From: Aureibaculum algae
Lineage (GTDB): Bacteria; Bacteroidota; Bacteroidia; Flavobacteriales; Flavobacteriaceae
NCBI RefSeq assembly: GCF_006065315.1
Contig: NZ_CP040749.1
Span: 4,920,001-4,984,000, forward strand
Reading direction: 5' to 3'
DNA: 64,000 nt
Shown here: in pieces, positions 1 to 64,000 of the stretch
Layout of the letters: each line of letters opens with the position of its first letter
Numbering within the stretch: position 1 is the first letter of the stretch
Position numbers and translations under genes: made by a program
The notes under the pieces: generated by a model
What the model was told of the DNA's origin: nothing
Databases searched by the model: none
The model's input: the letters and a program-made list of their open reading frames with translations, nothing else

Positions 1-216
1 ATAAATTTGAATTGAATAATCTGGGCAGTTTTTAAATGTCCTTAGCCAAGGTATATAGGCCTTTTCATAATCTTTACCTTTGGCATACTTAACAAATTCA
101 ATAAAGCTACTTTTACAATCGAAGTTTGAATTTGTTTTAGTGGTATTCTTTTGCGAAAAAACACCTTCAATTATTAATAAACTTAAGAGTATTAATAACT
201 GAAGGTGCTTCGTCAA
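1..216 (-). CDS. secreted TPR-family protein, N-terminal part (cut by window edge)
   Basis: Seventy-two codons run in frame to the left edge, so the 3' part lies outside the window. The predicted protein begins at a TTG codon (214-216); the frame is closed by TAG at 235-237 and no ATG lies between, so TTG (or the ATT just before it) must serve as start. The first ~20 residues form a signal peptide ending in VFSQ. The region after it, with a Cys followed by SFIEFVKYAKGKDYEKAY and later KNCPDYSIQIY, resembles the corresponding part of the next gene upstream (Cys, then QNLSLFHESVKAGNFDGAYD and DNCPKASLYIY), so the two look like tandem paralogues. The start lies 27 bp after the stop of that gene, in the same operon. 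The exact role is unknown. Confidence 0.7.
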   Translation of the reverse strand, partial: MTKHLQLLILLSLLIIEGVFSQKNTTKTNSNFDCKSSFIEFVKYAKGKDYEKAYIPWLRTFKNCPDYSIQIY

Positions 217-242
217 AATTTTGTTTTTAGATTTCTATAAAT

Positions 243-1610
243 CTACGGAATTCTTACCGCTGTACCAATCCAACAACCTATCTTATATGAATCTCCAGAT
301 TTTTTACCTTCGTTAAAAATCAGTTTTGTATTAGGAGCATGATTTAAATAAGATCTTATTGATCTATTTGCTTTAGTTGCAATTCCTGGATCTACTGCTT
401 TTGCTTTAGCTGCCATATTTGCCGCAGCTACATATACCATTCTTTTCTCAAATTCAGAAGTCCCACAACTATTTGCACTACTACTATATAAACTAGCTAT
501 TAACAAATAAGCATCACCATAACTTGGTCTTTCTTTTAACGCTTTATAAGCATAACTTCTAGAAGTTGACTTATTCTTGTATCTATATTGACTAGCGATA
601 CTTAACAATAATTTTGCTTTTTTAAATGGATCTGTTTCTAAATCTATCGCCTTATTTTTATATTCCAATGCTTTTGTAGATTCTCCTCTTTCTTCTAAAA
701 TACCCGCATAGAAGATATATGCATTAGCTGAAGGCTCAACTGTTACCCAAGCCTCTACTAGTTTAGGGTATAATGCATCTTCAGTACATTCTTTAGAGTA
801 CATTCTTTGAACTGCCCTTTTTAACCATTTTGGATCCGTTTTGTTTGCGTCAAAACTTTTATTATATAAAGGTATTAACCTTTCGCAAGTTGCTACTTCA
901 CCTAAAGTTTGATCTAAAATTGGCTCTACCTGACCTAAACCTCTAAGGTTAATCGCGTTATTTTTAATCTTTAATTTTTCCTTAGAAGTTAATGTTTTAC
1001 CTAAAGAATCTTTTAACTTTAATTTATCTAACTCTTCAGACAAGATATCCATTTTTCCATTTACACCATCTAAAACATCATCATATGTATCAAACACTTT
1101 TTGCGGATCAGTATCTTTGTTTCTTTCTGTAACTTCTTTGAAATAAAGAGCTAAGTTTTTTATACTCATATCCGTTGGATCCTCTTTAAAGGCAGCTTCT
1201 AATTTTTCGAAAACGGCATCATTAGACGCTCCCCTTTCTTGTAAAGAAATAGCCCAATCACTATATACCTTAGCTGAATTTTTTGGAAAATGAACTAAAC
1301 GTTTTGTATATATTTCATCGATTAACTTGCTTGCAGCAGGTTTATCTGTACCTTTTTCGTACATGTTTTCAGCTATTTTTAAACCATCAACATAGATATA
1401 CAAAGAAGCTTTTGGACAATTATCGTAGCACCATTTCCACATATCATAAGCACCATCAAAATTACCAGCTTTTACACTTTCGTGAAACAACGATAAATTT
1501 TGTGTACATTTTGTTGGTTCAGCCCCCAACTTATCATCTTGTGCATAAACATTGCTCAATCCTGTTACCAGTAATAAGCCTAAAACCAAATTTGTAATTT
1601 TTCTTTCCAT
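243..1610 (-). CDS. secreted tetratricopeptide-repeat protein
   Basis: 455 aa with a clear signal peptide (residues 1-24, ending NVYAQ), so it is exported to the periplasm or outer membrane. The body is almost wholly helical, with TPR-like pairs best seen in the C-terminal half (the stretch containing ERGESTKALEYKNKAIDL, and ERPSYGDAYLLIASLYSSS). Several Cys residues (WKWCYDNCP near the start, IGCWIG near the end) could form disulphides. TPR proteins usually scaffold other proteins, but no partner can be named from the sequence. It follows the outer-membrane protein gene by 41 bp and is probably co-transcribed with coaX. It is not a known enzyme. Confidence 0.85.
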   Translation of the reverse strand: MERKITNLVLGLLLVTGLSNVYAQDDKLGAEPTKCTQNLSLFHESVKAGNFDGAYDMWKWCYDNCPKASLYIYVDGLKIAENMYEKGTDKPAASKLIDEIYTKRLVHFPKNSAKVYSDWAISLQERGASNDAVFEKLEAAFKEDPTDMSIKNLALYFKEVTERNKDTDPQKVFDTYDDVLDGVNGKMDILSEELDKLKLKDSLGKTLTSKEKLKIKNNAINLRGLGQVEPILDQTLGEVATCERLIPLYNKSFDANKTDPKWLKRAVQRMYSKECTEDALYPKLVEAWVTVEPSANAYIFYAGILEERGESTKALEYKNKAIDLETDPFKKAKLLLSIASQYRYKNKSTSRSYAYKALKERPSYGDAYLLIASLYSSSANSCGTSEFEKRMVYVAAANMAAKAKAVDPGIATKANRSIRSYLNHAPNTKLIFNEGKKSGDSYKIGCWIGTAVRIP

Positions 1611-1651
1611 TTTAAAAGGTATTAATTAATCTTTCTACTTATAGGTCCTTG

Positions 1652-2920
1652 TTATTGTATCTTTCGTTTAACAAACCATCTATCATTGAGCGTTAAACCG
1701 AGGCGAAAGTTAAAATAATTTTCTTTAATAAGCGAATTATTTATTTCTCCTCTTTTACCAAACTCAAAACCAAGGTTTAAATTTGATAATTGTTTGCCTA
1801 TAGGTAACCCTACTCCAAAAGACATGCCAAGATCATTAACTTTATCATTATTAATTGCAATTCCCGTTTGCCTCATGTTAAAACCTGCTCTGTAAGTTAT
1901 TCGTTTCCAGTAACTTGAGATTGAATTTATTTTAGGAATATAATAACCCCCAACAGAAACTCTACTCATTTTATCATGGCTTAATCTTGTGTTATCTGCT
2001 AAAACACCATTTGTAAAATCAATGGCATTATGAAAGCTATATTCTAAACCTGCATACCATTTATTTTCTTGCCCCAAACCAACACTTAAAATAGTATTCA
2101 ATGGTTTTTTAATATCATCATCAAAAGAGTTATTTACTAAAGTATCTCTAGGACTAACAGTTCCGTCATTAGTATTTACCAATGAAAACAATAGCTCATC
2201 TCCTTCATTTGACAAGTTATTCTTGAGATGAAAAACGGCCCCTGTTTTTAATATCAGCTTATCCGAAACTTTAGCACTGTATTGTAAACCTGCTTTTGCA
2301 GTAAACCCTCTTAACTCGGAGTTGGTTGTATGCATCGTAGCTAATTGCACACCATTTCTTCTATTTAAAAGTGAATTCTCAATAGTTCCAAATACGTATG
2401 AAGCTTCTAAACCAATGCTAACATTTTTAAGTAATTTATAACCAAAACCTAAAAACACTCGATTGGTACCACCGCTACCTTCAAAAAAATTAATTTCTGT
2501 TAAATCACCATCAGCATCTTTAAATTCTTCAGTTAAAGAATAGCCAACAGTTGTATTGGGCTGCAAACCAAAAGACACCCCACCCTTATTTCCAATTGGA
2601 ATACCTAATGCAAAATAAGACAAAGAAGCTGTTGAGGCTGATCCTTTATTTGTGCCGTCGTTTATGGATATTGATTTATTTTCACCGGCAATTGTATAGG
2701 TTGTATATTGTAAATAAGCCAATGCTGCTGGGTTTGTAAACGTCAATTGGTATGAACTATTAAAAGCACCACCTATCTCCCCCATACTCATTTCCTCTAC
2801 GGTTTTTTGGGGAGTTTCTTCACCTATACCAAAAAAAGAATAAGGTGAGTTATTATTTTTTTGAGTAAAGCCCTTAAAAGATAAAAGGATAAGTGATAAT
2901 ACTATAAGTTTCTTAATCAT
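1652..2920 (-). CDS. outer-membrane beta-barrel protein, FadL/OmpP1-like
   Basis: 422 aa with signal peptide (cleavage after GFTQ, residue ~20). After it comes the NNNSPYSFFGIGE segment, typical of a large Bacteroidota group of FadL/OmpP1-like barrels that begin SPYSxYGxGD, and the TNPAALAYL segment, which matches the NPA motif near the N-terminus of FadL-type channels. The rest alternates short aromatic-rich beta strands and ends in FVKRKIQ. It is probably an outer-membrane channel; the substrate is unknown. The start overlaps the end of coaX by 4 bp (ATGA type), so the two are translationally coupled. Confidence 0.8.
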   Translation of the reverse strand: MIKKLIVLSLILLSFKGFTQKNNNSPYSFFGIGEETPQKTVEEMSMGEIGGAFNSSYQLTFTNPAALAYLQYTTYTIAGENKSISINDGTNKGSASTASLSYFALGIPIGNKGGVSFGLQPNTTVGYSLTEEFKDADGDLTEINFFEGSGGTNRVFLGFGYKLLKNVSIGLEASYVFGTIENSLLNRRNGVQLATMHTTNSELRGFTAKAGLQYSAKVSDKLILKTGAVFHLKNNLSNEGDELLFSLVNTNDGTVSPRDTLVNNSFDDDIKKPLNTILSVGLGQENKWYAGLEYSFHNAIDFTNGVLADNTRLSHDKMSRVSVGGYYIPKINSISSYWKRITYRAGFNMRQTGIAINNDKVNDLGMSFGVGLPIGKQLSNLNLGFEFGKRGEINNSLIKENYFNFRLGLTLNDRWFVKRKIQ

Positions 2921-3636
2921 TCGTTTAGATTGTATATCAATATGCTGTTAAGTCCCTCCAATAAAAAATTTGGATTGGCAAATATGCTACTTTTTAACTT
3001 TTTAGCCAAGAAATTTGTGTCTCCTCCTGTTAAAACTACTGTTAAATTTGAAAATTCACTATTATATTGCTTTATAATTCCGTTTATTTCTTGAATAAAC
3101 CCATTTAAAACTCCAGAATGGATTGAGCTTTTGGTGTTCGTACCTATCATTTTATAACTAGCTTGTTCTAATAAAGGTAAATTAGCAGTAAACTGATGAA
3201 GTGATTTGTACCTTAAATTAATACCTGGTGAAATTGCTCCGCCTAAATATTCATTTTTTGAATTTATAAAATCATACGTAATACAAGTACCAGAATCAAT
3301 TACCAATACATTCTGCTTAGGATATTGACGGGCTGCTGCACTAGCCAATGCAATTCTGTCTACACCTAAAGTCATTGGTGTATCGTATTTATTTTGAAAA
3401 GGAATGCTCGTTTTATGATCAAGTTGTACGAATTTGTCGAACTTTTTAAGCTCCACATCGGTTAAAATATTGGTAACTGACGACAGAATACAATTTTTAA
3501 GGCTATATTCTTCTTGTAATTTATCAATATTTTTATTGATATCATCATGGTCAGAAATCAAACTAAAAACTAGCTTATCCTGCTTAAATACAGCTAGTTT
3601 AGCTCTAGTATTTCCAATATCAATAACTAAATTCAT
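2917..3636 (-). CDS. coaX: type III pantothenate kinase
   Basis: 239 aa, the normal length for CoaX, which phosphorylates pantothenate with ATP as the first step of coenzyme A synthesis in the cytoplasm. Motifs of the ASKHA-fold family are all visible: the phosphate loop VIDIGNTRAK at residues 4-13, TLGVDRIALA (the GxDR pantothenate/dimer motif), VIDSGTCITYDF (second phosphate motif) and GGAISPG. It is the first gene of an operon with the outer-membrane protein (4-bp overlap) and the TPR proteins. The link to those secreted proteins looks like conserved neighbourhood rather than shared function. CoaX enzymes are generally not inhibited by CoA. Confidence 0.96.
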   Translation of the reverse strand: MNLVIDIGNTRAKLAVFKQDKLVFSLISDHDDINKNIDKLQEEYSLKNCILSSVTNILTDVELKKFDKFVQLDHKTSIPFQNKYDTPMTLGVDRIALASAAARQYPKQNVLVIDSGTCITYDFINSKNEYLGGAISPGINLRYKSLHQFTANLPLLEQASYKMIGTNTKSSIHSGVLNGFIQEINGIIKQYNSEFSNLTVVLTGGDTNFLAKKLKSSIFANPNFLLEGLNSILIYNLNE

Positions 3637-3687
3637 GGTGTGTTTTAAAGAATTGTAAAGATACGAATAGATTTTTTACGAATTTGT

Positions 3688-3719
3688 TTTGATTAGTATT
3701 AAATTAAAATTTATATTTG
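3688..3719 (+). promoter_or_regulatory. Bacteroidota-type promoter of tRNA-Phe
   Basis: TTTG at 3688-3691 and TATATTTG at 3712-3719, separated by 20 nt. This matches the Bacteroidota primary sigma consensus TTTG / TAnnTTTG. The -7 box ends 18 nt before the tRNA, giving a short 5' leader. This is the best-matched promoter in the window. Confidence 0.8.
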
Positions 3720-3737
3720 CAACCGCTTTTAAAGCAT

Positions 3738-3810
3738 GGTGCCTTAGCTCAGTTGGTAGAGCAATGGACTGAAAATCCATGTGTCCCTGGTTCGAACCCT
3801 GGAGGCACCA
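3738..3810 (+). tRNA. tRNA-Phe (anticodon GAA)
   Basis: A complete 73-nt cloverleaf. The acceptor stem GGTGCCT (3738-3744) pairs with AGGCACC (3803-3809), with discriminator A at 3810. The anticodon stem ATGGA/TCCAT encloses loop CTGAAAA with anticodon GAA at 3771-3773. The T loop is TTCGAAC. CCA is not encoded, so it must be added after transcription. The T stem (CCTGG at 3786-3790 against CCTGG at 3798-3802) has a U-U mismatch at its centre. It is followed at once by a terminator and by the GIY-YIG array, whose units copy the 3' end of this gene. Confidence 0.97.
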
Positions 3811-3811
3811 C

Positions 3812-3841
3812 AAAAACCCCGAACTTTGTTTGGGGTTTTTT
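3812..3841 (+). terminator. rho-independent terminator of tRNA-Phe
   Basis: Arm AAAAACCCCGAAC (3812-3824), loop TTT, arm GTTTGGGGTTTTT (3828-3840), followed by more T. The stem has one G-U pair. The A-run and T-run on the two sides let it work in both directions. The same terminator is repeated after every downstream tRNA-tail copy at a 377-bp period. Confidence 0.9.
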
Positions 3842-3856
3842 GTTTTTAATTAAGTT

Positions 3857-4150
3857 ATGACTCACTACTTATACATAATTTATAGTATTTCTATTGACAA
3901 ATATTATATTGGTGAAACTAACAACCTCGATGAAAGGTTGATAAAACACAATAAACATCTGTATAAAAAGTCTTTCACCAAAATTGCTTCAGATTGGAAT
4001 TATGTTTTAACTAAGGAATGTCTTCAAAGAAATGATGCTATTTATCTTGAAAAATTTATTAAACGAATGAAAAGTAAAAAATTTATTGAAAAAATAATTT
4101 TAAAACCGAACATCCTTGAAGATATTCTTGATAAAAAACTACCTGAATAG
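3857..4150 (+). CDS. GIY-YIG nuclease family protein, copy 1
   Basis: 97 aa, a stand-alone UvrC-N/YhbQ-type GIY-YIG domain. It keeps the expected active-site residues: Y6 in HYLYIIYS (GIY position), Y17-I18-G19 (YIG), R27 and H31 on the following helix (LDERLIKHN), and metal-binding E65 in AIYLEKFIKR, so it is probably an active DNA-cutting enzyme. The C-terminal ~30 residues are Lys-rich. The ATG lies 10-16 nt after the T-run of the tRNA-Phe terminator and no clear ribosome binding site or private promoter is seen, so expression may depend on read-through. The protein is identical to copies 2 and 3. Function in the cell is unknown; homing, tRNA-locus recombination and DNA repair are possibilities, not demonstrated here. 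Confidence 0.9.
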   Translation: MTHYLYIIYSISIDKYYIGETNNLDERLIKHNKHLYKKSFTKIASDWNYVLTKECLQRNDAIYLEKFIKRMKSKKFIEKIILKPNILEDILDKKLPE

Positions 4151-4218
4151 CCCTGGTTCTCCCGAAGCATCGGGACTGGAGGCACCACAAAAACCCCGAA
4201 CTTTGTTTGGGGTTTTTT
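4151..4218 (+). repeat. tRNA-Phe tail with hairpin insert plus terminator, module 1
   Basis: CCCTGGTTC (as in the tRNA T arm) is followed by TCCCGAAGCATCGGGA, a perfect 6-bp hairpin with an AGCA loop, in place of the 5-nt GAACC of the real tRNA. Next comes CTGGAGGCACCA (tRNA 3' end) and the same terminator at 4189-4218. It begins directly after the stop codon of GIY-YIG copy 1. Confidence 0.9.
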
Positions 4219-4233
4219 GTTTTTAATTAAGTT

Positions 4234-4527
4234 ATGACTCACTACTTATACATAATTTATAGTATTTCTATTGACAAATATTATATTGGTGAAACTAACA
4301 ACCTCGATGAAAGGTTGATAAAACACAATAAACATCTGTATAAAAAGTCTTTCACCAAAATTGCTTCAGATTGGAATTATGTTTTAACTAAGGAATGTCT
4401 TCAAAGAAATGATGCTATTTATCTTGAAAAATTTATTAAACGAATGAAAAGTAAAAAATTTATTGAAAAAATAATTTTAAAACCGAACATCCTTGAAGAT
4501 ATTCTTGATAAAAAACTACCTGAATAG
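4234..4527 (+). CDS. GIY-YIG nuclease family protein, copy 2
   Basis: Same 97-aa protein as copy 1, with all GIY-YIG active-site positions kept (Y6, Y17-G19, R27, H31, E65). I see no nucleotide difference from copy 1, which means very recent duplication or ongoing gene conversion. Its ATG again lies just after a terminator T-run. It has no promoter of its own that I can recognise. Confidence 0.9.
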   Translation: MTHYLYIIYSISIDKYYIGETNNLDERLIKHNKHLYKKSFTKIASDWNYVLTKECLQRNDAIYLEKFIKRMKSKKFIEKIILKPNILEDILDKKLPE

Positions 4528-4595
4528 CCCTGGTTCTCCCGAAGCATCGGGACTGGAGGCACCACAAAAACCCCGAACTTTGTTTGGGGTTTTTT
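4528..4595 (+). repeat. tRNA-Phe tail with hairpin insert plus terminator, module 2
   Basis: Same structure and sequence as module 1, one period (377 bp) downstream: T-arm nine-mer, 16-nt perfect hairpin, tRNA 3' end, terminator at 4566-4595. Confidence 0.9.
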
Positions 4596-4610
4596 GTTTT
4601 TAATTAAGTT

Positions 4611-4904
4611 ATGACTCACTACTTATACATAATTTATAGTATTTCTATTGACAAATATTATATTGGTGAAACTAACAACCTCGATGAAAGGTTGATAAAA
4701 CACAATAAACATCTGTATAAAAAGTCTTTCACCAAAATTGCTTCAGATTGGAATTATGTTTTAACTAAGGAATGTCTTCAAAGAAATGATGCTATTTATC
4801 TTGAAAAATTTATTAAACGAATGAAAAGTAAAAAATTTATTGAAAAAATAATTTTAAAACCGAACATCCTTGAAGATATTCTTGATAAAAAACTACCTGA
4901 ATAG
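4611..4904 (+). CDS. GIY-YIG nuclease family protein, copy 3
   Basis: Third identical copy of the 97-aa GIY-YIG protein, in the same setting: terminator upstream, tRNA-tail module downstream. The active-site residues are intact, so selection or very recent origin keeps the reading frame open. Confidence 0.9.
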   Translation: MTHYLYIIYSISIDKYYIGETNNLDERLIKHNKHLYKKSFTKIASDWNYVLTKECLQRNDAIYLEKFIKRMKSKKFIEKIILKPNILEDILDKKLPE

Positions 4905-4972
4905 CCCTGGTTCTCCCGAAGCATCGGGACTGGAGGCACCACAAAAACCCCGAACTTTGTTTGGGGTTTTTT
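4905..4972 (+). repeat. tRNA-Phe tail with hairpin insert plus terminator, module 3
   Basis: Same as modules 1 and 2: T-arm nine-mer, hairpin, tRNA 3' end, terminator at 4943-4972. Confidence 0.9.
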
Positions 4973-4987
4973 GTTTTTAATTAAGTT

Positions 4988-5281
4988 ATGACTCACTACT
5001 TATACATAATTTATAGTATTTCTATTGACAAATATTATATTGGTGAAACTAACAACCTCGATGAAAGGTTGATAAAACACAATAAACATCTGTATAAAAA
5101 GTCTTTCACCAAAATTGCTTCAGATTGGAATTATGTTTTAACTAAGGAATGTCTTCAAAGAAATGATGCTATTTATCTTGAAAAATTTATTAAACGTATG
5201 AAAAGCAAAAAATTTATCGAAAAAATAATTTTAAAACCGAACATCCTTGAAGAAATTCTTGATAAAAAACTACCTGAATAG
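4988..5281 (+). CDS. GIY-YIG nuclease family protein, copy 4 (diverged)
   Basis: 97 aa. It differs from the other three by one residue (Asp to Glu in the segment ILEEILDKKL) and by several synonymous changes (for example CGT for CGA, AGC for AGT, ATC for ATT), all in the last third of the gene. The first two thirds match the other copies. The active-site residues are intact. Being last in the array and the only diverged copy, it may represent the oldest unit, from which the upstream copies expanded. Confidence 0.9.
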   Translation: MTHYLYIIYSISIDKYYIGETNNLDERLIKHNKHLYKKSFTKIASDWNYVLTKECLQRNDAIYLEKFIKRMKSKKFIEKIILKPNILEEILDKKLPE

Positions 5282-5349
5282 CCTTGGTTCCCCCGAAGCA
5301 TCGGGACTGGAGGCACCACAAAAACCCCGAACTTTGTTTGGGGTTTTTT
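5282..5349 (+). repeat. tRNA-Phe tail with hairpin insert plus terminator, module 4 (diverged, end of array)
   Basis: As the other modules but with two substitutions (CCTTGGTTC instead of CCCTGGTTC; CCCCGA instead of TCCCGA, which weakens one hairpin pair). The terminator at 5320-5349 is unchanged. Homology to the unit continues to 5358 and then stops, marking the right end of the array. Confidence 0.85.
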
Positions 5350-5497
5350 GTTTTTAATAAATATTCCCATTTTTCTTCATATTTAATGAATCCTTTTATT
5401 TTTTCTTTACCGAAAAAGATTATCTGTTGTAAAAAAAATTCAGACAGATTAGTTGTAAAAAAATGTAACTTGCACAACAATAAATTATGTCTAAAAC

Positions 5498-6835
5498 ATG
5501 AATTGGGAACAACTACTTTCTTTAAAAAAATATGGTGACACTAAGCAAAGAGAACGCAACAAGCAGAATGAGACGAGAATAGGTTTTGAGGTAGATTACG
5601 ATCGTATCATATTCTCTGATTCCTTTAGAAGTTTACAAGATAAAACACAGGTAATTCCTCTTTCAAATACAGATTTTGTTCATACAAGGTTAACCCATAG
5701 TTTAGAAGTTTCTGTTGTTGGTCGTTCATTAGGAAGAATAGTTGGTAAAGCCCTGCTAGAAAAGTACCCAAATTTAAAAGATCTTGGTTATCAAATTAAC
5801 GATTTTGGAGCCATAGTGGCTAGTGCTTGTTTGGCCCATGATATTGGTAATCCACCTTTTGGACATAGTGGTGAAAAAGCAATTGGAGAATATTTTAAAT
5901 CGGGCAACGGAATAAAATATAAGAATGAATTATCTGACAAACAATGGCAAGATTTAATTGATTTTGAAGGAAATGCAAATGGATTCAAAATTTTAACCGA
6001 ATCTAGAATAGGTGTTGAAGGTGGTTTACGTTTGTCTTATGCCACTTTAGGTGCTTTTATGAAATACCCGAAAGAGTCTTTGCCTAAAAAACCAACCGCT
6101 AATATTGTAGATAAAAAATACGGTTTTTTCCAATCAGATACTGAAACTTTTTTAGATGTTGCAAAGAGCTTACACTTAGAACAAAACAGAAAAGAAGATA
6201 TTTCTTATTTAAGACATCCTCTAGCATTTTTAGTTGAAGCAGCAGATGATATTTGTTATACCATTATAGATTTTGAAGACGGTATTAATTTAGGTTGGAT
6301 AGAAGAAGAGTTTGCCTTAGAATATTTAATAAAACTGGTAAAAGACACTATAAATACAGAAAAATACTACCAATTAACGACAAAACAAGACCGTATAAGC
6401 TATTTACGTGCACTTGCTATTGGCAACTTAATTAATGAAGCTGCAGCCGTTTTTTTAGAAAATGAAACGAAAATATTGGCGGGACAATATCAAATTTCTT
6501 TATTAGAAAAATGTAAATATGAAGCTCAAATTAATGACATTATTAAAATTAGTATCAATAAAATTTACAGAAGTAAAGAGGTAATTGAAAAGGAAATTTC
6601 GGGTTATAAAGTTTTAGCGGATTTATTAGATGTTTTTATTCACGCTGTAAACAATACTTTTGAACAAAAGCCTAGTAGTTATGACAACTTAATAATGAAC
6701 CTCTTACCCATAAAATATCAAAACCTCGATACTAATTTATATGATCGAATTCTTTCCGTATGTAGCTTTATAGCAAGTATGTCAGATGGTGCTGCTATTT
6801 TATTACATAAAAAGATTAAAGGGGTCGTAATTTAA
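5498..6835 (+). CDS. dgt: deoxyguanosinetriphosphate triphosphohydrolase (dNTPase)
   Basis: 445 aa HD-domain enzyme that hydrolyses dGTP/dNTPs to the nucleoside plus triphosphate and so trims the dNTP pool. Family motifs in order: FRSLQDKTQV (43-52), HTRLTHSLEV with metal ligand H67, and AHDIGNPPFGHSGE with H114-D115. A further Asp-rich helix is DDICYTIIDFEDGI, near residue 250. The length suits the shorter Dgt type (E. coli Dgt is about 505 aa). The ATG at 5498 is the first in frame and gives MNWEQLL, usual for Flavobacteria. It lies ~140 bp after the repeat array, with no gene between. Confidence 0.93.
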   Translation: MNWEQLLSLKKYGDTKQRERNKQNETRIGFEVDYDRIIFSDSFRSLQDKTQVIPLSNTDFVHTRLTHSLEVSVVGRSLGRIVGKALLEKYPNLKDLGYQINDFGAIVASACLAHDIGNPPFGHSGEKAIGEYFKSGNGIKYKNELSDKQWQDLIDFEGNANGFKILTESRIGVEGGLRLSYATLGAFMKYPKESLPKKPTANIVDKKYGFFQSDTETFLDVAKSLHLEQNRKEDISYLRHPLAFLVEAADDICYTIIDFEDGINLGWIEEEFALEYLIKLVKDTINTEKYYQLTTKQDRISYLRALAIGNLINEAAAVFLENETKILAGQYQISLLEKCKYEAQINDIIKISINKIYRSKEVIEKEISGYKVLADLLDVFIHAVNNTFEQKPSSYDNLIMNLLPIKYQNLDTNLYDRILSVCSFIASMSDGAAILLHKKIKGVVI

Positions 6836-6882
6836 AATCGTTCAATATATTCTAGTAACCACTATAAAAACTGATACGGCTT

Positions 6883-8274
6883 TTAAAATCTATACATAAC
6901 ACCAATACCAAGCATTTGTTTGAACTGTACCCTGGCTCCAAGTGTTTCTAAAGTTCCGTCGTTATTAGTATCCTCCTTATACTTTACATCATCATCATAA
7001 ATTAAATGTCCACCAATACTAGCGTTCATAAATTTATTAATTTTAAAAGCAAAATTCAGCTCCCAATCAGCATCAACATTTCCAAATTTATTTATATAAT
7101 CAGAATAAAGACTTAGCTTATTACTCATTAACACGTTTTTAGCAAGCTGTTTATTCCAGGTACTTTCTACTAAAAAACCAAATTCATTTCTCGACTTTTC
7201 TCCAGGAGTTACACCAAATGCTCCACTATTTGACAAACTTTCATCAAAAACAAGCGTTGATTTTAAGGTTATTGGAGAAAGATATAAAGAGAACTTTTGC
7301 TGCTTTATTTCATAGTGCGTACCTGCACCTAAAAATATATATGCCGGTGCAAACATTCTTGAAATCGGATCATTAGTATTTGGGTATTTATATCCGTTTG
7401 TAAATTGAGTTTTAAAGTTAAATTGCATTGAATAAAACCAATTTGAAACAGTATCTCGTCGATAACCAAAAACGGATTTATACTCGAACCTATCCTCAGA
7501 TTTTCTCAATTCTCTATCTTCTTGAGAATTTAAACCATATCGAACATACAACTCATTATTCCATAATAAATGTAACTTTTTATACAGCCTGACTAAATCA
7601 ACCTTAAACAATCCGGAAATAGAGTTATTACCACCAGCACTCCAATTGACAAATGCGGCTTCATTTACATCCAATCCAATGCTATTCTTTTTTTGCCACC
7701 AAACAGGATCATCTGCATATTTTCTAGCTCTAATTTTAGCAACTTTTATAGGATTAGTAACCTTCAGGGTATCAATAGTTAAGTTTTTTATAGGTGCTAT
7801 ATAACTTTTCTCTTTGGGTAACGGAATATAAATTGTATCGTTATTTAACTTATTTACAGTTTTCCTATAACGCTCTGTAAAAACATAGTCATTCCTTAAA
7901 GAGTCATATGATATGTTATAATAAGGTTTTAACAAAGCATTCATCTTTATTTTTAAAGAATCTAACTCCGTCAATCTTCTTACAGAATCAATTTTCATAT
8001 AATTACCAACAGAATCCAATTGAATAACTACATCTATTGAGTCATTTAATTGAAATCTTTTTACAGTATCTCTAGGTTTAACAGGACTAATTGTATCAGA
8101 TAAAAACATATCTAATACTTTTTTTACAGAACCAGAACTCCGCATTGAATCAGTATTACTAATGGTATTTAGTATATTGACCTTGGTACTATCAACTTGG
8201 GCGAAAACACTTAATGAAAAAAGAAGTGTAATTACAATGTAGGTGTGCTTATTTTTCAAACTTATTAATTTCAA
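6883..8274 (-). CDS. DUF3078 domain-containing secreted protein
   Basis: 463 aa with signal peptide (residues 1-26, ending SVFAQ). The first ~170 residues are rich in Asp/Ser/Thr and low in complexity. The C-terminal ~270 residues form the DUF3078 region, beginning around PVWWQKKNSIGLDVNEAAF and NWSAGGNNSISG and ending in GIGVMYRF, which looks like a beta-barrel ending in an aromatic residue. It is probably an outer-membrane protein of unknown function. It is 37 bp downstream of dxs on the same strand and may be co-transcribed with it. Confidence 0.88.
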   Translation of the reverse strand: MKLISLKNKHTYIVITLLFSLSVFAQVDSTKVNILNTISNTDSMRSSGSVKKVLDMFLSDTISPVKPRDTVKRFQLNDSIDVVIQLDSVGNYMKIDSVRRLTELDSLKIKMNALLKPYYNISYDSLRNDYVFTERYRKTVNKLNNDTIYIPLPKEKSYIAPIKNLTIDTLKVTNPIKVAKIRARKYADDPVWWQKKNSIGLDVNEAAFVNWSAGGNNSISGLFKVDLVRLYKKLHLLWNNELYVRYGLNSQEDRELRKSEDRFEYKSVFGYRRDTVSNWFYSMQFNFKTQFTNGYKYPNTNDPISRMFAPAYIFLGAGTHYEIKQQKFSLYLSPITLKSTLVFDESLSNSGAFGVTPGEKSRNEFGFLVESTWNKQLAKNVLMSNKLSLYSDYINKFGNVDADWELNFAFKINKFMNASIGGHLIYDDDVKYKEDTNNDGTLETLGARVQFKQMLGIGVMYRF

Positions 8275-8311
8275 AATATTAAAATTACTGGGTTTAGTAG
8301 TTGTATGAAAA

Positions 8312-10090
8312 TTAAGTCCACAAAGATAGTATTTTTTTCATATTATGAACAGATAAGCCAATACTGTTAAATAATTCTTCGGTTTTACCATGTTCTATAA
8401 ATATATCAGGAATACCTAAAATTTCAATATTCTTGTCCTTATACCCATGTTGTTGAGCAAACTCTAACACGGCAGAGCCAAACCCGCCTACAATTGTTCC
8501 ATCTTCAATAGTTATAATATTTTTGAATTTTTTAAAAACTTTATGAAGTAAATTCTCATCTAAAGGTTTTACAAAACGCATATTATAATGGGCAATTGTG
8601 TCTTTATTGGCATTATCGGTATATGCCTCCTTAATCTTATTGCCAATTGTACCAATACTTAAAATTGCCACTTTTGAACCCTCTTTAATTGTTTCTCCTT
8701 TTCCAATTTCTATAGTTGAAAAAGGTTGTTGCCAGTTTTGCATGGTACCCATTCCTCTTGGATATCTAATAGCAATTGGTCCTTTTAAACCTAATTGTAC
8801 TGTGTACATTATATTCCTAAGCTCCAATTCATTAAGTGGAGCAAAAATAATTAAATTTGGAATGCATCGTAAGTAGGCCAAATCAAAAACACCATGATGG
8901 GTAGCACCGTCTTCACCTACCAAACCTGCTCTGTCCAAACAAAAAACAACGGGAAGGTTTTGTATTGCAACATCATGGATTACCTGATCGTAAGCACGTT
9001 GTAAAAAAGTAGAATAAATATTACAAAAAGGTATTAAACCTTGCGTGGCCATTCCTGCTGCCAAGGTAACGGCATGTTGCTCTGCAATACCTACATCAAA
9101 TGCCCTCTCAGGAATTTGATCAAGCATAAATTTAAGAGAACTTCCTGTAGGCATGGCTGGAGTAATCCCAACTATTTTATCATTCGTTTTAGCCAATTCT
9201 ACCAAGGTCAACCCAAATACATCTTGATATTTTGGAGGTTGCTGGTTCAATTCAGACTTAGCAATTAGTTCACCCGTTTTTGCGTTAAATTTTCCTGGAG
9301 CATGGTATTTTACCTGATCTTCTTCTGCTTTTTGTAATCCTTTACCTTTTGTTGTGATAATATGCAAAAATTTAGGACCACTTACTGTTTTTAATCGTTC
9401 AAGTTCTGATAACAAAGCAGGTAAATCATGCCCATCAATTGGTCCAGAATAGTCAATATTAAAAGCTTCAATAATATTATGCTTTCGAACTCTTTTATTG
9501 TTTTTAATATTAGTTAAATAATTCTTTAATGCCCCAACACTAGGGTCAATACCCATAGCATTATCATTTAAAATGATTAAAATATTTGCCTTACTAACTC
9601 CTACATGGTTCAATGCTTCAAATGCCATACCACTTGCAATACTTGCATCACCAATAACAGCTATATGTTGTTTATTAACTTCTCCTTTAAGTCTTGAAGC
9701 AATAGCCATTCCTAGTGTAGCAGAAATTGATGTAGACGAATGCCCTACGCCAAAGGCATCATATTCACTTTCACTCCGTTTTGGAAAACCTGAAATACCA
9801 CCCAATTGCCTATTCGTTTCAAAAACGTCCTTTCTTCCTGTTAAAATTTTATGCCCATAAGCCTGATGGCCCACATCCCAAACTAATAAATCATTTGGAG
9901 TATCAAAAATGTAATGTAGAGCAATAGTTAGCTCTACCACGCCTAGACTTGCTCCTAAATGCCCTTCCTTAACAGCTACAATATTTATAATAAACTCACG
10001 CAACTCTTTTGCCAATTCTGTCAATTGCTCTTTTGGCAGTTTGCGTAAATCTTTTGGGTTAGTGATATGTTTTAACAATTTGCTTATCAT
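8312..10090 (-). CDS. dxs: 1-deoxy-D-xylulose-5-phosphate synthase
   Basis: 592 aa. It condenses pyruvate and glyceraldehyde 3-phosphate with thiamine diphosphate, the first step of the MEP isoprenoid pathway. Visible motifs: GHLGASLGVVEL and WDVGHQAYGHKI (His residues of the active site), the thiamine diphosphate motif GDASIASGMAFEALNH...NDN, the catalytic Glu region DVGIAEQHAVTLAAG, and DRAGLVGEDGATHHG. Length is a little below the E. coli enzyme (620 aa). It is divergent from tadA. A TACATTTG box (minus strand, 10096-10103) sits only 5 nt from the start codon. Confidence 0.97.
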   Translation of the reverse strand: MISKLLKHITNPKDLRKLPKEQLTELAKELREFIINIVAVKEGHLGASLGVVELTIALHYIFDTPNDLLVWDVGHQAYGHKILTGRKDVFETNRQLGGISGFPKRSESEYDAFGVGHSSTSISATLGMAIASRLKGEVNKQHIAVIGDASIASGMAFEALNHVGVSKANILIILNDNAMGIDPSVGALKNYLTNIKNNKRVRKHNIIEAFNIDYSGPIDGHDLPALLSELERLKTVSGPKFLHIITTKGKGLQKAEEDQVKYHAPGKFNAKTGELIAKSELNQQPPKYQDVFGLTLVELAKTNDKIVGITPAMPTGSSLKFMLDQIPERAFDVGIAEQHAVTLAAGMATQGLIPFCNIYSTFLQRAYDQVIHDVAIQNLPVVFCLDRAGLVGEDGATHHGVFDLAYLRCIPNLIIFAPLNELELRNIMYTVQLGLKGPIAIRYPRGMGTMQNWQQPFSTIEIGKGETIKEGSKVAILSIGTIGNKIKEAYTDNANKDTIAHYNMRFVKPLDENLLHKVFKKFKNIITIEDGTIVGGFGSAVLEFAQQHGYKDKNIEILGIPDIFIEHGKTEELFNSIGLSVHNMKKILSLWT

Positions 10091-10095
10091 AGTTA

Positions 10096-10103
10096 CAAAT
10101 GTA
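10096..10103 (-). promoter_or_regulatory. -7 box (TACATTTG) upstream of dxs
   Basis: Perfect TAnnTTTG on the minus strand, but no good TTTG at the usual distance. Its end is 5 nt from the dxs ATG, so a transcript from it would be almost leaderless. This is a tentative call. Confidence 0.4.
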
Positions 10104-10167
10104 CGAGTTGCATTTGATATGATTAAAATTAGCAGATGAAATTGTATTTTTACAAAAATATTTAACC

Positions 10168-10617
10168 ATGATCGACCCTTTTGACGATACTTATTTTATG
10201 AAACGAGCTTTTCAAGAAGCGGAGGCTGCATTTGAAAAAAATGAAGTCCCAATTGGAGCGGTCATTGTCATAAAAAATCAAATTATTGCTAGAGCACATA
10301 ACTTAACAGAAACCTTAAACGACGTTACGGCACATGCCGAAATGCAAGCCTTCACTGCTGCTGCCGATTACTTAGGAGGAAAGTATTTGAAAGATTGTAC
10401 GCTTTATGTTACCCTAGAACCTTGCCAAATGTGTGCGGGTGCAAGTTATTGGACTCAAATTGGTAAAATTGTATATGGTGCTAAAGATGAGCAACGGGGT
10501 TTTGAACATTATAAAACGCAATTACATCCTAAAACTAAGGTTATTGGAGGTGTACTAGAAGCTGAGTGTAGTGAACTGATTAAACGTTTTTTCATTGAAA
10601 AAAGAAATTTGAATTGA
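10168..10617 (+). CDS. tadA: tRNA-specific adenosine deaminase (nucleoside deaminase family)
   Basis: 149 aa zinc-dependent deaminase. TadA converts A34 to inosine in the tRNA-Arg(ACG) anticodon. The zinc and catalytic motif is HAEMQ (H56, E58), and the second zinc motif is PCQMCAG (C86, C89). The region KAGAVIV-like segment IGAVIVIKNQIIARAHN precedes it. Length and motifs fit TadA better than cytosine or guanine deaminases, but guanine deaminase-type activity cannot be fully excluded by eye. It is divergent from dxs with 77 bp between. Confidence 0.88.
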   Translation: MIDPFDDTYFMKRAFQEAEAAFEKNEVPIGAVIVIKNQIIARAHNLTETLNDVTAHAEMQAFTAAADYLGGKYLKDCTLYVTLEPCQMCAGASYWTQIGKIVYGAKDEQRGFEHYKTQLHPKTKVIGGVLEAECSELIKRFFIEKRNLN

Positions 10618-10627
10618 CATTTTCATC

Positions 10628-10643
10628 AACCTGAAAGGTTTTT
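10628..10643 (+). terminator. weak terminator-like hairpin after tadA
   Basis: AACCT, loop GAA, AGGTT, then TTT. The stem is short (5 bp), so this is only a possible terminator. Confidence 0.35.
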
Positions 10644-10651
10644 AAATCTAA

Positions 10652-10897
10652 TTAATCTTTTAAATTTTCTTCATCTATTTTAAAAGGGTTCTTACTGTTA
10701 GGATCTAGAACATACTTTTTATACTTGCCATTTCTAAAACGATAAAATATGAATAATGGCATTAAAATAAAAGATAAAAATAAAATAGACAAACCTATTA
10801 TTACATCACCTTTTGGGTGTTTTTGATTTAATAAATAAGTACCTGTAATTATCGCTATTATAAAAATAACGAATAAAATTTTCAATAGAAGTTTCAT
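10652..10897 (-). CDS. small two-helix membrane protein, unknown function
   Basis: 81 aa. Two hydrophobic segments (about residues 5-23 and 32-53) are separated by NQKHPKGD, and a basic then acidic tail follows (YRFRNGKYKKY... EENLKD). The family was not recognised. It lies between tadA (convergent) and the outer-membrane receptor gene (80 bp upstream on the same strand). Initiation at the ATG gives a sensible N-terminus (MKLLLKILFV). It is likely an inner-membrane protein. Confidence 0.65.
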   Translation of the reverse strand: MKLLLKILFVIFIIAIITGTYLLNQKHPKGDVIIGLSILFLSFILMPLFIFYRFRNGKYKKYVLDPNSKNPFKIDEENLKD

Positions 10898-10977
10898 TAA
10901 ACAGTGTTTATTAGATTTACATTTAAAGACAAGAACAAAGGTAAATTAAAAATATGGTTTATTGTATTGATGATGGC

Positions 10978-13302
10978 TTAGTTAATTCTATTCAAATTAT
11001 CATCAACATCTTTATTTTTGAATACGGATTTCTTTAATTTTCCGAAAGCGTACTTTATTGAAAAAGATAATTCACTCATATCTGTATAAAAAATTGTGTT
11101 TGCTCTAATATTATTTACGTTATAAGACTCCTTATATTGTATCGTTTTAAATATATCATTAACACTAATAGTTGCGTCTATATTTTTTAAAATCTTCTTA
11201 TTTATAGATGCATTTACAACAAAAACACCATTTCTCTTATAAACGCCCTCTTTGTGTTTTGTATAACCCCAGCTGGTTAATGACGTAGATAGCGTATTGT
11301 CAATTTTAAATTGATGAGATGTATATAAATAGACATATGGACTTGTCTTGAAACCAATGGCATTATCATCACTTACTTTATTCGTAGCGAAATTTAAAAC
11401 GGTTGTCGAGTTCCAAAACTTATATTTTAAGGGCACAGCGAACTCCAAGCTAAATCCCACTTCTTTATCAAAATTAGTTGGCGACATGATACTAATTTCA
11501 GAAACATCATCATAGGATAAATTATAAAACACAGGATCTTCTTTTATAAAATAACTTGCACTAATTGCATACTTTTTAAAATCAAATCTTAAAGAGATCT
11601 CATTGATTATGGTTGGATTTAATTCAATATTTCTGTTAAACTCCAAATAAGGATTGATATAAGTTGAAACTGAGCTAATATTTGTAAAATTGGGCCTTAT
11701 AATACTTTTAGCATAATTTAATGTCAAAGTTTGCGAGCTATCAATTTCAAAATTAACCATCGCTTTAGGAAAAAATTTTGCATTATTTCTATCAATCAAT
11801 AAGGTGTCTCGATCAACAAAACCTCCTTTACTCTCTGTAAATTCAGCTCTTACACCCGTTGTAAAAGAAAATTTACCTGTTTTACCTGATAGCTGAGTAT
11901 AACCAGCGTAATTATTTTCTTTATAGCCATAATTTGAAAGTGTATTTGAAATAGGATCTATTATTGAAAGGTCAGCATCCGTTTTTGCATCAGTAATTGC
12001 CATTGCCGTTCCTATTTCCAACTTCAATTTATTAACAAACTCTTTTTCAAAATCGACCTTGAATGAAAATACATTTACTTTAAAATCTTGAAGTCTTTTT
12101 TGATCTGAAATAAGTCCAGTTTCGTTCAAATTATTAGCAATGTCACTACCCAATTCTTTATTATAAAAAGAGTATTGTCCGCCAATAAATAGATTCCCCA
12201 TCTTTTGCAATGATTTATTATAGTTCAGGTTAGTACTTGAATAAAACCTAAAATCATCATTATCACTTAAGGTAAAAATAGAATCTTCTATATTATTTTC
12301 CTTATTAGTAGTGTTTGTTTTGATAAGAAACTCATCTTTTTGGCTTCTTAATGTTGAACTTAAGGAGAAATAATCATCACTGTTTATTTGATAATAAAAT
12401 CCTCCTCCAAAAATAAATTGAGGTCTCTTAGTATCATCCACTTCCACTAAATAATTTGATTCAATATTCTTATTTACTATAGTATAATTTGACCCGTTGC
12501 TCTCCCATGGATGCAAATTATTAAATGCAGCGTTAAACTTAAGTTCAAATTTGTCTTGTTTAAAGCTAATATTACCCCCAAAATAGTTATTATAATTTTT
12601 TCGAAATGAGGCTGTTTCTGAAACAGTTCCTTTAATTCCATTCTTATTTGTAAATTTAGAATGAACCAAAATTACACTTCTACCTTCTGCCTCATATTTA
12701 GAAGAAGGGTTATGGATAATTTCAATAGACTGAATATCATTTATTGTTAAATTTTCGAATTCTTGTAATGAAATTTTTTGATTTCCTAAATAGATCAATG
12801 CAGTACCTTTTCCAATTATATTAATCGATTCTCTATCATTAGAGATTTGTATTTTAGGAAGTTTAGATAATAAATCAATTGGATTTGATTCAGTCGAAAA
12901 AATGGTGTTAGCAACATTAATAGTGATGTTTCCGTTACTATTTTCAATTGGTCTTTTAGATGCTTTAATTTCGACCTCATCCAATTCAGTGGTGCTTTCT
13001 GTTAACTCTATGTTTAAGTCTATATCCTTATCAAGTGTAATAGCTTTTTTAAACTCTTTAAAACCTAAACACGAAACTTTTAAGACATAAGTACCTTTTT
13101 TCACATCTGTAAAATTAAAACTACCCTTTTCAATTTCTATATATTCAATTAATTTTTCTTCATTTTCAGATAACAATAGTACATCTCCAATATTTACCAG
13201 TTGATGTTGAGAAGAAACAAGACCCTTTAAATTATAACTATCTTGGGCTGATAGCGTATTGCAAATAATTATTAATAAAATTGTGATTCCTTTTTTGAGC
13301 AT
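10978..13302 (-). CDS. outer-membrane beta-barrel protein with carboxypeptidase-regulatory-like domain (TonB-receptor-like)
   Basis: 774 aa with signal peptide (1-20, ending LSAQ). A carboxypeptidase-regulatory-like beta-sandwich (about 22-105) is followed by a plug-like region (about 110-230, containing LDEVEIKASKRPIE and NDIQSIEIIHNPSSKYEAEG). The remaining ~540 residues form a barrel of the OMP_b-brl_3 type. Such proteins resemble TonB-dependent receptors, but a TonB box is not obvious. The substrate is unknown. It is 66 bp downstream of a membrane-anchored LuxR-type regulator on the same strand, which suggests the regulator controls it or shares its signal. Confidence 0.85.
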   Translation of the reverse strand: MLKKGITILLIIICNTLSAQDSYNLKGLVSSQHQLVNIGDVLLLSENEEKLIEYIEIEKGSFNFTDVKKGTYVLKVSCLGFKEFKKAITLDKDIDLNIELTESTTELDEVEIKASKRPIENSNGNITINVANTIFSTESNPIDLLSKLPKIQISNDRESINIIGKGTALIYLGNQKISLQEFENLTINDIQSIEIIHNPSSKYEAEGRSVILVHSKFTNKNGIKGTVSETASFRKNYNNYFGGNISFKQDKFELKFNAAFNNLHPWESNGSNYTIVNKNIESNYLVEVDDTKRPQFIFGGGFYYQINSDDYFSLSSTLRSQKDEFLIKTNTTNKENNIEDSIFTLSDNDDFRFYSSTNLNYNKSLQKMGNLFIGGQYSFYNKELGSDIANNLNETGLISDQKRLQDFKVNVFSFKVDFEKEFVNKLKLEIGTAMAITDAKTDADLSIIDPISNTLSNYGYKENNYAGYTQLSGKTGKFSFTTGVRAEFTESKGGFVDRDTLLIDRNNAKFFPKAMVNFEIDSSQTLTLNYAKSIIRPNFTNISSVSTYINPYLEFNRNIELNPTIINEISLRFDFKKYAISASYFIKEDPVFYNLSYDDVSEISIMSPTNFDKEVGFSLEFAVPLKYKFWNSTTVLNFATNKVSDDNAIGFKTSPYVYLYTSHQFKIDNTLSTSLTSWGYTKHKEGVYKRNGVFVVNASINKKILKNIDATISVNDIFKTIQYKESYNVNNIRANTIFYTDMSELSFSIKYAFGKLKKSVFKNKDVDDNLNRIN

Positions 13303-13368
13303 TACATTCTTTTAGAGTGACAAATAACAATAAAGAATATTAAAAATGCTATAAAATAAGGGTATGAA

Positions 13369-14091
13369 TTAGGTACTAGTACTCGTACCGTTTTTAAATC
13401 TCAGGCTTAATTCATCCCGATTTGAAACATTAAGTTTATGATATATATGCGAAATATGTGATTTCACCGTGCTCAAACTAATAAACAACTCTTGGGCAAT
13501 TTCCTTATTAGATTTCCCTTTTAGAATTAAGTTTTTAACGGTAGTTTCTTGTTTACTTAATGGTAATACTGTTGTTTCTTTACGATTTGTTTTGTAGGCA
13601 AAAATTAACAAACCGATTAACGAAATTCCTAAAATAATATTTAACCATTTACTGTAGGCATATTTAGTCTCTACTTCTGTAATGGTAATTTTTGAAAGTA
13701 TATTTTCTAAAAAAAAATATTCATTTGGACTGATTTCACTTTCTTTCAAATCTGCCAAAATAGTAATATAAAACGCTCTATTCTGATGAATATCTTGAAT
13801 AAGTAATTTTTTATTACTTAGCTCTTTAATACTGATCAATTTAACTGCTAAAATTTGTAAAGAATCTTTTGTAAACGAATGTATTTCAGATAAATACTTT
13901 TTCTTATCTACTATTTTTGAAGTTCTAATTTTAAAAGCATTGAACTTCTGTAATTCATATTGTGTAGCGTTATAGACTTTATTTTTATTGGATAGAGGCG
14001 AATTTTTGTTAAAAGTAATGGTATCAATTCTACTTTGAGAAACAACAAAGATTGTACAAAATAAAAACAACAAGCCAAACGCCTTTCTCAT
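13369..14091 (-). CDS. membrane-anchored LuxR-type transcriptional regulator
   Basis: 240 aa with an unusual layout. A signal peptide (1-18, ending VVSQS) leads a ~130-residue helical periplasmic region. One transmembrane helix follows (NIILGISLIGLLIFAYK, about 149-165), then a cytoplasmic LuxR/GerE helix-turn-helix (about 178-235, with NKEIAQELFISLSTVKSHIS). It is thus a one-component transmembrane regulator that could sense an envelope signal and bind DNA directly. There is no receiver domain. It lies 15 bp after the deoxynucleoside kinase gene and 66 bp before the beta-barrel gene, all on the same strand. Direct regulation of the barrel gene is inference. Confidence 0.85.
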   Translation of the reverse strand: MRKAFGLLFLFCTIFVVSQSRIDTITFNKNSPLSNKNKVYNATQYELQKFNAFKIRTSKIVDKKKYLSEIHSFTKDSLQILAVKLISIKELSNKKLLIQDIHQNRAFYITILADLKESEISPNEYFFLENILSKITITEVETKYAYSKWLNIILGISLIGLLIFAYKTNRKETTVLPLSKQETTVKNLILKGKSNKEIAQELFISLSTVKSHISHIYHKLNVSNRDELSLRFKNGTSTST

Positions 14092-14106
14092 TAGTTCTTT
14101 TTTTTC

Positions 14107-14721
14107 TTAAAACAAACCATGTAATTGTGCATCTATTTTATCAATTACAACTCCTAAATCTTCTGGTTTATCAACGATATTTAAATTATCAATATCTACA
14201 ATTAGTAATTTTCCTTTGGTATATGTCGATATCCAAGCCTCGTAACGTTCATTAAGACGACTTAAATAATCAATACTTATAGAGTTTTCATATTCTCTAC
14301 CACGTTTATGAATCTGACCAACTAAAGTCTGGATACTCCCTCGTAAATAAATTAATAAATCTGGTGGTGAAACCAATTTTTCCATCAATTCAAATAACGA
14401 AGAGTAGTTATTAAAATCTCTGTTTGTCATTAACCCCATTGCATGTAAGTTGGGTGCAAAAATATGAGCATCTTCATAAATAGTTCTGTCTTGAATAATA
14501 TTTTTTCCACTTTCGTGAATTTCTAATATTTGACGAAATCTACTATTCAAAAAGTAAATTTGAAGGTTAAATGACCATCGTTCCATTTCCGAATAAAAAT
14601 CGTCTAAATACGGATTTTCTTCAACGGATTCAAAATGAGGTGTCCATTTATAGTGTTTTGCTAATAGTTTTGTTAGGGTAGTTTTTCCTGCTCCAATATT
14701 TCCGGCAATGGCAACGTGCAT
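14107..14721 (-). CDS. deoxynucleoside kinase
   Basis: 204 aa of the dAK/dGK/dCK/TK2 kinase family, which phosphorylates deoxynucleosides for dNTP salvage. The P-loop GNIGAGKTT is at 7-15. The DR(S/T)-type motif is IQDRTIYEDAHIF. The Arg-rich LID is around KRGREYENSISIDYL, followed by LNERYEAW. Substrate preference (dA, dG or dC) cannot be read reliably. It sits 15 bp before the LuxR-type gene and 38 bp after the beta-propeller-like gene, so it is probably in one transcript with them without an obvious functional link. Confidence 0.92.
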   Translation of the reverse strand: MHVAIAGNIGAGKTTLTKLLAKHYKWTPHFESVEENPYLDDFYSEMERWSFNLQIYFLNSRFRQILEIHESGKNIIQDRTIYEDAHIFAPNLHAMGLMTNRDFNNYSSLFELMEKLVSPPDLLIYLRGSIQTLVGQIHKRGREYENSISIDYLSRLNERYEAWISTYTKGKLLIVDIDNLNIVDKPEDLGVVIDKIDAQLHGLF

Positions 14722-14759
14722 GCTGTTGGTTTTAGTTTAATAAAAGTGCTTAAAGATAC

Positions 14760-15578
14760 TTAAATTTTAAATGTTTTAAATACAAATATCTTTTCGCCAT
14801 CAAATATATAGATTTCATTGTTTAAAACATAAAATGATTCAATTGTAATTGATTTTTTTAATAGAATTTTAAACACTCCATCTTTTAAATTACTGTAATA
14901 TAAGACTCCATCTTTTACCCAATAATAACAATTATTAAACCGGTTTAATAATTGCATTTCATTTAAGACAAGCCGTTGTTTAAAATTTGAATATTCATCA
15001 TATTCTAAAACTGTATTTTCATTTTTCAACCAACAATTTTTATAACTGGCAACCATTCTATTGGGTACAAAATTATCTTCACGAAAATTTACGGGTGCTG
15101 AACTTGAAATGACCTTATTGGTTTTATAATTATATACATACAATTTACTATCATCTTGACTATAAATCCATAAATTATTATTGGAAGAACAAGATACTAA
15201 AGAAACATTTTTTGAGAACAAAACTTCATTAAAGTCAATCTTACTGGATAACTCATTGAGTTTATTATCTAATAAAATGACACTGTTAAAATCTTTATAA
15301 AAAAGTAAAATCTTTAAAGGATTCTTAATATCAACAGCCGTAATTTTTCCCAATTGCGTGTTGGTATAAGACAACTCTTCTTTTTTATTTTTTTTATAAA
15401 ACGTATTGTCTTTTAAATAATATAAATTCTCAAATTCGTCAACCCCAATAAATTCATCGGCTTCAAGGTGTGTGCTTTTTATCAATTTAGACTCCACAAT
15501 TGAATCCATATCTTTTTGTTGACCTTGAACCAAAAAAGATGCTAAAAATAGAAAAAATGTGAGTATTACTTTCATCAA
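14760..15578 (-). CDS. secreted beta-propeller-like protein, unknown function
   Basis: 272 aa with signal peptide (1-20, ending FLVQGQ). The mature part is a chain of short beta strands with recurring aromatic/Asp turns (NLYYLKDNTFY, NNLWIYSQDDSKLYVYN, NCYYWVKDGVLYYSN, NEIYIFDGEKIFVF), suggesting a beta-propeller or similar repeat fold. No catalytic motif is seen. It is the first gene of the likely unit running through the kinase and LuxR-type regulator to the barrel gene. Either of two adjacent Met codons could start it. Confidence 0.75.
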   Translation of the reverse strand: MMKVILTFFLFLASFLVQGQQKDMDSIVESKLIKSTHLEADEFIGVDEFENLYYLKDNTFYKKNKKEELSYTNTQLGKITAVDIKNPLKILLFYKDFNSVILLDNKLNELSSKIDFNEVLFSKNVSLVSCSSNNNLWIYSQDDSKLYVYNYKTNKVISSSAPVNFREDNFVPNRMVASYKNCWLKNENTVLEYDEYSNFKQRLVLNEMQLLNRFNNCYYWVKDGVLYYSNLKDGVFKILLKKSITIESFYVLNNEIYIFDGEKIFVFKTFKI

Positions 15579-15581
15579 TTA

Positions 15582-15589
15582 CAAAAATA
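15582..15589 (-). promoter_or_regulatory. -7 box (TATTTTTG) for the 15578-10978 unit
   Basis: TAnnTTTG on the minus strand, ending 3 nt from the start codon at 15578. No TTTG is found 19-21 nt upstream. If used, the message would have almost no leader. Confidence 0.4.
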
Positions 15590-15733
15590 CAATAAAATTA
15601 TCTCGAAACTTACTATCAACTGCAGACAGGATCATTGACGTGTTTTGTCTTCTACATCCTAATGGTTGAAGTCAAAAAAATAAATTAGCTCCAAAAATTA
15701 TTTTTAATAGTTACTTACAGGTAGTTTAAACAA

Positions 15734-17971
15734 CTATTTCGGAATTTTTTTCAAGTCCATATGTCTCAATAAATTGTGTGAAAATTCAAGCATATTTTGT
15801 ACTTCATCAGTACGGGCAATATGCAAGTATTTAAATATCATCAAAGCTTCACCGTTACTTTCTATATGATGGATTTCGTTTTGCTCTAAAAAACGAATAA
15901 CATTATCATTAAAAAATGCCTTGATTGCATCTTCATCTTCACCACTTAACTGGAATTTACCGGAAAAACCTGGATATTTAACAAAATCAATATCTCCTCT
16001 TGCTCCAGAAAATACTTTTACCCGATTAAATATTTTATCAAAAAGACCCTCCTTATCAATAATAAATCTCGGAATCGAAACAGGCAATCTTACTATCTGT
16101 ACCGTAGTTTGATATACTTCTAGTGCATCTAATGCTCCTTCGTCGAATACAATATCAGCAATTTCCCATTTAAAATTATTTTCCACGTCTAACCCTTTTA
16201 AAGAATTACTTTTCATTTCAATAGGACGAGAATCAAAGAAATGAAAATTTCTTAGATAAGAAGTATTCCAATCTACCTCACGCTCAAAAGACCAACCATT
16301 TCTAATAGCCACTTTTTGCAAACGAATCTGACGTTTAGTAATCCGTTTTTTGACACGACCTGTAACAATTTTTAAAGCTCGGTTATGACTCGTCGAAGCA
16401 ACATGATTATCCAATCCAATCAATTTGACATCTCCACCATTATCATCATGTACACGTTTAAATTCTATTAAATTTTCCATTATTGTAAGATCCACAAGCC
16501 GTGTTTGTGACATGTCAATACTTACATTTGATCCTTCAGGGATATCTTCCAACAGTTTATCTAACTTTAAAGCATATAAAAAATTTGCTATGCCTTTTAA
16601 TTTAACATCATAAGAACCATTTTCAGATTTATATACTTTTGAGCCTGATTTATAAATCTTTTTAAAGAAGTTAACAATTCCAACTTTAGCTAATAACATA
16701 TGCAAAACTAGTGTCATTAAAATACCTCCTACAATTCCATAAAGTAAATCTGTAAACAATGTAATTATAAGTGTTAACGATAGGAATAACAACTGTTCTA
16801 CACCTTGATCATAAGCGTGCTTAAATACCTGAGGAGATGCTAATTTAAAACCTGTATGAACTAAAATTGCAGCCAAAGCAGCCAGGGGCACACTTCTTAA
16901 AACTGGAGCCAAAATAAGCACAAAAAGAATTAGAAAAATTCCATGATAAAGGTTAGACCATTTTGTTTTCGCATTACTGTTTACGTTCACTGTACTTCGA
17001 ACAATTACTGTAGTAATAGGAAGCCCACCTAAAGCTCCAGAAACCATAGTGCTTAATCCCACACCTACCATATCTTTATTAAGGTTTGTTGTTCTTTTAT
17101 AAGGATCTAATTTATCAACAGCACGGGCACTGGCCAGAGTAATTACAGTAGCAATAGTTGAAATTGATAAAACCGTAAGCCAAAAAGCAGATGTTCCTAT
17201 CATGGCAAAGTCAGGATGCATAATACTATCGAGGGGATTGTCAGGAATATTAATCAATAAATCAGGACCAACAACGTAATTCTTTCCGAAAAATGAAATA
17301 CTATGCTCATTAAAAAAATCAAATCCAAACACTATTGGTAGGGCCAATAGTAAAACCCACATAGGAGCCGGGATTATCCTTATGAATTTGGTATTAATTT
17401 TTTTATAAAAAAAGAGAACTAATATACCAACTAAAGCTATCAAAAAAACAAAAGGATTTATTTCTGGGAGTTTATGAAAAACATCAGACAAGGTTCCAAT
17501 AATTGTTTTGGCATTGGAAGTCGTTCCAAGGGCATAATGAATTTGCTTTGCAAAAATAATGATTCCAATGGCCGCAAGAATACCATGTAAGACTGAAGAA
17601 GGCAATAACTTTGCAAAGCGGCCCATTTTAAGAAAACCCAACATCGTTTGAATACCACCTGACACAACAATAGCCGCCAAAACGTAATTAATATTACCAT
17701 CTAATGCAACTAGGCCTCCTAAAATGGCAGCAATTAAACCCGCCGCTGGACCATTGATAGATAAATTTCCTCCTCGAAAAAATGTTGTAACAACACCACC
17801 AATAATTGCAGAAAGCACACCAGCCATAGGAGAAACTCCAGACGCTACGGCAATCCCCAAAGCCAAAGGCAACGCAACTAGCGATACACTTAAAGCAGCC
17901 GAAACATCATTACGCCAATTTTCTTTCAGTCCTTTAAGTCCCTTTGAGGGGATTGGGTTGTTAGAATTCAT
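15734..17971 (-). CDS. SulP-family inorganic anion transporter with STAS domain and C-terminal extension
   Basis: 745 aa. Residues ~20-430 are 10-12 membrane segments with SulP features (ALPLALGIAVASGVSPMAGV, then SINGPAAGLIAAI, and GALGGLPITTVIVRSTVNVN). A STAS domain follows (~455-525, SIDMSQTRLVDLTIMENLIEF). A further ~215 residues after the STAS domain are not part of a standard SulP protein and were not recognised. SulP proteins move sulfate, bicarbonate or other anions; the substrate here is not readable. The gene is divergent from a Na+/H+ antiporter, 128 bp away, which could fit bicarbonate or pH homeostasis, but that is inference. Confidence 0.88.
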   Translation of the reverse strand: MNSNNPIPSKGLKGLKENWRNDVSAALSVSLVALPLALGIAVASGVSPMAGVLSAIIGGVVTTFFRGGNLSINGPAAGLIAAILGGLVALDGNINYVLAAIVVSGGIQTMLGFLKMGRFAKLLPSSVLHGILAAIGIIIFAKQIHYALGTTSNAKTIIGTLSDVFHKLPEINPFVFLIALVGILVLFFYKKINTKFIRIIPAPMWVLLLALPIVFGFDFFNEHSISFFGKNYVVGPDLLINIPDNPLDSIMHPDFAMIGTSAFWLTVLSISTIATVITLASARAVDKLDPYKRTTNLNKDMVGVGLSTMVSGALGGLPITTVIVRSTVNVNSNAKTKWSNLYHGIFLILFVLILAPVLRSVPLAALAAILVHTGFKLASPQVFKHAYDQGVEQLLFLSLTLIITLFTDLLYGIVGGILMTLVLHMLLAKVGIVNFFKKIYKSGSKVYKSENGSYDVKLKGIANFLYALKLDKLLEDIPEGSNVSIDMSQTRLVDLTIMENLIEFKRVHDDNGGDVKLIGLDNHVASTSHNRALKIVTGRVKKRITKRQIRLQKVAIRNGWSFEREVDWNTSYLRNFHFFDSRPIEMKSNSLKGLDVENNFKWEIADIVFDEGALDALEVYQTTVQIVRLPVSIPRFIIDKEGLFDKIFNRVKVFSGARGDIDFVKYPGFSGKFQLSGEDEDAIKAFFNDNVIRFLEQNEIHHIESNGEALMIFKYLHIARTDEVQNMLEFSHNLLRHMDLKKIPK

Positions 17972-18099
17972 AGTTATAATAAGATCATTTTTTTGATTTT
18001 CGTAAGATAGTATTTTTAAAAGGGAAACAATTTATAATGACTACTAATAAATAATTGCTAAAATCATTTTATTTAGTATTTTCACAGCAAAATTAACCA

Positions 18100-19923
18100 A
18101 TGATTGAATTAGCGGGAATTATTATCTTAGGTATCTTAGCTCAATGGGTTGCGTGGAAGTTAAAAATTCCAGCAATCTTACCATTAATTTTAATAGGATT
18201 ACTTGTTGGACCAATTGCTGCCGAATTTCTATCCGAAGATGGCACAAAATGGATAGAACCTATTTGGAATGGTAAAGAAGGTTTATTTCCTGGAGAAAGT
18301 TTGTTTTATTTTGTTTCCTTAGCTATTAGTATCATCTTATTTGAAGGAGGATTAACCTTAAAATTGAATGAAATTAAAAATGTTGGGCCCGTAATTACAA
18401 AGTTAATTACGGTTGGTTCTGTAGTTACCTTTTTTGGAGCGGCAATAGCCGCCTATTATATATTTAATTTAAGTTGGCAGATATCATTCTTGTTTTCAGC
18501 CTTAATTATTGTCACTGGACCTACAGTTATTACTCCAATTCTTAGGAATATTCCATTAAAAAAAGATGTTTCTGCAGTGCTTAAATGGGAAGGGATCTTA
18601 ATTGATCCTATTGGAGCGTTAGTAGCGGTTTTGGTTTTTGAATTTATTAGTGTTGAAGGTGGCGGAGAATTTACAAAAACAGCATTAATTGAATTTGCTA
18701 AGATTGTACTATTTGGTTTTACTTTTGGTTTTACTTTTGCACATGCATTAAACTTTATAATTAATAAAAAATGGGTGCCTCATTATTTATTAAATGTTTT
18801 AGCATTGGCTTCAGTACTTGGTGTTTTTGTACTTTCAGATGCTTTTGCACATGAATCTGGATTGTTAGCTGTTGTTGTAATGGGCATGGTGTTAGGAAAT
18901 TCTAATTCACCATACTTAAAAGAGTTATTATATTTTAAAGAATCATTAAGCGTACTCTTAATTTCGATATTATTTATATTATTATCAGCCAATATAAACT
19001 TTGAAGATCTATTATTAATTTACAATTGGAAAACTGCATTATTATTTGCTATTGTTGTTTTTATAATTCGACCAATTGGTGTCTTTTTAAGTACTCATAA
19101 TTCAAGTTTAAAATTGAATGAAAAAATATTTATCAGTTGGGTTGGTCCACGTGGTATTGTAGCGGCAGGAATCGCCTCATTATTTGGTTTAAAATTAGCC
19201 AAAAATGGTGTGCCTGGTGCTGAATACATTACCCCACTTGTCTTTATGATTGTATTGGGAACCGTTTTATTAAATGCAACCACTGCAAGAATGTTTGCAA
19301 AATTAATTGGTGTCTTTCTAACTAAATCTGAAGGGATCTTAATTGTTGGTGCCTCAAAAATATCCCGCTTAATTGGTCATTATTTGGAAAGTAACGGAAG
19401 ACATGTAGTCTTAATTGATAGTAACCAAAATAATATAAATAAGGCAAGAGATCTTGGTCTGGAGGCTATAAATAGCGATGTTTATTCAGATAAATTAGCA
19501 GATAATATTGAATTAAACGATGTTGGTTATTTGATGGCTTTAACAGCGAATTCAGAAATAAACAATTACGTAATCGATAAATTTAAAAATCAATTTGGTG
19601 AAAATGGTACATTTAGATTGGTAAGTACAACTGAAATGAATGACGAACAAAGTAATCCTAAAGAGGGTTTGTTTTCACACACTAATGATTATAACTCTTT
19701 AAACGAAGTGGCTAATAATTATCCCAGTATTAATGAAATTAAATTAGAATCAAAAGAACATTTTGAGCGTTTAATTGAACGTACTGAAAACGATGAAGAA
19801 ATTGTACCTCTATTTATTAAAAATAAAACGGGTGTATTAGAAATTATTCCTTCAAATAATAAAAATGTTAAAATTGTGGAAGGTGCTTCACTAGTTTATT
19901 TAGGTAAACTAATTAAGGTTTAG
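18100..19923 (+). CDS. monovalent cation:proton antiporter with RCK (TrkA-N) domain
   Basis: 607 aa. Residues 1-~400 are a Na_H_Exchanger membrane domain of the CPA superfamily (FEGGLTLKLNEI, SALIIVTGPTVITPIL with the T-x-P motif, KWEGILIDPIGAL with the ion-binding Asp, VGPRGIVAAGIASLFGL). An NAD-binding RCK/TrkA-N domain follows (~410-520, ILIVGASKISRLIGHYL) and then a smaller C-terminal part. It exchanges Na+ or K+ for H+ across the inner membrane. The RCK domain suggests gating by nucleotide or redox state. Its 3' end faces the ferredoxin gene with only 7 bp between and no terminator. Confidence 0.93.
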   Translation: MIELAGIIILGILAQWVAWKLKIPAILPLILIGLLVGPIAAEFLSEDGTKWIEPIWNGKEGLFPGESLFYFVSLAISIILFEGGLTLKLNEIKNVGPVITKLITVGSVVTFFGAAIAAYYIFNLSWQISFLFSALIIVTGPTVITPILRNIPLKKDVSAVLKWEGILIDPIGALVAVLVFEFISVEGGGEFTKTALIEFAKIVLFGFTFGFTFAHALNFIINKKWVPHYLLNVLALASVLGVFVLSDAFAHESGLLAVVVMGMVLGNSNSPYLKELLYFKESLSVLLISILFILLSANINFEDLLLIYNWKTALLFAIVVFIIRPIGVFLSTHNSSLKLNEKIFISWVGPRGIVAAGIASLFGLKLAKNGVPGAEYITPLVFMIVLGTVLLNATTARMFAKLIGVFLTKSEGILIVGASKISRLIGHYLESNGRHVVLIDSNQNNINKARDLGLEAINSDVYSDKLADNIELNDVGYLMALTANSEINNYVIDKFKNQFGENGTFRLVSTTEMNDEQSNPKEGLFSHTNDYNSLNEVANNYPSINEIKLESKEHFERLIERTENDEEIVPLFIKNKTGVLEIIPSNNKNVKIVEGASLVYLGKLIKV

Positions 19924-19930
19924 TCAAAAT

Positions 19931-20281
19931 TTATTCACTTATTTCAGATTCAGGTGCTAATTCTACAATTAACCCATCTAGTTCATCTTTTAAATAAATT
20001 TGACAGCCTAAACGGCTATTATCTTTTACATGGAAAGCTTGGTCTAACATGTCTTCTTCTTCCAAGCTCATTTCTGGTAATTCTAACTCAGGTGTTTCGA
20101 TATAACATTGACAAGAAGCACACATGGCCATACCACCACAAATTCCAATAGTACCTTCAGGAGCCAATTCGTAAACTCTTACCAGTTCCATTACATTCAT
20201 ATTCATATCTGTTGGAGCATCTACGTTGTGAGTGTCTCCTGCTCTGTCTATAATGGTAACTTTTATTGTATTTTCTTCCAT
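19931..20281 (-). CDS. [2Fe-2S] ferredoxin, adrenodoxin type
   Basis: 116 aa. The four cluster ligands follow the adrenodoxin pattern: C48, C54 and C57 in GICGGMAMCASCQC (one extra Cys at 59) and C93 in SRLGCQIYL. The surface is strongly acidic (EMSLEEEDMLDQ), as usual for docking to a reductase. The gene lies 83 bp after a type-2 ferredoxin-NADP reductase on the same strand, which is its likely electron donor. Candidate acceptors are not in this window. Confidence 0.93.
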   Translation of the reverse strand: MEENTIKVTIIDRAGDTHNVDAPTDMNMNVMELVRVYELAPEGTIGICGGMAMCASCQCYIETPELELPEMSLEEEDMLDQAFHVKDNSRLGCQIYLKDELDGLIVELAPESEISE

Positions 20282-20364
20282 GCTTGTTTGAAAAAATAAT
20301 ATGATTATGTTTGTCTAATTCTAGGTACACTATGAAAAAGTATGGCACTTGAGCTGACGATGCG

Positions 20365-21420
20365 TTATATTTTTGAAGTAATTGCTTTTTTCTGTTCTTT
20401 TTTAACTCCATCAAAACCAGTAACACCAGAAACCGTAGTATATTTCATCACTAATTTTTTAGCATCCGGATTTACCAATTTGTATGCTGATTGCACCATG
20501 ATAGTAGCCTCATGAAATCCGCAAAGAATTAATTTTAGCTTACCTGTATACGTATTTACATCTCCAATGGCATAAATACCTGGAATATTGGTGCTATAAT
20601 CTGTAGCATTATCCACTACGATCGCATTTTTTTCTATATTCAAGCCCCAATTAGCTATTGGCCCCAATTTAGGAGATAATCCGAAAAGTGGAATAAAATG
20701 ATCAACCTCAACAATTTTATTTCCTTCTGTTGAATTTTTCACTGTTACAGATTCTACTTTATCCTTTCCATGAATTTCAATTACTTCAGACTCTGTCAAC
20801 AATTTTATTTTGCCTTTTTTAACCAACTCCTTAACCTTTTCAACAGAATCTAGAGCCCCTCTAAATTCAGTTCTTCGATGTACTAAGGTAACTTCCTTAG
20901 CAATATCAGTCAAAAAGATAGACCAATCTAATGCAGAATCACCTCCACCAGCAATAATGATCTTCTTATCCTTATAGAAATTAGGCTCTCTGATAATATA
21001 TTCAACACCTTTATCCTCATAGTCAACAATTTCCTTGATTGGTGGTTTTCTAGGCTCAAATGAACCTAAACCTCCGGCAATTGCAACAACGGGTGCATTG
21101 TGTTTTGTCCCTTTACTGGTAGTAACAACAAAACTACCATCTTCTAATTTCTCGATAGTTTCGGCACGTTCTCCTAAAGTATAAGTAGGCTCAAAAGGAG
21201 CAATTTGTTCTTCCAAATTTTTAACTAAATCTCCAGCTAATACAGATGGATATCCAGGAATATCGTAAATAGGTTTTTTAGGATAAATTTCTGCCAATTG
21301 ACCTCCTGGTATAGGTAATGCATCAATTAAGTGACAACGTAATTTTAAAAGTCCTGCTTCAAATACTGTAAATAGACCTACAGGTCCCGCTCCAATAATA
21401 AGGATATCTGTTTTAATCAT
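20365..21420 (-). CDS. ferredoxin--NADP reductase, thioredoxin-reductase-like (type 2)
   Basis: 351 aa flavoprotein. The FAD-binding Rossmann motif GAGPVGLF (residues 10-17) opens the protein, IPGGQL follows, an internal NADP-binding motif IIAGGGDSALDW lies near residue 155, and IYAIGDVNTY closes the FAD site. The CxxC redox pair of thioredoxin reductases is absent, as in YumC/TrxR-like FNR enzymes. It transfers electrons between NADPH and ferredoxin; the adjacent ferredoxin gene 83 bp downstream is the expected partner. A TATTTTTG -7 box lies at 21439-21446. Confidence 0.92.
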   Translation of the reverse strand: MIKTDILIIGAGPVGLFTVFEAGLLKLRCHLIDALPIPGGQLAEIYPKKPIYDIPGYPSVLAGDLVKNLEEQIAPFEPTYTLGERAETIEKLEDGSFVVTTSKGTKHNAPVVAIAGGLGSFEPRKPPIKEIVDYEDKGVEYIIREPNFYKDKKIIIAGGGDSALDWSIFLTDIAKEVTLVHRRTEFRGALDSVEKVKELVKKGKIKLLTESEVIEIHGKDKVESVTVKNSTEGNKIVEVDHFIPLFGLSPKLGPIANWGLNIEKNAIVVDNATDYSTNIPGIYAIGDVNTYTGKLKLILCGFHEATIMVQSAYKLVNPDAKKLVMKYTTVSGVTGFDGVKKEQKKAITSKI

Positions 21421-21438
21421 TATATATCAAATTTTTGA

Positions 21439-21446
21439 CAAAAATA
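21439..21446 (-). promoter_or_regulatory. -7 box (TATTTTTG) upstream of ferredoxin-NADP reductase
   Basis: Perfect TAnnTTTG on the minus strand, 18 nt from the start codon. No clear -33 TTTG is present. It probably drives the reductase-ferredoxin pair. Confidence 0.45.
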
Positions 21447-21478
21447 AGAACAATATTATTTTTGATATGTGATTTTTA

Positions 21479-23887
21479 TCACATTACCCCTTTTATGTGT
21501 AATTCGTTAAAATCTTTATTAATGGTTAAGGTGTTATCTCCGTTTACCTGCATCTTTTTAAAATCAATTTCTTCATTATCGATTTGTATTTTATCAATTT
21601 CGAATGGCAAACCATGAAAATTTATTTTAAATGTTTTATAATCTGCATCATATCTACCTGATTTATGCTGCTGAATGATAAGTTGCTTTTCTTTACCAAG
21701 AAGTTTAAAAGTTCTATAACTATATTTTCCTTTGGTATAGTCGTAACCATCATGAGCATCATCAAATAAGAAAGATTTTTCAGTTCCTATTTTAAAGTAT
21801 ACATCTAAAGTTACCTCTTCAATGTTTTTTTCACCTACATATTGTTGTACTGGATATTTTGGTATAACTGAACCTGATTTTATAAAAATAGGCATTGTTT
21901 CAATATCACTACTCACCCACATTTCTTTACCTCCTTCTACAACTTCATCATTCCACATATTAAACCAATCACCTTTAGGAACATACATTCTTCTTCCTTT
22001 TGAATTTGGTTCAAGAATAGGACACACTAATATTTTATCTCCAAATACAAACTCATCAGTTCTGTAATGCGTTTGAATATCTTTTTGATCATACATTACC
22101 ATTGACTTCAAAATTGGAACACCATCATTAAAATAATGCCAAAAAGCAGTATATAAGTAAGGTAATAACTGGTAGCGTAGCTCTATAAACTTTCTTACAA
22201 TATCGGTTATTTCATCACCAAATGCCCATGGTTCTTGTGCTCCATGATCACCTGAAGAATGTACTCTACAAAAAGGGTGAAAAATACCCAATTGAATCCA
22301 TCGTGCAAATAATTCACCTTCTGGTTGCTCTGCAAATCCACCAATATCACTTCCTGCAAAAGAATACCCTGACATTGACATACGTTGAGCTTGTACATTG
22401 GCAATCCATAAGTGCTCCCAAGAGGCCACATTATCACCAGTCCAAGAACTCGTATAACGTTGTGTCCCTGAATAGGCAGCTCTCGTAATTACAAATGGTC
22501 TTTTTGGAAAAGCAAATTTCTTTAAACCTTGATAGGTTGCTCTCGCCATTTGCATTCCATAAATATTATGGGCTTTTCTATGACTACATGGGTTTCCATC
22601 ATAATCATGACGAACATCATTAGGAAAGGTCTTGTTTGGCACTTCCATAACAGCGGGCTCATTCATATCATTCCACACGCCTTTTACGCCTATATCTTCT
22701 ATTAATTCTTTAAATAATCCAGACCACCATTCTCTAACTTCAGGATTGGTAAAATCAGGAAAGTAACACTGACCAGGCCATACTTTACCTTTCATATAAG
22801 GACCATCTGCTCGTTTACAGAAATAATCTTTTTCTAAACCTTCTCTAAAAATGTTATAATCTGCATCAATTTTGATTCCCGGATCAATAATAGCAACGGT
22901 TTTAAAACCATCATCCAATAGCTCTTTTACCATTCTTTTTGGATCAGGAAAATATTCTTTATTCCAAGTAAAACACCTGAAACCTTCCATATAATCGATA
23001 TCCAAATAAATGGCATCACATGGTATTTGTAATTCTCTGAACTTTGAAGTAACCTCTTTTACGTTACTTTCAGGATAATAACTCCATTTACATTGGTGAA
23101 AACCCAAAGACCATAAAGGAGGCATTTGATGTGGCTTTCCTGTTAAATCTGTATAATTAGCAACTACCTTATCCATTTCTGGACCATACATAAAGTAGTA
23201 ATTCATTTCACCACCTTGAGCCCAAAAGCTCATCACATCTTTACGTTCATGAGCAAAATCAAAGTATGATCTAAAGGTATTGTCAAAGAAAATACCATAT
23301 GATTTTCCTGCATGTAGCCCTGTAAAAAAGGGAATAGCTTTATATAGTGGATCGGTATCTTTACCATAAGCATAAGAATCTGTAACCCAATTCTGAAAAC
23401 GCTTACCTTTTAAGTTTAAATGTGTAGGCTTGTCTCCAAGTCCGTAATAGCTTTCTCCTTTACGAGATTTCTTACTCATTTTAACAACATTACCTCCATG
23501 CTCATAACTCTCTTCCCAATGAAAACCAATTTCATCATCAATAATTAAAGTCTTGTCTTTTGCATCAAACAAAGAAATTCTAGCATTCTCTTTTTTAATA
23601 CGACATATTAATTTTTCTGTGGTAATTTCATACTGGTCATCATTTTCTTCAATTTCAAGAATATCATAACCGCTGTTCGCATATTTGGTAATAGCATAAG
23701 AAAAGTCATTTTCAAAAATACCTGTGGTGCTATATCTAAAACGTATAACACTATCTCTTAAAATTGTCACTTTTAATGTAACACCATTCTCAGTAAAAAA
23801 ATTGAAGGTATCAATATGTTTTTCATATGATACTATTTTTGAAGGAAATTGATTTCCTATTATTTCTAGTTCTGTATTTGTAATCAT
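21479..23887 (-). CDS. glycoside hydrolase family 31, alpha-glucosidase type
   Basis: 802 aa with no signal peptide, so cytoplasmic. The GH31 signature GVWNDMNEPAV carries the nucleophile Asp at about residue 407, and SSWTGDNVASWEHL carries the likely acid/base Asp. The N-terminal ~230 residues are the galactose-mutarotase-like domain (SRKGESYYGLGDKPTHL), and IYLDIDYMEGFRCFTW is the usual substrate-site segment. It releases glucose from alpha-glucans. It is 157 bp downstream of glgB on the same strand, so a role in glycogen or maltodextrin turnover is likely. Other GH31 activities (for example alpha-xylosidase) cannot be excluded by eye. Confidence 0.92.
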   Translation of the reverse strand: MITNTELEIIGNQFPSKIVSYEKHIDTFNFFTENGVTLKVTILRDSVIRFRYSTTGIFENDFSYAITKYANSGYDILEIEENDDQYEITTEKLICRIKKENARISLFDAKDKTLIIDDEIGFHWEESYEHGGNVVKMSKKSRKGESYYGLGDKPTHLNLKGKRFQNWVTDSYAYGKDTDPLYKAIPFFTGLHAGKSYGIFFDNTFRSYFDFAHERKDVMSFWAQGGEMNYYFMYGPEMDKVVANYTDLTGKPHQMPPLWSLGFHQCKWSYYPESNVKEVTSKFRELQIPCDAIYLDIDYMEGFRCFTWNKEYFPDPKRMVKELLDDGFKTVAIIDPGIKIDADYNIFREGLEKDYFCKRADGPYMKGKVWPGQCYFPDFTNPEVREWWSGLFKELIEDIGVKGVWNDMNEPAVMEVPNKTFPNDVRHDYDGNPCSHRKAHNIYGMQMARATYQGLKKFAFPKRPFVITRAAYSGTQRYTSSWTGDNVASWEHLWIANVQAQRMSMSGYSFAGSDIGGFAEQPEGELFARWIQLGIFHPFCRVHSSGDHGAQEPWAFGDEITDIVRKFIELRYQLLPYLYTAFWHYFNDGVPILKSMVMYDQKDIQTHYRTDEFVFGDKILVCPILEPNSKGRRMYVPKGDWFNMWNDEVVEGGKEMWVSSDIETMPIFIKSGSVIPKYPVQQYVGEKNIEEVTLDVYFKIGTEKSFLFDDAHDGYDYTKGKYSYRTFKLLGKEKQLIIQQHKSGRYDADYKTFKINFHGLPFEIDKIQIDNEEIDFKKMQVNGDNTLTINKDFNELHIKGVM

Positions 23888-24044
23888 AAATTGTTATTGT
23901 AAATCGGTTGGCAAAACTACTAAATTTTAGAACGAAACTTAGTCCGTTTTATTTAAAAAAGGGGGTAAAACATTGCAAATAACATAAATAACAACATCTT
24001 AAATTAATAAAACATTGTTATTTAGTGCTAGAAATATTGATTTT

Positions 24045-25955
24045 TTATGAAATATATTTAAAAATAACCACGCCTAAAGGTGGAATACCTATTGTAGCAG
24101 AATAAGGTTTATTATGTTCTTTTTTCTTTTTTAAAGTGATTTGTCTCGTATTAGAAAATCCACTTCCGCCATATTTTTCTGAATCACTATTAAATATTTC
24201 CTTTATTTTACCTTTTCTTGGCAATCCAATATTGTACTTTTCAATAGTTTTAGGTGTGAAATTACATACTACAACAGTATCATTTTCTTTATCATGCCCT
24301 TTACGAATATAAGAAAGCACACAATTTTTATTATCGTCTAAACTTATCCATTCAAAACCATCAGCACTAAATGCTTTTTCATATAATGCGGGTGTATTTT
24401 TATAAAATTGATTTAAATCTTTAAAAAATGCTTGTGTATTTTTATGTGGTTCAAACTCTAATAAATTCCAATCTAAACTTTTCTGAAAATTCCACTCGTT
24501 ATATTGACCAAATTCACCTCCCATGAACACTAAATTAGTACCAGGATGTGTAAACATATAGCCATAAAGCAATCTTAAATTAGCAAAACGTTGCCATTCA
24601 TCACCCGGCATTCGGCCCAAAATAGAATTTTTACCATAAACAACTTCATCATGCGATAGCGGCAACATAAAGTTCTCAGAAAATGCATAAGCTAAACTAA
24701 ATGTAATATCATTTTGATGATATTGTCTATAGATTGGATCTTTGGCAAAATAATCTAATGTATCATGCATCCAACCCATCATCCATTTCATTCCAAAACC
24801 TAGACCATCGTGTTTTACAGCTCTTGTTACTCCAGGAAAAGCAGTCGATTCTTCCGCAATGGTTATAACACCATCAAAATTATCTTCTACGGCTTGGTTA
24901 AATTCTTTTAGTAAAGAAACCGCTGCTAAGTTTTCTCTTTCACCATAAATATTTGGCTCCCATTCACCCTCTTCACGCGAATAATCTAAATATAACATAG
25001 ATGCTACAGCATCAACACGTAAGCAATCAATATTGTATTTTTCTAACCAAAATAAGGCATTGCTAATCAGAAAAGAACGTACTTCATTACGTTCATAATT
25101 AAATATAAGACTTTTCCAATCTTGATGATATCCTTTTCTTTTATCAGGATGTTCATATAAATGTGATCCGTCAAAAAAGCCTAAACCATGATCGTCAGAT
25201 GGAAAATGCGATGGTACCCAATCTAAAATTACACCAATATCATTTTGATGAAATTGATCTACCAAATACATAAACTCTTGTGGCGTACCAAAACGAGAAG
25301 TAGGTGCAAAATACCCTGTTAGTTGATAACCCCAAGAAGGGTCATAAGGATATTCCATAATTGGCATTAGCTCAATATGCGTAAAGTTCATTTCCTTAAC
25401 ATATGGGACTAATTTTTTAGCTAATTCCTTATAAGTCAAACGCTCATTATCTTTAGATTTCATCCAAGAATCTAAATGCACTTCATAAACAGAATAAGGT
25501 CTATCTAAACCATTCTTATCCTTACGATAAGACATCCATTTTTTATCTTTCCATTTATAATTATCAATACCCCAAACAATAGAAGCTGTTTTAGGTGGGT
25601 GTTCACAACGCTTCGCATATGGATCAGCTTTTTCAGTTATGACACCGTTATGATTACTGTGTATTTTGTATTTATATAAGCTACCTTCACCAACATCAGG
25701 TATAAAACCCTCCCAAATACCAGAGGCATCCCATCGTACATTTAATGGATGTTCTTCTCCTGACCAAAAATTAAAATCTCCAATAACAGAAACTTGTTTA
25801 GCTGATGGGGCCCATACTGCAAAATAGGTTCCCTTAACACCATCTACTGTTACAATATGAGAGCCTAATTTTTCGTATAATTTAAAATGTTTACCTGATT
25901 TAAACAGGGCGATGTCAAAATCAGTAAATTGGCTATACGTTGATACTTTGGTCAT
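24045..25955 (-). CDS. glgB: 1,4-alpha-glucan branching enzyme
   Basis: 636 aa GH13 enzyme that makes the alpha-1,6 branches of glycogen. An N-terminal CBM48 domain (about 25-120, VWAPSAKQVSVIGDFNFW) precedes the (beta/alpha)8 barrel. Barrel motifs are DWVPSHFPSD, DCLRVDAVASMLYLDY (catalytic nucleophile Asp), TIAEESTAFPGV (acid/base Glu) and LPLSHDEVVYGK. The protein lacks the extra N-terminal domain of E. coli GlgB (728 aa). It lies 101 bp after glgC on the same strand. Confidence 0.96.
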   Translation of the reverse strand: MTKVSTYSQFTDFDIALFKSGKHFKLYEKLGSHIVTVDGVKGTYFAVWAPSAKQVSVIGDFNFWSGEEHPLNVRWDASGIWEGFIPDVGEGSLYKYKIHSNHNGVITEKADPYAKRCEHPPKTASIVWGIDNYKWKDKKWMSYRKDKNGLDRPYSVYEVHLDSWMKSKDNERLTYKELAKKLVPYVKEMNFTHIELMPIMEYPYDPSWGYQLTGYFAPTSRFGTPQEFMYLVDQFHQNDIGVILDWVPSHFPSDDHGLGFFDGSHLYEHPDKRKGYHQDWKSLIFNYERNEVRSFLISNALFWLEKYNIDCLRVDAVASMLYLDYSREEGEWEPNIYGERENLAAVSLLKEFNQAVEDNFDGVITIAEESTAFPGVTRAVKHDGLGFGMKWMMGWMHDTLDYFAKDPIYRQYHQNDITFSLAYAFSENFMLPLSHDEVVYGKNSILGRMPGDEWQRFANLRLLYGYMFTHPGTNLVFMGGEFGQYNEWNFQKSLDWNLLEFEPHKNTQAFFKDLNQFYKNTPALYEKAFSADGFEWISLDDNKNCVLSYIRKGHDKENDTVVVCNFTPKTIEKYNIGLPRKGKIKEIFNSDSEKYGGSGFSNTRQITLKKKKEHNKPYSATIGIPPLGVVIFKYIS

Positions 25956-26056
25956 AGTTTTGTTTGGTCTATTATTTTAGAGTGAAAACACTCTTAACCT
26001 CAATAAGAGGTAAATTATTACATTTATTTTAATATGTTAGATTAAAATAGGCACTA

Positions 26057-27322
26057 TTAAATTGTATATCCTTTTGGTAATACCGCATGTTTTTTAATAA
26101 CAACGATACCATCTTTAATAACATATTGATCTGTTTCTTTATCCTTTAAATGTGGACCACCATTAATTCTAACATCATCGCCTATTCTACAGTTCTTATC
26201 TATTATAGTATTTTTAATAAAGCATCTTTCACCAATACCCATAAGAATTGGAGTTTTCTTTCTGTTTATTTCTTCTAGAGATTCGTAATAATCGCAACCC
26301 ATCATATACGTATTAATAACGGTTGATTCCTTACCTATTCTAGATCTAATACCAATTACCGAAGTTTCAATTTTAGCAGCTTGAATAATACAGCCTTCTG
26401 CAATTACCGCTTTATCTAAAACAGTACCTGATATTTTTGAAGTAGGTAATATTCTTGCATTTGTATAAACCCTTTGATCGGTATCATATAAATTGAATTT
26501 TGGAATATTATCGGTCAATCCTAAATTGGCTTCAAAAAATGAATCAATATTACCAATATCGGTCCAATATCCTTCAAATTGATAACTTAACGTTTTATGA
26601 TCGTGTATCGCACCTGGAATAATCTCTTTACCAAAGTCGTTCGTGTCTGGATTGCTCATTAAATCTACCAACAACTGTCTATTAAATATATAGATACCCA
26701 TAGAAGCTAAGTAGTTCCTATTTTCACCTTTCATTTCGTCACTTACTTCTGAAGTCCAATCTGGTAACAGTTCTGCATCAGGTTTTTCGATAAAAGAGGT
26801 AATTACATTTTCACTATTGGCTTTTAGTATACCAAATGAAGTAGCGTCTTTTGCGTTTACTGGAATGGTCGCAATAGATATTTCAGCACCTTTGCTAATG
26901 TGTTCTTCAAGCATTAACCTATAATCCATTTGATACAATTGATCTCCAGATAAAATTAAGGCATATTCAAAATCATTACGTAAAAAATGATGCATACTTT
27001 GTCGTACAGCATCTGCAGTTCCTTGAAACCAAGATTGACTTTGAATTGTTTGTTCTGCAGCTAATACATCTACAAATGCAGAACTAAAAAAACTAAAATG
27101 GTAGGTGTTTTTAATATGTCTATTTAACGATGCCGAGTTAAATTGTGTTAACACATAAATTCTCTTTATTTCACTATTGATACAGTTACTAATAGGGATA
27201 TCAACCAACCTATATTTACCTGCAATTGGTACTGCTGGTTTAGATCTTGATTCTGTCAAGGGGTAAAGTCTTGACCCTTGGCCACCTCCTAAAATAATTG
27301 ATAATACCTTTTTGCTGTTCAT
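26057..27322 (-). CDS. glgC: glucose-1-phosphate adenylyltransferase (ADP-glucose pyrophosphorylase)
   Basis: 421 aa. It forms ADP-glucose from glucose 1-phosphate and ATP, the committed and allosterically controlled step of glycogen synthesis. The N-terminal nucleotidyltransferase motif GGGQGSRLYPLTESRSKPAV (residues 12-31) and YRLVDIPISNCINS are followed by FQGTADAVRQ, and the C-terminal ~150 residues are a left-handed beta-helix. The gene starts 2 bp before glgA ends in map order (glgA is transcribed first), so the two are tightly coupled. Confidence 0.96.
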   Translation of the reverse strand: MNSKKVLSIILGGGQGSRLYPLTESRSKPAVPIAGKYRLVDIPISNCINSEIKRIYVLTQFNSASLNRHIKNTYHFSFFSSAFVDVLAAEQTIQSQSWFQGTADAVRQSMHHFLRNDFEYALILSGDQLYQMDYRLMLEEHISKGAEISIATIPVNAKDATSFGILKANSENVITSFIEKPDAELLPDWTSEVSDEMKGENRNYLASMGIYIFNRQLLVDLMSNPDTNDFGKEIIPGAIHDHKTLSYQFEGYWTDIGNIDSFFEANLGLTDNIPKFNLYDTDQRVYTNARILPTSKISGTVLDKAVIAEGCIIQAAKIETSVIGIRSRIGKESTVINTYMMGCDYYESLEEINRKKTPILMGIGERCFIKNTIIDKNCRIGDDVRINGGPHLKDKETDQYVIKDGIVVIKKHAVLPKGYTI

Positions 27323-27324
27323 AT

Positions 27325-28731
27325 TTACTTTTTTAATGATTTATATAAATTGATATATGCCTTTGCAGAAGAATCCCAAGAGTGATCTATTTGCATAATT
27401 AAATTCCGAATTTTATTAAACTCCTTTTGATCGTCGTACAACTCCGTAGCTCGTTGCATTGTTTCAACTACTGTCTCCGTATTAAGCTGATGGTGTACGA
27501 AACCGAAACCGCCTCCCTCTACATCAATAACGGTATCTTTTAATCCACCTACACTATTAACTACAGGTATGGTTCCATATCGCAAGGCATACATTTGATT
27601 TAACCCACAAGGCTCAACACGCGATGGCATTAAAAGAAAATCAGCACCAGCGTAAATGATATGAGCTAGCCTTTCATCGTAACCGATATACGTACTGTAA
27701 TCTCCTTTATATTTATAGGTAAGCATCTCTAAAGCACCTTCAATATCTTTTTGACCAGAACCTAATAATAAAATAGAAATGTCTAAATGATGTAAAGCCG
27801 CATCGAATATTTGCGGAAATAAATCTGCTCCTTTTTCACCAACCAACCGTCCTATAAATGAGAACAATGGTTTTTTAGGATCGAGACCAAACTCTTTACA
27901 CAACCATTCTTTATTGGCTTTTCTACCAGTATCTAAGGTTTTTTGAGTGTAATTTTTTATAATATAGTTATCTGTCTCCGTATTCCAGACCTGAGTATCA
28001 ATTCCATTTAAAATACCAACGCATTTAGCACTCTCATGACTCAATAAACTCTCTAATCCATTGGCATTACTTTTCAACTCTTCCATGTAACTTGGAGATA
28101 CTGTCGTCACTTTCCAGGCACATTTAATAGCTGCTGCTAGCGGATTTATTTGATGATTCCAATCGATTAAACCTACTTGTGTAAAATCAAATTCAGGTAT
28201 CATATATACTTTGTCATGTGAAAACCATCCTTGATACTGAGCATTATGTATGGTAGTAATGGTAGCGACAGTTTTTAGTTCGCTGTATTTATAACATTGA
28301 TCCATCATAAAAGGAATTAACCCTGTATGATGATCATGACAATGTACCACATTTGGTCTTTTCTCTTTCTGTAAAACCCAATCTAACACGGCAATTTGAA
28401 AAGCTAAAAAACGTTCCGTATCATTAGGTGAATACACATAATCTTTAAACAATAATGTTGGTATATCAACTAAAAATAAGTCAAACCCCAAGTCATTATT
28501 TTCTAACATTAAGATATTAACATCTAAATCAAATACACCTAGTCTAACTTTAGAACTTGAAATGGTTTTAAATTTATTTGATTTTGTAAACGCGTTATCA
28601 TAAAAGGGCATAACAACCTCACTGGTTACCCCTAATTTATTTTGATATTTAGGTAAAGAGCCTACAACATCAGCCAAACCTCCGACTTTTGCAATAGGAT
28701 AACATTCAGCACTAACATGTAATATATTCAT
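27325..28731 (-). CDS. glgA: glycogen synthase (ADP-glucose type)
   Basis: GT5 glycosyltransferase that extends alpha-1,4-glucan chains from ADP-glucose. I chose the ATG at 28729-28731 because it gives MNILHVSAECYPIAKVGGLA, matching the usual GlgA N-terminus; an in-frame ATG at 28767 would add 12 unrelated residues. Motifs: KVGGLADVVG (ADP-glucose binding), CHDHHTGLIP, FIGRLVGEKGADL and SRVEPCGLNQMYALRYG. About 468 aa, a normal length. It is the first gene of the glgA-glgC-glgB-GH31 cluster and is divergent from a T9SS-secreted protein gene. Confidence 0.95.
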   Translation of the reverse strand: MNILHVSAECYPIAKVGGLADVVGSLPKYQNKLGVTSEVVMPFYDNAFTKSNKFKTISSSKVRLGVFDLDVNILMLENNDLGFDLFLVDIPTLLFKDYVYSPNDTERFLAFQIAVLDWVLQKEKRPNVVHCHDHHTGLIPFMMDQCYKYSELKTVATITTIHNAQYQGWFSHDKVYMIPEFDFTQVGLIDWNHQINPLAAAIKCAWKVTTVSPSYMEELKSNANGLESLLSHESAKCVGILNGIDTQVWNTETDNYIIKNYTQKTLDTGRKANKEWLCKEFGLDPKKPLFSFIGRLVGEKGADLFPQIFDAALHHLDISILLLGSGQKDIEGALEMLTYKYKGDYSTYIGYDERLAHIIYAGADFLLMPSRVEPCGLNQMYALRYGTIPVVNSVGGLKDTVIDVEGGGFGFVHHQLNTETVVETMQRATELYDDQKEFNKIRNLIMQIDHSWDSSAKAYINLYKSLKK

Positions 28732-28837
28732 AGGTAAGGTTTGATAATCCTTAAAATTACAAAACATTTTTTAAAATACTCTTTAAAATATGTATGTTTT
28801 TTATGATTTTTTATAATTATTCATTTTAGCCCTGAAT

Positions 28838-31402
28838 ATGAAATCTTTAAAACATTTGCCTAACTTTACACATATAAAACAATTGCTGAATTCGATGAAT
28901 TTTAAAAAAAGTATCCCTATTTGTTTACTATTGATTTTACTCTTTAAGGTAAGCTGGAGTCAAACTAATATTCCACCATCAATACAAGCAATTGGCAATA
29001 CGGCCTACTGTCCGTTATCTGAAGTTAATGTGGTAAGCAGTTTTGATATAATAGACCCAGACGACACTTCTATTCAGGCATTTTACATACAAATCTCTGA
29101 AGGTTATGTTAATGGGGAAGATCTGTTAAAGCTCAACAATAGTGCTACACATTCTAAAATAACAACACAATGGAGTGCCCTTGAAGGTAAACTAACATTG
29201 CAGAGTGCAACTACTCCTGAAATGAATTATACAGATTTAATTGCCGCCGTTAAAGATATCGTATTTAGCAGTAGTTCTGTTACGGTTTCAGGCAATAGGT
29301 CATTTTCTTTTACCATCGGTTCAGCAAACTATTTACCATCTACTGACCATTACTACGAATACATATCAAATATTGGTATTACCTGGTCCGATGCCAAAGT
29401 CGCTGCTGAAAACAGAACCTATTTTGGTTTAGAGGGTTATTTAGCAACCATAATCTCACCTGACGAGGCTAAATTGGCTGGTGAGCAAGCGAGTGGTGCT
29501 GGATGGATTGGCGGTAGCGATGCTGAATCAGAAGGCAATTGGAAATGGGTAACTGGACCAGAAAAAGGCACTTTCTTTTGGTATGGTTTAGCGGTAGGAA
29601 ATTCACCTACTTTCGCCTTTTGGAACACAAACGAGCCCAACAATTTGGGTGATGAAGACTATGCTCATATCACGGCTCCCGGAGTTGGTATTTTAGGTTC
29701 TTGGAACGATTTAAGCAATACTGGTTCCACTTCAGGTGACTTTCAACCGAAAGGATATATTGTAGAATATGGTGGAATGCCAGATGATCCAGAAGTTAAT
29801 ATTTCTACCAGTACTAACATTTATATTCCCGCAGTAACTTCTACAATTCCATCAACAAGATGTGGTCCAGGAGAAATTACTTTAATTGCCAAATCAGATG
29901 TTGGCAGTGTGGTTTGGCACGATACTCCAACAGGTGGAACCACTTTATTTACCGGCGAAAATTTTAAGCCAACCATTATAAATACAACTACATATTACGC
30001 TTCTGTTGTTGGGGCTGGATGTGGAGAAAGCCCTAGAATTCCTATTATAGCAACAGCTAATGAATTACCTGATATTAAATCTGTTCTAAATTTTAAAAAT
30101 TGCGATATAGATAATATCAACGATGGTTTCACTAATTTTAATTTAAATGAGGCCACCGAAATTATAACCAAAGGAGATAATGAATTAAGAGTGTCATATC
30201 ACCTTACCATAGCAGATGCAGAAGCAGAAATTAATGCGGTTAATGCATATCCTTTTAATAATCAAACAGCGACTACTGTTTACGCACGTGTTGAAAAGCC
30301 AAATGCATGTTTTTTAATATCCACTATAAACTTAGAGGTTTCCACTACCGCTTTTCCAGATGGCTATGTTTATACTTTAGTAGGTTGCGATAATTTAGAT
30401 ACAAATGATGGTATTACTACATTTGACCTTACCACGGCTTCGAATCAGCTAATTAATCAATTCCCTACAGGTCAGAATTTAAGAGTATCTTACTTTAAAA
30501 ATCTCATTGATGCTCAATCTGAAGAGAATGAAATTACCGATCAATCTAATTATATTAATTCAAGCCCTTATTCAGAAACACTTTTTGTAAGAGTAGAAAG
30601 TGCTGACAACGGTGCCTGTTATGGAATTGGTGCAAATTTGTTATTAACGGTAAATCCTAGTCCAGAATTTGAGATAAATCCTGAAGAGGCCTTATGCTTA
30701 AATTTAGGTCCACTCGTTATTCAAACATTTAATGCCGATGGTGACTATGCATATGAATGGCTTAATGACAAAAATGAAGTCATTAGCACTGAACCTACTG
30801 CGACAGTAAATTCTAAAGGAGTTTACACTGTAACGGCAACCTCAAATGAAAACTGCACCTCAACTCCAAAAACAATTATAGTAAAAGAATCTGATGTAGC
30901 TAGTATTACCTTAAATGATATTCAAATCAAAGATGATTCTGATAATAATACAATTACGATAAATACAGATAATTTAGGTATTGGGGATTATGAATTTGCT
31001 CTAGATGATGAAGATGACTTCTATCAAACAGAATCATTATTTGAAAATGTTGCAGCTGGAATTCACACCTTATATATAAGAGAACAAAATAATTGTGGAA
31101 CGATCAGCATTGACATTTCGGTTATTGGATTTCCTAAATTTTTTACACCCAATAATGACGGATTCAATGATACATGGAGTATAAAAGGTATACGTGAAGA
31201 TACTTTTGAAATGTCTAGTATTTATATCTACGATCGGTTTGGAAAAATGCTGGCTAAAACCGATGTAAATGATTTAGGTTGGGATGGTACTTACAAAGGC
31301 AAACTAATGCCTGCTAGTGATTATTGGTTTAAAGTACAATTGACAGATAAAAACGGAGCTGTTAGAAACAGAAAAGGGCATTTTAGTTTAGTGAGGAGGT
31401 AG
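28838..31402 (+). CDS. secreted protein with C-type lectin domain and T9SS type B sorting domain
   Basis: Up to 854 aa. A signal peptide is best explained by starting at Met20 (position 28895: MNFKKSIPICLLLILL... ending SWSQ); the upstream Met at 28838 would add 19 residues. Residues ~165-310 look like a C-type lectin fold (ITWSDAKVAAENRTYFGLEG, then ATIISPDEAKLAGEQA, GAGWIGGSDAESEGNW and FAFWNTNEPNN). Several Ig/PKD-like segments follow, and the last ~85 residues are a gliding-motility-associated type B C-terminal domain (FTPNNDGFNDTWSIKGI to the RKGHFSLVRR end). It is likely exported by the type IX system to the cell surface or medium, possibly binding carbohydrate. Confidence 0.9.
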   Translation: MKSLKHLPNFTHIKQLLNSMNFKKSIPICLLLILLFKVSWSQTNIPPSIQAIGNTAYCPLSEVNVVSSFDIIDPDDTSIQAFYIQISEGYVNGEDLLKLNNSATHSKITTQWSALEGKLTLQSATTPEMNYTDLIAAVKDIVFSSSSVTVSGNRSFSFTIGSANYLPSTDHYYEYISNIGITWSDAKVAAENRTYFGLEGYLATIISPDEAKLAGEQASGAGWIGGSDAESEGNWKWVTGPEKGTFFWYGLAVGNSPTFAFWNTNEPNNLGDEDYAHITAPGVGILGSWNDLSNTGSTSGDFQPKGYIVEYGGMPDDPEVNISTSTNIYIPAVTSTIPSTRCGPGEITLIAKSDVGSVVWHDTPTGGTTLFTGENFKPTIINTTTYYASVVGAGCGESPRIPIIATANELPDIKSVLNFKNCDIDNINDGFTNFNLNEATEIITKGDNELRVSYHLTIADAEAEINAVNAYPFNNQTATTVYARVEKPNACFLISTINLEVSTTAFPDGYVYTLVGCDNLDTNDGITTFDLTTASNQLINQFPTGQNLRVSYFKNLIDAQSEENEITDQSNYINSSPYSETLFVRVESADNGACYGIGANLLLTVNPSPEFEINPEEALCLNLGPLVIQTFNADGDYAYEWLNDKNEVISTEPTATVNSKGVYTVTATSNENCTSTPKTIIVKESDVASITLNDIQIKDDSDNNTITINTDNLGIGDYEFALDDEDDFYQTESLFENVAAGIHTLYIREQNNCGTISIDISVIGFPKFFTPNNDGFNDTWSIKGIREDTFEMSSIYIYDRFGKMLAKTDVNDLGWDGTYKGKLMPASDYWFKVQLTDKNGAVRNRKGHFSLVRR

Positions 31403-31449
31403 ATTGTAACTTCTTTTCAAGTAAATCTTTAAATAACCCTATCCATTGA

Positions 31450-32028
31450 TCAATTTGAACTAAGTATATCTTTTACCCTTTTCTTTAAAACAGGTAAAAC
31501 GTCTTTCTCAAACCAAGGATTTTTAGTCAACCAAAAACGATTTCTAGGCGATGGATGTGGTAGTACAAAATAGTTGGGCAAATAGTCCTGATAGTTTTTT
31601 ACCGTTTCTGTCAGTGTTTTTTTAGCTTCTTTTTTCAAATAATATTTTTGAGCATACATTCCAATTAATATAATCAGCTCTACATTGGGTATTTTATCCA
31701 AAAGCTGTTGATGCCATAAAGGTGCACATTCGGGTCTCGGAGGCAAATCGCCTGATTTCCCTTTACCAGGGTAACAAAACCCCATGGGTACAATTGCTAT
31801 TTTCTTTTCATTATAAAATGTTTCATCCGTAATGTCTAACCATTTTCGTAATTGTTTTCCACTTGAGTCATCCCATGGAATTCCTGTTTTATGAACTTTT
31901 GTCCCTGGAGCCTGACCAATAATTACAATCTTTGATTCACAACTCGCTGCTAAAACAGGTCTTGGACCTAAAGGCAAATGCGAGATGCACACTTCGCACT
32001 TTCTGATATTTTTTAATAATTCTTGCAT
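31450..32028 (-). CDS. uracil-DNA glycosylase family protein
   Basis: 192 aa. The fold is suggested by VIIGQAPGTKVHKTGIPWDD (motif 1 region), the two Cys near the N-terminus (RKCEVC, C11 and C14), as in iron-sulfur UDGs, and the C-terminal HPSPRNRFW motif. UDG enzymes remove uracil from DNA. The gene is convergent with the lectin/T9SS gene and leaves ~47 bp without an obvious terminator. Substrate range is not readable; it may be a divergent family member rather than a canonical UDG. Confidence 0.85.
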   Translation of the reverse strand: MQELLKNIRKCEVCISHLPLGPRPVLAASCESKIVIIGQAPGTKVHKTGIPWDDSSGKQLRKWLDITDETFYNEKKIAIVPMGFCYPGKGKSGDLPPRPECAPLWHQQLLDKIPNVELIILIGMYAQKYYLKKEAKKTLTETVKNYQDYLPNYFVLPHPSPRNRFWLTKNPWFEKDVLPVLKKRVKDILSSN

Positions 32029-32208
32029 GCTTATTTACGAGTCCAATTATATAATTTAAAGGTACATTATTTATTATAAAATGAAGTTTTCAAAATCGCT
32101 TCTTTAGAACTAAAGAATCTTTTCTAAAAAGTCACTAAAAACAACAACTTATTACAAGAAAATAACTATCTTGGTTAACCATATTTTTCTTACCTAAAAC
32201 CAACCTAT

Positions 32209-32796
32209 ATGCAAGAATTTTTTGACGGAATGTCAACTTTTGAACAAACCTATTGGATCATTGCTCTAATCGGTTCTGCAATCTTTATTGTTATTTTGAT
32301 TATGACCTTTTTAGGTGGTGACATGGATAGTGATATGGTAGCAGACGGTACTGATTTTGAAGCTGATGATGGCGGTGTTGGATTTCAATTTTTTACATTC
32401 AAAAACTTAATCGCCTTTTTTACTATTTTTGGTTGGACAGGCGTAGTTTGCACGGGCTATGATCTATCAGACGGCGTAATCTTAACCATTTCCGTAATCG
32501 CTGGTCTCTTAATGATGGTGGCCACTTCTTCGCTTTTCTATTTTATGAATCGTCTTACGGAAGATGGTACTTTAAAAATCAAAAATGCTATTGGAACTGT
32601 TGGTGAGGTTTATTTACCGATTGGAGCCAACCGAACCAAAACTGGTAAGGTTCAAATTAGTGTGCAAGGTTCATTGCGAGAACTAGAAGCCCTTACCGAT
32701 GAAAATATTGACTTAGCAACGGGTACGGTTGTAAAAGTAATTGAAATAGTGAGTGCCGAATTATTATTAGTAGAAACCCTATCAAAAAACAAATAA
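32209..32796 (+). CDS. NfeD-like membrane protein (flotillin partner)
   Basis: 195 aa. Membrane helices are near residues 15-37, 67-85 and 93-112. A C-terminal ~75-residue beta-rich OB-fold-like domain (KIKNAIGTVGEVYLPIG to SAELLLVETL) is typical of NfeD/YuaF proteins. An acidic loop (GGDMDSDMVADGTDFEADDG) follows the first helix. NfeD-like proteins are usually encoded beside flotillins and help organise membrane microdomains; here the flotillin gene follows 93 bp downstream. There is no protease domain, so this is the short type. Confidence 0.82.
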   Translation: MQEFFDGMSTFEQTYWIIALIGSAIFIVILIMTFLGGDMDSDMVADGTDFEADDGGVGFQFFTFKNLIAFFTIFGWTGVVCTGYDLSDGVILTISVIAGLLMMVATSSLFYFMNRLTEDGTLKIKNAIGTVGEVYLPIGANRTKTGKVQISVQGSLRELEALTDENIDLATGTVVKVIEIVSAELLLVETLSKNK

Positions 32797-32797
32797 C

Positions 32798-32861
32798 ACA
32801 TGAAATGAGCATGTTAACAGCATTATCATTTAGGGGAATGATTATTTGCGAACAGCATGTG
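32798..32861 (+). other. inverted and direct repeats between NfeD-like and flotillin genes
   Basis: ATCATT (32825-32830) pairs with AATGAT (32837-32842) around loop TAGGGG. The octamer AACAGCAT occurs at both 32815-32822 and 32851-32858, and CACATG/CATGTG flank the region. There is no T-run, so a terminator is unlikely. Regulatory meaning is unproven. Confidence 0.35.
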
Positions 32862-32889
32862 ACTTTTAAAAAACAAAAAAATTAAACCT

Positions 32890-34344
32890 ATGAATTTATT
32901 ATTTGCTCAAGCTGAAGCATTCAGCGGAATTTATTTAATTGCTGCTGTCATATTAATCTTATTTATTTTCCTATTTTCTATGATGCGAAGGTACAAACGT
33001 TGTCCTTCTGATAGAATTTTGGTTGTTTACGGTAAAACCGGAGGCGGACAATCTGCCAAATGTATCCATGGTGGTGCGGCATTTATATGGCCAATTATTC
33101 AGGATTATGAGTTTTTAGACTTAACCCCAATGTCTATTGAGGTTAATTTGACTAACGCCTTAAGTAAGCAAAACATCCGTGTAAACGTACCTTCACGTTT
33201 TACCATTGGTATCTCTACCGAGCCTAGTGTAATGCAAAATGCTGCAGAAAGATTATTGGGACTAACGTTAGAAGCTGTTAAAGAATTAGCTCAAGAAATT
33301 ATTTTTGGTCAATTGCGTATGGTAGTTGCATCTATGGATATTGAAGAAATTAATTCTGACCGTGATTCATTTTTATCACATATTACTCATGGTGTTGAAG
33401 CGGAATTGAAAAAAGTAGGTTTAAAATTAATAAACGTTAATATTACTGATATTCACGATGAGTCTGGATATATTGAAGCTTTAGGTAAGGAAGCCGCTGC
33501 AAAAGCAATTAACGATGCTAAAATATCGGTATCTCAAAAAGTTAGAGATGGTTCTATTGGTGAGGCTCAAGCGGTACAAGATCAACGTATTCAGGTAGCG
33601 GCAGCCAATGCCCATGCGGTAGAAGGTGAAAATACTGCCAAAATTCAGATAGCAAATTCAGATGCTGCCAGAAGATCTAGAGAAGCTGAAGCAGAAAGAA
33701 TTGCCAATGCCTCTGAAAAAGTACAAGCTGCAAAAGCATTAGAAGAAGCTTATGCTGCTGAAAAAATTGCTGAAGAAGCTAGGGCAACACGTAAAGAAGC
33801 TGAACAAGGTGCAGATATTATTGTTCCTGCAAGAATCGACAAGCAAAAAATTGAAATTGATGCGGAAGCACAAGCGGAACAAATTAGAAGAATTGCAAAA
33901 GGTGAAGCGGATGCGATTTTTATGAAAAAAGAAGCTGAAGCAAAAGGTCTCTATGAAATTTTAACAAAACAGGCTGCTGGTTTAGATCAAATTGTAAAAG
34001 CTGCGGGTAATAATTCAAAAGATGCAGTATTACTATTAGTAGCTGATAAATTACCTGAATTGGTTAAAACACAAGCTGAAGCCATTAAAAACATTAAGAT
34101 TGATAAAGTTACCGTTTGGGAAAATGGTGGAGGAAAAGATGGAAAAACATCTACTTCTAACTTTATTTCAGGAATGTATAAAGCAGTTCCTCCTTTACAA
34201 GAAATGTTTAACATGGCAGGTATGCAATTGCCAAACTATTTAAAAGGTGAAGATATTGAAGATGCATTAGAAGCTAAATCATCAGAAAAGACGAGTGCTA
34301 AAGCTAAAGATGTAAAATCAAAAGACGATTCTGCAGAATCATAA
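32890..34344 (+). CDS. flotillin family (SPFH domain) protein
   Basis: 484 aa. An N-terminal membrane helix (about 14-31) is followed by the SPFH/band-7 domain (about 33-200, RCPSDRILVVYGKTGGGQSA). A long Ala/Glu-rich coiled coil follows (about 200-370, many EA/AE repeats), and the C-terminal region has MYKAVPPLQEMFNMAG, typical of flotillin/YuaG. The tail is charged (SSEKTSAKAKDVKSKDD). It assembles in membrane microdomains with the NfeD-like protein encoded just upstream. A strong terminator follows. Confidence 0.93.
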   Translation: MNLLFAQAEAFSGIYLIAAVILILFIFLFSMMRRYKRCPSDRILVVYGKTGGGQSAKCIHGGAAFIWPIIQDYEFLDLTPMSIEVNLTNALSKQNIRVNVPSRFTIGISTEPSVMQNAAERLLGLTLEAVKELAQEIIFGQLRMVVASMDIEEINSDRDSFLSHITHGVEAELKKVGLKLINVNITDIHDESGYIEALGKEAAAKAINDAKISVSQKVRDGSIGEAQAVQDQRIQVAAANAHAVEGENTAKIQIANSDAARRSREAEAERIANASEKVQAAKALEEAYAAEKIAEEARATRKEAEQGADIIVPARIDKQKIEIDAEAQAEQIRRIAKGEADAIFMKKEAEAKGLYEILTKQAAGLDQIVKAAGNNSKDAVLLLVADKLPELVKTQAEAIKNIKIDKVTVWENGGGKDGKTSTSNFISGMYKAVPPLQEMFNMAGMQLPNYLKGEDIEDALEAKSSEKTSAKAKDVKSKDDSAES

Positions 34345-34363
34345 ACTGTCTAAATTTATAGTT

Positions 34364-34393
34364 AAAAAACCACGTCAATTGACGTGGTTTTTT
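34364..34393. terminator. bidirectional rho-independent terminator after flotillin gene
   Basis: A perfect palindromic stem, ACCACGTCAATTGACGTGGT (34369-34388), with A-run before and T-run after. It can stop transcription in both directions. Confidence 0.92.
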
Positions 34394-34498
34394 ATTTTAT
34401 AATAATTTATGAGCGATAAACGCACCTAAATATAGAAAGTAACCGACATTTTCTTGTTTTGACTTTTCGATCTTACCGTTTAGAACTTTTTTTGCATC

Positions 34499-35173
34499 TT
34501 ATTTTTTTCCTTCCACAACCACTACAAACTCACCTTTGGGTGGTTTATTTTCAAAATGTGCAAGTACTTCCTTTACCGTTCCTCTTACTGTTTCTTCATA
34601 CAATTTAGTCAACTCACGGGAAACTGAAATTTTTCTATCGGCACCAAAATGTTCTGCAAACTGTGTTAAGGTTTTTAGCAATTTATGAGGAGACTCATAA
34701 AAAATGATAGTCCTTGGTTCTTCTGCCAAAAGTCCCATTCTTGTTTGTCTTCCTTTTTTAATGGGTAAAAAACCTTCAAAAACGAATTTATCATTAGGCA
34801 AGCCACTATTTACCAAAGCTGGTACAAAGGCCGTAGCTCCTGGCAAACACTCTACTTCAATATCATTTTCAATACAAGCTCGAGTTAATAGAAATCCCGG
34901 ATCTGAAATTGCCGGCGTTCCTGCATCAGAAATTAAAGCAATAGATTCGCCAGATTTTAATCGCTCCACAAGACGTGTTACCATTTTATGCTCATTGTGC
35001 ATATGATGGCTTTGCATTTGCGTACCAATTTCAAAATGTTTTAATAATTTACCCGAAGTTCGGGTGTCTTCTGCTAAAATAGTATCTACTTCTTTCAACA
35101 CTCTAACAGCTCTGAAAGTCATATCTTCTAAGTTTCCTATTGGAGTAGGAACAATATATAGTTTTGAAATCAC
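34499..35173 (-). CDS. rsmI: 16S rRNA (cytidine(1402)-2'-O)-methyltransferase
   Basis: 224 aa tetrapyrrole-methylase-fold enzyme that 2'-O-methylates C1402 of 16S rRNA. Motifs: LYIVPTPIGNLEDMTFRAVRVL at the N-terminus, ILAEDTRTSGKLLKHF, SIALISDAGTPAISDPGF (SAM-binding) and ECLPGATAFVPALVNSGLP. It is somewhat shorter than E. coli RsmI (286 aa), ending in EFVVVVEGKK, as in Bacteroidota homologues with a reduced C-terminus. Confidence 0.94.
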   Translation of the reverse strand: MISKLYIVPTPIGNLEDMTFRAVRVLKEVDTILAEDTRTSGKLLKHFEIGTQMQSHHMHNEHKMVTRLVERLKSGESIALISDAGTPAISDPGFLLTRACIENDIEVECLPGATAFVPALVNSGLPNDKFVFEGFLPIKKGRQTRMGLLAEEPRTIIFYESPHKLLKTLTQFAEHFGADRKISVSRELTKLYEETVRGTVKEVLAHFENKPPKGEFVVVVEGKK

Positions 35174-35243
35174 CTTAAATATTTAAGCTGCAATTTAACA
35201 AAGTTTATGCAAATTACTGACTTATTATATTTATTGGAATTTG

Positions 35244-35251
35244 TATTTTTA
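35244..35251 (+). promoter_or_regulatory. -7-like box (TATTTTTA) before the HupE-like gene
   Basis: It matches TAnnTTTG at all but the last base and ends 4 nt before the ATG, so a message from it would be nearly leaderless. No -33 TTTG at the usual spacing is seen. Confidence 0.3.
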
Positions 35252-35255
35252 CCAC

Positions 35256-35837
35256 ATGGAAGATTTTACACTTTATTTAAAATTAGGTTTATACCATGTT
35301 TTAGATTGGCAAGCCTACGACCATATATTATTTTTAATAGCCTTAGCAGTTATTTACAATTTCACCAATTGGAAAAAAGTGCTTTGGTTAATAACCCTAT
35401 TTACCATTGGCCACACCATAACCTTATCACTTGCAGCTTATAACATTATAAGCATAAATATTGAAATAGTTGAATTTTTAATACCTGTTACCATATTTAT
35501 TACTGCTTTGGTAAATATAGTTACTCTAAAAAAGAGCAAACAAAAAAGTTCAAATATCAATTTAATATTTGCCTTTTTCTTTGGTTTAATCCATGGCTTA
35601 GGGTTTTCAAATTATTTTAAAATGTTAATGGACGATACCGAATCTAAATTATTACCCTTATTAGAATTTGCACTTGGTATTGAAATTGCTCAAGTAATTA
35701 TAGTATTGGGTATTTTAATTTTAGGTTATATTGCTCAGAACTTTTTTAGAGTTTCAAAGAGAGATTGGGTGTTAGTACTCTCTTCAATAGTAATTGGTGT
35801 GGTTATCCCGATGCTAACAGAACGCATATTTTGGTAA
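35256..35837 (+). CDS. HupE/UreJ-family membrane protein
   Basis: About 193 aa with 6-7 membrane segments. I chose ATG 35256 (MEDFTLYLKLGLYHVLDW); an in-frame TTG at 35241 would add five residues but overlaps the likely -7 box. Family features are DHILFLIALAVIY, TIGHTITLSLA with a conserved His, and FGLIHGLGFSNY with another His; these His residues are the candidate nickel ligands of HupE/UreJ transporters. No urease or hydrogenase genes are nearby, so metal and function are uncertain. Confidence 0.85.
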   Translation: MEDFTLYLKLGLYHVLDWQAYDHILFLIALAVIYNFTNWKKVLWLITLFTIGHTITLSLAAYNIISINIEIVEFLIPVTIFITALVNIVTLKKSKQKSSNINLIFAFFFGLIHGLGFSNYFKMLMDDTESKLLPLLEFALGIEIAQVIIVLGILILGYIAQNFFRVSKRDWVLVLSSIVIGVVIPMLTERIFW

Positions 35838-35901
35838 AAATTTAACAAAAAACCCATAATTTTATCGGTACTTTGCCGACTAAAATTTCGTTGAACCTAG
35901 T

Positions 35902-36324
35902 ATGACAGTAGAAAAACAACTCAAATATGATCTTGCCTATTTAAAAATGGCAAAAGAATGGGCAAAGTTATCCTATTGTAAACGCCGTCAAGTAGGAGCT
36001 TTAATTGTAAAAGGTAAAATGATTATTTCTGACGGTTATAATGGCACTCCAACTGGTTTTGAAAATATTTGTGAAGATGATGAAAATTATACCAAATGGT
36101 ATGTACTTCATGCGGAAGCTAATGCAATTTTGAAAGTTGCTTCATCAACACAAAGCTGTAAGGGAGCTACACTTTATATTACTATGTCACCATGTAAAGA
36201 ATGTAGTAAACTCATTCATCAATCAGGTATAAAAAGAGTGGTTTACGCTCAAGCCTATAAAGATAATTCTGGATTAAAATTTTTAGAAAAAGCAGGTATT
36301 GAACTTGTTTATTTAAACGAATAA
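35902..36324 (+). CDS. deoxycytidylate (dCMP) deaminase family protein
   Basis: 140 aa zinc deaminase converting dCMP to dUMP for thymidylate synthesis. Zinc/catalytic motif HAEANAIL (around residue 73) and SPCKECSKLI (around 97-106) are present. CKRRQVGALIVK and ISDGYNGTPTGFENICED match the ComEB/dCMP deaminase type rather than cytidine deaminase. It lies 64 bp after the HupE-like gene and 78 bp before the S41 protease gene. Confidence 0.9.
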   Translation: MTVEKQLKYDLAYLKMAKEWAKLSYCKRRQVGALIVKGKMIISDGYNGTPTGFENICEDDENYTKWYVLHAEANAILKVASSTQSCKGATLYITMSPCKECSKLIHQSGIKRVVYAQAYKDNSGLKFLEKAGIELVYLNE

Positions 36325-36402
36325 AAGACCAAAAACATATTACTCGTTGCATTCTTAAATGTAAATGACTAAACTTAAAAGACTTGAAACTATTTTAAAA
36401 GT

Positions 36403-37992
36403 ATGAAAAATAGCAAAATATATTATCCATTATTTTTAGCCTTGGCTGTAGCCCTAGGTATTTTTATTGGCAGTATGTTAAATTACCCTCAAAATAGCTC
36501 AGGTTTTCTATTCAATTCAAGTTCTCAAGAAGCAAAAATTAAAAGGTTAATAAACTACATTCAATATGACTATGTTGATAAAGTAGATACCGATAGTCTT
36601 TTAGATGGAACCATTAGAAACATCTTAGATAAATTAGATCCGCATTCTGTATATATCCCTGCAAGTGAACATGATGCTATTGCCGAAACTATGAATGGTG
36701 AATTTGTAGGTGTAGGTATTCGCTTTTTTATGAGAAATGATTCTTTAACCGTGAGCAATGTTGTAAAAGATGGGCCAAGTGATAGAGCAGGAATTGAAGC
36801 TGGTGATAGAATTTTAATCGCTGACAATGACACTTTATACGGTAAGCTTTTAGAAAGTGATTACATTATAAAAAAATTGAAAGGCGAAGCAAATACAAAA
36901 GTTAAAATTAAAGTGTACAGAAAGTACAAAGACACTTTATTAAATTTTACATTGAAAAGAGGTACTATTCCTTTAGAGAGTATTCCTAGTTATTATATGC
37001 TAACTGATACACTCGGTTATATTAAAATTGACAAATTTGCAAATACTACTTATGATGAATTTAAAACTGCAATGAATACGTTGCAGAAAAAAAACATGAA
37101 AAGGTTAGTATTAGATCTAAGAGGAAACCCTGGTGGCTATTTGACAATTGCAACACAAATTATTGATGAATTTTTAGGAAAAGATAAGCTCATTGTTTTT
37201 ACAAAAAATAAAGGAGGTCAAATCGATAAAAGTTTTGCTACGGCAAAAGGTGATTTTGAAAATGGTCAAGTGTATGTTCTCATTGATGAATCTTCTGCAT
37301 CTGCAAGTGAAATAGTTGCTGGAGCCTTACAGGATAATGACAAAGGCGTAATTGTTGGTCGTCGTTCTTTTGGTAAAGGTTTAGTGCAACAAGAAATGGA
37401 ATTAGGGGATGGTTCTGCGGTTAGATTAACGGTTTCGCGTTATTATACACCAACAGGCCGATCTATTCAAAAACCCTATAACAGTGAAAGTGGTGCTAGT
37501 TATTATAATGACCGATTAGAAAGATATAATAATGGCGAATTGACGAATGGTGATAGTATTAAAGTTGTTGATTCTTTAAAGTTTATTACTCCCAAAGGTA
37601 AAAGTGTTTATGGTGGTGGTGGTATTGTACCTGACGTTTTTGTGAGTATAGATACTACAGCCTATTTTGGAAGATTTCATTTTAGAGCCATTCAAGATTT
37701 TGTTTTTGAATATTTAGATAATCATCGTGAAGCTACAAAAGATTGGGAGGTAACCAATTTTAAACAAAATTTTGATAGTGATAGCGAAATTTTAAAAGAA
37801 TACCTTTCCTTATTTGATGATCAAAGTAAATTAGCCGCTGAAAGTATTCCTTATATTAAATTATATTTAAAAGCTCTTTTTGCTCGTAGCCTCTACGATG
37901 AAAATGTATTTTATCAGGTAATGAATGAAAATGATGAAATGCTAAAAAAAGTAAAGGAATTGGAAATGAATATCGATTATATTAAGCCATAG
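36403..37992 (+). CDS. S41 family C-terminal processing peptidase (CtpA/Prc-like)
   Basis: 529 aa. The N-terminal signal anchor (about 7-26) places the protein in the periplasm. A PDZ domain covers ~95-175 (FVGVGIRFF, GDRILIADN), and the S41 core contains LDLRGNPGGYL. The catalytic dyad is Ser300 in DESSASASEIV and Lys325 in SFGKGLVQ, 25 residues apart as in Prc. It cleaves the C-termini of envelope proteins. A C-terminal ~100-residue helical extension is common in Bacteroidota homologues. The gene ends 11 bp from the convergent flavoprotein gene. Confidence 0.94.
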   Translation: MKNSKIYYPLFLALAVALGIFIGSMLNYPQNSSGFLFNSSSQEAKIKRLINYIQYDYVDKVDTDSLLDGTIRNILDKLDPHSVYIPASEHDAIAETMNGEFVGVGIRFFMRNDSLTVSNVVKDGPSDRAGIEAGDRILIADNDTLYGKLLESDYIIKKLKGEANTKVKIKVYRKYKDTLLNFTLKRGTIPLESIPSYYMLTDTLGYIKIDKFANTTYDEFKTAMNTLQKKNMKRLVLDLRGNPGGYLTIATQIIDEFLGKDKLIVFTKNKGGQIDKSFATAKGDFENGQVYVLIDESSASASEIVAGALQDNDKGVIVGRRSFGKGLVQQEMELGDGSAVRLTVSRYYTPTGRSIQKPYNSESGASYYNDRLERYNNGELTNGDSIKVVDSLKFITPKGKSVYGGGGIVPDVFVSIDTTAYFGRFHFRAIQDFVFEYLDNHREATKDWEVTNFKQNFDSDSEILKEYLSLFDDQSKLAAESIPYIKLYLKALFARSLYDENVFYQVMNENDEMLKKVKELEMNIDYIKP

Positions 37993-38003
37993 TAGCATAA
38001 TAA

Positions 38004-38612
38004 TTAAACCTTATCATGCACTTTGGTATGTTCACCACCGTTCCATTGCGTTAAAATATCAGTTGCAACTGAGGCTCCACTGCCACAGGCAATAGCAAAT
38101 TGACTTCGCCATCCCGCCAACGTACCAGCAACATAAATACCATCAACAACTAGGTGATCATCATTTTTAAGCTGAATGCGATTTTTTTCAGGTTTGGCTT
38201 TTTTATGAGGCTCTACAAATTGTTCTAATCCTTTTATAAAAAAAGTATTGGTATAACCTACAGCAATAACAATTTCTTTAGCCTGAAATACAGACTTATT
38301 GGTAATCACTTCAAAACCATTCGGTAACCGCTGTACCTCTATTACCTTTTCATCATCAATTTGACTAATGTTTGGATATAATTTAGAAAGTTGATTTTTA
38401 CCATTTTCTAGAATGCTTTCACCTGTTGTACCGGGATCCAATCCCAAAACATTATTAAACAAGGCATCTTGCAAGTGTGATGCCTTTTGATGCATTATAA
38501 TTCCAACTTTTTTATCCTTTGCAAAGGCCTTGTCTTTTGCTGAACCTAAAATCAATGCACAAGACATACCTGCAGCACCACCTCCAACAATAAGCACATC
38601 AAATGTTTTCAT
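38004..38612 (-). CDS. small FAD-dependent oxidoreductase (thioredoxin reductase-like, truncated type)
   Basis: 202 aa. It has the FAD-binding dinucleotide motif GGGAAGMSCALILG (residues 10-23), then NPV-like INVLGLDPGT region NNVLGLDPGTTGESIL, and the closing FAD motif GIYVAGTLAGWRSQ (about 168-181). The central NADPH-binding domain and CxxC of thioredoxin reductases are missing, so reduction must come from another partner or the protein is not a classical reductase. No frame break is seen; the short form looks genuine. A TAATTTTG -7 box lies 32 nt upstream. Confidence 0.8.
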   Translation of the reverse strand: MKTFDVLIVGGGAAGMSCALILGSAKDKAFAKDKKVGIIMHQKASHLQDALFNNVLGLDPGTTGESILENGKNQLSKLYPNISQIDDEKVIEVQRLPNGFEVITNKSVFQAKEIVIAVGYTNTFFIKGLEQFVEPHKKAKPEKNRIQLKNDDHLVVDGIYVAGTLAGWRSQFAIACGSGASVATDILTQWNGGEHTKVHDKV

Positions 38613-38644
38613 TCTGTTATTCGTTAAGTTATTTTTTCAAACCA

Positions 38645-38652
38645 CAAAATTA
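38645..38652 (-). promoter_or_regulatory. -7 box (TAATTTTG) for the small flavoprotein gene
   Basis: Perfect TAnnTTTG on the minus strand, 32 nt before the ATG; no convincing -33 box. Confidence 0.4.
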
Positions 38653-38695
38653 CATCAAAAACCCTTACTTACAGTATTGGGTTGAAGTCAGCATT

Positions 38696-39274
38696 TTATT
38701 GGATAAATAATCCCTGAATATTGGCTGCAAATAACTTTACAGCAATTGCCAATAGAATTACGCCAAAAACTTTTCTAATTACATCAATTCCCCCTTTACC
38801 TAATAAACCTTCAATTTTTTTAGAAAGCTTTAGTACTATATAAACAAAAATAGTATTGATTATAATTGCTATTACAATACTAATGGTTTGATATTCTGAA
38901 CTCAAAGAAAGTATCGTTGTCATTGTACCTGCACCTGCAATTAAAGGAAATGCCAAGGGTACAACACTAGCAGTTTCAGGAGCGTCATGTTTATACAATT
39001 CAATACCTAATACCATCTCGAGAGCTAAAAAGAAGATAACAAATGCACCTGCTACCGCAAATGAATTTACATCAACACCAATTAACTTTAAAATTTCTTC
39101 TCCAACAAATAGAAAAGCGATCATTATAACTACTGCCACAAGCGATGCTTTTTCAGACTGTATATGACCTACCTTTTGACGCAAATCTATAATAATTGGG
39201 ATACTCCCAATAATATCTATAACAGCAAATAACACCATAGTTGCTGTTAATATTTCTTTATAATCTAACTGCAT
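38696..39274 (-). CDS. MarC family integral membrane protein
   Basis: 192 aa with six membrane segments. Family features are DIIGSIPIIIDL near residue 20 and SVVPLAFPLIAGAGTMTT, the typical MarC PLAxPLxAGPG-like loop. MarC proteins resemble secondary transporters, but their substrates are unknown; the old link to multiple antibiotic resistance is not supported. It is divergent from the DUF3109 gene, with a -7 box for each gene in the 122-bp gap. Confidence 0.9.
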   Translation of the reverse strand: MQLDYKEILTATMVLFAVIDIIGSIPIIIDLRQKVGHIQSEKASLVAVVIMIAFLFVGEEILKLIGVDVNSFAVAGAFVIFFLALEMVLGIELYKHDAPETASVVPLAFPLIAGAGTMTTILSLSSEYQTISIVIAIIINTIFVYIVLKLSKKIEGLLGKGGIDVIRKVFGVILLAIAVKLFAANIQGLFIQ

Positions 39275-39297
39275 ATTCTCTATTCTTAAATTTTCGG

Positions 39298-39305
39298 CAA
39301 AAGTA
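39298..39305 (-). promoter_or_regulatory. -7 box (TACTTTTG) for marC-family gene
   Basis: Perfect TAnnTTTG on the minus strand, 23 nt before the start codon; it mirrors an identical box on the other strand at 39365-39372. Confidence 0.5.
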
Positions 39306-39364
39306 TATATATAAAAGGATTAAACTAGCAAAATAGAAATAATATTTTTATGCATAATTATATG

Positions 39365-39372
39365 TACTTTTG
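39365..39372 (+). promoter_or_regulatory. -7 box (TACTTTTG) for DUF3109 gene
   Basis: Perfect TAnnTTTG, 24 nt before the ATG at 39397, facing the divergent marC-family promoter. Confidence 0.5.
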
Positions 39373-39396
39373 CTCCAATAATTTTAAAAAAAACCG

Positions 39397-39966
39397 ATGT
39401 TTCAATTAGGTAAAACTATAGTTTCAGAAGAAATTATTGAAAATGATTTTGTCTGTAACCTTTCCGCATGTAAAGGTGCTTGTTGTGTTGATGGAGAAGC
39501 AGGAGCACCATTAGAAGAAGAAGAGTTAAAAATATTAATGGATATTTACCCAAAAGTAAAACCATACTTAACTAAAGAAGGTATTGAGGCAATTGAAGAC
39601 CAAGGGTTATTTATTACTTCTGAGGGCGAATATGAAACACCATTAATTCCTAGTGATGATAGCTGCGTGTACATCAATTATGATGAAAAAGGCATTGCAC
39701 AATGTGGTATAGAAGAGGCCTATAACCAAGGAGATATTGCTTGGAAAAAACCAATTTCTTGCCATTTATATCCCGTTAGAGTAAAAGATTATTCAGAATT
39801 TGCTGCGGTAAATTATCATAAATGGGAAATTTGTGATGATGCTTGTTCCTTAGGTAAAGAATTACAAGTGCCTGTTTATAAATTTGTTAAACAAGCATTA
39901 ATCCGAAAGTTTGGTGAAGATTGGTATGAAGAACTAGAAAAAGTTGCTGAAAAAATGAAGCGGTAA
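39397..39966 (+). CDS. DUF3109 family protein (cysteine-rich)
   Basis: 189 aa cytoplasmic protein. The N-terminal CNLSACKGACCVDGEAGAPL motif and further Cys residues (SCVYI, QCGIEEAY, SCHLYPVRV, EICDDACSLG) define the DUF3109 family, possibly binding an iron-sulfur cluster or zinc. Function is not known. Its stop codon (39964-39966) touches the stop of the convergent histidine kinase gene (39967), leaving no room for a terminator. Confidence 0.9.
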   Translation: MFQLGKTIVSEEIIENDFVCNLSACKGACCVDGEAGAPLEEEELKILMDIYPKVKPYLTKEGIEAIEDQGLFITSEGEYETPLIPSDDSCVYINYDEKGIAQCGIEEAYNQGDIAWKKPISCHLYPVRVKDYSEFAAVNYHKWEICDDACSLGKELQVPVYKFVKQALIRKFGEDWYEELEKVAEKMKR

Positions 39967-41466
39967 TTAATGCAATGGTAGTTTAATTTCAACCTTTGTC
40001 CCTTTTGGTTTCTTTTTTCCATCCGTTAAATCGGTAAAAGTGATTGAATAATCGTTTTGATATTCTTTTGCAAAATTACTGAGTCGTTCTTCGGTAAGTT
40101 TTATACCAACCGAGGTTGTTTTGTGTATTTTTCGGCTATTTATTTCTGCAGACTTTTTACGACCTATTCCATTGTCCGTTATGGTTATACTTAGATGAAA
40201 TTCATCATCTTTATTGACTTTTATTTTCAAAATTTTCTTTTCTTTAATAGATGCTAAGCCATGCCAAATGGCGTTTTCTAAAAAAGGCTGTAAAATAAGT
40301 GATGGTATTTTTATAGTGTTAAGGTTTAATGATTGATCAATGACAACCTCAAACTCAATCTCATTATTAAACCTGATATTTTCAATGTTTATATATAATT
40401 GCATGGTTTCAATTTCATCGGCGAGTGAAATTTCTTTTTCTTGCGAGGCATTTAATATTTTCCTGATGAGTTTAGAAAATTTATTAAGATAATAAACAGC
40501 ATTCTCCTTTTCATTATTTATAATGTAGAGTTTAATAGAATTTAAAGAGTTAAAGATAAAATGTGGATTCATTTGACTCCGTAAAGAGGTTATTTTTAGT
40601 TCGGCGAGCTCTTTGTCATATTTTTCTTTTAATTTTTGTATTTTTTCAGTTTTTGCTTGTAGACTTAGAGAAGCCAAATTTTCTTCTAATTGTAAATGTA
40701 TGGTATCTTTTAGCTTTTCATTTTCTTGAAGTTGGCTTATCAATGTTGCCTGAGATTTATTTTTATCTTCTAAAATTAATTTCTGTTTATGTCCCAATCC
40801 TAGAGAGAATAATATATTTTCCAAAATAACTCCAAAATAAAAAATAGTAAAGCTTAGCTCATTACTTCCTGGTATCAAATCAAACATATCGATTAATGTT
40901 GCTCCCATTGACGAAAGAAACAAAAATAGCGAACCAACTATAATGTAGTACCTAAAAGGGTTATCCATCTTAAAAAGCAGCATATAAGCTCTTATGGAAA
41001 GGATATTCATGTAAATAAGAAAAAATATATTTCCTTTGGTGATAAATTCAACATTGCCTGTTATACGATATAAAATTTCGAATCCAATGGTTATAAAAAA
41101 AATGATGTAAATTCCTCGAAATATAATGCGATACCATTTTAAGGAAAATGCTTTTAAATCTAAAAAAGTAAAAGCAAAAATAAAATACAACATGTTATAG
41201 GTCCAAACCAAATTAACATCCAGGGCATTTAAAATGCCAACAAAAGGCTTGACTAAAATAGAAACAAACCCATCAGTTGATTCATTTAAGTGACTTAAAA
41301 AAATTAAGAAAGTGTACCCACAATAATATAAATAGGACTTGTCTTTGTGTTGAAAATATAATAAGAAATGATAAATGGAGAGCATAAATAAAATGCCCAG
41401 CACAAAATAGAGTATACCATTTTCATTAGGATACTCAAATATATATTTTATTGATTCTTTATCCAC
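39967..41466 (-). CDS. LytS/YehU-type sensor histidine kinase
   Basis: 499 aa. The N-terminal half (about 15-235) has 7 membrane segments like 7TM sensor modules. A coiled coil (about 235-285) leads to the His_kinase domain with the phospho-acceptor His in LRSQMNPHFIFNSLNS (around residue 300). A HATPase domain follows, with LQPFLENAIWHGL (N-box) and ITDNGIGRKKS (G-box). It phosphorylates the LytTR response regulator encoded 9 bp upstream in the same operon. The signal is unknown; the membrane sensor domain suggests a small or lipophilic ligand or envelope state. Confidence 0.93.
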   Translation of the reverse strand: MDKESIKYIFEYPNENGILYFVLGILFMLSIYHFLLYFQHKDKSYLYYCGYTFLIFLSHLNESTDGFVSILVKPFVGILNALDVNLVWTYNMLYFIFAFTFLDLKAFSLKWYRIIFRGIYIIFFITIGFEILYRITGNVEFITKGNIFFLIYMNILSIRAYMLLFKMDNPFRYYIIVGSLFLFLSSMGATLIDMFDLIPGSNELSFTIFYFGVILENILFSLGLGHKQKLILEDKNKSQATLISQLQENEKLKDTIHLQLEENLASLSLQAKTEKIQKLKEKYDKELAELKITSLRSQMNPHFIFNSLNSIKLYIINNEKENAVYYLNKFSKLIRKILNASQEKEISLADEIETMQLYINIENIRFNNEIEFEVVIDQSLNLNTIKIPSLILQPFLENAIWHGLASIKEKKILKIKVNKDDEFHLSITITDNGIGRKKSAEINSRKIHKTTSVGIKLTEERLSNFAKEYQNDYSITFTDLTDGKKKPKGTKVEIKLPLH

Positions 41467-41475
41467 TTCATAAGA

Positions 41476-42219
41476 CTAAATGGTTAAAACTTTAAGTAAT
41501 GCATTTTTTTTAGAACGAGAAATTGGAATAGACACCCCGTTTTCTAATACTAAATATTGCCCATCACTTTTTATAAATTCTTTAATGAAGTTTATATTTA
41601 CCAAATAGGAATTATGAACTCTAAAAAAAACGTCATGATTAATTATAGCTTCTACTTCTTTAATTTTTTTTGACAGAATTTCTTTTTTACCATCTTTGAA
41701 ATAAATTTCACAATAATTACCATCAGATTTACAATAAATAATATCATCAATACCCACAAAAATGGTCTTACCTGCCAATGGTATTTGAATTTTATTAAAA
41801 CTACTTTTCTGATTAATATTGGCTAATACTTTTTTCAATTCTGTACCTAATAAGTTCCTTTCTTTATTATGTTTAATTTTTGCTACAGAATTTAAGAGAT
41901 CATCAGTGTCAATTGGTTTTAACAAATAATCTATAGCACTTTCTTTAAAAGCACGGATTGCATAATTATCAAAGGCAGTGGTAATAAGCAAATCAAACCC
42001 TCGGTACTTAAGATTGTTAAGCAATTGGAAACCATCCATTTCAGGCATTTCAATATCCAAAAAAACACAATCAGGTTTAAGGTAATTTATGGCAGAAATA
42101 GCCTCTATGGGATCCGTAAATGTTTCACATACTTCTATGCCTTTACAAAAATTTTCAATCTCCCATTGTAGGCTTTTAATAGCACTAAGTTCATCATCTA
42201 CAATTATAGCTTTTATCAT
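41476..42219 (-). CDS. LytTR-family response regulator
   Basis: 247 aa. The receiver domain (1-~115) has acidic pocket VDDE (8-9 Asp), phospho-acceptor D55 in FLDIEMPEMDG, and Lys in YLLKPID. The LytTR DNA-binding domain (~145-245) has FNKIQIPLAG, YCKSDGNYCEIYF, FFRVHNSYLVNINFIKEF and ISRSKKN. It is transcribed before its kinase. It faces a divergent run of secreted-protein genes starting at 42473; the 253-bp gap between them holds an inverted repeat that could be its operator. A TATATTTA -7-like box lies at 42239-42246. Confidence 0.93.
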   Translation of the reverse strand: MIKAIIVDDELSAIKSLQWEIENFCKGIEVCETFTDPIEAISAINYLKPDCVFLDIEMPEMDGFQLLNNLKYRGFDLLITTAFDNYAIRAFKESAIDYLLKPIDTDDLLNSVAKIKHNKERNLLGTELKKVLANINQKSSFNKIQIPLAGKTIFVGIDDIIYCKSDGNYCEIYFKDGKKEILSKKIKEVEAIINHDVFFRVHNSYLVNINFIKEFIKSDGQYLVLENGVSIPISRSKKNALLKVLTI

Positions 42220-42325
42220 TTGAGGTTGATTTTATGCTTAAATATAATCGACTTTCATATGTATTTATTTTTAATATACATATTTGGTTCTTTTCAAAGT
42301 ATAATTGGTATAAAAACCTTCATCA

Positions 42326-42339
42326 ATGGTAAATACCAT
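42326..42339. promoter_or_regulatory. palindrome ATGGTA-AA-TACCAT, candidate operator
   Basis: Perfect 6-bp inverted repeat with a 2-nt centre, in the gap between the LytTR regulator and the divergent secreted-protein cluster. Another GGTA occurs just before it. Whether the LytTR protein binds it is untested; LytTR sites are more often direct repeats. Confidence 0.35.
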
Positions 42340-42440
42340 CACAATGGCCTTCATATCCGAAATTTACAAAATTATACTCCAATTGCACAAAAATAACTAC
42401 TCACCGTACAATTTTTCTCAATTTTGATATTGTGAGTGTA

Positions 42441-42448
42441 TACTTTTG
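42441..42448 (+). promoter_or_regulatory. -7 box (TACTTTTG) for the DUF4412 gene cluster
   Basis: Perfect TAnnTTTG, 24 nt before the ATG at 42473. A TTTG lies only 14 nt upstream of it, closer than usual, so the -33 contact may be weak and an activator may be needed. Confidence 0.5.
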
Positions 42449-42472
42449 AGCTAACAAACAAAAATAATTAAT

Positions 42473-43279
42473 ATGAAAACACTTAGCACAACAAGTCTCT
42501 TCCTTCTCTTTTTTTTAGTATGCCCCAATATAGAAGCACAATTTTTTAAAAATCTTACAAAGAGGGTAGAGCAAAAAGTAGAAAACACCGTAATAGATAA
42601 AACGGCCAATAAAGCTGCCGAAAAGGCATCCAAATCCATGGACAAAGTTTTTGAAATCAATCCCTTTGAAGGCGGAAAAGAAAAAGCAGATCCGAATTTG
42701 GTTGCTAATTCTTATGATTTCACTTGGAAATATTCAATGAAAATGTCTACTGAAAAAGGTGACATGACCTTTGACTATTACCTGAAGCCCGATGCGACCT
42801 ATTTCGGATTTACTTCTGCTACAATGCAAAATATGTTTACAATTATGGACAATAGTAATAACGTAACCGTCATGTTTATGGAGTCTAAAGGCAATAAAAT
42901 CGGTATGGTAACTTCCATGAACGTTGATTTAGACATAGACCAAGCTAAAGATGAATCTGCAAAATACACTTTTGAACAACTACCTGATAAAACAATAAAT
43001 GGTTATCACTGCAAAGGGGTAAAAGCGTACAATGATGAGCATGAAATGGTCATGTACCTTACAAACGACACCGAAGTAAGTTTTGACAACATATATAAAA
43101 CCGGCAAAACTAAAGTACCAGTGCAACTTAAGGATTATTTCAAACCTGATGATAAAATTCTAATGATCAGAATGGACATGAACAATCTAAAAAACAAAAA
43201 AGAAAGTGCAACAATGGAATGTATTGGCCTGGAAAAAGTATCTAAAACAATTAAAAAATCAGATTATAAATTTATGTAA
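42473..43279 (+). CDS. DUF4412-type secreted protein
   Basis: 268 aa with signal peptide (1-23, ending NIEAQ). A Lys/Ala-rich helix (about 25-60, VIDKTANKAAEKASKSMDKV) precedes a beta-rich domain that resembles DUF4412, a family of stress- or starvation-related secreted proteins. Function is unknown. It is the first gene of a run of secreted and small membrane proteins that extends to 49557 without a clear terminator, and it diverges from the LytTR regulator. Confidence 0.8.
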   Translation: MKTLSTTSLFLLFFLVCPNIEAQFFKNLTKRVEQKVENTVIDKTANKAAEKASKSMDKVFEINPFEGGKEKADPNLVANSYDFTWKYSMKMSTEKGDMTFDYYLKPDATYFGFTSATMQNMFTIMDNSNNVTVMFMESKGNKIGMVTSMNVDLDIDQAKDESAKYTFEQLPDKTINGYHCKGVKAYNDEHEMVMYLTNDTEVSFDNIYKTGKTKVPVQLKDYFKPDDKILMIRMDMNNLKNKKESATMECIGLEKVSKTIKKSDYKFM

Positions 43280-43408
43280 ACCACAAACCATTCCGCTCTA
43301 TTGTGTAATTGGTTTTAGTATTCATTTGCTCTACCAATTTTCCAAAAAAAACCAAAACAACAGAGGATTATTTATAAAAACTGAATTGCAACTAAAAAAT
43401 TAATAACT

Positions 43409-43795
43409 ATGAAAAATTTAAAAAAAAGCAAACATCAAACAAAGGGCAATCACTATTTCGTCAATAGAATTCTACTTTTAACAATTGCCTTATTTACAAC
43501 AATTTTAGTATTTAACGCATGTAGTAAAGATGACATCTTAAATCCAACCGGAAATTGTGGTAATTCTTCTTGGGCAGAACAAGTAGAAAAAGAAATAACA
43601 GCTTGGAGCAATGCTGCAACGGCATACAGCCAAGACCCAACAACGACAAATTGTAATAATTACAAAAGTGCTGGAAAAAATTACTTAGATGCCCTAGAGG
43701 ATATAAAAAATTGTGTTCCTAGTGCAAGCTCCAACGATTTTAAAAAAGCTATCGAAGACGCTAAAAATGAATTGGACGCAATGAATTGTCAATAA
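43409..43795 (+). CDS. small lipoprotein, unknown function
   Basis: 128 aa. A long basic N-terminus (MKNLKKSKHQTKGNHYFVNR) leads a hydrophobic stretch ending in the lipobox LVFNAC (Cys at about 43), so it is a lipoprotein. The mature part is helical with four Cys (GNCGNSSW, TNCNNYKSAGKNYLDAL, KNCVPSAS, AMNCQ) that probably pair. It is 129 bp after the DUF4412 gene and 27 bp before the DUF4870-like gene. Confidence 0.75.
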   Translation: MKNLKKSKHQTKGNHYFVNRILLLTIALFTTILVFNACSKDDILNPTGNCGNSSWAEQVEKEITAWSNAATAYSQDPTTTNCNNYKSAGKNYLDALEDIKNCVPSASSNDFKKAIEDAKNELDAMNCQ

Positions 43796-43822
43796 TAAGT
43801 AATAACTAACAAACAGAACACC

Positions 43823-44167
43823 ATGGACTCTATTGAAAACAAACCAGTAGCTGTGAACGAAGGTAAGAACATAGCAATTATAGCCTATTTTACTATTATC
43901 GGGTTAATTATCGCCTTTGTAATGAACAATGAAAAGAAAAATACTTTTGCAAACTACCACATCAAGCAGTCCTTAGGTTTGGCGTTAACGGGTTTTGCAT
44001 TGGGAATGATTGGTATGATTCCTATTTTAGGATGGATCGTCTCCTTTTTTGGCATTTTTATTATTCTGTTCATGTGGATAATGGGATTAATGAATGCGAT
44101 AAATGGCAATGAAAAGCCAGTACCTCTTTTAGGGGAAAAATATTTAGAATGGCTTAAAAATTTATAA
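43823..44167 (+). CDS. DUF4870/Tic20-like small membrane protein
   Basis: 114 aa with three to four membrane segments (IAIIAYFTIIGLIIAFVM, then LGLALTGFALGMIGMI, ILGWIVSFFGIFIILFMW). The NYHIKQSLGLAL segment between the first two is a strong family signature. Members are small inner-membrane proteins of unknown role. It is 27 bp after the small lipoprotein gene, in the same run. Confidence 0.82.
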   Translation: MDSIENKPVAVNEGKNIAIIAYFTIIGLIIAFVMNNEKKNTFANYHIKQSLGLALTGFALGMIGMIPILGWIVSFFGIFIILFMWIMGLMNAINGNEKPVPLLGEKYLEWLKNL

Positions 44168-44183
44168 AATTAATTACAAAAAC

Positions 44184-44303
44184 ATGAACCATTTTATAAA
44201 ACAAATGAAGTATACCACAAAAGCAGGAGCTTTTGCACTATTATTAATAAGCACAATTGCTTGTGATAAGAACAACGACCCCAATATCAATAAGAGAGGT
44301 TAA
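44184..44303 (+). CDS. very short lipoprotein ORF, possibly truncated
   Basis: 39 aa. The N-terminus MNHFIKQMKYTTKAGAF leads a hydrophobic stretch and lipobox LLISTIAC (Cys at about 28), after which only KNNDPNINKRG remains before TAA. It starts 16 bp after the DUF4870-like gene. The abrupt end, and coding-like sequence in another frame just downstream (44322-44415, ...VKISDFFLEEKSRAIYIVNR...), suggest a lipoprotein gene broken by frameshift. A true mini-lipoprotein is the alternative. Confidence 0.5.
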   Translation: MNHFIKQMKYTTKAGAFALLLISTIACDKNNDPNINKRG

Positions 44304-44410
44304 TGCCTAAATTATAAACAGAAATTTAAAAACAGTAAAAATAAGTGACTTTTTTTTGGAAGAAAAAAGCAGAGCCATATATATAGTAAATAGAAACAAT
44401 TTAAAATCAT

Positions 44411-44656
44411 ATTAAAAAGAGGAATATTCGCATACTTAGGCTCACTCTATTTCTTTTGATTTCTTGTAAAGAATTTAAAAATAGAGTGTAATGGAATCTT
44501 AACTTTTGGTACAGATAGAGATGAGAATACGAAAGCAGATTTCCTTACCACAATCGCTTTTATGTAACTCTAGAAGGCAAAGGAATGGGAATCAATGCTC
44601 TATGGGATGATTTTGGAATTGAAAATTTGAAAAAATTTAAGTTATATAACAACTAA
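44411..44656 (+). pseudogene. decayed small lipoprotein gene with frameshifts
   Basis: No intact ORF is present, but coding-like pieces join across frames. One is an N-terminal lipoprotein signal (IKKRNIRILRLTLFLLISC, then KEFKNRV stop) with no ATG. The second is KIECNGILTFGTDRDE in a second frame. The third is YESRFPYHNRFYVTLEGKG, continuing MGINALWDDFGIENLKKFKL to a TAA at 44654-44656, in a third frame. Two frameshifts and a missing start codon indicate a gene remnant. This stretch accounts for most of the 364-bp gap between the short lipoprotein ORF and the DUF3592 gene. Confidence 0.5.
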
Positions 44657-44667
44657 CACATACCACC

Positions 44668-45165
44668 ATGGATTTCTTTGCATCACTTACCCAATCACAA
44701 ATAGCAGGTATTATTTTACAATTGGTGGTATTGCCTTTTCTATTTATGGCCTTGCGACGTTGGGGGTGGGCAAAACAATCTGTTCAATGGCCCAAGGTTA
44801 AGGGAGAAGTAGCAAAAAGCCTTGATTTTCCACTTTCAAAGATAATCGACTTTTTATATACATATGAAATCAAAGGTATTACCTACCAAGGAACGAAACC
44901 TTTTTTTGCAAATTCATTTAAAAATTTTAAAAAAAAGAAGACTTCAGAATTAATGGAAAAGTATACCAAGGGAACGGAAGTTGTTGTTTTCTATAATCCT
45001 TCAAACCATAAAATATCAACATTAGAACCTGGTAGAAAAGATGGTATAATAGGTGCTTTAATAGTATTAATTCTACTTTTTTTATTAGGATTTATGGCAT
45101 ACAGTAATCCTTATTTAATAACAGAAATCATGGATTACTTTCAAAATTTATCCTCTAACTCGTAA
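44668..45165 (+). CDS. DUF3592-type membrane protein
   Basis: 165 aa. A membrane segment near residues 10-28 is followed by a beta-rich extracytoplasmic domain (WPKVKGEVAKSLDFPL, then YTYEIKGITYQGTKPFF and TEVVVFYNPSNHKISTL, the DUF3592 YNPxxP-like motif). A second membrane segment is at ~132-150. Function is unknown. It is followed 11 bp later by a large T9SS-secreted protein gene. Confidence 0.82.
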   Translation: MDFFASLTQSQIAGIILQLVVLPFLFMALRRWGWAKQSVQWPKVKGEVAKSLDFPLSKIIDFLYTYEIKGITYQGTKPFFANSFKNFKKKKTSELMEKYTKGTEVVVFYNPSNHKISTLEPGRKDGIIGALIVLILLFLLGFMAYSNPYLITEIMDYFQNLSSNS

Positions 45166-45176
45166 ATGTATTAATC

Positions 45177-48023
45177 ATGAAAAAAGCATTACTTCTATTT
45201 ACAATTTTATGTACCTCATTATTAACGTTTTCGCAAACCACTTATGTTGTGAATACTACAGACGATTTCCCAGATGACAATTTAAACGACGTCATTTGTG
45301 CCGATAAAAACGGGAATTGCACGTTTAGAGCGGCTCTTCAAAATGCCAACAAAACAAGTAATAAGGATATCGTTAACTTTAATATTTCAGGCTCTGCACC
45401 TTTTACAATTGAAATAACTGAAGATATTCTACCCGATATTTTACAACCTATATTAATAGATGGCCGTACGCAACCACAATATGCAACTAATCACACCCCT
45501 GTTATAGAAATATCAAATGCTTTTCTACAATATTCAAATGGCATCAAGCTCATTGGAAACTCTTCAGGTAGTGAACTATATGGTCTTTGTGTTGTTAATT
45601 TTGCAAGAATGACGCAATATCCATATAGCTTTGGTTATGGAATAATTAGTAGTACAGCAAATCATATTATACAATCGAATTATATAGGTTTACGAGCAGA
45701 TGGCAAAACCATAGGTGGTAATACAGGAGGCGGTTTATCTTTAGGGTATCTCGGCGGACACCTAATAGGCGGAACACAACCTTTTCAAGGAAATGTTATT
45801 TCAGGTAATCCTGCTTTTGGACTCAATATATCCGGCTCATCACTAAATTCATTTCAATCATCCAATAATATAATTCAAGGGAATTTAATAGGTACGGATG
45901 CCACAGGCACATTAAACAGAGGAAATAAATTCAATGTCCAGATAGTAGATTCGTACAATAACATTTTAGGTGGTCACACTCCACAGGCACGAAATATTAT
46001 TTCTGGAGCAAACGCAACTAACGATACTACAGTTGGAACTGGCATAGCAATAACCGGAACACAGTCTTATAACAATGCAATAATAGGAAATTATATTGGC
46101 ACAGATATTACAGGAACTAAATCCATACCTAATGTTAGAGGGGGTATTCTAATTTTATTTGGAGCCAATACCAATCGAATTGGAACAGATGGCCCGGGTG
46201 AAGGAAATGTAATATCAGGAAACGGACAATATGGAATCTATCTTCAAGGAGGAGTAGCAGACCCTGTAGCTTCTAATCTTATCAGAGGAAATTATATAGG
46301 TGTTGATGCTACTGGAAATGCAGCATTGCCAAACTCAATAGGTATCATGATGCTTACAGGAGAAAACAATAATAATAGTATTGGCGGAACAACAGCTAAT
46401 TCAAAAAATATTATTTCTGGAAACACAAATGATGGAATAACCATTCTTAGTGGTAAAAACAACCAAATTATTGGAAATTATATTGGAACAAATGCTTTGG
46501 GTACAACTGCCATACCTAATTATACGGGTATTTATTTAGAAGACAGTAATACTATTATTGGAGGACAAGCAGTAGGTAATAGAAATATTATATCTGGTAA
46601 TACTATAGGAATTGAAATTTCAGAAAGTACATCGAGCGGATCTTCGGTAATAGGAAATTACATTGGTTTAAATGCCTCAGGTATTGGAGCTTTACCAAAC
46701 GCAACAGGAATATCATTAAAATCTTCATCCACAAATAGTACTATTGGAGGTGCAAATCCTATGGATAAAAATATTATTTCTGGTAACACCAGTTATGGAA
46801 TTTCTGCTTTAGGAACTTCACACACGATTCAAAACAATTTCATCGGATTAAATCCTGAAGGTACTGCAGTAATTAAAAATGGAATAGAAGGTATGAGATT
46901 TTCTGGAGCGTTAACCAATACTAAAGTTTCAGAAAATACAATTTCAGGGAATGGTACGGTTGCAAACCAAGCTGCAAATGTCAATTTTATTGCTGCAACT
47001 GATGTGCATTTTTTTAATAACAATGTAGGAACCTTACCTGATGGTAATACGGCATTAGTAAATCTTGGTATTGGTATTATATTAAATGGGAGTAGCAATA
47101 ATAAAATTGGAGGAAGTACTCCAAATGAAGGCAACATTATTGGAAGCCATAACATAAATGGCCTCCATATTATTGCTGGTTCAAGTAATAATACTATTGA
47201 TTATAATAAAATTGGTGTCGGAACAGATGGAACTACAAATATTGGAAATGGTTCACATGGTATTGTAATTTCTGGCAACAATACAGATAATAAAATCGTA
47301 AATAATACAATAGCAAACAATAAAAAAGGCGTTGAGTTGAATCCAACGATAGGTGTTGCAACGAAAGTGAAGATTTCAAAAAACAGTATTTATAATAATT
47401 CGGTTTTAGGAATTGATTTAATAGGTACTACAGCAAATGATGTAGATGATCTTGATACAGGAGTTAACAACCTTCAAAATTCTCCCGAAATAAGTGCTAT
47501 AAATTATTTGGGAAATGTGAGTGTTGAAGTTACTTACAATGTGCCAAGTGCGGTAACCAATTCCGCTTATCCGCTTACGGTAGAGTTTTTTGGATCAGAT
47601 AATGGTCAAGGTAAGAAATATATTAGTTCAGATATTTATACACTACCTGGAGACAAAACTGTAACCCTGAGCCTTCCTAATAGTTTTGAACAGAACGATT
47701 ACAACAACATTGTTGCCACCGCAACCGATGAAAACGGAAACACCTCTGAATTTGGAACCTCAGTCAACTATTCATTAGGAATTTCACCAATTGTGAGTAA
47801 TAGTCTTAAAATATTCCCTAACCCAACACGAGATATTATAACTATACAATCTAATGCCAATGAAACACTTACGATTGATGTCTTTGACGTTTATGGGAGA
47901 AATGTATTGAATAAAAAATCAGCAAACACAATGAATGTATCCTCTTTAGCATCAGGCGTTTATTTATTAAAAATTAAAGATGAAAATGGTGGTGTTACCT
48001 CAGCAAAAATAATAAAACAATAA
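45177..48023 (+). CDS. secreted right-handed beta-helix protein with T9SS type A sorting domain
   Basis: 948 aa with signal peptide (1-20, ending LTFSQ). After a CSLREA-like start (ADKNGNCTFRAALQNANK, about 44-61) come more than ten beta-helix turns built on the motif IGG...NIISGN...GI.I...NYIGT..., a recurring 40-70-residue period. A later CARDB/cadherin-like section (about 790-860) precedes the C-terminal ~80-residue T9SS type A domain (KIFPNPTRDIITIQS to SAKIIKQ). It is exported and surface-attached by T9SS. Such helices often bind polysaccharide or act as adhesins; no catalytic residues were identified. Confidence 0.9.
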   Translation: MKKALLLFTILCTSLLTFSQTTYVVNTTDDFPDDNLNDVICADKNGNCTFRAALQNANKTSNKDIVNFNISGSAPFTIEITEDILPDILQPILIDGRTQPQYATNHTPVIEISNAFLQYSNGIKLIGNSSGSELYGLCVVNFARMTQYPYSFGYGIISSTANHIIQSNYIGLRADGKTIGGNTGGGLSLGYLGGHLIGGTQPFQGNVISGNPAFGLNISGSSLNSFQSSNNIIQGNLIGTDATGTLNRGNKFNVQIVDSYNNILGGHTPQARNIISGANATNDTTVGTGIAITGTQSYNNAIIGNYIGTDITGTKSIPNVRGGILILFGANTNRIGTDGPGEGNVISGNGQYGIYLQGGVADPVASNLIRGNYIGVDATGNAALPNSIGIMMLTGENNNNSIGGTTANSKNIISGNTNDGITILSGKNNQIIGNYIGTNALGTTAIPNYTGIYLEDSNTIIGGQAVGNRNIISGNTIGIEISESTSSGSSVIGNYIGLNASGIGALPNATGISLKSSSTNSTIGGANPMDKNIISGNTSYGISALGTSHTIQNNFIGLNPEGTAVIKNGIEGMRFSGALTNTKVSENTISGNGTVANQAANVNFIAATDVHFFNNNVGTLPDGNTALVNLGIGIILNGSSNNKIGGSTPNEGNIIGSHNINGLHIIAGSSNNTIDYNKIGVGTDGTTNIGNGSHGIVISGNNTDNKIVNNTIANNKKGVELNPTIGVATKVKISKNSIYNNSVLGIDLIGTTANDVDDLDTGVNNLQNSPEISAINYLGNVSVEVTYNVPSAVTNSAYPLTVEFFGSDNGQGKKYISSDIYTLPGDKTVTLSLPNSFEQNDYNNIVATATDENGNTSEFGTSVNYSLGISPIVSNSLKIFPNPTRDIITIQSNANETLTIDVFDVYGRNVLNKKSANTMNVSSLASGVYLLKIKDENGGVTSAKIIKQ

Positions 48024-48034
48024 ATCCTCATATC

Positions 48035-48958
48035 ATGAAAAATATCCTATTTATTCTGATGCTATTATCAATTCAGGCAGTTTGCGGCCAAACACCTGAG
48101 CAACAAAAAATGATAGAAAAAGCTGAAAGAATGCAAGATAGTATTATGAACACCCCAGAAATGAAAGCCATGATAAAACAGATGGAAAGCATCGAAAAAG
48201 CACAGAAATCAGCTTTTCAAACTGAAACGAAAACTATCCCTAAGGGTAAAGCTAATTATGATAAGTATTTGACAAACACACTATCAAGCAATAACAACAA
48301 AAAGCTTAAAGGATGGAATAATGGCGTAGCAGACCTCGTTTTTGATTATAATTATGACGTAAGAAACGATAAAGTAGTATCGGTTAAAGTAGGAATTATT
48401 AAAGCTGACGGAACTATTGAATTAAATCCTATAAATAAGCTCCCAATATTAAAACCATTACATAACTATAAGAATAGTAATAGGTTTTTTGACATTCATA
48501 ATGCTGATGTTTATCAATTTAAAAATGAGAATGCAGGCTTTAAAATGAATTCATATTTATCCGTGCAGCAAAATAATATTAAAATTGGAACTTTTACCAT
48601 TGGAAATTCGGCGAAAGTTACTCGAAACCTATTAACACCAGGAGATTTATATTTCGGTGATGAAGGATATATGCTATCATGGGTTTATGTTGAAGAGGCT
48701 TGTGCAATAAGGGCAAATGAAAATTGGAAAGGAGATTTAGGCAATACAGGTACTCCATTAATTGTTGAAACCAATGTTGTTTATGATCTAAGTTTAAAGT
48801 CTGGCTGGAATTTGGTTAAAACTGAGATTATAGGGGCATATCAATTTCCAAATGCTCCAGAAGAAGATAGGTCTCGTTTCAAAAAGCATAATCATACTGT
48901 AATTGCAGAAATACCAAAAGATGCGACCTATTTCTTTAGGTCTGCCGAACACTACTAA
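48035..48958 (+). CDS. secreted protein of unknown family
   Basis: 307 aa with signal peptide (1-19, ending AVCGQ). A Met/Glu/Lys-rich amphipathic helix (about 20-65, EQQKMIEKAERMQDSIM and MKAMIKQMESIEKAQKS) is followed by a beta-rich domain with no motif I recognise. It lies 11 bp after the beta-helix gene and 20 bp before a lipoprotein gene, so the three are probably one transcript. No enzyme function can be proposed. Confidence 0.75.
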   Translation: MKNILFILMLLSIQAVCGQTPEQQKMIEKAERMQDSIMNTPEMKAMIKQMESIEKAQKSAFQTETKTIPKGKANYDKYLTNTLSSNNNKKLKGWNNGVADLVFDYNYDVRNDKVVSVKVGIIKADGTIELNPINKLPILKPLHNYKNSNRFFDIHNADVYQFKNENAGFKMNSYLSVQQNNIKIGTFTIGNSAKVTRNLLTPGDLYFGDEGYMLSWVYVEEACAIRANENWKGDLGNTGTPLIVETNVVYDLSLKSGWNLVKTEIIGAYQFPNAPEEDRSRFKKHNHTVIAEIPKDATYFFRSAEHY

Positions 48959-48978
48959 TTTTTTTAAAAAGATATAAA

Positions 48979-49557
48979 ATGAAAAACATAAAAATCCATA
49001 TACTAATGGTCTTATTTTCCATTCTTATAGTCGCTTGTAATTACAAAGAAAACAATACAAACAGAGCTCAAAATGAGATAACCGAGAAAAGTGAATTGCC
49101 AGAAAAATCATCCGATATAAATTCGCCTTGTGAACTTTTTACGATGGATGATGTAAAAAGTATATTTACAGTAACGGACCTCCCAATAGAGATTAAAGAT
49201 GTGGTTTATACCTATCCTACTTGTATTTATAAATGGGAAGATGGCAAAGTTAACTGGACAAAATCAATAGCTGGTCAAGAAATTAAAGGAAATACACCCA
49301 GTGAGGTTTTAATTGTTATGATAAAAAAGGCGAACGAGGCCATGTTTAAACAATCTACATCAATTTACAAACAACCACAAGTAATTTCAAATTTAGGTTC
49401 AAAAGCAGTTTGGGATTCTAGAATTTCTCAATTAACTTTTCTTTCCAATACCTATATGTTTCATGTACATGTCAAAGCGTCAAACATCGATAATGAAAAC
49501 AAAGAAAAAGCCATAAAAGTTTCTAAGTTAATAATTGAAAAACTTCGTGGTTTTTAA
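48979..49557 (+). CDS. lipoprotein, unknown function
   Basis: 192 aa. The lipobox ends the signal at VAC (Cys about 21, SILIVAC). An Asn/Glu-rich linker is followed by a compact domain with CELFTMDDVKSIFTV and PTCIYKW, a Cys-flanked arrangement seen in small periplasmic lipoproteins that lack assigned function. It is the last gene of the run starting at 42473. The following ~280 bp (49558-49840) hold no gene I can support. Confidence 0.75.
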   Translation: MKNIKIHILMVLFSILIVACNYKENNTNRAQNEITEKSELPEKSSDINSPCELFTMDDVKSIFTVTDLPIEIKDVVYTYPTCIYKWEDGKVNWTKSIAGQEIKGNTPSEVLIVMIKKANEAMFKQSTSIYKQPQVISNLGSKAVWDSRISQLTFLSNTYMFHVHVKASNIDNENKEKAIKVSKLIIEKLRGF

Positions 49558-49785
49558 AGGAATTGCGTAAACTAAAAACAAGGAAATAAAAAAGCAAAAA
49601 AATTGCTAAAAATCAATTCTATATAAAGTCAAATCGTAACTGCAAAAACATAAAACATCAGAAAAATTGAAAACCTTAAATAAACAGTAACAAAACATTA
49701 TTTTATACAAAAGTGCTGGCAACACTAGTCTCAACTGAAAGAAAGCTCAAGGTTAATGATTGAAAAAATTATCTAAATTTTAAGA

Positions 49786-49813
49786 TTGTTACTTTGGTAA
49801 ATTTATATATTTG
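49786..49813 (+). promoter_or_regulatory. promoter of small outer-membrane protein gene
   Basis: TTG at 49786-49788 and TATATTTG at 49806-49813 with 17 nt between, 28 nt before the ATG. Spacing is slightly short for the Bacteroidota consensus. Confidence 0.55.
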
Positions 49814-49840
49814 CAGTACAAAACAGAAAAATTCTAAACT

Positions 49841-50350
49841 ATGAAAATTATTAAAAAGTTAGTCCTAACACTTGCCTTAATAGGTGGTATTGGTTCAATG
49901 AGTGCACAAGTAGCTATAGGTGGTGGAGTTGGTTATAATGAAAGAGTTAGTGGTCCCGGAGTTGTAGTAAAGGCAGAAATTGACGTTATGGATAATATCT
50001 CAATTTCACCAAGTGTTTCTTATTTTGCAGGTAGTAAAATATACGGCTACTCAAGAAACTTATTTGCTGTTGATGCCAATGGACATTATAAAATTGAAGT
50101 AATGATGGATGAGTTAGATGTATATCCATTAGCTGGTTTAAACTATTCAAGCTACAGCTATGGTGATTATAGATATGGAGATGAATCTATTAATGAGTAT
50201 AAAGTATCAGGTAATAGTCTAGGCCTAAACATAGGTGGTGGTGGTAGATGGAAATTTGCAGACCAACTAAGTGTTTTTGCAGAATTAAAATATGTGGTAA
50301 GCAACTATAGTCATGCTGTTTTTGCAGGTGGCGTTTTATATCAATTCTAG
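49841..50350 (+). CDS. small outer-membrane beta-barrel protein
   Basis: 169 aa with signal peptide (1-22, ending GSMSAQ). About eight amphipathic strands rich in Gly/Tyr (VAIGGGVGYNE, YPLAGLNYSSYSYGDYRYG, LGLNIGGGGRWKF) end in FAGGVLYQF, with the C-terminal Phe typical of barrel insertion. It resembles small OmpW/OmpA-type barrels. The gene stands alone with its own promoter and strong terminator, suggesting high, independent expression. Confidence 0.85.
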   Translation: MKIIKKLVLTLALIGGIGSMSAQVAIGGGVGYNERVSGPGVVVKAEIDVMDNISISPSVSYFAGSKIYGYSRNLFAVDANGHYKIEVMMDELDVYPLAGLNYSSYSYGDYRYGDESINEYKVSGNSLGLNIGGGGRWKFADQLSVFAELKYVVSNYSHAVFAGGVLYQF

Positions 50351-50371
50351 AAATACCTCATTTTAAATTAT

Positions 50372-50405
50372 AAAAAAAGAGCCCATTCAAATGGGCTCTT
50401 TTTTT
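50372..50405. terminator. bidirectional terminator after small barrel gene
   Basis: Arm with AGAGCCCAT, loop TCAA, arm ATGGGCTCT, flanked by A7 and T7. A textbook rho-independent terminator. Confidence 0.93.
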
Positions 50406-50688
50406 ATTTTAGAAAATACCGTTTAAGCAGAATTCAAAAAAACCTAGTAAACTTCAAGGCTCACGGAATTAATGTTATTTTAAATGATTGTTTATCAGTA
50501 TTTTACATATTAAATAAATGTTAAGCAATTAACATTTACACCTTTATTTGTTAAAAACTTATCGAGTTTTGTTTATAATTTTGACTTTGTTTCTTCATCA
50601 AAAAAAACAATCTTTGTAACATACCGTCTGTGCCAACAGTTTCCAATAGCGTACTACCAGCACCATAATATTCTAAATATATTTAAAA
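50406..50688 (+). promoter_or_regulatory. nrdBA upstream region with -7 box at 50576-50583
   Basis: A 338-bp gap precedes nrdB (the first part is the terminator). TAATTTTG at 50576-50583 fits the -7 consensus; the nearest TTTG (50547-50550) is 25 nt upstream, a loose spacing. A start near it would leave ~100 nt of leader, long for this genome. I found no ORF and no recognisable riboswitch or NrdR-type box. Confidence 0.4.
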
Positions 50689-51660
50689 ATGCAACAAGAA
50701 GAGCCAATTTTACAGCCCAACGATAATAGATTTGTAATTTTTCCAATTCAACATCCAGACCTATGGGAATGGTATAAATTACAACAAGCAAGTATATGGA
50801 CAGCTGAAGAAATTGATTTAGAAAAAGATGTGCATGACTGGAATAATAAGCTTACTGAAGACGAAAGATATTTTATAAAACACGTTTTGGCATTCTTTGC
50901 TGCTTCTGATGGAATTGTAAACGAAAACTTAGCAGAAAACTTTGTGTCTGAAGTACAATACACGGAAGCTAAATTCTTTTATGGCTTTCAGATAATGATG
51001 GAAAACATCCATTCTGAGGTGTATTCTTTACTTATAGACACGTATGTAAAAGATGAAAAAGAAAAAGATCAATTATTTAGAGCCATTGAGGTTTTTCCAG
51101 CCATTAGAGACAAAGCACAATGGGCATTAAAATGGATTGATAGTCCAAGTTTTGCAGAACGTCTAATCGCTTTTGCCGCTGTTGAAGGTATATTCTTTTC
51201 TGGTAGTTTTTGCTCAATATTTTGGATGAAAAAAAGAGGTCTTCTACCTGGTCTTACCTTCTCAAATGAACTTATTTCTAGAGATGAAGGTATGCATTGT
51301 GATTTTGCCGTGCACTTGCATAACAATCATATGGTAAATAAAGTGCCAAAAGAAAGAATTACAGAAATACTCTGTGACGCTCTTACTATTGAAAGAAGTT
51401 TTATTACGGAATCTCTTCCTGTAAGTCTTATCGGAATGAATTCAAAATTAATGACCGAATACTTAGAGTTTGTAACAGACAGGCTTTTAGTAGAATTTGG
51501 ATGTGAAAAAGTATACAATTCAGTAAACCCATTTGATTTCATGGAAATGATTTCTCTAGAAGGAAAAACCAATTTCTTTGAGAAAAAAGTATCTGAATAT
51601 CAAAAAGCTGGTGTAAAATCTGGAGGTACCGGAAGCATCAGTTTTGATGCTGATTTTTAA
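50689..51660 (+). CDS. nrdB: ribonucleotide reductase class Ia, beta (R2) subunit
   Basis: 323 aa. Di-iron ligands: D74 in [11 protein letters not shown]105 and H108 in [10 protein letters not shown], and later Glu residues plus EGMH. The radical-bearing Tyr is Y112, seven residues after E105, as E115/Y122 in E. coli R2. The [13 protein letters not shown] segment and the C-terminal SFDADF tail resemble eukaryotic R2, as is common in Bacteroidota. The tail docks to NrdA, encoded 47 bp downstream. Confidence 0.96.
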
Positions 51661-51707
51661 TCAAATAAACCTGTTACCAATTAATAACTAAATACCCAAA
51701 AATAACT

Positions 51708-54167
51708 ATGTATGTACTAAAAAGAGACGGAAAGAGAGAGCCTGTTATGTTTGACAAAATTACCGCAAGGGTAAAAAAAATGTGTTATGGATTAAACAAA
51801 TTAGTTGATCCTGTAAAAGTTGCCATGCGTGTTATTGAAGGTCTTTACGACGGAGTTTCTACTTCTGAGTTAGACAATTTAGCAGCTGAAATTGCAGCTA
51901 CAATGACCATTCAACATCCTGACTATGCTAAATTAGCTGCCAGGATAGCCGTTTCTAACTTACATAAAAACACTAAAAAGTCATTTTCTGAAACAATGAC
52001 GGACTTATATCTATATGTAAATCCACGTACGGGTAAAAAAGGACCAATGATTGCTGATGATGTCTATAAAGTCATACAAGACAATGCTGAAAAGTTAGAT
52101 TCTACTATTATCTATAATCGCGATTTTAACTATGACTTTTTTGGGTTTAAAACGTTAGAAAGATCCTACTTATTAAAAGTTAATGGGAAAATAATTGAGC
52201 GTCCTCAACATATGTTAATGCGTGTATCTATTGGTATTCACCTAGATGATATTGATGCGGCAATTGAGACGTATGAGCTTATGAGTAAAAAATATTTTAC
52301 GCATGCAACTCCTACATTATTTAATGCAGGTACACCAAAACCGCAAATGTCATCTTGTTTTTTACTTCAAATTAAAGAAGATAGTATTGACGGTATATAT
52401 GATACTCTAAAACAAACGGCTAGTATCTCGCAATCTGCCGGAGGTATTGGTTTATCTTTACATAATGTGAGAGCAACAGGTTCATATATAAGAGGCACAA
52501 ATGGTACTTCTAATGGCATCGTACCTATGCTTCGTGTGTTTAATGATACTGCAAGATATGTAGATCAAGGTGGAGGGAAAAGAAAAGGATCTTTTGCCAT
52601 GTATTTAGAACCTTGGCATGCCGATATTTTTGATTTTTTAGATTTAAAAAAGAACCACGGTAAAGAAGAAATGCGTGCTCGCGATTTATTCTATGCTATG
52701 TGGATACCAGATTTATTCATGAAACGTGTACAAGAAGATGGTGAATGGACTTTAATGTGCCCCAATGAATGTCCTCATTTATTTGATACCTATGGTGATG
52801 AATTTGAGAAACTATATGAAGGTTATGAAAAAGTTGGTAAAGGAAGAAAAACAATACAGGCTCGCGATTTATGGGAGAAAATATTAGAATCTCAAATTGA
52901 GACTGGTACGCCATATATGTTATATAAAGATGCGGTTAATAGAAAATCAAATCAAAAGAATTTAGGGGTTATCCGCTCTTCAAACTTATGTACTGAGATT
53001 ATGGAATATACAGCAAAAGATGAAGTTGCTGTATGTAATTTGGCATCTATAGCCATGCCTATGTTTATTAGTGAAAATGCAGAAGGACAGAAATATTTTA
53101 ACCATAAAAAGTTATTTGACGTTACCAAAAAAGCAACTAGAAATCTGGACACTGTTATTGATAGAAATTATTATCCTGTAAAAGAAGCGGAGAATTCAAA
53201 TTTTCGTCATAGACCTATCGGTTTAGGTATTCAAGGATTAGCAGATGCTTTTATTATGTTACGGATGCCGTTTACATCTGATGAAGCAAAACAACTCAAT
53301 CAAGATATTTTTGAAACACTTTATTTTGCTGCAGTAACCTCATCTATGGAAATTGCTAAAGCGAAAGGACCCTATTCAACATTTAAAGGCTCTCCAATGT
53401 CAGAAGGTGAATTCCAATTTAACATGTGGAATATTTCTGAAGATGATCTTAGTGGTAATTGGGATTGGAAAAAATTACGTAAAAACGTTATAAAACATGG
53501 TGTGCGTAACTCACTATTGGTTGCTCCAATGCCAACAGCATCTACTTCTCAAATATTAGGAAACAATGAAGCTTTTGAACCTTATACTTCTAATATTTAT
53601 ACACGTAGAGTACTTTCAGGTGAATTTATTGTTGTGAACAAACACTTACTGGAAGATTTGGTTGAACTTAATCTTTGGGACAACGAAATGAAAGAAAGTA
53701 TTATGAGAGCGAATGGTTCCGTACAACACATTGAAGCAATTCCTCAAGAGCTGAAAGACTTATACAAAACCGTTTGGGAGTTAAGTATGAAAGATATTAT
53801 AGATATGGCTCGTCAAAGAGGTTATTTTATAGACCAATCACAATCTTTAAATCTTTTCTTAAAAGATCCAGATTATGGTAAATTGACTTCAATGCATTAT
53901 TACGCATGGAAATCTGGTTTAAAAACAGGTATGTATTACCTTAGAACCAAATCTGCTGTAAATGCTACTCAGTTCACATTGAGTAACAGTAAAAAAGAGG
54001 AAATTAAAAAACCGCAAATTGCAGCTGTTGAAGCACCCGTAAATGTTGAAAAAGATCCATCTCCTTTAATAACAGATGACACTTCAATGACGGCTGAAGA
54101 ATATAAAGCAATGATTGCTTTGGCTAAAGAAAATGAAGGTGATGATTGTTTAATGTGCGGATCTTAA
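51708..54167 (+). CDS. nrdA: ribonucleotide reductase class Ia, alpha (R1) subunit
   Basis: 819 aa. The N-terminal ATP-cone (about 1-90, [16 protein letters not shown]) gives allosteric activity control. The catalytic barrel has [20 protein letters not shown] (first active-site Cys), [10 protein letters not shown] and [12 protein letters not shown] (radical Cys loop). The C-terminal swinging-arm pair is C814 and C817 in DDCLMCGS. With NrdB it makes deoxynucleotides aerobically. It has the eukaryote-like layout. A terminator follows at 54219-54253. Confidence 0.97.
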
Positions 54168-54218
54168 TAACATCTAACCACATATCAACTAGTTAATAAT
54201 AATAAAAAGAACTTTTAT

Positions 54219-54253
54219 AAAATCTCGAAACGTTATCTGTTTCGAGATTTTTT
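54219..54253. terminator. terminator after nrdA
   Basis: AAAATCTCGAAAC, 7-nt loop, GTTTCGAGATTTTTT: a 13-bp stem with T-run. Confidence 0.9.
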
Positions 54254-54317
54254 GTTTTTACGAAATAAGAGACTTAATGATGCGTTAAAACAATAACTAA
54301 TTTTTAGTTCAGCAGAA

Positions 54318-54833
54318 ATGGAAGTTTTAAACTACAAAAAATTTAGAGTAACTGACGAGATGTTTGCCAGCAAGGGTAAAAGATTTCTTAATTATTTAAT
54401 TGACCTAGGCTTTTTTTATGCATTGTTTATACTGTTAGGTGTTCTTTTATACATAATAGCTGAAATAACAGGCAGTGAAGGTCTTTATGACTTCCTTATT
54501 GAATTAGAAAACGTTAACCCGATTATTGACCGTTTACTAACTGCAGTTCTATTAGTTATATACTATACTATTTTAGAAAGCCTATCTCAGAAAACTATCG
54601 GTAAATTAATTACGAGAACCAAGGTTGTTCTTGAAAATGGAGAACGACCACCTTTCGAAGTATTTGTTAAACGTTCTTTATGTAGGATTATACCTTTTGA
54701 TCCCATTTCTTTTTTAGGTAAAAAAGGCTGGCACGATTCAATTTCTAAGACCTACGTTGTGGATGACAACGTATTTAATGAGCAAAAAAGGCAACATAAA
54801 AATTACCAAGAACTAGGTGCCCTAAATGAGTAA
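54318..54833 (+). CDS. RDD family membrane protein
   Basis: 171 aa. The RDD signature is reflected in GKRFLNYLIDLGFFYALFIL (Arg and Asp in the first helix). A second membrane helix is around 70-85, with ESLSQKTIGKLITRTKVV following, and a third conserved part is VKRSLCRIIPFDPISFL. Function of RDD proteins is unclear; transport has been proposed for some. It stands between nrdA and the Na/Pi cotransporter gene as a monocistronic unit. Confidence 0.88.
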   Translation: MEVLNYKKFRVTDEMFASKGKRFLNYLIDLGFFYALFILLGVLLYIIAEITGSEGLYDFLIELENVNPIIDRLLTAVLLVIYYTILESLSQKTIGKLITRTKVVLENGERPPFEVFVKRSLCRIIPFDPISFLGKKGWHDSISKTYVVDDNVFNEQKRQHKNYQELGALNE

Positions 54834-54914
54834 TCATACTTTTTAAAATATCGCCTGCATTATTTATTGTTTTTTTTCTTTAAATTTAACTACTATAATA
54901 GACGATTTAATTAA

Positions 54915-56678
54915 ATGTATAAAAAATCACTTTTTTTCCTTTTATTATTAGCCTTAGCAATTACTTTATATTTTAGTCCCAATTTTGAAACAATAGCCGC
55001 AGGTGTTGCTATATTATTATTTGGTATGATAATGTTAGAAGAGGGCTTTAAAGTTTTCACTAAAGGACCGCTTCAACAAATTCTAAAAAAAACTACTGAC
55101 AAACTTTATAAAAGTATAACTACTGGTGCAGTACTAACCACACTCATTCAATCGAGTTCTTTGGTTTCAGTCATAACCATTTCCTTTATTAGTGCTGGTT
55201 TAATAACTTTATCATCTGGTATTGGTCTTATTTTTGGTGCAAATATAGGAAGCACAACAACCGCTTGGTTGGTGGCTGGTTTCGGTCTTAAAATTAAAAT
55301 TTCGGCATTGGCAATGCCCATGCTTATTTTTGGTTTAATTTTTTCTTTACAGAAAGTAAATACCCTTAAAGGGATAGGTAACGTACTTATTGGCTTAGGT
55401 TTTTTCTTTTTAGGGATTTTTTTCATGAAAGAAGGCTTTGATGTTTTTAGTAACGACATTGATTTAACAAAGTATGCTGTTTCTGGTTTTTTAGGTCTCA
55501 TTTTATACACAGGTATCGGAATAATTATAACAGTTCTTCTGCAGTCGAGTGCCGCATCTTTAGTTTTAGTTTTAACTGCATTAGCCGCAGGACAAATAGA
55601 ATATGAAAACGCACTTGCGTTAGCTATTGGTGCTAACGTAGGTACTACCATTACAGCCATCCTTGGGTCTATCAGCTCGAACATTGCTGGTAAAAGATTA
55701 GCCATAGCACATTTAATATTTAATGTTATAACGGCAACTCTAGCTTTAGCATTTATATATCCTTTAGGGAATTTAGTAAATTATTTAGCAAATGCATTTG
55801 GTATATCAGCAACCGACTACACGCTTAAACTCGCCTTATTTCATACCATATTCAATGTGATTGGTGTACTTATAATGATTCCATTTATAAAGAAACTAGA
55901 ACAATTCTTAGTAAAATATTTTCAAGAGAAACCTAATAGTGATGCAGCCCGACCTCACTATTTGAATGAAGCCGTTTTAGCATTTCCGGCATCGGTTATC
56001 ACAGCATTAACGGACGAATCTAAGGACTTATATAAGAATGCCATTTTTGAAATTGTAGCCCATGGAATCAATATTCATAGAGAAGATATAAAATCTAATG
56101 AGAAACCTAAAAATATAATTAAAAATTCAACCAAAGACTTAGATATTGCCATTGATGAAGTATACCATGCAAAAGTTAAATATATATACGGAGAGATAAT
56201 CCGCTATGCGGCAACCGCTCAAAGTAAATTGAAGCTAACAGAATCTCAAAACACTACTATTTCAGAAATAAAAATTGCCAACAGAAAAATGGTAGAAATA
56301 ATAAAAGATGTTAGAGAACTGAACAGAAATGTAAACATGTCTTCAACATTAAATAATGAATATTTGATTAAAGAATATAATCTTTATCGAAAAAAGGTTT
56401 TAAAAGTTCTTAGGGTTATTTATAGATTTAGAAAAGGAGATGACACTAAAAACTATAGTAAAAAAATGAATAAACTAAAAGCTGCTGCAAAAGAGAATAA
56501 AGCAAAAGGTAACCATTCAATAGACAATTTAATAAGAAAAGGATTGATTACTCCTGAAATGGCATCATCACTATTTAATGATTACTCATACGTTAATGAT
56601 ATTATTAAAAAGCTAATTGAAGTAGCTGAACTTTTATATAGTAATAAAGATTCTTTATTAGAAAACAATCCAGAATAA
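54915..56678 (+). CDS. Na/Pi cotransporter family protein with PhoU-like C-terminus
   Basis: 587 aa. Two Na_Pi_cotrans repeats with their QSSS motifs are visible: TTLIQSSSLVSVITISF (about residue 75) and VLLQSSAASLVLVLTAL (about 205). GANIGSTTTAW and GANVGTTITAIL are the matching glycine motifs. The C-terminal ~230 residues are helical and PhoU-like. It imports phosphate with Na+. It converges on the PiT transporter gene with a shared terminator, so two unrelated phosphate transporters lie tail to tail. Confidence 0.92.
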   Translation: MYKKSLFFLLLLALAITLYFSPNFETIAAGVAILLFGMIMLEEGFKVFTKGPLQQILKKTTDKLYKSITTGAVLTTLIQSSSLVSVITISFISAGLITLSSGIGLIFGANIGSTTTAWLVAGFGLKIKISALAMPMLIFGLIFSLQKVNTLKGIGNVLIGLGFFFLGIFFMKEGFDVFSNDIDLTKYAVSGFLGLILYTGIGIIITVLLQSSAASLVLVLTALAAGQIEYENALALAIGANVGTTITAILGSISSNIAGKRLAIAHLIFNVITATLALAFIYPLGNLVNYLANAFGISATDYTLKLALFHTIFNVIGVLIMIPFIKKLEQFLVKYFQEKPNSDAARPHYLNEAVLAFPASVITALTDESKDLYKNAIFEIVAHGINIHREDIKSNEKPKNIIKNSTKDLDIAIDEVYHAKVKYIYGEIIRYAATAQSKLKLTESQNTTISEIKIANRKMVEIIKDVRELNRNVNMSSTLNNEYLIKEYNLYRKKVLKVLRVIYRFRKGDDTKNYSKKMNKLKAAAKENKAKGNHSIDNLIRKGLITPEMASSLFNDYSYVNDIIKKLIEVAELLYSNKDSLLENNPE

Positions 56679-56717
56679 AAAATGGTCTGAGAAATTAAAA
56701 TTCTCAGACCATTTTTA
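56677..56717. terminator. shared terminator between Na/Pi and PiT genes
   Basis: ATGGTCTGAGAA and TTCTCAGACCAT form a 12-bp stem, with A-run before and T-run after. It serves both convergent genes. Confidence 0.93.
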
Positions 56718-56736
56718 TTTACTGCTAATACAACTT

Positions 56737-59019
56737 TTAACTTTCTGCATTCATCAAGTTAACATTGCGATCGTGCTCACTATAATAGAGCTCTAATATG
56801 GTAATACCCGCTTTAATTAAATCTTTCGTTTCTAATAAAATACTAAAATACAGCGTAGTGTTTTTCGGACTCGACTCTATCGTTCTTGTACGCTCCACTT
56901 GTTGATGAATAGCATTTTCAACATGATCTAATAAAGCTTGTTTGTCATTTATTAAGTCTGGTACAATTTTTTCAAAAGAACGAGAATCAAATACCTCTCT
57001 TGTCTTATCAAATAAAGAAACGAGTTGGTCATTAATCTCAATCAATTCATCCGCTTGTTTTTTCTTTAACGGTCTATGATTATTATTGATATGCTTATGA
57101 CTGACTTTAGAAATAAAACTAGCCGATTGTGCCATGTCTTGTAAATTACCAATAACATCGATATAAAATTTACTAGCCCCTAAATAAGAGTCATCTAAAT
57201 TTTTAATAAAGTAAAACATATTATTTTGTAAGCCCTCAATTTCATTCTCCAATTTAATTACTGTACTTTTTGCTTTTTTAAGACTAGACAAATCTTCATT
57301 TATTAATCCGTCAATAGTACTTTTATTTATTTTACTGATTCTTTTTAAGGCTTTTGAAATATTGTCTGCACTCTCCTCAATAACCCCATGAATAGAATTA
57401 CTCTCAGCTTTACTCAAACTATCTTCAGCTTTAATTTCTCTTCCTTTTTTAATGTGTTTAATATAATTTCTTGTCAACAACAAAACCGCTACTAATAATA
57501 GTATCGCTATCATAGTTATGCCTCCTAAATGGATTAAATAAGCAATAGTACCAGCAGCAATAAAAGCACTTATTGCAGTACCAAACCAACCTCCAATTAC
57601 ATTTAGAACACCAGCAACCCTATAAACGGCACTTTCACTTCCCCATGCTCTATCTGCTAAAGAAGTACCCATAGCTACCATAAACGTTACATAGGTTGTT
57701 GATAAAGGTAATTTCATTGATGTAGCCAAAGATATTAAAACACTAGCTACCATTAAATTTACCGCAGCTCGTACCATATCAAAAGCTGGTAATTCATGTT
57801 CTTTTCCCTTTACAAGCTTTATTACAGGTTTCTCAAATTGCTTTTCAATTCGGTCTTGCATAGAATTTGGAATAACCGAATTAGTATATTTAGAAATCAT
57901 AATAGAGGCTCTTACTAAACCTCTAGAAATAAAATTAGGATTGAAACGCTCTTGTGTTTCTCCTTGACTTGATAAATCTAAAGATGTTTTTACAACACCT
58001 TTTGCTTTACTTGAAAACCATAACGTTAATACCATAATTAACCCTGCACCTAGCAGCATAAAAGTAGGTGTTGCAACCTTCTTTCCTAAAATGCCCATGG
58101 AAAATTCAGTGGCTTCCAAACCATTAATATTAATAAGCGGATCTACCCATGCTTGATAAGATTGCCAGGCAGCTATTGGCACACCTATAAAATTAACAAG
58201 ATCATTTCCTGCAAATGCTAAAGCCAACGCAAAGGTTCCAACTATAATTATTAATTTATAAATATTTTTTTTCAAAAACTGCACAAAAACAAAAGACAAG
58301 AAGCTCCATAAAATAAAACTAAGAAGTATAATAACTACTGTTTTACCCTCTATTAAATGTTCAATTTCGCTATAATAATCTGTTCCTTTTAGTCCTTTAA
58401 TAAAAATAAAGTAGGTAATAGCTGTTAAAGCAACACCTCCAAAAACGGCACCTACCCATTTGGCTTTTCGTTCAAAATTAAAAGACAACAATAATCTAGA
58501 AAAGTATTGAACCACTGCACCAATTGAAAAAGCAACAACAACAGAGAGTAATATTCCTAAAATAATCTCAGTTGCTTTATCAGTATTTATATATGTACTT
58601 AATGTTGACGCCGAATCGCCATCAGCTGCCATTTTTATTAATGCCATTGCAACTGCAGCACCTAATAATTCGAACACGATAGAAACGGTGGTAGAAGTGG
58701 GCATTCCTAGTGTATTAAAGAAATCGAGTAACAGAATGTCTGTAATCATTACGGCCATAAAAATGATCATGATTTCATTGAAATAAAACTCGCTTGGAAC
58801 AAATATTCCTTTTCGAGCAACCTCCATCATACCACTAGAAAAAACAGCTCCAAATGCGACACCTAAACTAGCAACTATCATTATCGTTCTGAACGATATG
58901 GCTTTAGAACCAATTGCCGAATTCAAAAAGTTAACAGCATCATTACTGACACCCACTACTAAGTCTGCAATTGCTAAAATAGCAAGTGCAACAATCATCA
59001 TAATGTAAGGATTTTCCAT
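56737..59019 (-). CDS. inorganic phosphate transporter, PiT family, with PhoU-like domain
   Basis: 760 aa. PiT signatures are VGVSNDAVNFLNSAIGSKA near residue 23 and, in the second repeat, AFAGNDLVNFIGVPIAAW. Around ten to twelve membrane segments fill residues 1-~530. The C-terminal ~215 residues (about 545-760) are cytoplasmic helices like PhoU/DUF47, fused here rather than encoded separately. It moves phosphate (or metal-phosphate) with H+ or Na+. It is followed on the same strand, 70 bp upstream in the map, by the OprP-like porin gene, which is transcribed before it. Confidence 0.92.
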   Translation of the reverse strand: MENPYIMMIVALAILAIADLVVGVSNDAVNFLNSAIGSKAISFRTIMIVASLGVAFGAVFSSGMMEVARKGIFVPSEFYFNEIMIIFMAVMITDILLLDFFNTLGMPTSTTVSIVFELLGAAVAMALIKMAADGDSASTLSTYINTDKATEIILGILLSVVVAFSIGAVVQYFSRLLLSFNFERKAKWVGAVFGGVALTAITYFIFIKGLKGTDYYSEIEHLIEGKTVVIILLSFILWSFLSFVFVQFLKKNIYKLIIIVGTFALALAFAGNDLVNFIGVPIAAWQSYQAWVDPLININGLEATEFSMGILGKKVATPTFMLLGAGLIMVLTLWFSSKAKGVVKTSLDLSSQGETQERFNPNFISRGLVRASIMISKYTNSVIPNSMQDRIEKQFEKPVIKLVKGKEHELPAFDMVRAAVNLMVASVLISLATSMKLPLSTTYVTFMVAMGTSLADRAWGSESAVYRVAGVLNVIGGWFGTAISAFIAAGTIAYLIHLGGITMIAILLLVAVLLLTRNYIKHIKKGREIKAEDSLSKAESNSIHGVIEESADNISKALKRISKINKSTIDGLINEDLSSLKKAKSTVIKLENEIEGLQNNMFYFIKNLDDSYLGASKFYIDVIGNLQDMAQSASFISKVSHKHINNNHRPLKKKQADELIEINDQLVSLFDKTREVFDSRSFEKIVPDLINDKQALLDHVENAIHQQVERTRTIESSPKNTTLYFSILLETKDLIKAGITILELYYSEHDRNVNLMNAES

Positions 59020-59089
59020 ATCTAATATTTAGTGTGCAAAAGTGTATATTTTAATTTACGTGTATATTAACAAATAGTTATATTTTCTT

Positions 59090-60298
59090 TTAAAAATCAA
59101 TCTGAAATCTTGCCTGAAAAACATTTACATTACCTGCGTTTTTTATATCCGCATTTACATAGTTAAACATTATTCTAGTTGCGGGATTTAAGTACCAATT
59201 TAAACCTAATGTAATACTCGCTTGTTTACCGCCATAAATATCCTTACTATTCAAATCAGAATTTGAATAGCGTAAGGCTACTTCCCAAGCACCCAAACCA
59301 CCTTCTTTACCTGTAAAGTTATTCTTTGGACTCACTCTATCAAAACCTTTATACGAGCTTTTATAAACTTTCTGTTCACCAGTTAAAAAGTAACTTACTA
59401 CTCCATAATAACTAGAAAAGTTATAATTGGTATCACCTTCTAATGCGGTTCTTAAATATTCTGTTTGAAATGAAAATGGGCCTGTTGCAAATACTCCTTC
59501 AAAATTAACCATATTTAGGCTTTTTACATTTTCAATTAATTCCGTATCAATATATTTTTTATTACTTAAATGTGCTTCTGGTCTTGCAGATATTCTATAC
59601 TGATTTAAACCAGGCTTTCTAAAACTATACCCTAAACCAACATGCAATAATTGATTTTCCGTTTTTATTGGAAGTCCCGTTAATCTTCCTGTAAAAACAT
59701 ATCCATTATTCGCCATTAGGTCATTTCCATTTCCTCCTGCATTCCGAAAAAGGCCGGCTTGTACACTAAGTCTATCTTTCAAAAAATCATTCAATAAAAG
59801 GATTCCATTGTTTCGTGTAGGAGAAAAATCATTGAGCACAGCACGTTCCATAAACGTAATATATTTGCTGCCAGTAAGTGATTCAAATCGTAATGGTTCT
59901 TTTAAATTTCCTACTCTTATGGTACCTACTACTGGTATATCTTTTATACCTAAATAAACATCTTTAAATGCTACTTCTCCACTTTCAAATCCTAAATCTA
60001 GAATAAATTCAATATTTTTATACAGTAGACCGGATAAAAAGATTCTAGTACGTCTAAATTCTGTTGCACTTGTAGCTAATAATTGTCCGTAAACATCATC
60101 TAAAGCTTTATTTTGAGAAAAAAAAGCATGATCAACCATGATTCTACCTCCAAATTTTAATTGAAAATTTTCATCAGCACTTTTCAATTTAAATCCATTA
60201 TCCCATTTAAAACTAAAAGGATTAGATTCTTTTTCTTGAGCAAAAGCAGTTAAGGATACTAAACAAATAAGGGATAATAATAGATTCTTTGATTTCAT
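59090..60298 (-). CDS. OprP/OprO-type phosphate-selective porin
   Basis: 402 aa with signal peptide (1-20, ending LTAFAQ). SADENFQLKFGGRIMVDHAFF, then TEFRRTRIFLSGLLYKNIEF, GNLKEPLRFE and the C-terminal FNYVNADIKNAGNVNVFQAR ending in DF are the family features of OprP-type barrels. It is an outer-membrane channel for phosphate or polyphosphate. It is transcribed 70 bp before the PiT gene, so outer- and inner-membrane phosphate uptake form one unit. Confidence 0.92.
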   Translation of the reverse strand: MKSKNLLLSLICLVSLTAFAQEKESNPFSFKWDNGFKLKSADENFQLKFGGRIMVDHAFFSQNKALDDVYGQLLATSATEFRRTRIFLSGLLYKNIEFILDLGFESGEVAFKDVYLGIKDIPVVGTIRVGNLKEPLRFESLTGSKYITFMERAVLNDFSPTRNNGILLLNDFLKDRLSVQAGLFRNAGGNGNDLMANNGYVFTGRLTGLPIKTENQLLHVGLGYSFRKPGLNQYRISARPEAHLSNKKYIDTELIENVKSLNMVNFEGVFATGPFSFQTEYLRTALEGDTNYNFSSYYGVVSYFLTGEQKVYKSSYKGFDRVSPKNNFTGKEGGLGAWEVALRYSNSDLNSKDIYGGKQASITLGLNWYLNPATRIMFNYVNADIKNAGNVNVFQARFQIDF

Positions 60299-60497
60299 CT
60301 ATCGGATAGGTTCGTAGTGGATAATTGTTCGCAAGTTATTTCATTTAATGTAAAAAATAAAGTTTTACAAGTTTTATTTACAAATCTAACAATCAGCATG
60401 TTAAATTTCCAATGTTAATTTAAAGTTAACAAATTGTTGTGTAATTGTAAAATAATTATTACCTTCATATCGTTATACTTAAATAAATACTGAAATT

Positions 60498-60857
60498 ATG
60501 AAAAAATTAGCTGTCCTATTAATTGTCTTTTGTGTGAGTTTTTCTTTTGCTCAAGAAAAAGATAATAAGGTGAAATTAGAAAAAAAGGGAGATGTAACAG
60601 AAGCTACTTTTTACTATGACAATGGAGAAATTGATCAACAAGGTTTTTTTAAAGATGGTAAGTTACATGGAACATGGACTAGCTATAATTTAACTGGTGA
60701 AAAAATTGCGGTAGGGAATTATGAGGCTGGTGAAAAAGTAGGAAAATGGATATTTAAAACAAATGATGTTTTAAAAGAAGTTGATTATTCAAACGATCAA
60801 ATAGAAAAAGTAAATTCTTGGTCTCGTGATGCTGTAATCGCATCACAAAATGAGTAA
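60498..60857 (+). CDS. YwqK-like (MORN-repeat) secreted protein
   Basis: 119 aa with signal peptide (1-18, ending SFAQ). The mature part has MORN-like repeats: YYDNGEIDQQGFFKDGKLHGTW, here given only to show the pattern, and TGEKIAVGNYEAGEKVGKW. The family is often labelled a toxin-antitoxin antitoxin (YwqK), but no toxin gene is nearby and the signal peptide points to an envelope role. It stands alone with its own terminator. Confidence 0.85.
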   Translation: MKKLAVLLIVFCVSFSFAQEKDNKVKLEKKGDVTEATFYYDNGEIDQQGFFKDGKLHGTWTSYNLTGEKIAVGNYEAGEKVGKWIFKTNDVLKEVDYSNDQIEKVNSWSRDAVIASQNE

Positions 60858-60872
60858 AATAATTTATTAAAT

Positions 60873-60910
60873 AAACAAAAAAAGGAGCTATATAGCTCCT
60901 TTTTTTGTTT
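60873..60910. terminator. bidirectional terminator between YwqK-like and TonB receptor genes
   Basis: Symmetric AGGAGCTATATAGCTCCT core with A7 before and T7 after, serving both convergent genes. Confidence 0.92.
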
Positions 60911-60916
60911 TGAAAT

Positions 60917-63721
60917 TTAGAATTTTATACTATATCCTAATGAAATAGAAGTGCCAGGGTTTCTGCTAGAAAATATTTGATCTGCCGCTTTATAAGACTC
61001 GTAAATACTTTCTTTTTCAGAGCCTAATAGATTCGTAATCTTAAAGCTAAGATTAGACTTTCTCTCTTTACCTATTGATTTGTTTAATGTGAAATTTAAA
61101 CTATTAAAAGGCTTTGTAAAAACATCAGGGTTTGCACCACCAACTACTTCCAACGTCTTTCCTTGTACATTATAAAAAACCCCTGTTTGTAAACCTATTT
61201 TATCATTATCATAGTCTAAACCAGTATTTATTAAATAGGGTGATTGCCCTTGAAGCTCTCTAGTATCATCAATCTCTTCTCCTGGTCTTGCGGTATTTGT
61301 ACGTAATGAAAATTCATCCGTACCCATTTTTAATTTCGATTGTATCACTGAGGCATTTAAATTAAATCTAAAATTTTCTAAGCTAGAAGATAAAAAACTT
61401 AAGTTTTTTCTAAATTCTATTTCTGCTCCTATCACATCAGCTTCACCTAAATTTTGCGGTGTAAAATTATCTAACGCAGATTGAAAGTAAGTTAATTCAA
61501 TTGGATCTTTAAATGATTTGTAAAATCCACTAACGGCAAACAATTCAGAATTATCTCCATAAACCTCATAACGTAAATCGAGATTATTGATATAAGTCGG
61601 TTTTAAATCGATGTTACCGATATAAGTAATGTCAGAAAGAGCATCAAAAATTTCAGCATTTGAGGCTTCTTTAAACGAAGGTCTAGCTGTAGTTCTTGCA
61701 TAAGATAATCGTACATTTTTATTATCCTTTAAGGCATAGATAAAGTTGACAGATGGAAATAAATCAAATTTATTAATAATAGATTCATTATTTAACACAG
61801 CACCACTACTGTTTTCACCTGTATAGTTTATCATAAAATTCTCAACTCTTAAACCAACTATAGTTTTCAGTTTATTTCCTAAATTAAATTCATTAGAAAT
61901 ATAACCAGCCATATTAATTTGATTAGATTCAAAAATATTAACAGGATCTACAACTGAAGTATTTCTTATAAAAGAACCTTCTTGATCACTAGTTGTCCAT
62001 AAATTTTCATCTGCTAAGATGGCATCAGCATCACCATTAAAACCACTTGGACCAGCAATACCAATTCTAAAAGTATAGATGTTATATGTCCTTTGTTTAT
62101 AAGAACCATATGCACCCACTTTTAATTTAGCGTCTTTTTGAAATAAACTATATTTTCTAGTTACATCTAACTTTCCAACATGATTTTCTTCTTCTAAGTT
62201 TCTCCAAATTCTTCTTGGTTCACTATTTTGAGGAATACTAAAACTCCCATCTTCTTCAATTCTAAATGAAGTTGCACGTACATCTTTATCATAAATAGTA
62301 GATAAAGTTGATGCTAACTTCCATTCGGTTTTCCATGAAGCATCACTATTTGTATGCGTACCTGACAGTAAACCATTGGTAATTGACCTTTCAGTATACA
62401 CTAAACTATTCTTTATTGCTAAAGCAAAATCTCCCTCATTTAGTTCTTGATCAAATAAACCTGCACTTGACTCGCCATTTTGAATACGCATTACATTTAT
62501 TTTATACTTAGAACGATCTGTTTTATAAGACAAACCAACCAAACCACTCAATACAACGTTTTGCTCACCCAAATTACCATTTTGACCTTTACTCAAAGGC
62601 ATTTCAATACTAGACGTATTCGGATCTTTTCTATAAAAGTTGTTCTGAGCATTCTCATAAAAATTCGTTTCATTTTTATAAGATACAGAAGCTATATAAC
62701 CCAGCCTATGATCCTTTTTTCCTATTGTATATTGATTACCTGCTGTTAACCCAATACTATAGTCCATCGTACTATTTGATTCAAGAGCTGCTAAATTTGG
62801 GTTAAATCTTTTTGTTATTTCCGTTAACACTGCACTATTATCAAAAGTATTTGGTATTGGCTGATAAGGACTTATTGGTAAGGCTCTTGTGCCATCATCA
62901 TAGCCTAGAAAATCAGTATTACCACCATTATAATTTAAAAAATTACTTTTAAAGTGCATATCAGGATTATAAGAACCACTTAATGATAGGCTAAACTCTT
63001 TTTTAGAAGGAAATTCTTTGGTAACAATATCAACAATACCACCCGTAAAATCTGCGGGTAAATCAGCCGTTGCTGATTTTACAACGATTATATTGTCAAT
63101 AATATTTGTTGGAAAAATATCCATTTGTATCGTATTTCTATCGGGATCTAATCCTGGTATATCTACTCCATTTAAAATAGTTTTAGTGTACCTATCACCC
63201 AAACCACGGACATAAACATATTTACCTCCCTGAATAGAAACTCCTGGAACACTTTTTACGGCATTTGCCAAGTCACTAGCACCTAACTTTTTAAAATTTT
63301 GAGATGAAATACCATCTAATAAATTAACTGATCTTCTTTGAATATTTAAAACTGAAGATTCTGTATTACGAGCTGTTTCTGCAGTAATAATTACCTCCTC
63401 AAGTGAACCTGAAGCTTCCTTCAAAGTAATATCTAAAACAGTAACATCATCTGGTTTTATAACCACTTCAGTAACTTCAGTAGTTTCAAATCCTAAAAAT
63501 TTAAAAACAACGGTATACGTTCCTGCTTCTAATTCAATTGAATACGTTCCTTCAAAATCTGATGTAGTACCTTTATCAGAACCTTTAATTAAAACCGTTG
63601 CAAATGGTAAAACATCGTTTATTTCACCATCCTTAATTGTCCCTGATAAAGTACCCTTCTGGGCATTTAACAAATTAAAAATTAAGGTAAAAGTTATGAA
63701 TAGTATAAATTTAATTTTCAT
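60917..63721 (-). CDS. TonB-dependent receptor with carboxypeptidase-regulatory-like domain
   Basis: 934 aa with signal peptide (1-20, ending LLNAQ). A carboxypeptidase-regulatory-like domain (about 24-105), then a plug domain (about 125-245, VKSVPGVSIQGGKYVYVRGLGDRY) and a beta-barrel ending in GTSISLGYSIKF with the final Phe. VYVRGLGDRYTKTILNGV is a well-conserved plug motif. The ligand is unknown. Its position after the phosphate porin and transporter genes suggests, without proof, uptake of a phosphorus compound. A stem-loop (63781-63810) lies upstream. Confidence 0.92.
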   Translation of the reverse strand: MKIKFILFITFTLIFNLLNAQKGTLSGTIKDGEINDVLPFATVLIKGSDKGTTSDFEGTYSIELEAGTYTVVFKFLGFETTEVTEVVIKPDDVTVLDITLKEASGSLEEVIITAETARNTESSVLNIQRRSVNLLDGISSQNFKKLGASDLANAVKSVPGVSIQGGKYVYVRGLGDRYTKTILNGVDIPGLDPDRNTIQMDIFPTNIIDNIIVVKSATADLPADFTGGIVDIVTKEFPSKKEFSLSLSGSYNPDMHFKSNFLNYNGGNTDFLGYDDGTRALPISPYQPIPNTFDNSAVLTEITKRFNPNLAALESNSTMDYSIGLTAGNQYTIGKKDHRLGYIASVSYKNETNFYENAQNNFYRKDPNTSSIEMPLSKGQNGNLGEQNVVLSGLVGLSYKTDRSKYKINVMRIQNGESSAGLFDQELNEGDFALAIKNSLVYTERSITNGLLSGTHTNSDASWKTEWKLASTLSTIYDKDVRATSFRIEEDGSFSIPQNSEPRRIWRNLEEENHVGKLDVTRKYSLFQKDAKLKVGAYGSYKQRTYNIYTFRIGIAGPSGFNGDADAILADENLWTTSDQEGSFIRNTSVVDPVNIFESNQINMAGYISNEFNLGNKLKTIVGLRVENFMINYTGENSSGAVLNNESIINKFDLFPSVNFIYALKDNKNVRLSYARTTARPSFKEASNAEIFDALSDITYIGNIDLKPTYINNLDLRYEVYGDNSELFAVSGFYKSFKDPIELTYFQSALDNFTPQNLGEADVIGAEIEFRKNLSFLSSSLENFRFNLNASVIQSKLKMGTDEFSLRTNTARPGEEIDDTRELQGQSPYLINTGLDYDNDKIGLQTGVFYNVQGKTLEVVGGANPDVFTKPFNSLNFTLNKSIGKERKSNLSFKITNLLGSEKESIYESYKAADQIFSSRNPGTSISLGYSIKF

Positions 63722-63780
63722 GTTATTTTATATTATAAAACATTTAAAAATGTTCTCTTTCTTCTATATACTTTAAATAT

Positions 63781-63810
63781 CAATTGCCCATACCATAGTA
63801 TGAGCAATTG
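63781..63810 (-). other. stem-loop between the right-edge gene and the TonB receptor gene
   Basis: CAATTGCCCATAC, loop CATA, GTATGAGCAATTG. There is one mismatch on the plus strand; on the minus-strand RNA it becomes a U-G pair, giving a full 13-bp stem in the direction of the flanking genes. No T-run follows, so it is more likely an mRNA-processing or attenuation hairpin than a terminator. Confidence 0.6.
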
Positions 63811-63835
63811 AATAATTCAAATAATTAATTTTAGT

Positions 63836-64000
63836 TTATTCTAAAGCATTTTTAATGTCTGCCATTGTCCAAGTAAATCCAGACATATCAGCACCAGTAG
63901 ATTTTGAACTTGATGTAACATCTGAAGAGAAATTAGCTGCATCTGCTCCAAAAGTTGATCCTACATCAGATTTATCAGCAAAAATTGATGCTGATGTACT
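63836..64000 (-). CDS. C-terminal end of an unidentified protein (cut by window edge)
   Basis: 54 codons plus a TAA stop at 63836-63838; the 5' part is beyond the window. The fragment is Ser/Asp/Ala-rich (SIFADKSDVGSTFGADA, then FSSDVTSSSKSTGADM) and ends in GFTWTMADIKNALE. The pattern resembles the end of a beta-helix-like secreted protein, but this is weak. It lies 114 bp upstream (in transcription order) of the TonB-dependent receptor gene and may share its transcript. Confidence 0.6.
   Translation of the reverse strand, partial: STSASIFADKSDVGSTFGADAANFSSDVTSSSKSTGADMSGFTWTMADIKNALE

Follow-up and report, generated by a model that had tools for sequence, protein, structure and literature searches.

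Several described systems resemble, in one respect or another, the locus considered here. Tyrosine integrase islands lie at the 3′ ends of tRNA genes; they carry a tRNA end that rebuilds the gene, and the native end is left as a repeat on the far side. Downstream of the tyrT tRNA of Escherichia coli there are tandem repeats with the tRNA 3′ tail and a small ORF (rtT RNA, Tpr). REPs are small palindromes found near a small DNA enzyme, RAYT, which is an HUH Y1 transposase. The Ssn enzymes of Neisseria are small, site-specific, single-strand GIY-YIG nucleases tied to repeated genomic sequences; we know of no Ssn system with split and rebuilt tRNA genes.

How does the tRNA-Phe locus of Aureibaculum algae compare with these? 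We examined a stretch of 64,000 nucleotides, the window, from a genome of 5.17 Mb that forms a single contig. ARAGORN reports tRNA-Phe(GAA) and no second tRNA over the window. The array that follows this tRNA consists of the features below.

3738..3811, + strand: intact tRNA-Phe(GAA), head of the array (ARAGORN; Rfam tRNA, 69.8 bits)
3799..4175, + strand: unit 1, 377 bp (repeat search, spacing 377 from 3799)
3857..4150, + strand: GIY-YIG ORF 1, 97 aa (ORF list; Pfam PF01541)
4151..4188, + strand: hairpin-marked partial tRNA copy (sequence; palindrome and hairpin searches)
4176..4552, + strand: unit 2, identical to unit 1 (repeat search; unit comparison)
4234..4527, + strand: GIY-YIG ORF 2, 97 aa (ORF list)
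4553..4929, + strand: unit 3, identical to unit 1 (repeat search; unit comparison)
4611..4904, + strand: GIY-YIG ORF 3, 97 aa (ORF list)
4930..5306, + strand: unit 4, 6 substitutions in 377 relative to unit 1 (unit comparison)
4988..5281, + strand: GIY-YIG ORF 4, 97 aa (ORF list)
5307..5358, + strand: final tail and terminator, taken to be the native pair after displacement (sequence; congener G002)

The unit boundary was set at the hairpin, by comparison with element-free sites, and each unit thus starts at tRNA position 62. Unit 1 reads in the order tRNA 3′ tail (from position 62, and common to the tRNA-Phe gene itself), terminator, GIY-YIG ORF, partial T-arm CCCTGGTTC and hairpin. The repeat search found four copies, the first at 3799, with an exact spacing of 377; the 55-nt stretch of tail and terminator recurs once more at 5307, 98% identical. 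ARAGORN, the repeat search, the ORF list and the match to PF01541 thus bear out the original prediction of four tandem GIY-YIG units of exact 377-bp period behind tRNA-Phe, each with the tRNA tail and a terminator. It had also held the units to be free of integrases and transposases, and none was found, the absence being read from the ORF list alone for short ORFs (65–88 aa). Besides the 97-aa ORF, the ORFs of at least 60 aa in the units are all on the opposite strand in that list, except for an 84-aa TTG ORF that begins within the last 23 bp of unit 4. Among Rfam matches with E up to 1, a group I intron or any known RNA other than the tRNA was sought and nothing came near its gathering score; no intron family and no rtT RNA is among these matches.

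Like a tRNA island, the 377-bp unit carries a tRNA end, the tRNA gene is rebuilt, a repeat of its end stands on the far side and tandem copies are possible. Unlike an island it has no integrase, measures 377 bp and holds a hairpin inside its att-like copy; in its family a mirror form at the tRNA 5′ side is frequent. The tyrT repeats are shorter, and encode a basic peptide in place of a nuclease.

What lies at the unit junctions? The stretch from the ORF stop to the next tail reads CCCTGGTTC-TCCCGAAGCATCGGGA-CTGGAGGCACCA. This is the T-arm of tRNA-Phe with positions 57–61 swapped for a hairpin; in the partial copy at 4151..4188 the T-arm CCCTGGTTC is followed by the hairpin at 4160–4175 and the tail CTGGAGGCACCAC. 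The original prediction did not mention this replaced loop. The palindrome CCCGANNNNTCGGG occurs four times in the window, always at a unit junction (shuffles, 0.00). In unit 4 the outermost pair of the hairpin is C-A. A further pattern, CCCGAWRSYWTCGGG, had an incorrect length and was discarded.

The hairpin recurs elsewhere. A strict script with an exact-match rule found a non-native hairpin within the tRNA copy at 53 of 97 loci; the remaining 44 gave no match under that rule, and at some loci that fail it, such as L035, L044 and L089, a hairpin is visible by eye. The place of the Phe-type hairpin is 56|62 in all 19 cases (18 loci) and that of the 5′-form Asp hairpin 22|29 in 4/4; in the 5′ form of Asn it is nearly fixed (14|18 in three, 15|19 in one), and it varies in the 3′ form of Asn and in Pro. 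All six pairs are intact in an alignment of 17 Phe and Leu junctions (102/102 cells paired), which were picked by eye and from which L039 was left out for a mispair in its hairpin. Two of the six pairs vary, always on both sides, giving ten double changes, as many as were reached in none of 500 shuffles. Two of five hairpin measures (the number of pairs with double changes, and further pair types) do not rise above the shuffles, because only two of the six pairs vary.

What kind of enzyme is encoded? The window protein scores 44.1 bits against the Pfam GIY-YIG family PF01541 (cut-off 22.6), which places it in the GIY-YIG superfamily, and 20.3 bits against T5orf172 (cut-off 20). It matches no other Pfam family, the HUH Y1 transposases included, and its 19.3 bits against the group I intron homing endonuclease model TIGR01453 fall below the cut-off of 56.05. 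In alignments of 25 and 20 sequences Y17, G19, R27 and E65 are invariant, as the original prediction of catalytic residues had led us to expect, and Y6 is present in at least 90%; H31 and K69 are likewise invariant in the wide alignment. We take the conserved Arg and Glu to be catalytic and the Tyr and Gly residues to be the Tyr-Gly motif. The GIY-YIG proteins are under purifying selection: dN/dS is 0.05–0.14 in the 8 of 10 pairs for which it could be computed, several with dS near saturation.

The predicted structure of the window protein (pLDDT 93.5) gave no match at E ≤ 0.001 in a fold search, where UPF0213 (1zg2) came first at 1.2e-3, SLX1 from 2.1e-2 and I-TevI later. The profile search is clearer on the nearest solved relatives: UPF0213 at 1.7e-13, SLX1 at 6.8e-6 and I-TevI at 7.3e-4. 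The small stand-alone UPF0213 proteins (PDB 1zg2 and, at 6.9e-11, 1ywl) are like the window protein in size; unlike the window unit, their records describe hypothetical proteins and do not mention tRNA genes. SLX1, a structure-specific endonuclease, has a catalytic domain like the window protein by profile and, weakly, by fold (E 0.02). Its titles name branched DNA, and an extruded hairpin would be branched DNA too; it differs in that its chains run to about 300 residues, it works with SLX4 and it is not a mobile element. With 97 residues, the window protein has little room for an extra DNA-binding domain. Used as sole query, it matched nothing among plasmids, phages and viral contigs, and no carrier was seen.

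Do homologues lie at tRNA genes or at random sites? Matches to the protein occur in 14 of 17 genomes of the window's genus, in 110 of 199 of its family and, with a 20-sequence profile, in 263 of 395 of its phylum. The loci retrieved come mostly from Flavobacteriaceae, plus a few relatives, among them Fluviicola and Moheibacter; their matches group into 134 arrays, or 128 once six in repeat loci are set aside. A tRNA on the same strand adjoins 99 of the 128, one on the opposite strand none within 300 bases; the phylum scan and follow-up loci give 57 of 70 and none, five of the 70 being duplicates of the first set. These proportions describe a non-random sample: loci were recruited because they resembled either a protein that sits at a tRNA or a profile in which such proteins predominate, and the follow-up loci were picked by hand among the matches listed. 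The homologues thus sit mainly at tRNA genes, the outcome on which the original prediction had made its mobile element depend, and the tRNA-linked GIY-YIG unit is no local oddity of the window. Seventeen isoacceptor labels are represented in the first array set. In 29 arrays no tRNA was called; 13 of these belong to the palindrome clade described below, and several others stand at contig ends or show tRNA remnants by eye.

For the most part, a protein clade goes with a tRNA isoacceptor. We built a tree of 123 proteins, leaving out four arrays with a best stretch below 65 residues and seven repeats. On it, the labels (a tRNA or ‘none’) need 34 changes, against a shuffled mean of 82.2 and with none of 200 shuffles as low; counting tRNA labels only, 22 suffice. 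One change is enough for each of Val, Leu(TAA), Arg(CCT), Arg(TCT) and His, Pro(TGG) is weakly clustered, and Met, Ala and Arg(TCG) show no clustering. Deep order is unsure, as the alignment offers only 94 columns and leaves 50 of the tree's 120 inner branches open.

Two mirror forms of the locus exist. The 3′ form is seen at Phe, Val, Met and Leu(TAA) genes, among others: behind the tRNA and a terminator come the GIY-YIG gene, a hairpin-bearing partial copy of the tRNA and a second terminator. In the 5′ form, seen at most Pro, half of the Asp, some Asn and several Arg genes, a partial copy of the tRNA 5′ part with hairpin precedes the GIY-YIG gene, which is followed by the intact tRNA; some of these ORFs stop inside the tRNA, at its TAG at positions 8–10.

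If the element is mobile, are there empty sites? Occupied and empty alleles of one site were found in the window's genus, in the genus of genome G167, among tRNA-Asn congeners and in Flavobacterium, so that the empty sites which the original prediction had looked for in close relatives do exist. Among the 17 genomes of the window's genus, G000 and G001 hold the element at tRNA-Phe, and G004 and G011 a decayed copy; the site falls at a contig end in G010 and G005 and was not found in G006, and the other ten have no GIY-YIG gene within 256 bases after tRNA-Phe. In Flavobacterium a recognisable gene is present at 6 of 89 tRNA-Phe sites (90 loci from 89 of 121 genomes, of which L428 has no recognisable tRNA-Phe), a count that misses decayed copies.

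This patchiness bears on one alternative, in which the nuclease has been domesticated for tRNA processing or regulation and is expressed together with its tRNA. The strict same-strand placement, the clades that follow the tRNA and the gene order of the 5′ form would all suit such a role. However, a copy is missing from most tRNA-Phe sites in both genera, the copies that exist are tandem and decayed, and in the 3′ form a terminator separates the tRNA from the gene. We consider domestication very unlikely.

Empty sites also allow the terminators to be compared. In the element-free congener G002 the flank after tRNA-Phe and its terminator resembles the flank after unit 4 of the window. The genus of G167 provides eight genomes. 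In the two without the element (G219 and G214) a terminator of the kind taaatccttactc... stands directly after tRNA-Phe. In the three occupied genomes whose last tail is visible (G167, G216 and G217) a different terminator, aattaaaccctgca..., follows tRNA-Phe; it recurs between two units in G216 and G217, and the taaatccttactc kind stands behind the last hairpin and tail in all three, in a mixed form in G216. G220 begins like these three, its far end not being found by pattern, and G215 and G218 have another start after tRNA-Phe. In this genus, then, the native terminator has been displaced and a foreign one follows the tRNA. A comparable shift is seen on the 5′ side of tRNA-Asn: in the occupied genomes G013 and G008 a promoter-like stretch and leader precede the remnant, and in congeners without the gene they precede the tRNA itself.

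Could the array simply be a local tandem duplication, in which an ordinary gene next to tRNA-Phe, passed on vertically, was copied along with the tRNA tail and the hairpin is a product of decay? The window units are near-identical, and the terminator after tRNA-Phe and the last one match each other. At the occupied Flavobacterium tRNA-Phe sites, too, first and last terminators are alike in 6/6 (identity 0.72–1.00), and because they are alike the origin of a foreign terminator is not visible there. Against duplication stand the terminators of the G167 genus, which differ and of which the last is of the native kind; the hairpin-marked remnant, which single-copy loci carry too; the mirror 5′ form at other tRNAs; and the hairpin itself, fixed in place in Phe and 5′-form Asp and covarying in its two variable pairs. 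We regard duplication alone as decidedly improbable. An empty site looks the same after precise loss as after no gain, and both need mobility or recombination between tails.

What of the family members away from tRNA genes? A sister clade of 12 proteins (branch support 91) has no called tRNA nearby and is set, by eye, among REP-like palindromes, as are three further genes of the window's own genome. As a small GIY-YIG enzyme tied to repeats, this clade resembles Ssn; with small palindromes near a small DNA enzyme, the GIY-YIG unit is also like REP/RAYT, the enzyme being GIY-YIG and not HUH Y1. These palindromes raise the possibility of a REP-like system, in which the nuclease partners dispersed hairpins as RAYT does REPs and tRNA loops are one landing place among others. 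The number of hairpins per genome does correlate with the number of GIY-YIG matches (rho 0.56 over 199 genomes, 0.72 over the 17 of the genus). However, rho drops from 0.56 to 0.29 once one hairpin per match is subtracted; a reversed control pattern correlates weakly too (0.15); four genomes without a match still hold 13–28 hairpins; and larger genomes are richer in both. Because the correlation weakens in this way, we use it merely as a lead. The dispersed hairpins of the window's genome are a mixed set: at 7 of the 11 loci checked at least one lies inside a frame open for at least 80 codons, and such hairpins may be plain coding sequence. As a separate account we think a REP-like system rather unlikely; it is compatible with, and not opposed to, the explanation we prefer, and we read the palindromes and the correlation as a hint that hairpins are what the GIY-YIG enzymes recognise.

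That preferred explanation, which we consider probable, is that the 377-bp units belong to a family of tiny, site-specific selfish elements: each would split a tRNA gene and then reconstitute it, with the nuclease as its sole gene, dedicated to one tRNA. A unit junction is a piece of the tRNA gene with one loop or arm swapped for a hairpin. Insertion would occur at that loop; the element end that carries the missing tRNA part would make the tRNA whole again, leaving the severed native part as a remnant beyond the hairpin. The element would supply tail and terminator in the 3′ form and the 5′ part in the mirror form, where the tRNA would presumably be transcribed through the nuclease gene. Element junction and target are alike on both flanks of the loop and differ only in the loop or arm. 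A crossover on one side could give the 3′ form and on the other the 5′ form, with selection retaining insertions that rebuild the tRNA. Arrays might grow when further units insert beside the first, or through unequal recombination of the tail copies.

By inference, the nuclease is the enzyme that cuts the loop or hairpin. Its substrate, the loop of the tRNA or the hairpin once extruded, would probably be single-stranded or branched DNA; a nick there would start excision and insertion, and host repair or strand exchange could complete them. If the target is the tRNA gene itself, the enzyme would be expected to keep cutting the intact tRNA next to the element, which counts against this explanation. 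The lack of a carrier among plasmids, phages and viral contigs, the alike first and last terminators in Flavobacterium and in the window, and the tRNA labels that fail to cluster weigh against it too. The original idea of a mobile element that settled at the tail of tRNA-Phe and was amplified there looks right in so far as the units carry the tail of their host tRNA; the members on the 5′ side and among palindromes widen the family beyond it.

The recurrence of tRNA-neighbour GIY-YIG units across the phylum points to a kind of very small mobile element without prior description. Judged by title and opening of the abstract, none of the papers listed on GIY-YIG proteins or tyrT repeats appears to describe a bacterial GIY-YIG gene beside a tRNA. 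More tentatively, and with somewhat less than even confidence, we propose a new class of autonomous element of under 400 bp. In it a GIY-YIG enzyme and host repair would do the work of an integrase or transposase, opening a specific loop of a tRNA gene, probably as a single-stranded cloverleaf or hairpin. The unit would rebuild the tRNA, the hairpin would mark the old half, and tRNA-dedicated clades would run through the Bacteroidota beside a REP-like sister branch.

If this is true, a unit of less than 400 bp with one small protein would be self-mobile, and would show how an element can enter an essential tRNA gene without that gene being lost. The natural enzymes, numbering dozens and each dedicated to a single tRNA gene, would form a ready-made specificity series. 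The family may also shed light on how small palindromes and REP-like repeats arose in the Bacteroidota.

Where in the Aureibaculum algae genome (G000) do REP-like palindromes accompany GIY-YIG genes? Palindromes of this type, for example CGTCATTGCGAGG and TGTCATTCAGAGCG, lie close to three further GIY-YIG genes of that genome, and tRNA calling found none within any of these three loci:

G000:C1:2308556-2308819, GIY-YIG gene near REP-like palindromes (L336)
G000:C1:2486617-2486895, GIY-YIG gene near REP-like palindromes (L337)
G000:C1:2511593-2511850, GIY-YIG gene near REP-like palindromes (L335)

The same kind of 14-bp palindrome is contained in long open frames of G000 (loci L211, L220, L221, L225, L227 and L228), and in several of these six it is translated as PEASG or PDASG. 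These in-frame copies may be small palindromes inserted into genes, or plain coding sequence. At a further locus (L210, G000:C1:617900-620700) the palindrome occurs twice, 781 bp apart, within a frame carrying the transposase domain DUF772; pairs spaced by 780–781 bp were found at three other places in the genome.

How does the nuclease frame end in the 5′ form, in which the GIY ORF precedes the intact tRNA? At loci L005, L009, L012, L032, L053, L057 and L062 its stop codon is the TAG at tRNA positions 8–10. In Aquimarina litoralis (L075), the tRNA-Phe at the head of the array has half a hairpin in place of its T-loop; either the tRNA is damaged or the sequence was misassembled.

In genome G138, some 7 kb separate two arrays of the tRNA-Met type (L177, G138:C1:1223200-1225500, and L176), and immediately ahead of the second is a frame of the phage-integrase family (PF00589, 44.8 bits). 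Here an island may have entered the tail of a GIY unit. In genome G172, identical sequence precedes the first unit of two different arrays (L170 and L171). At L170 the opposite strand translates as an ISL3-family transposase, and the array heads seem to have been cut off by an IS.
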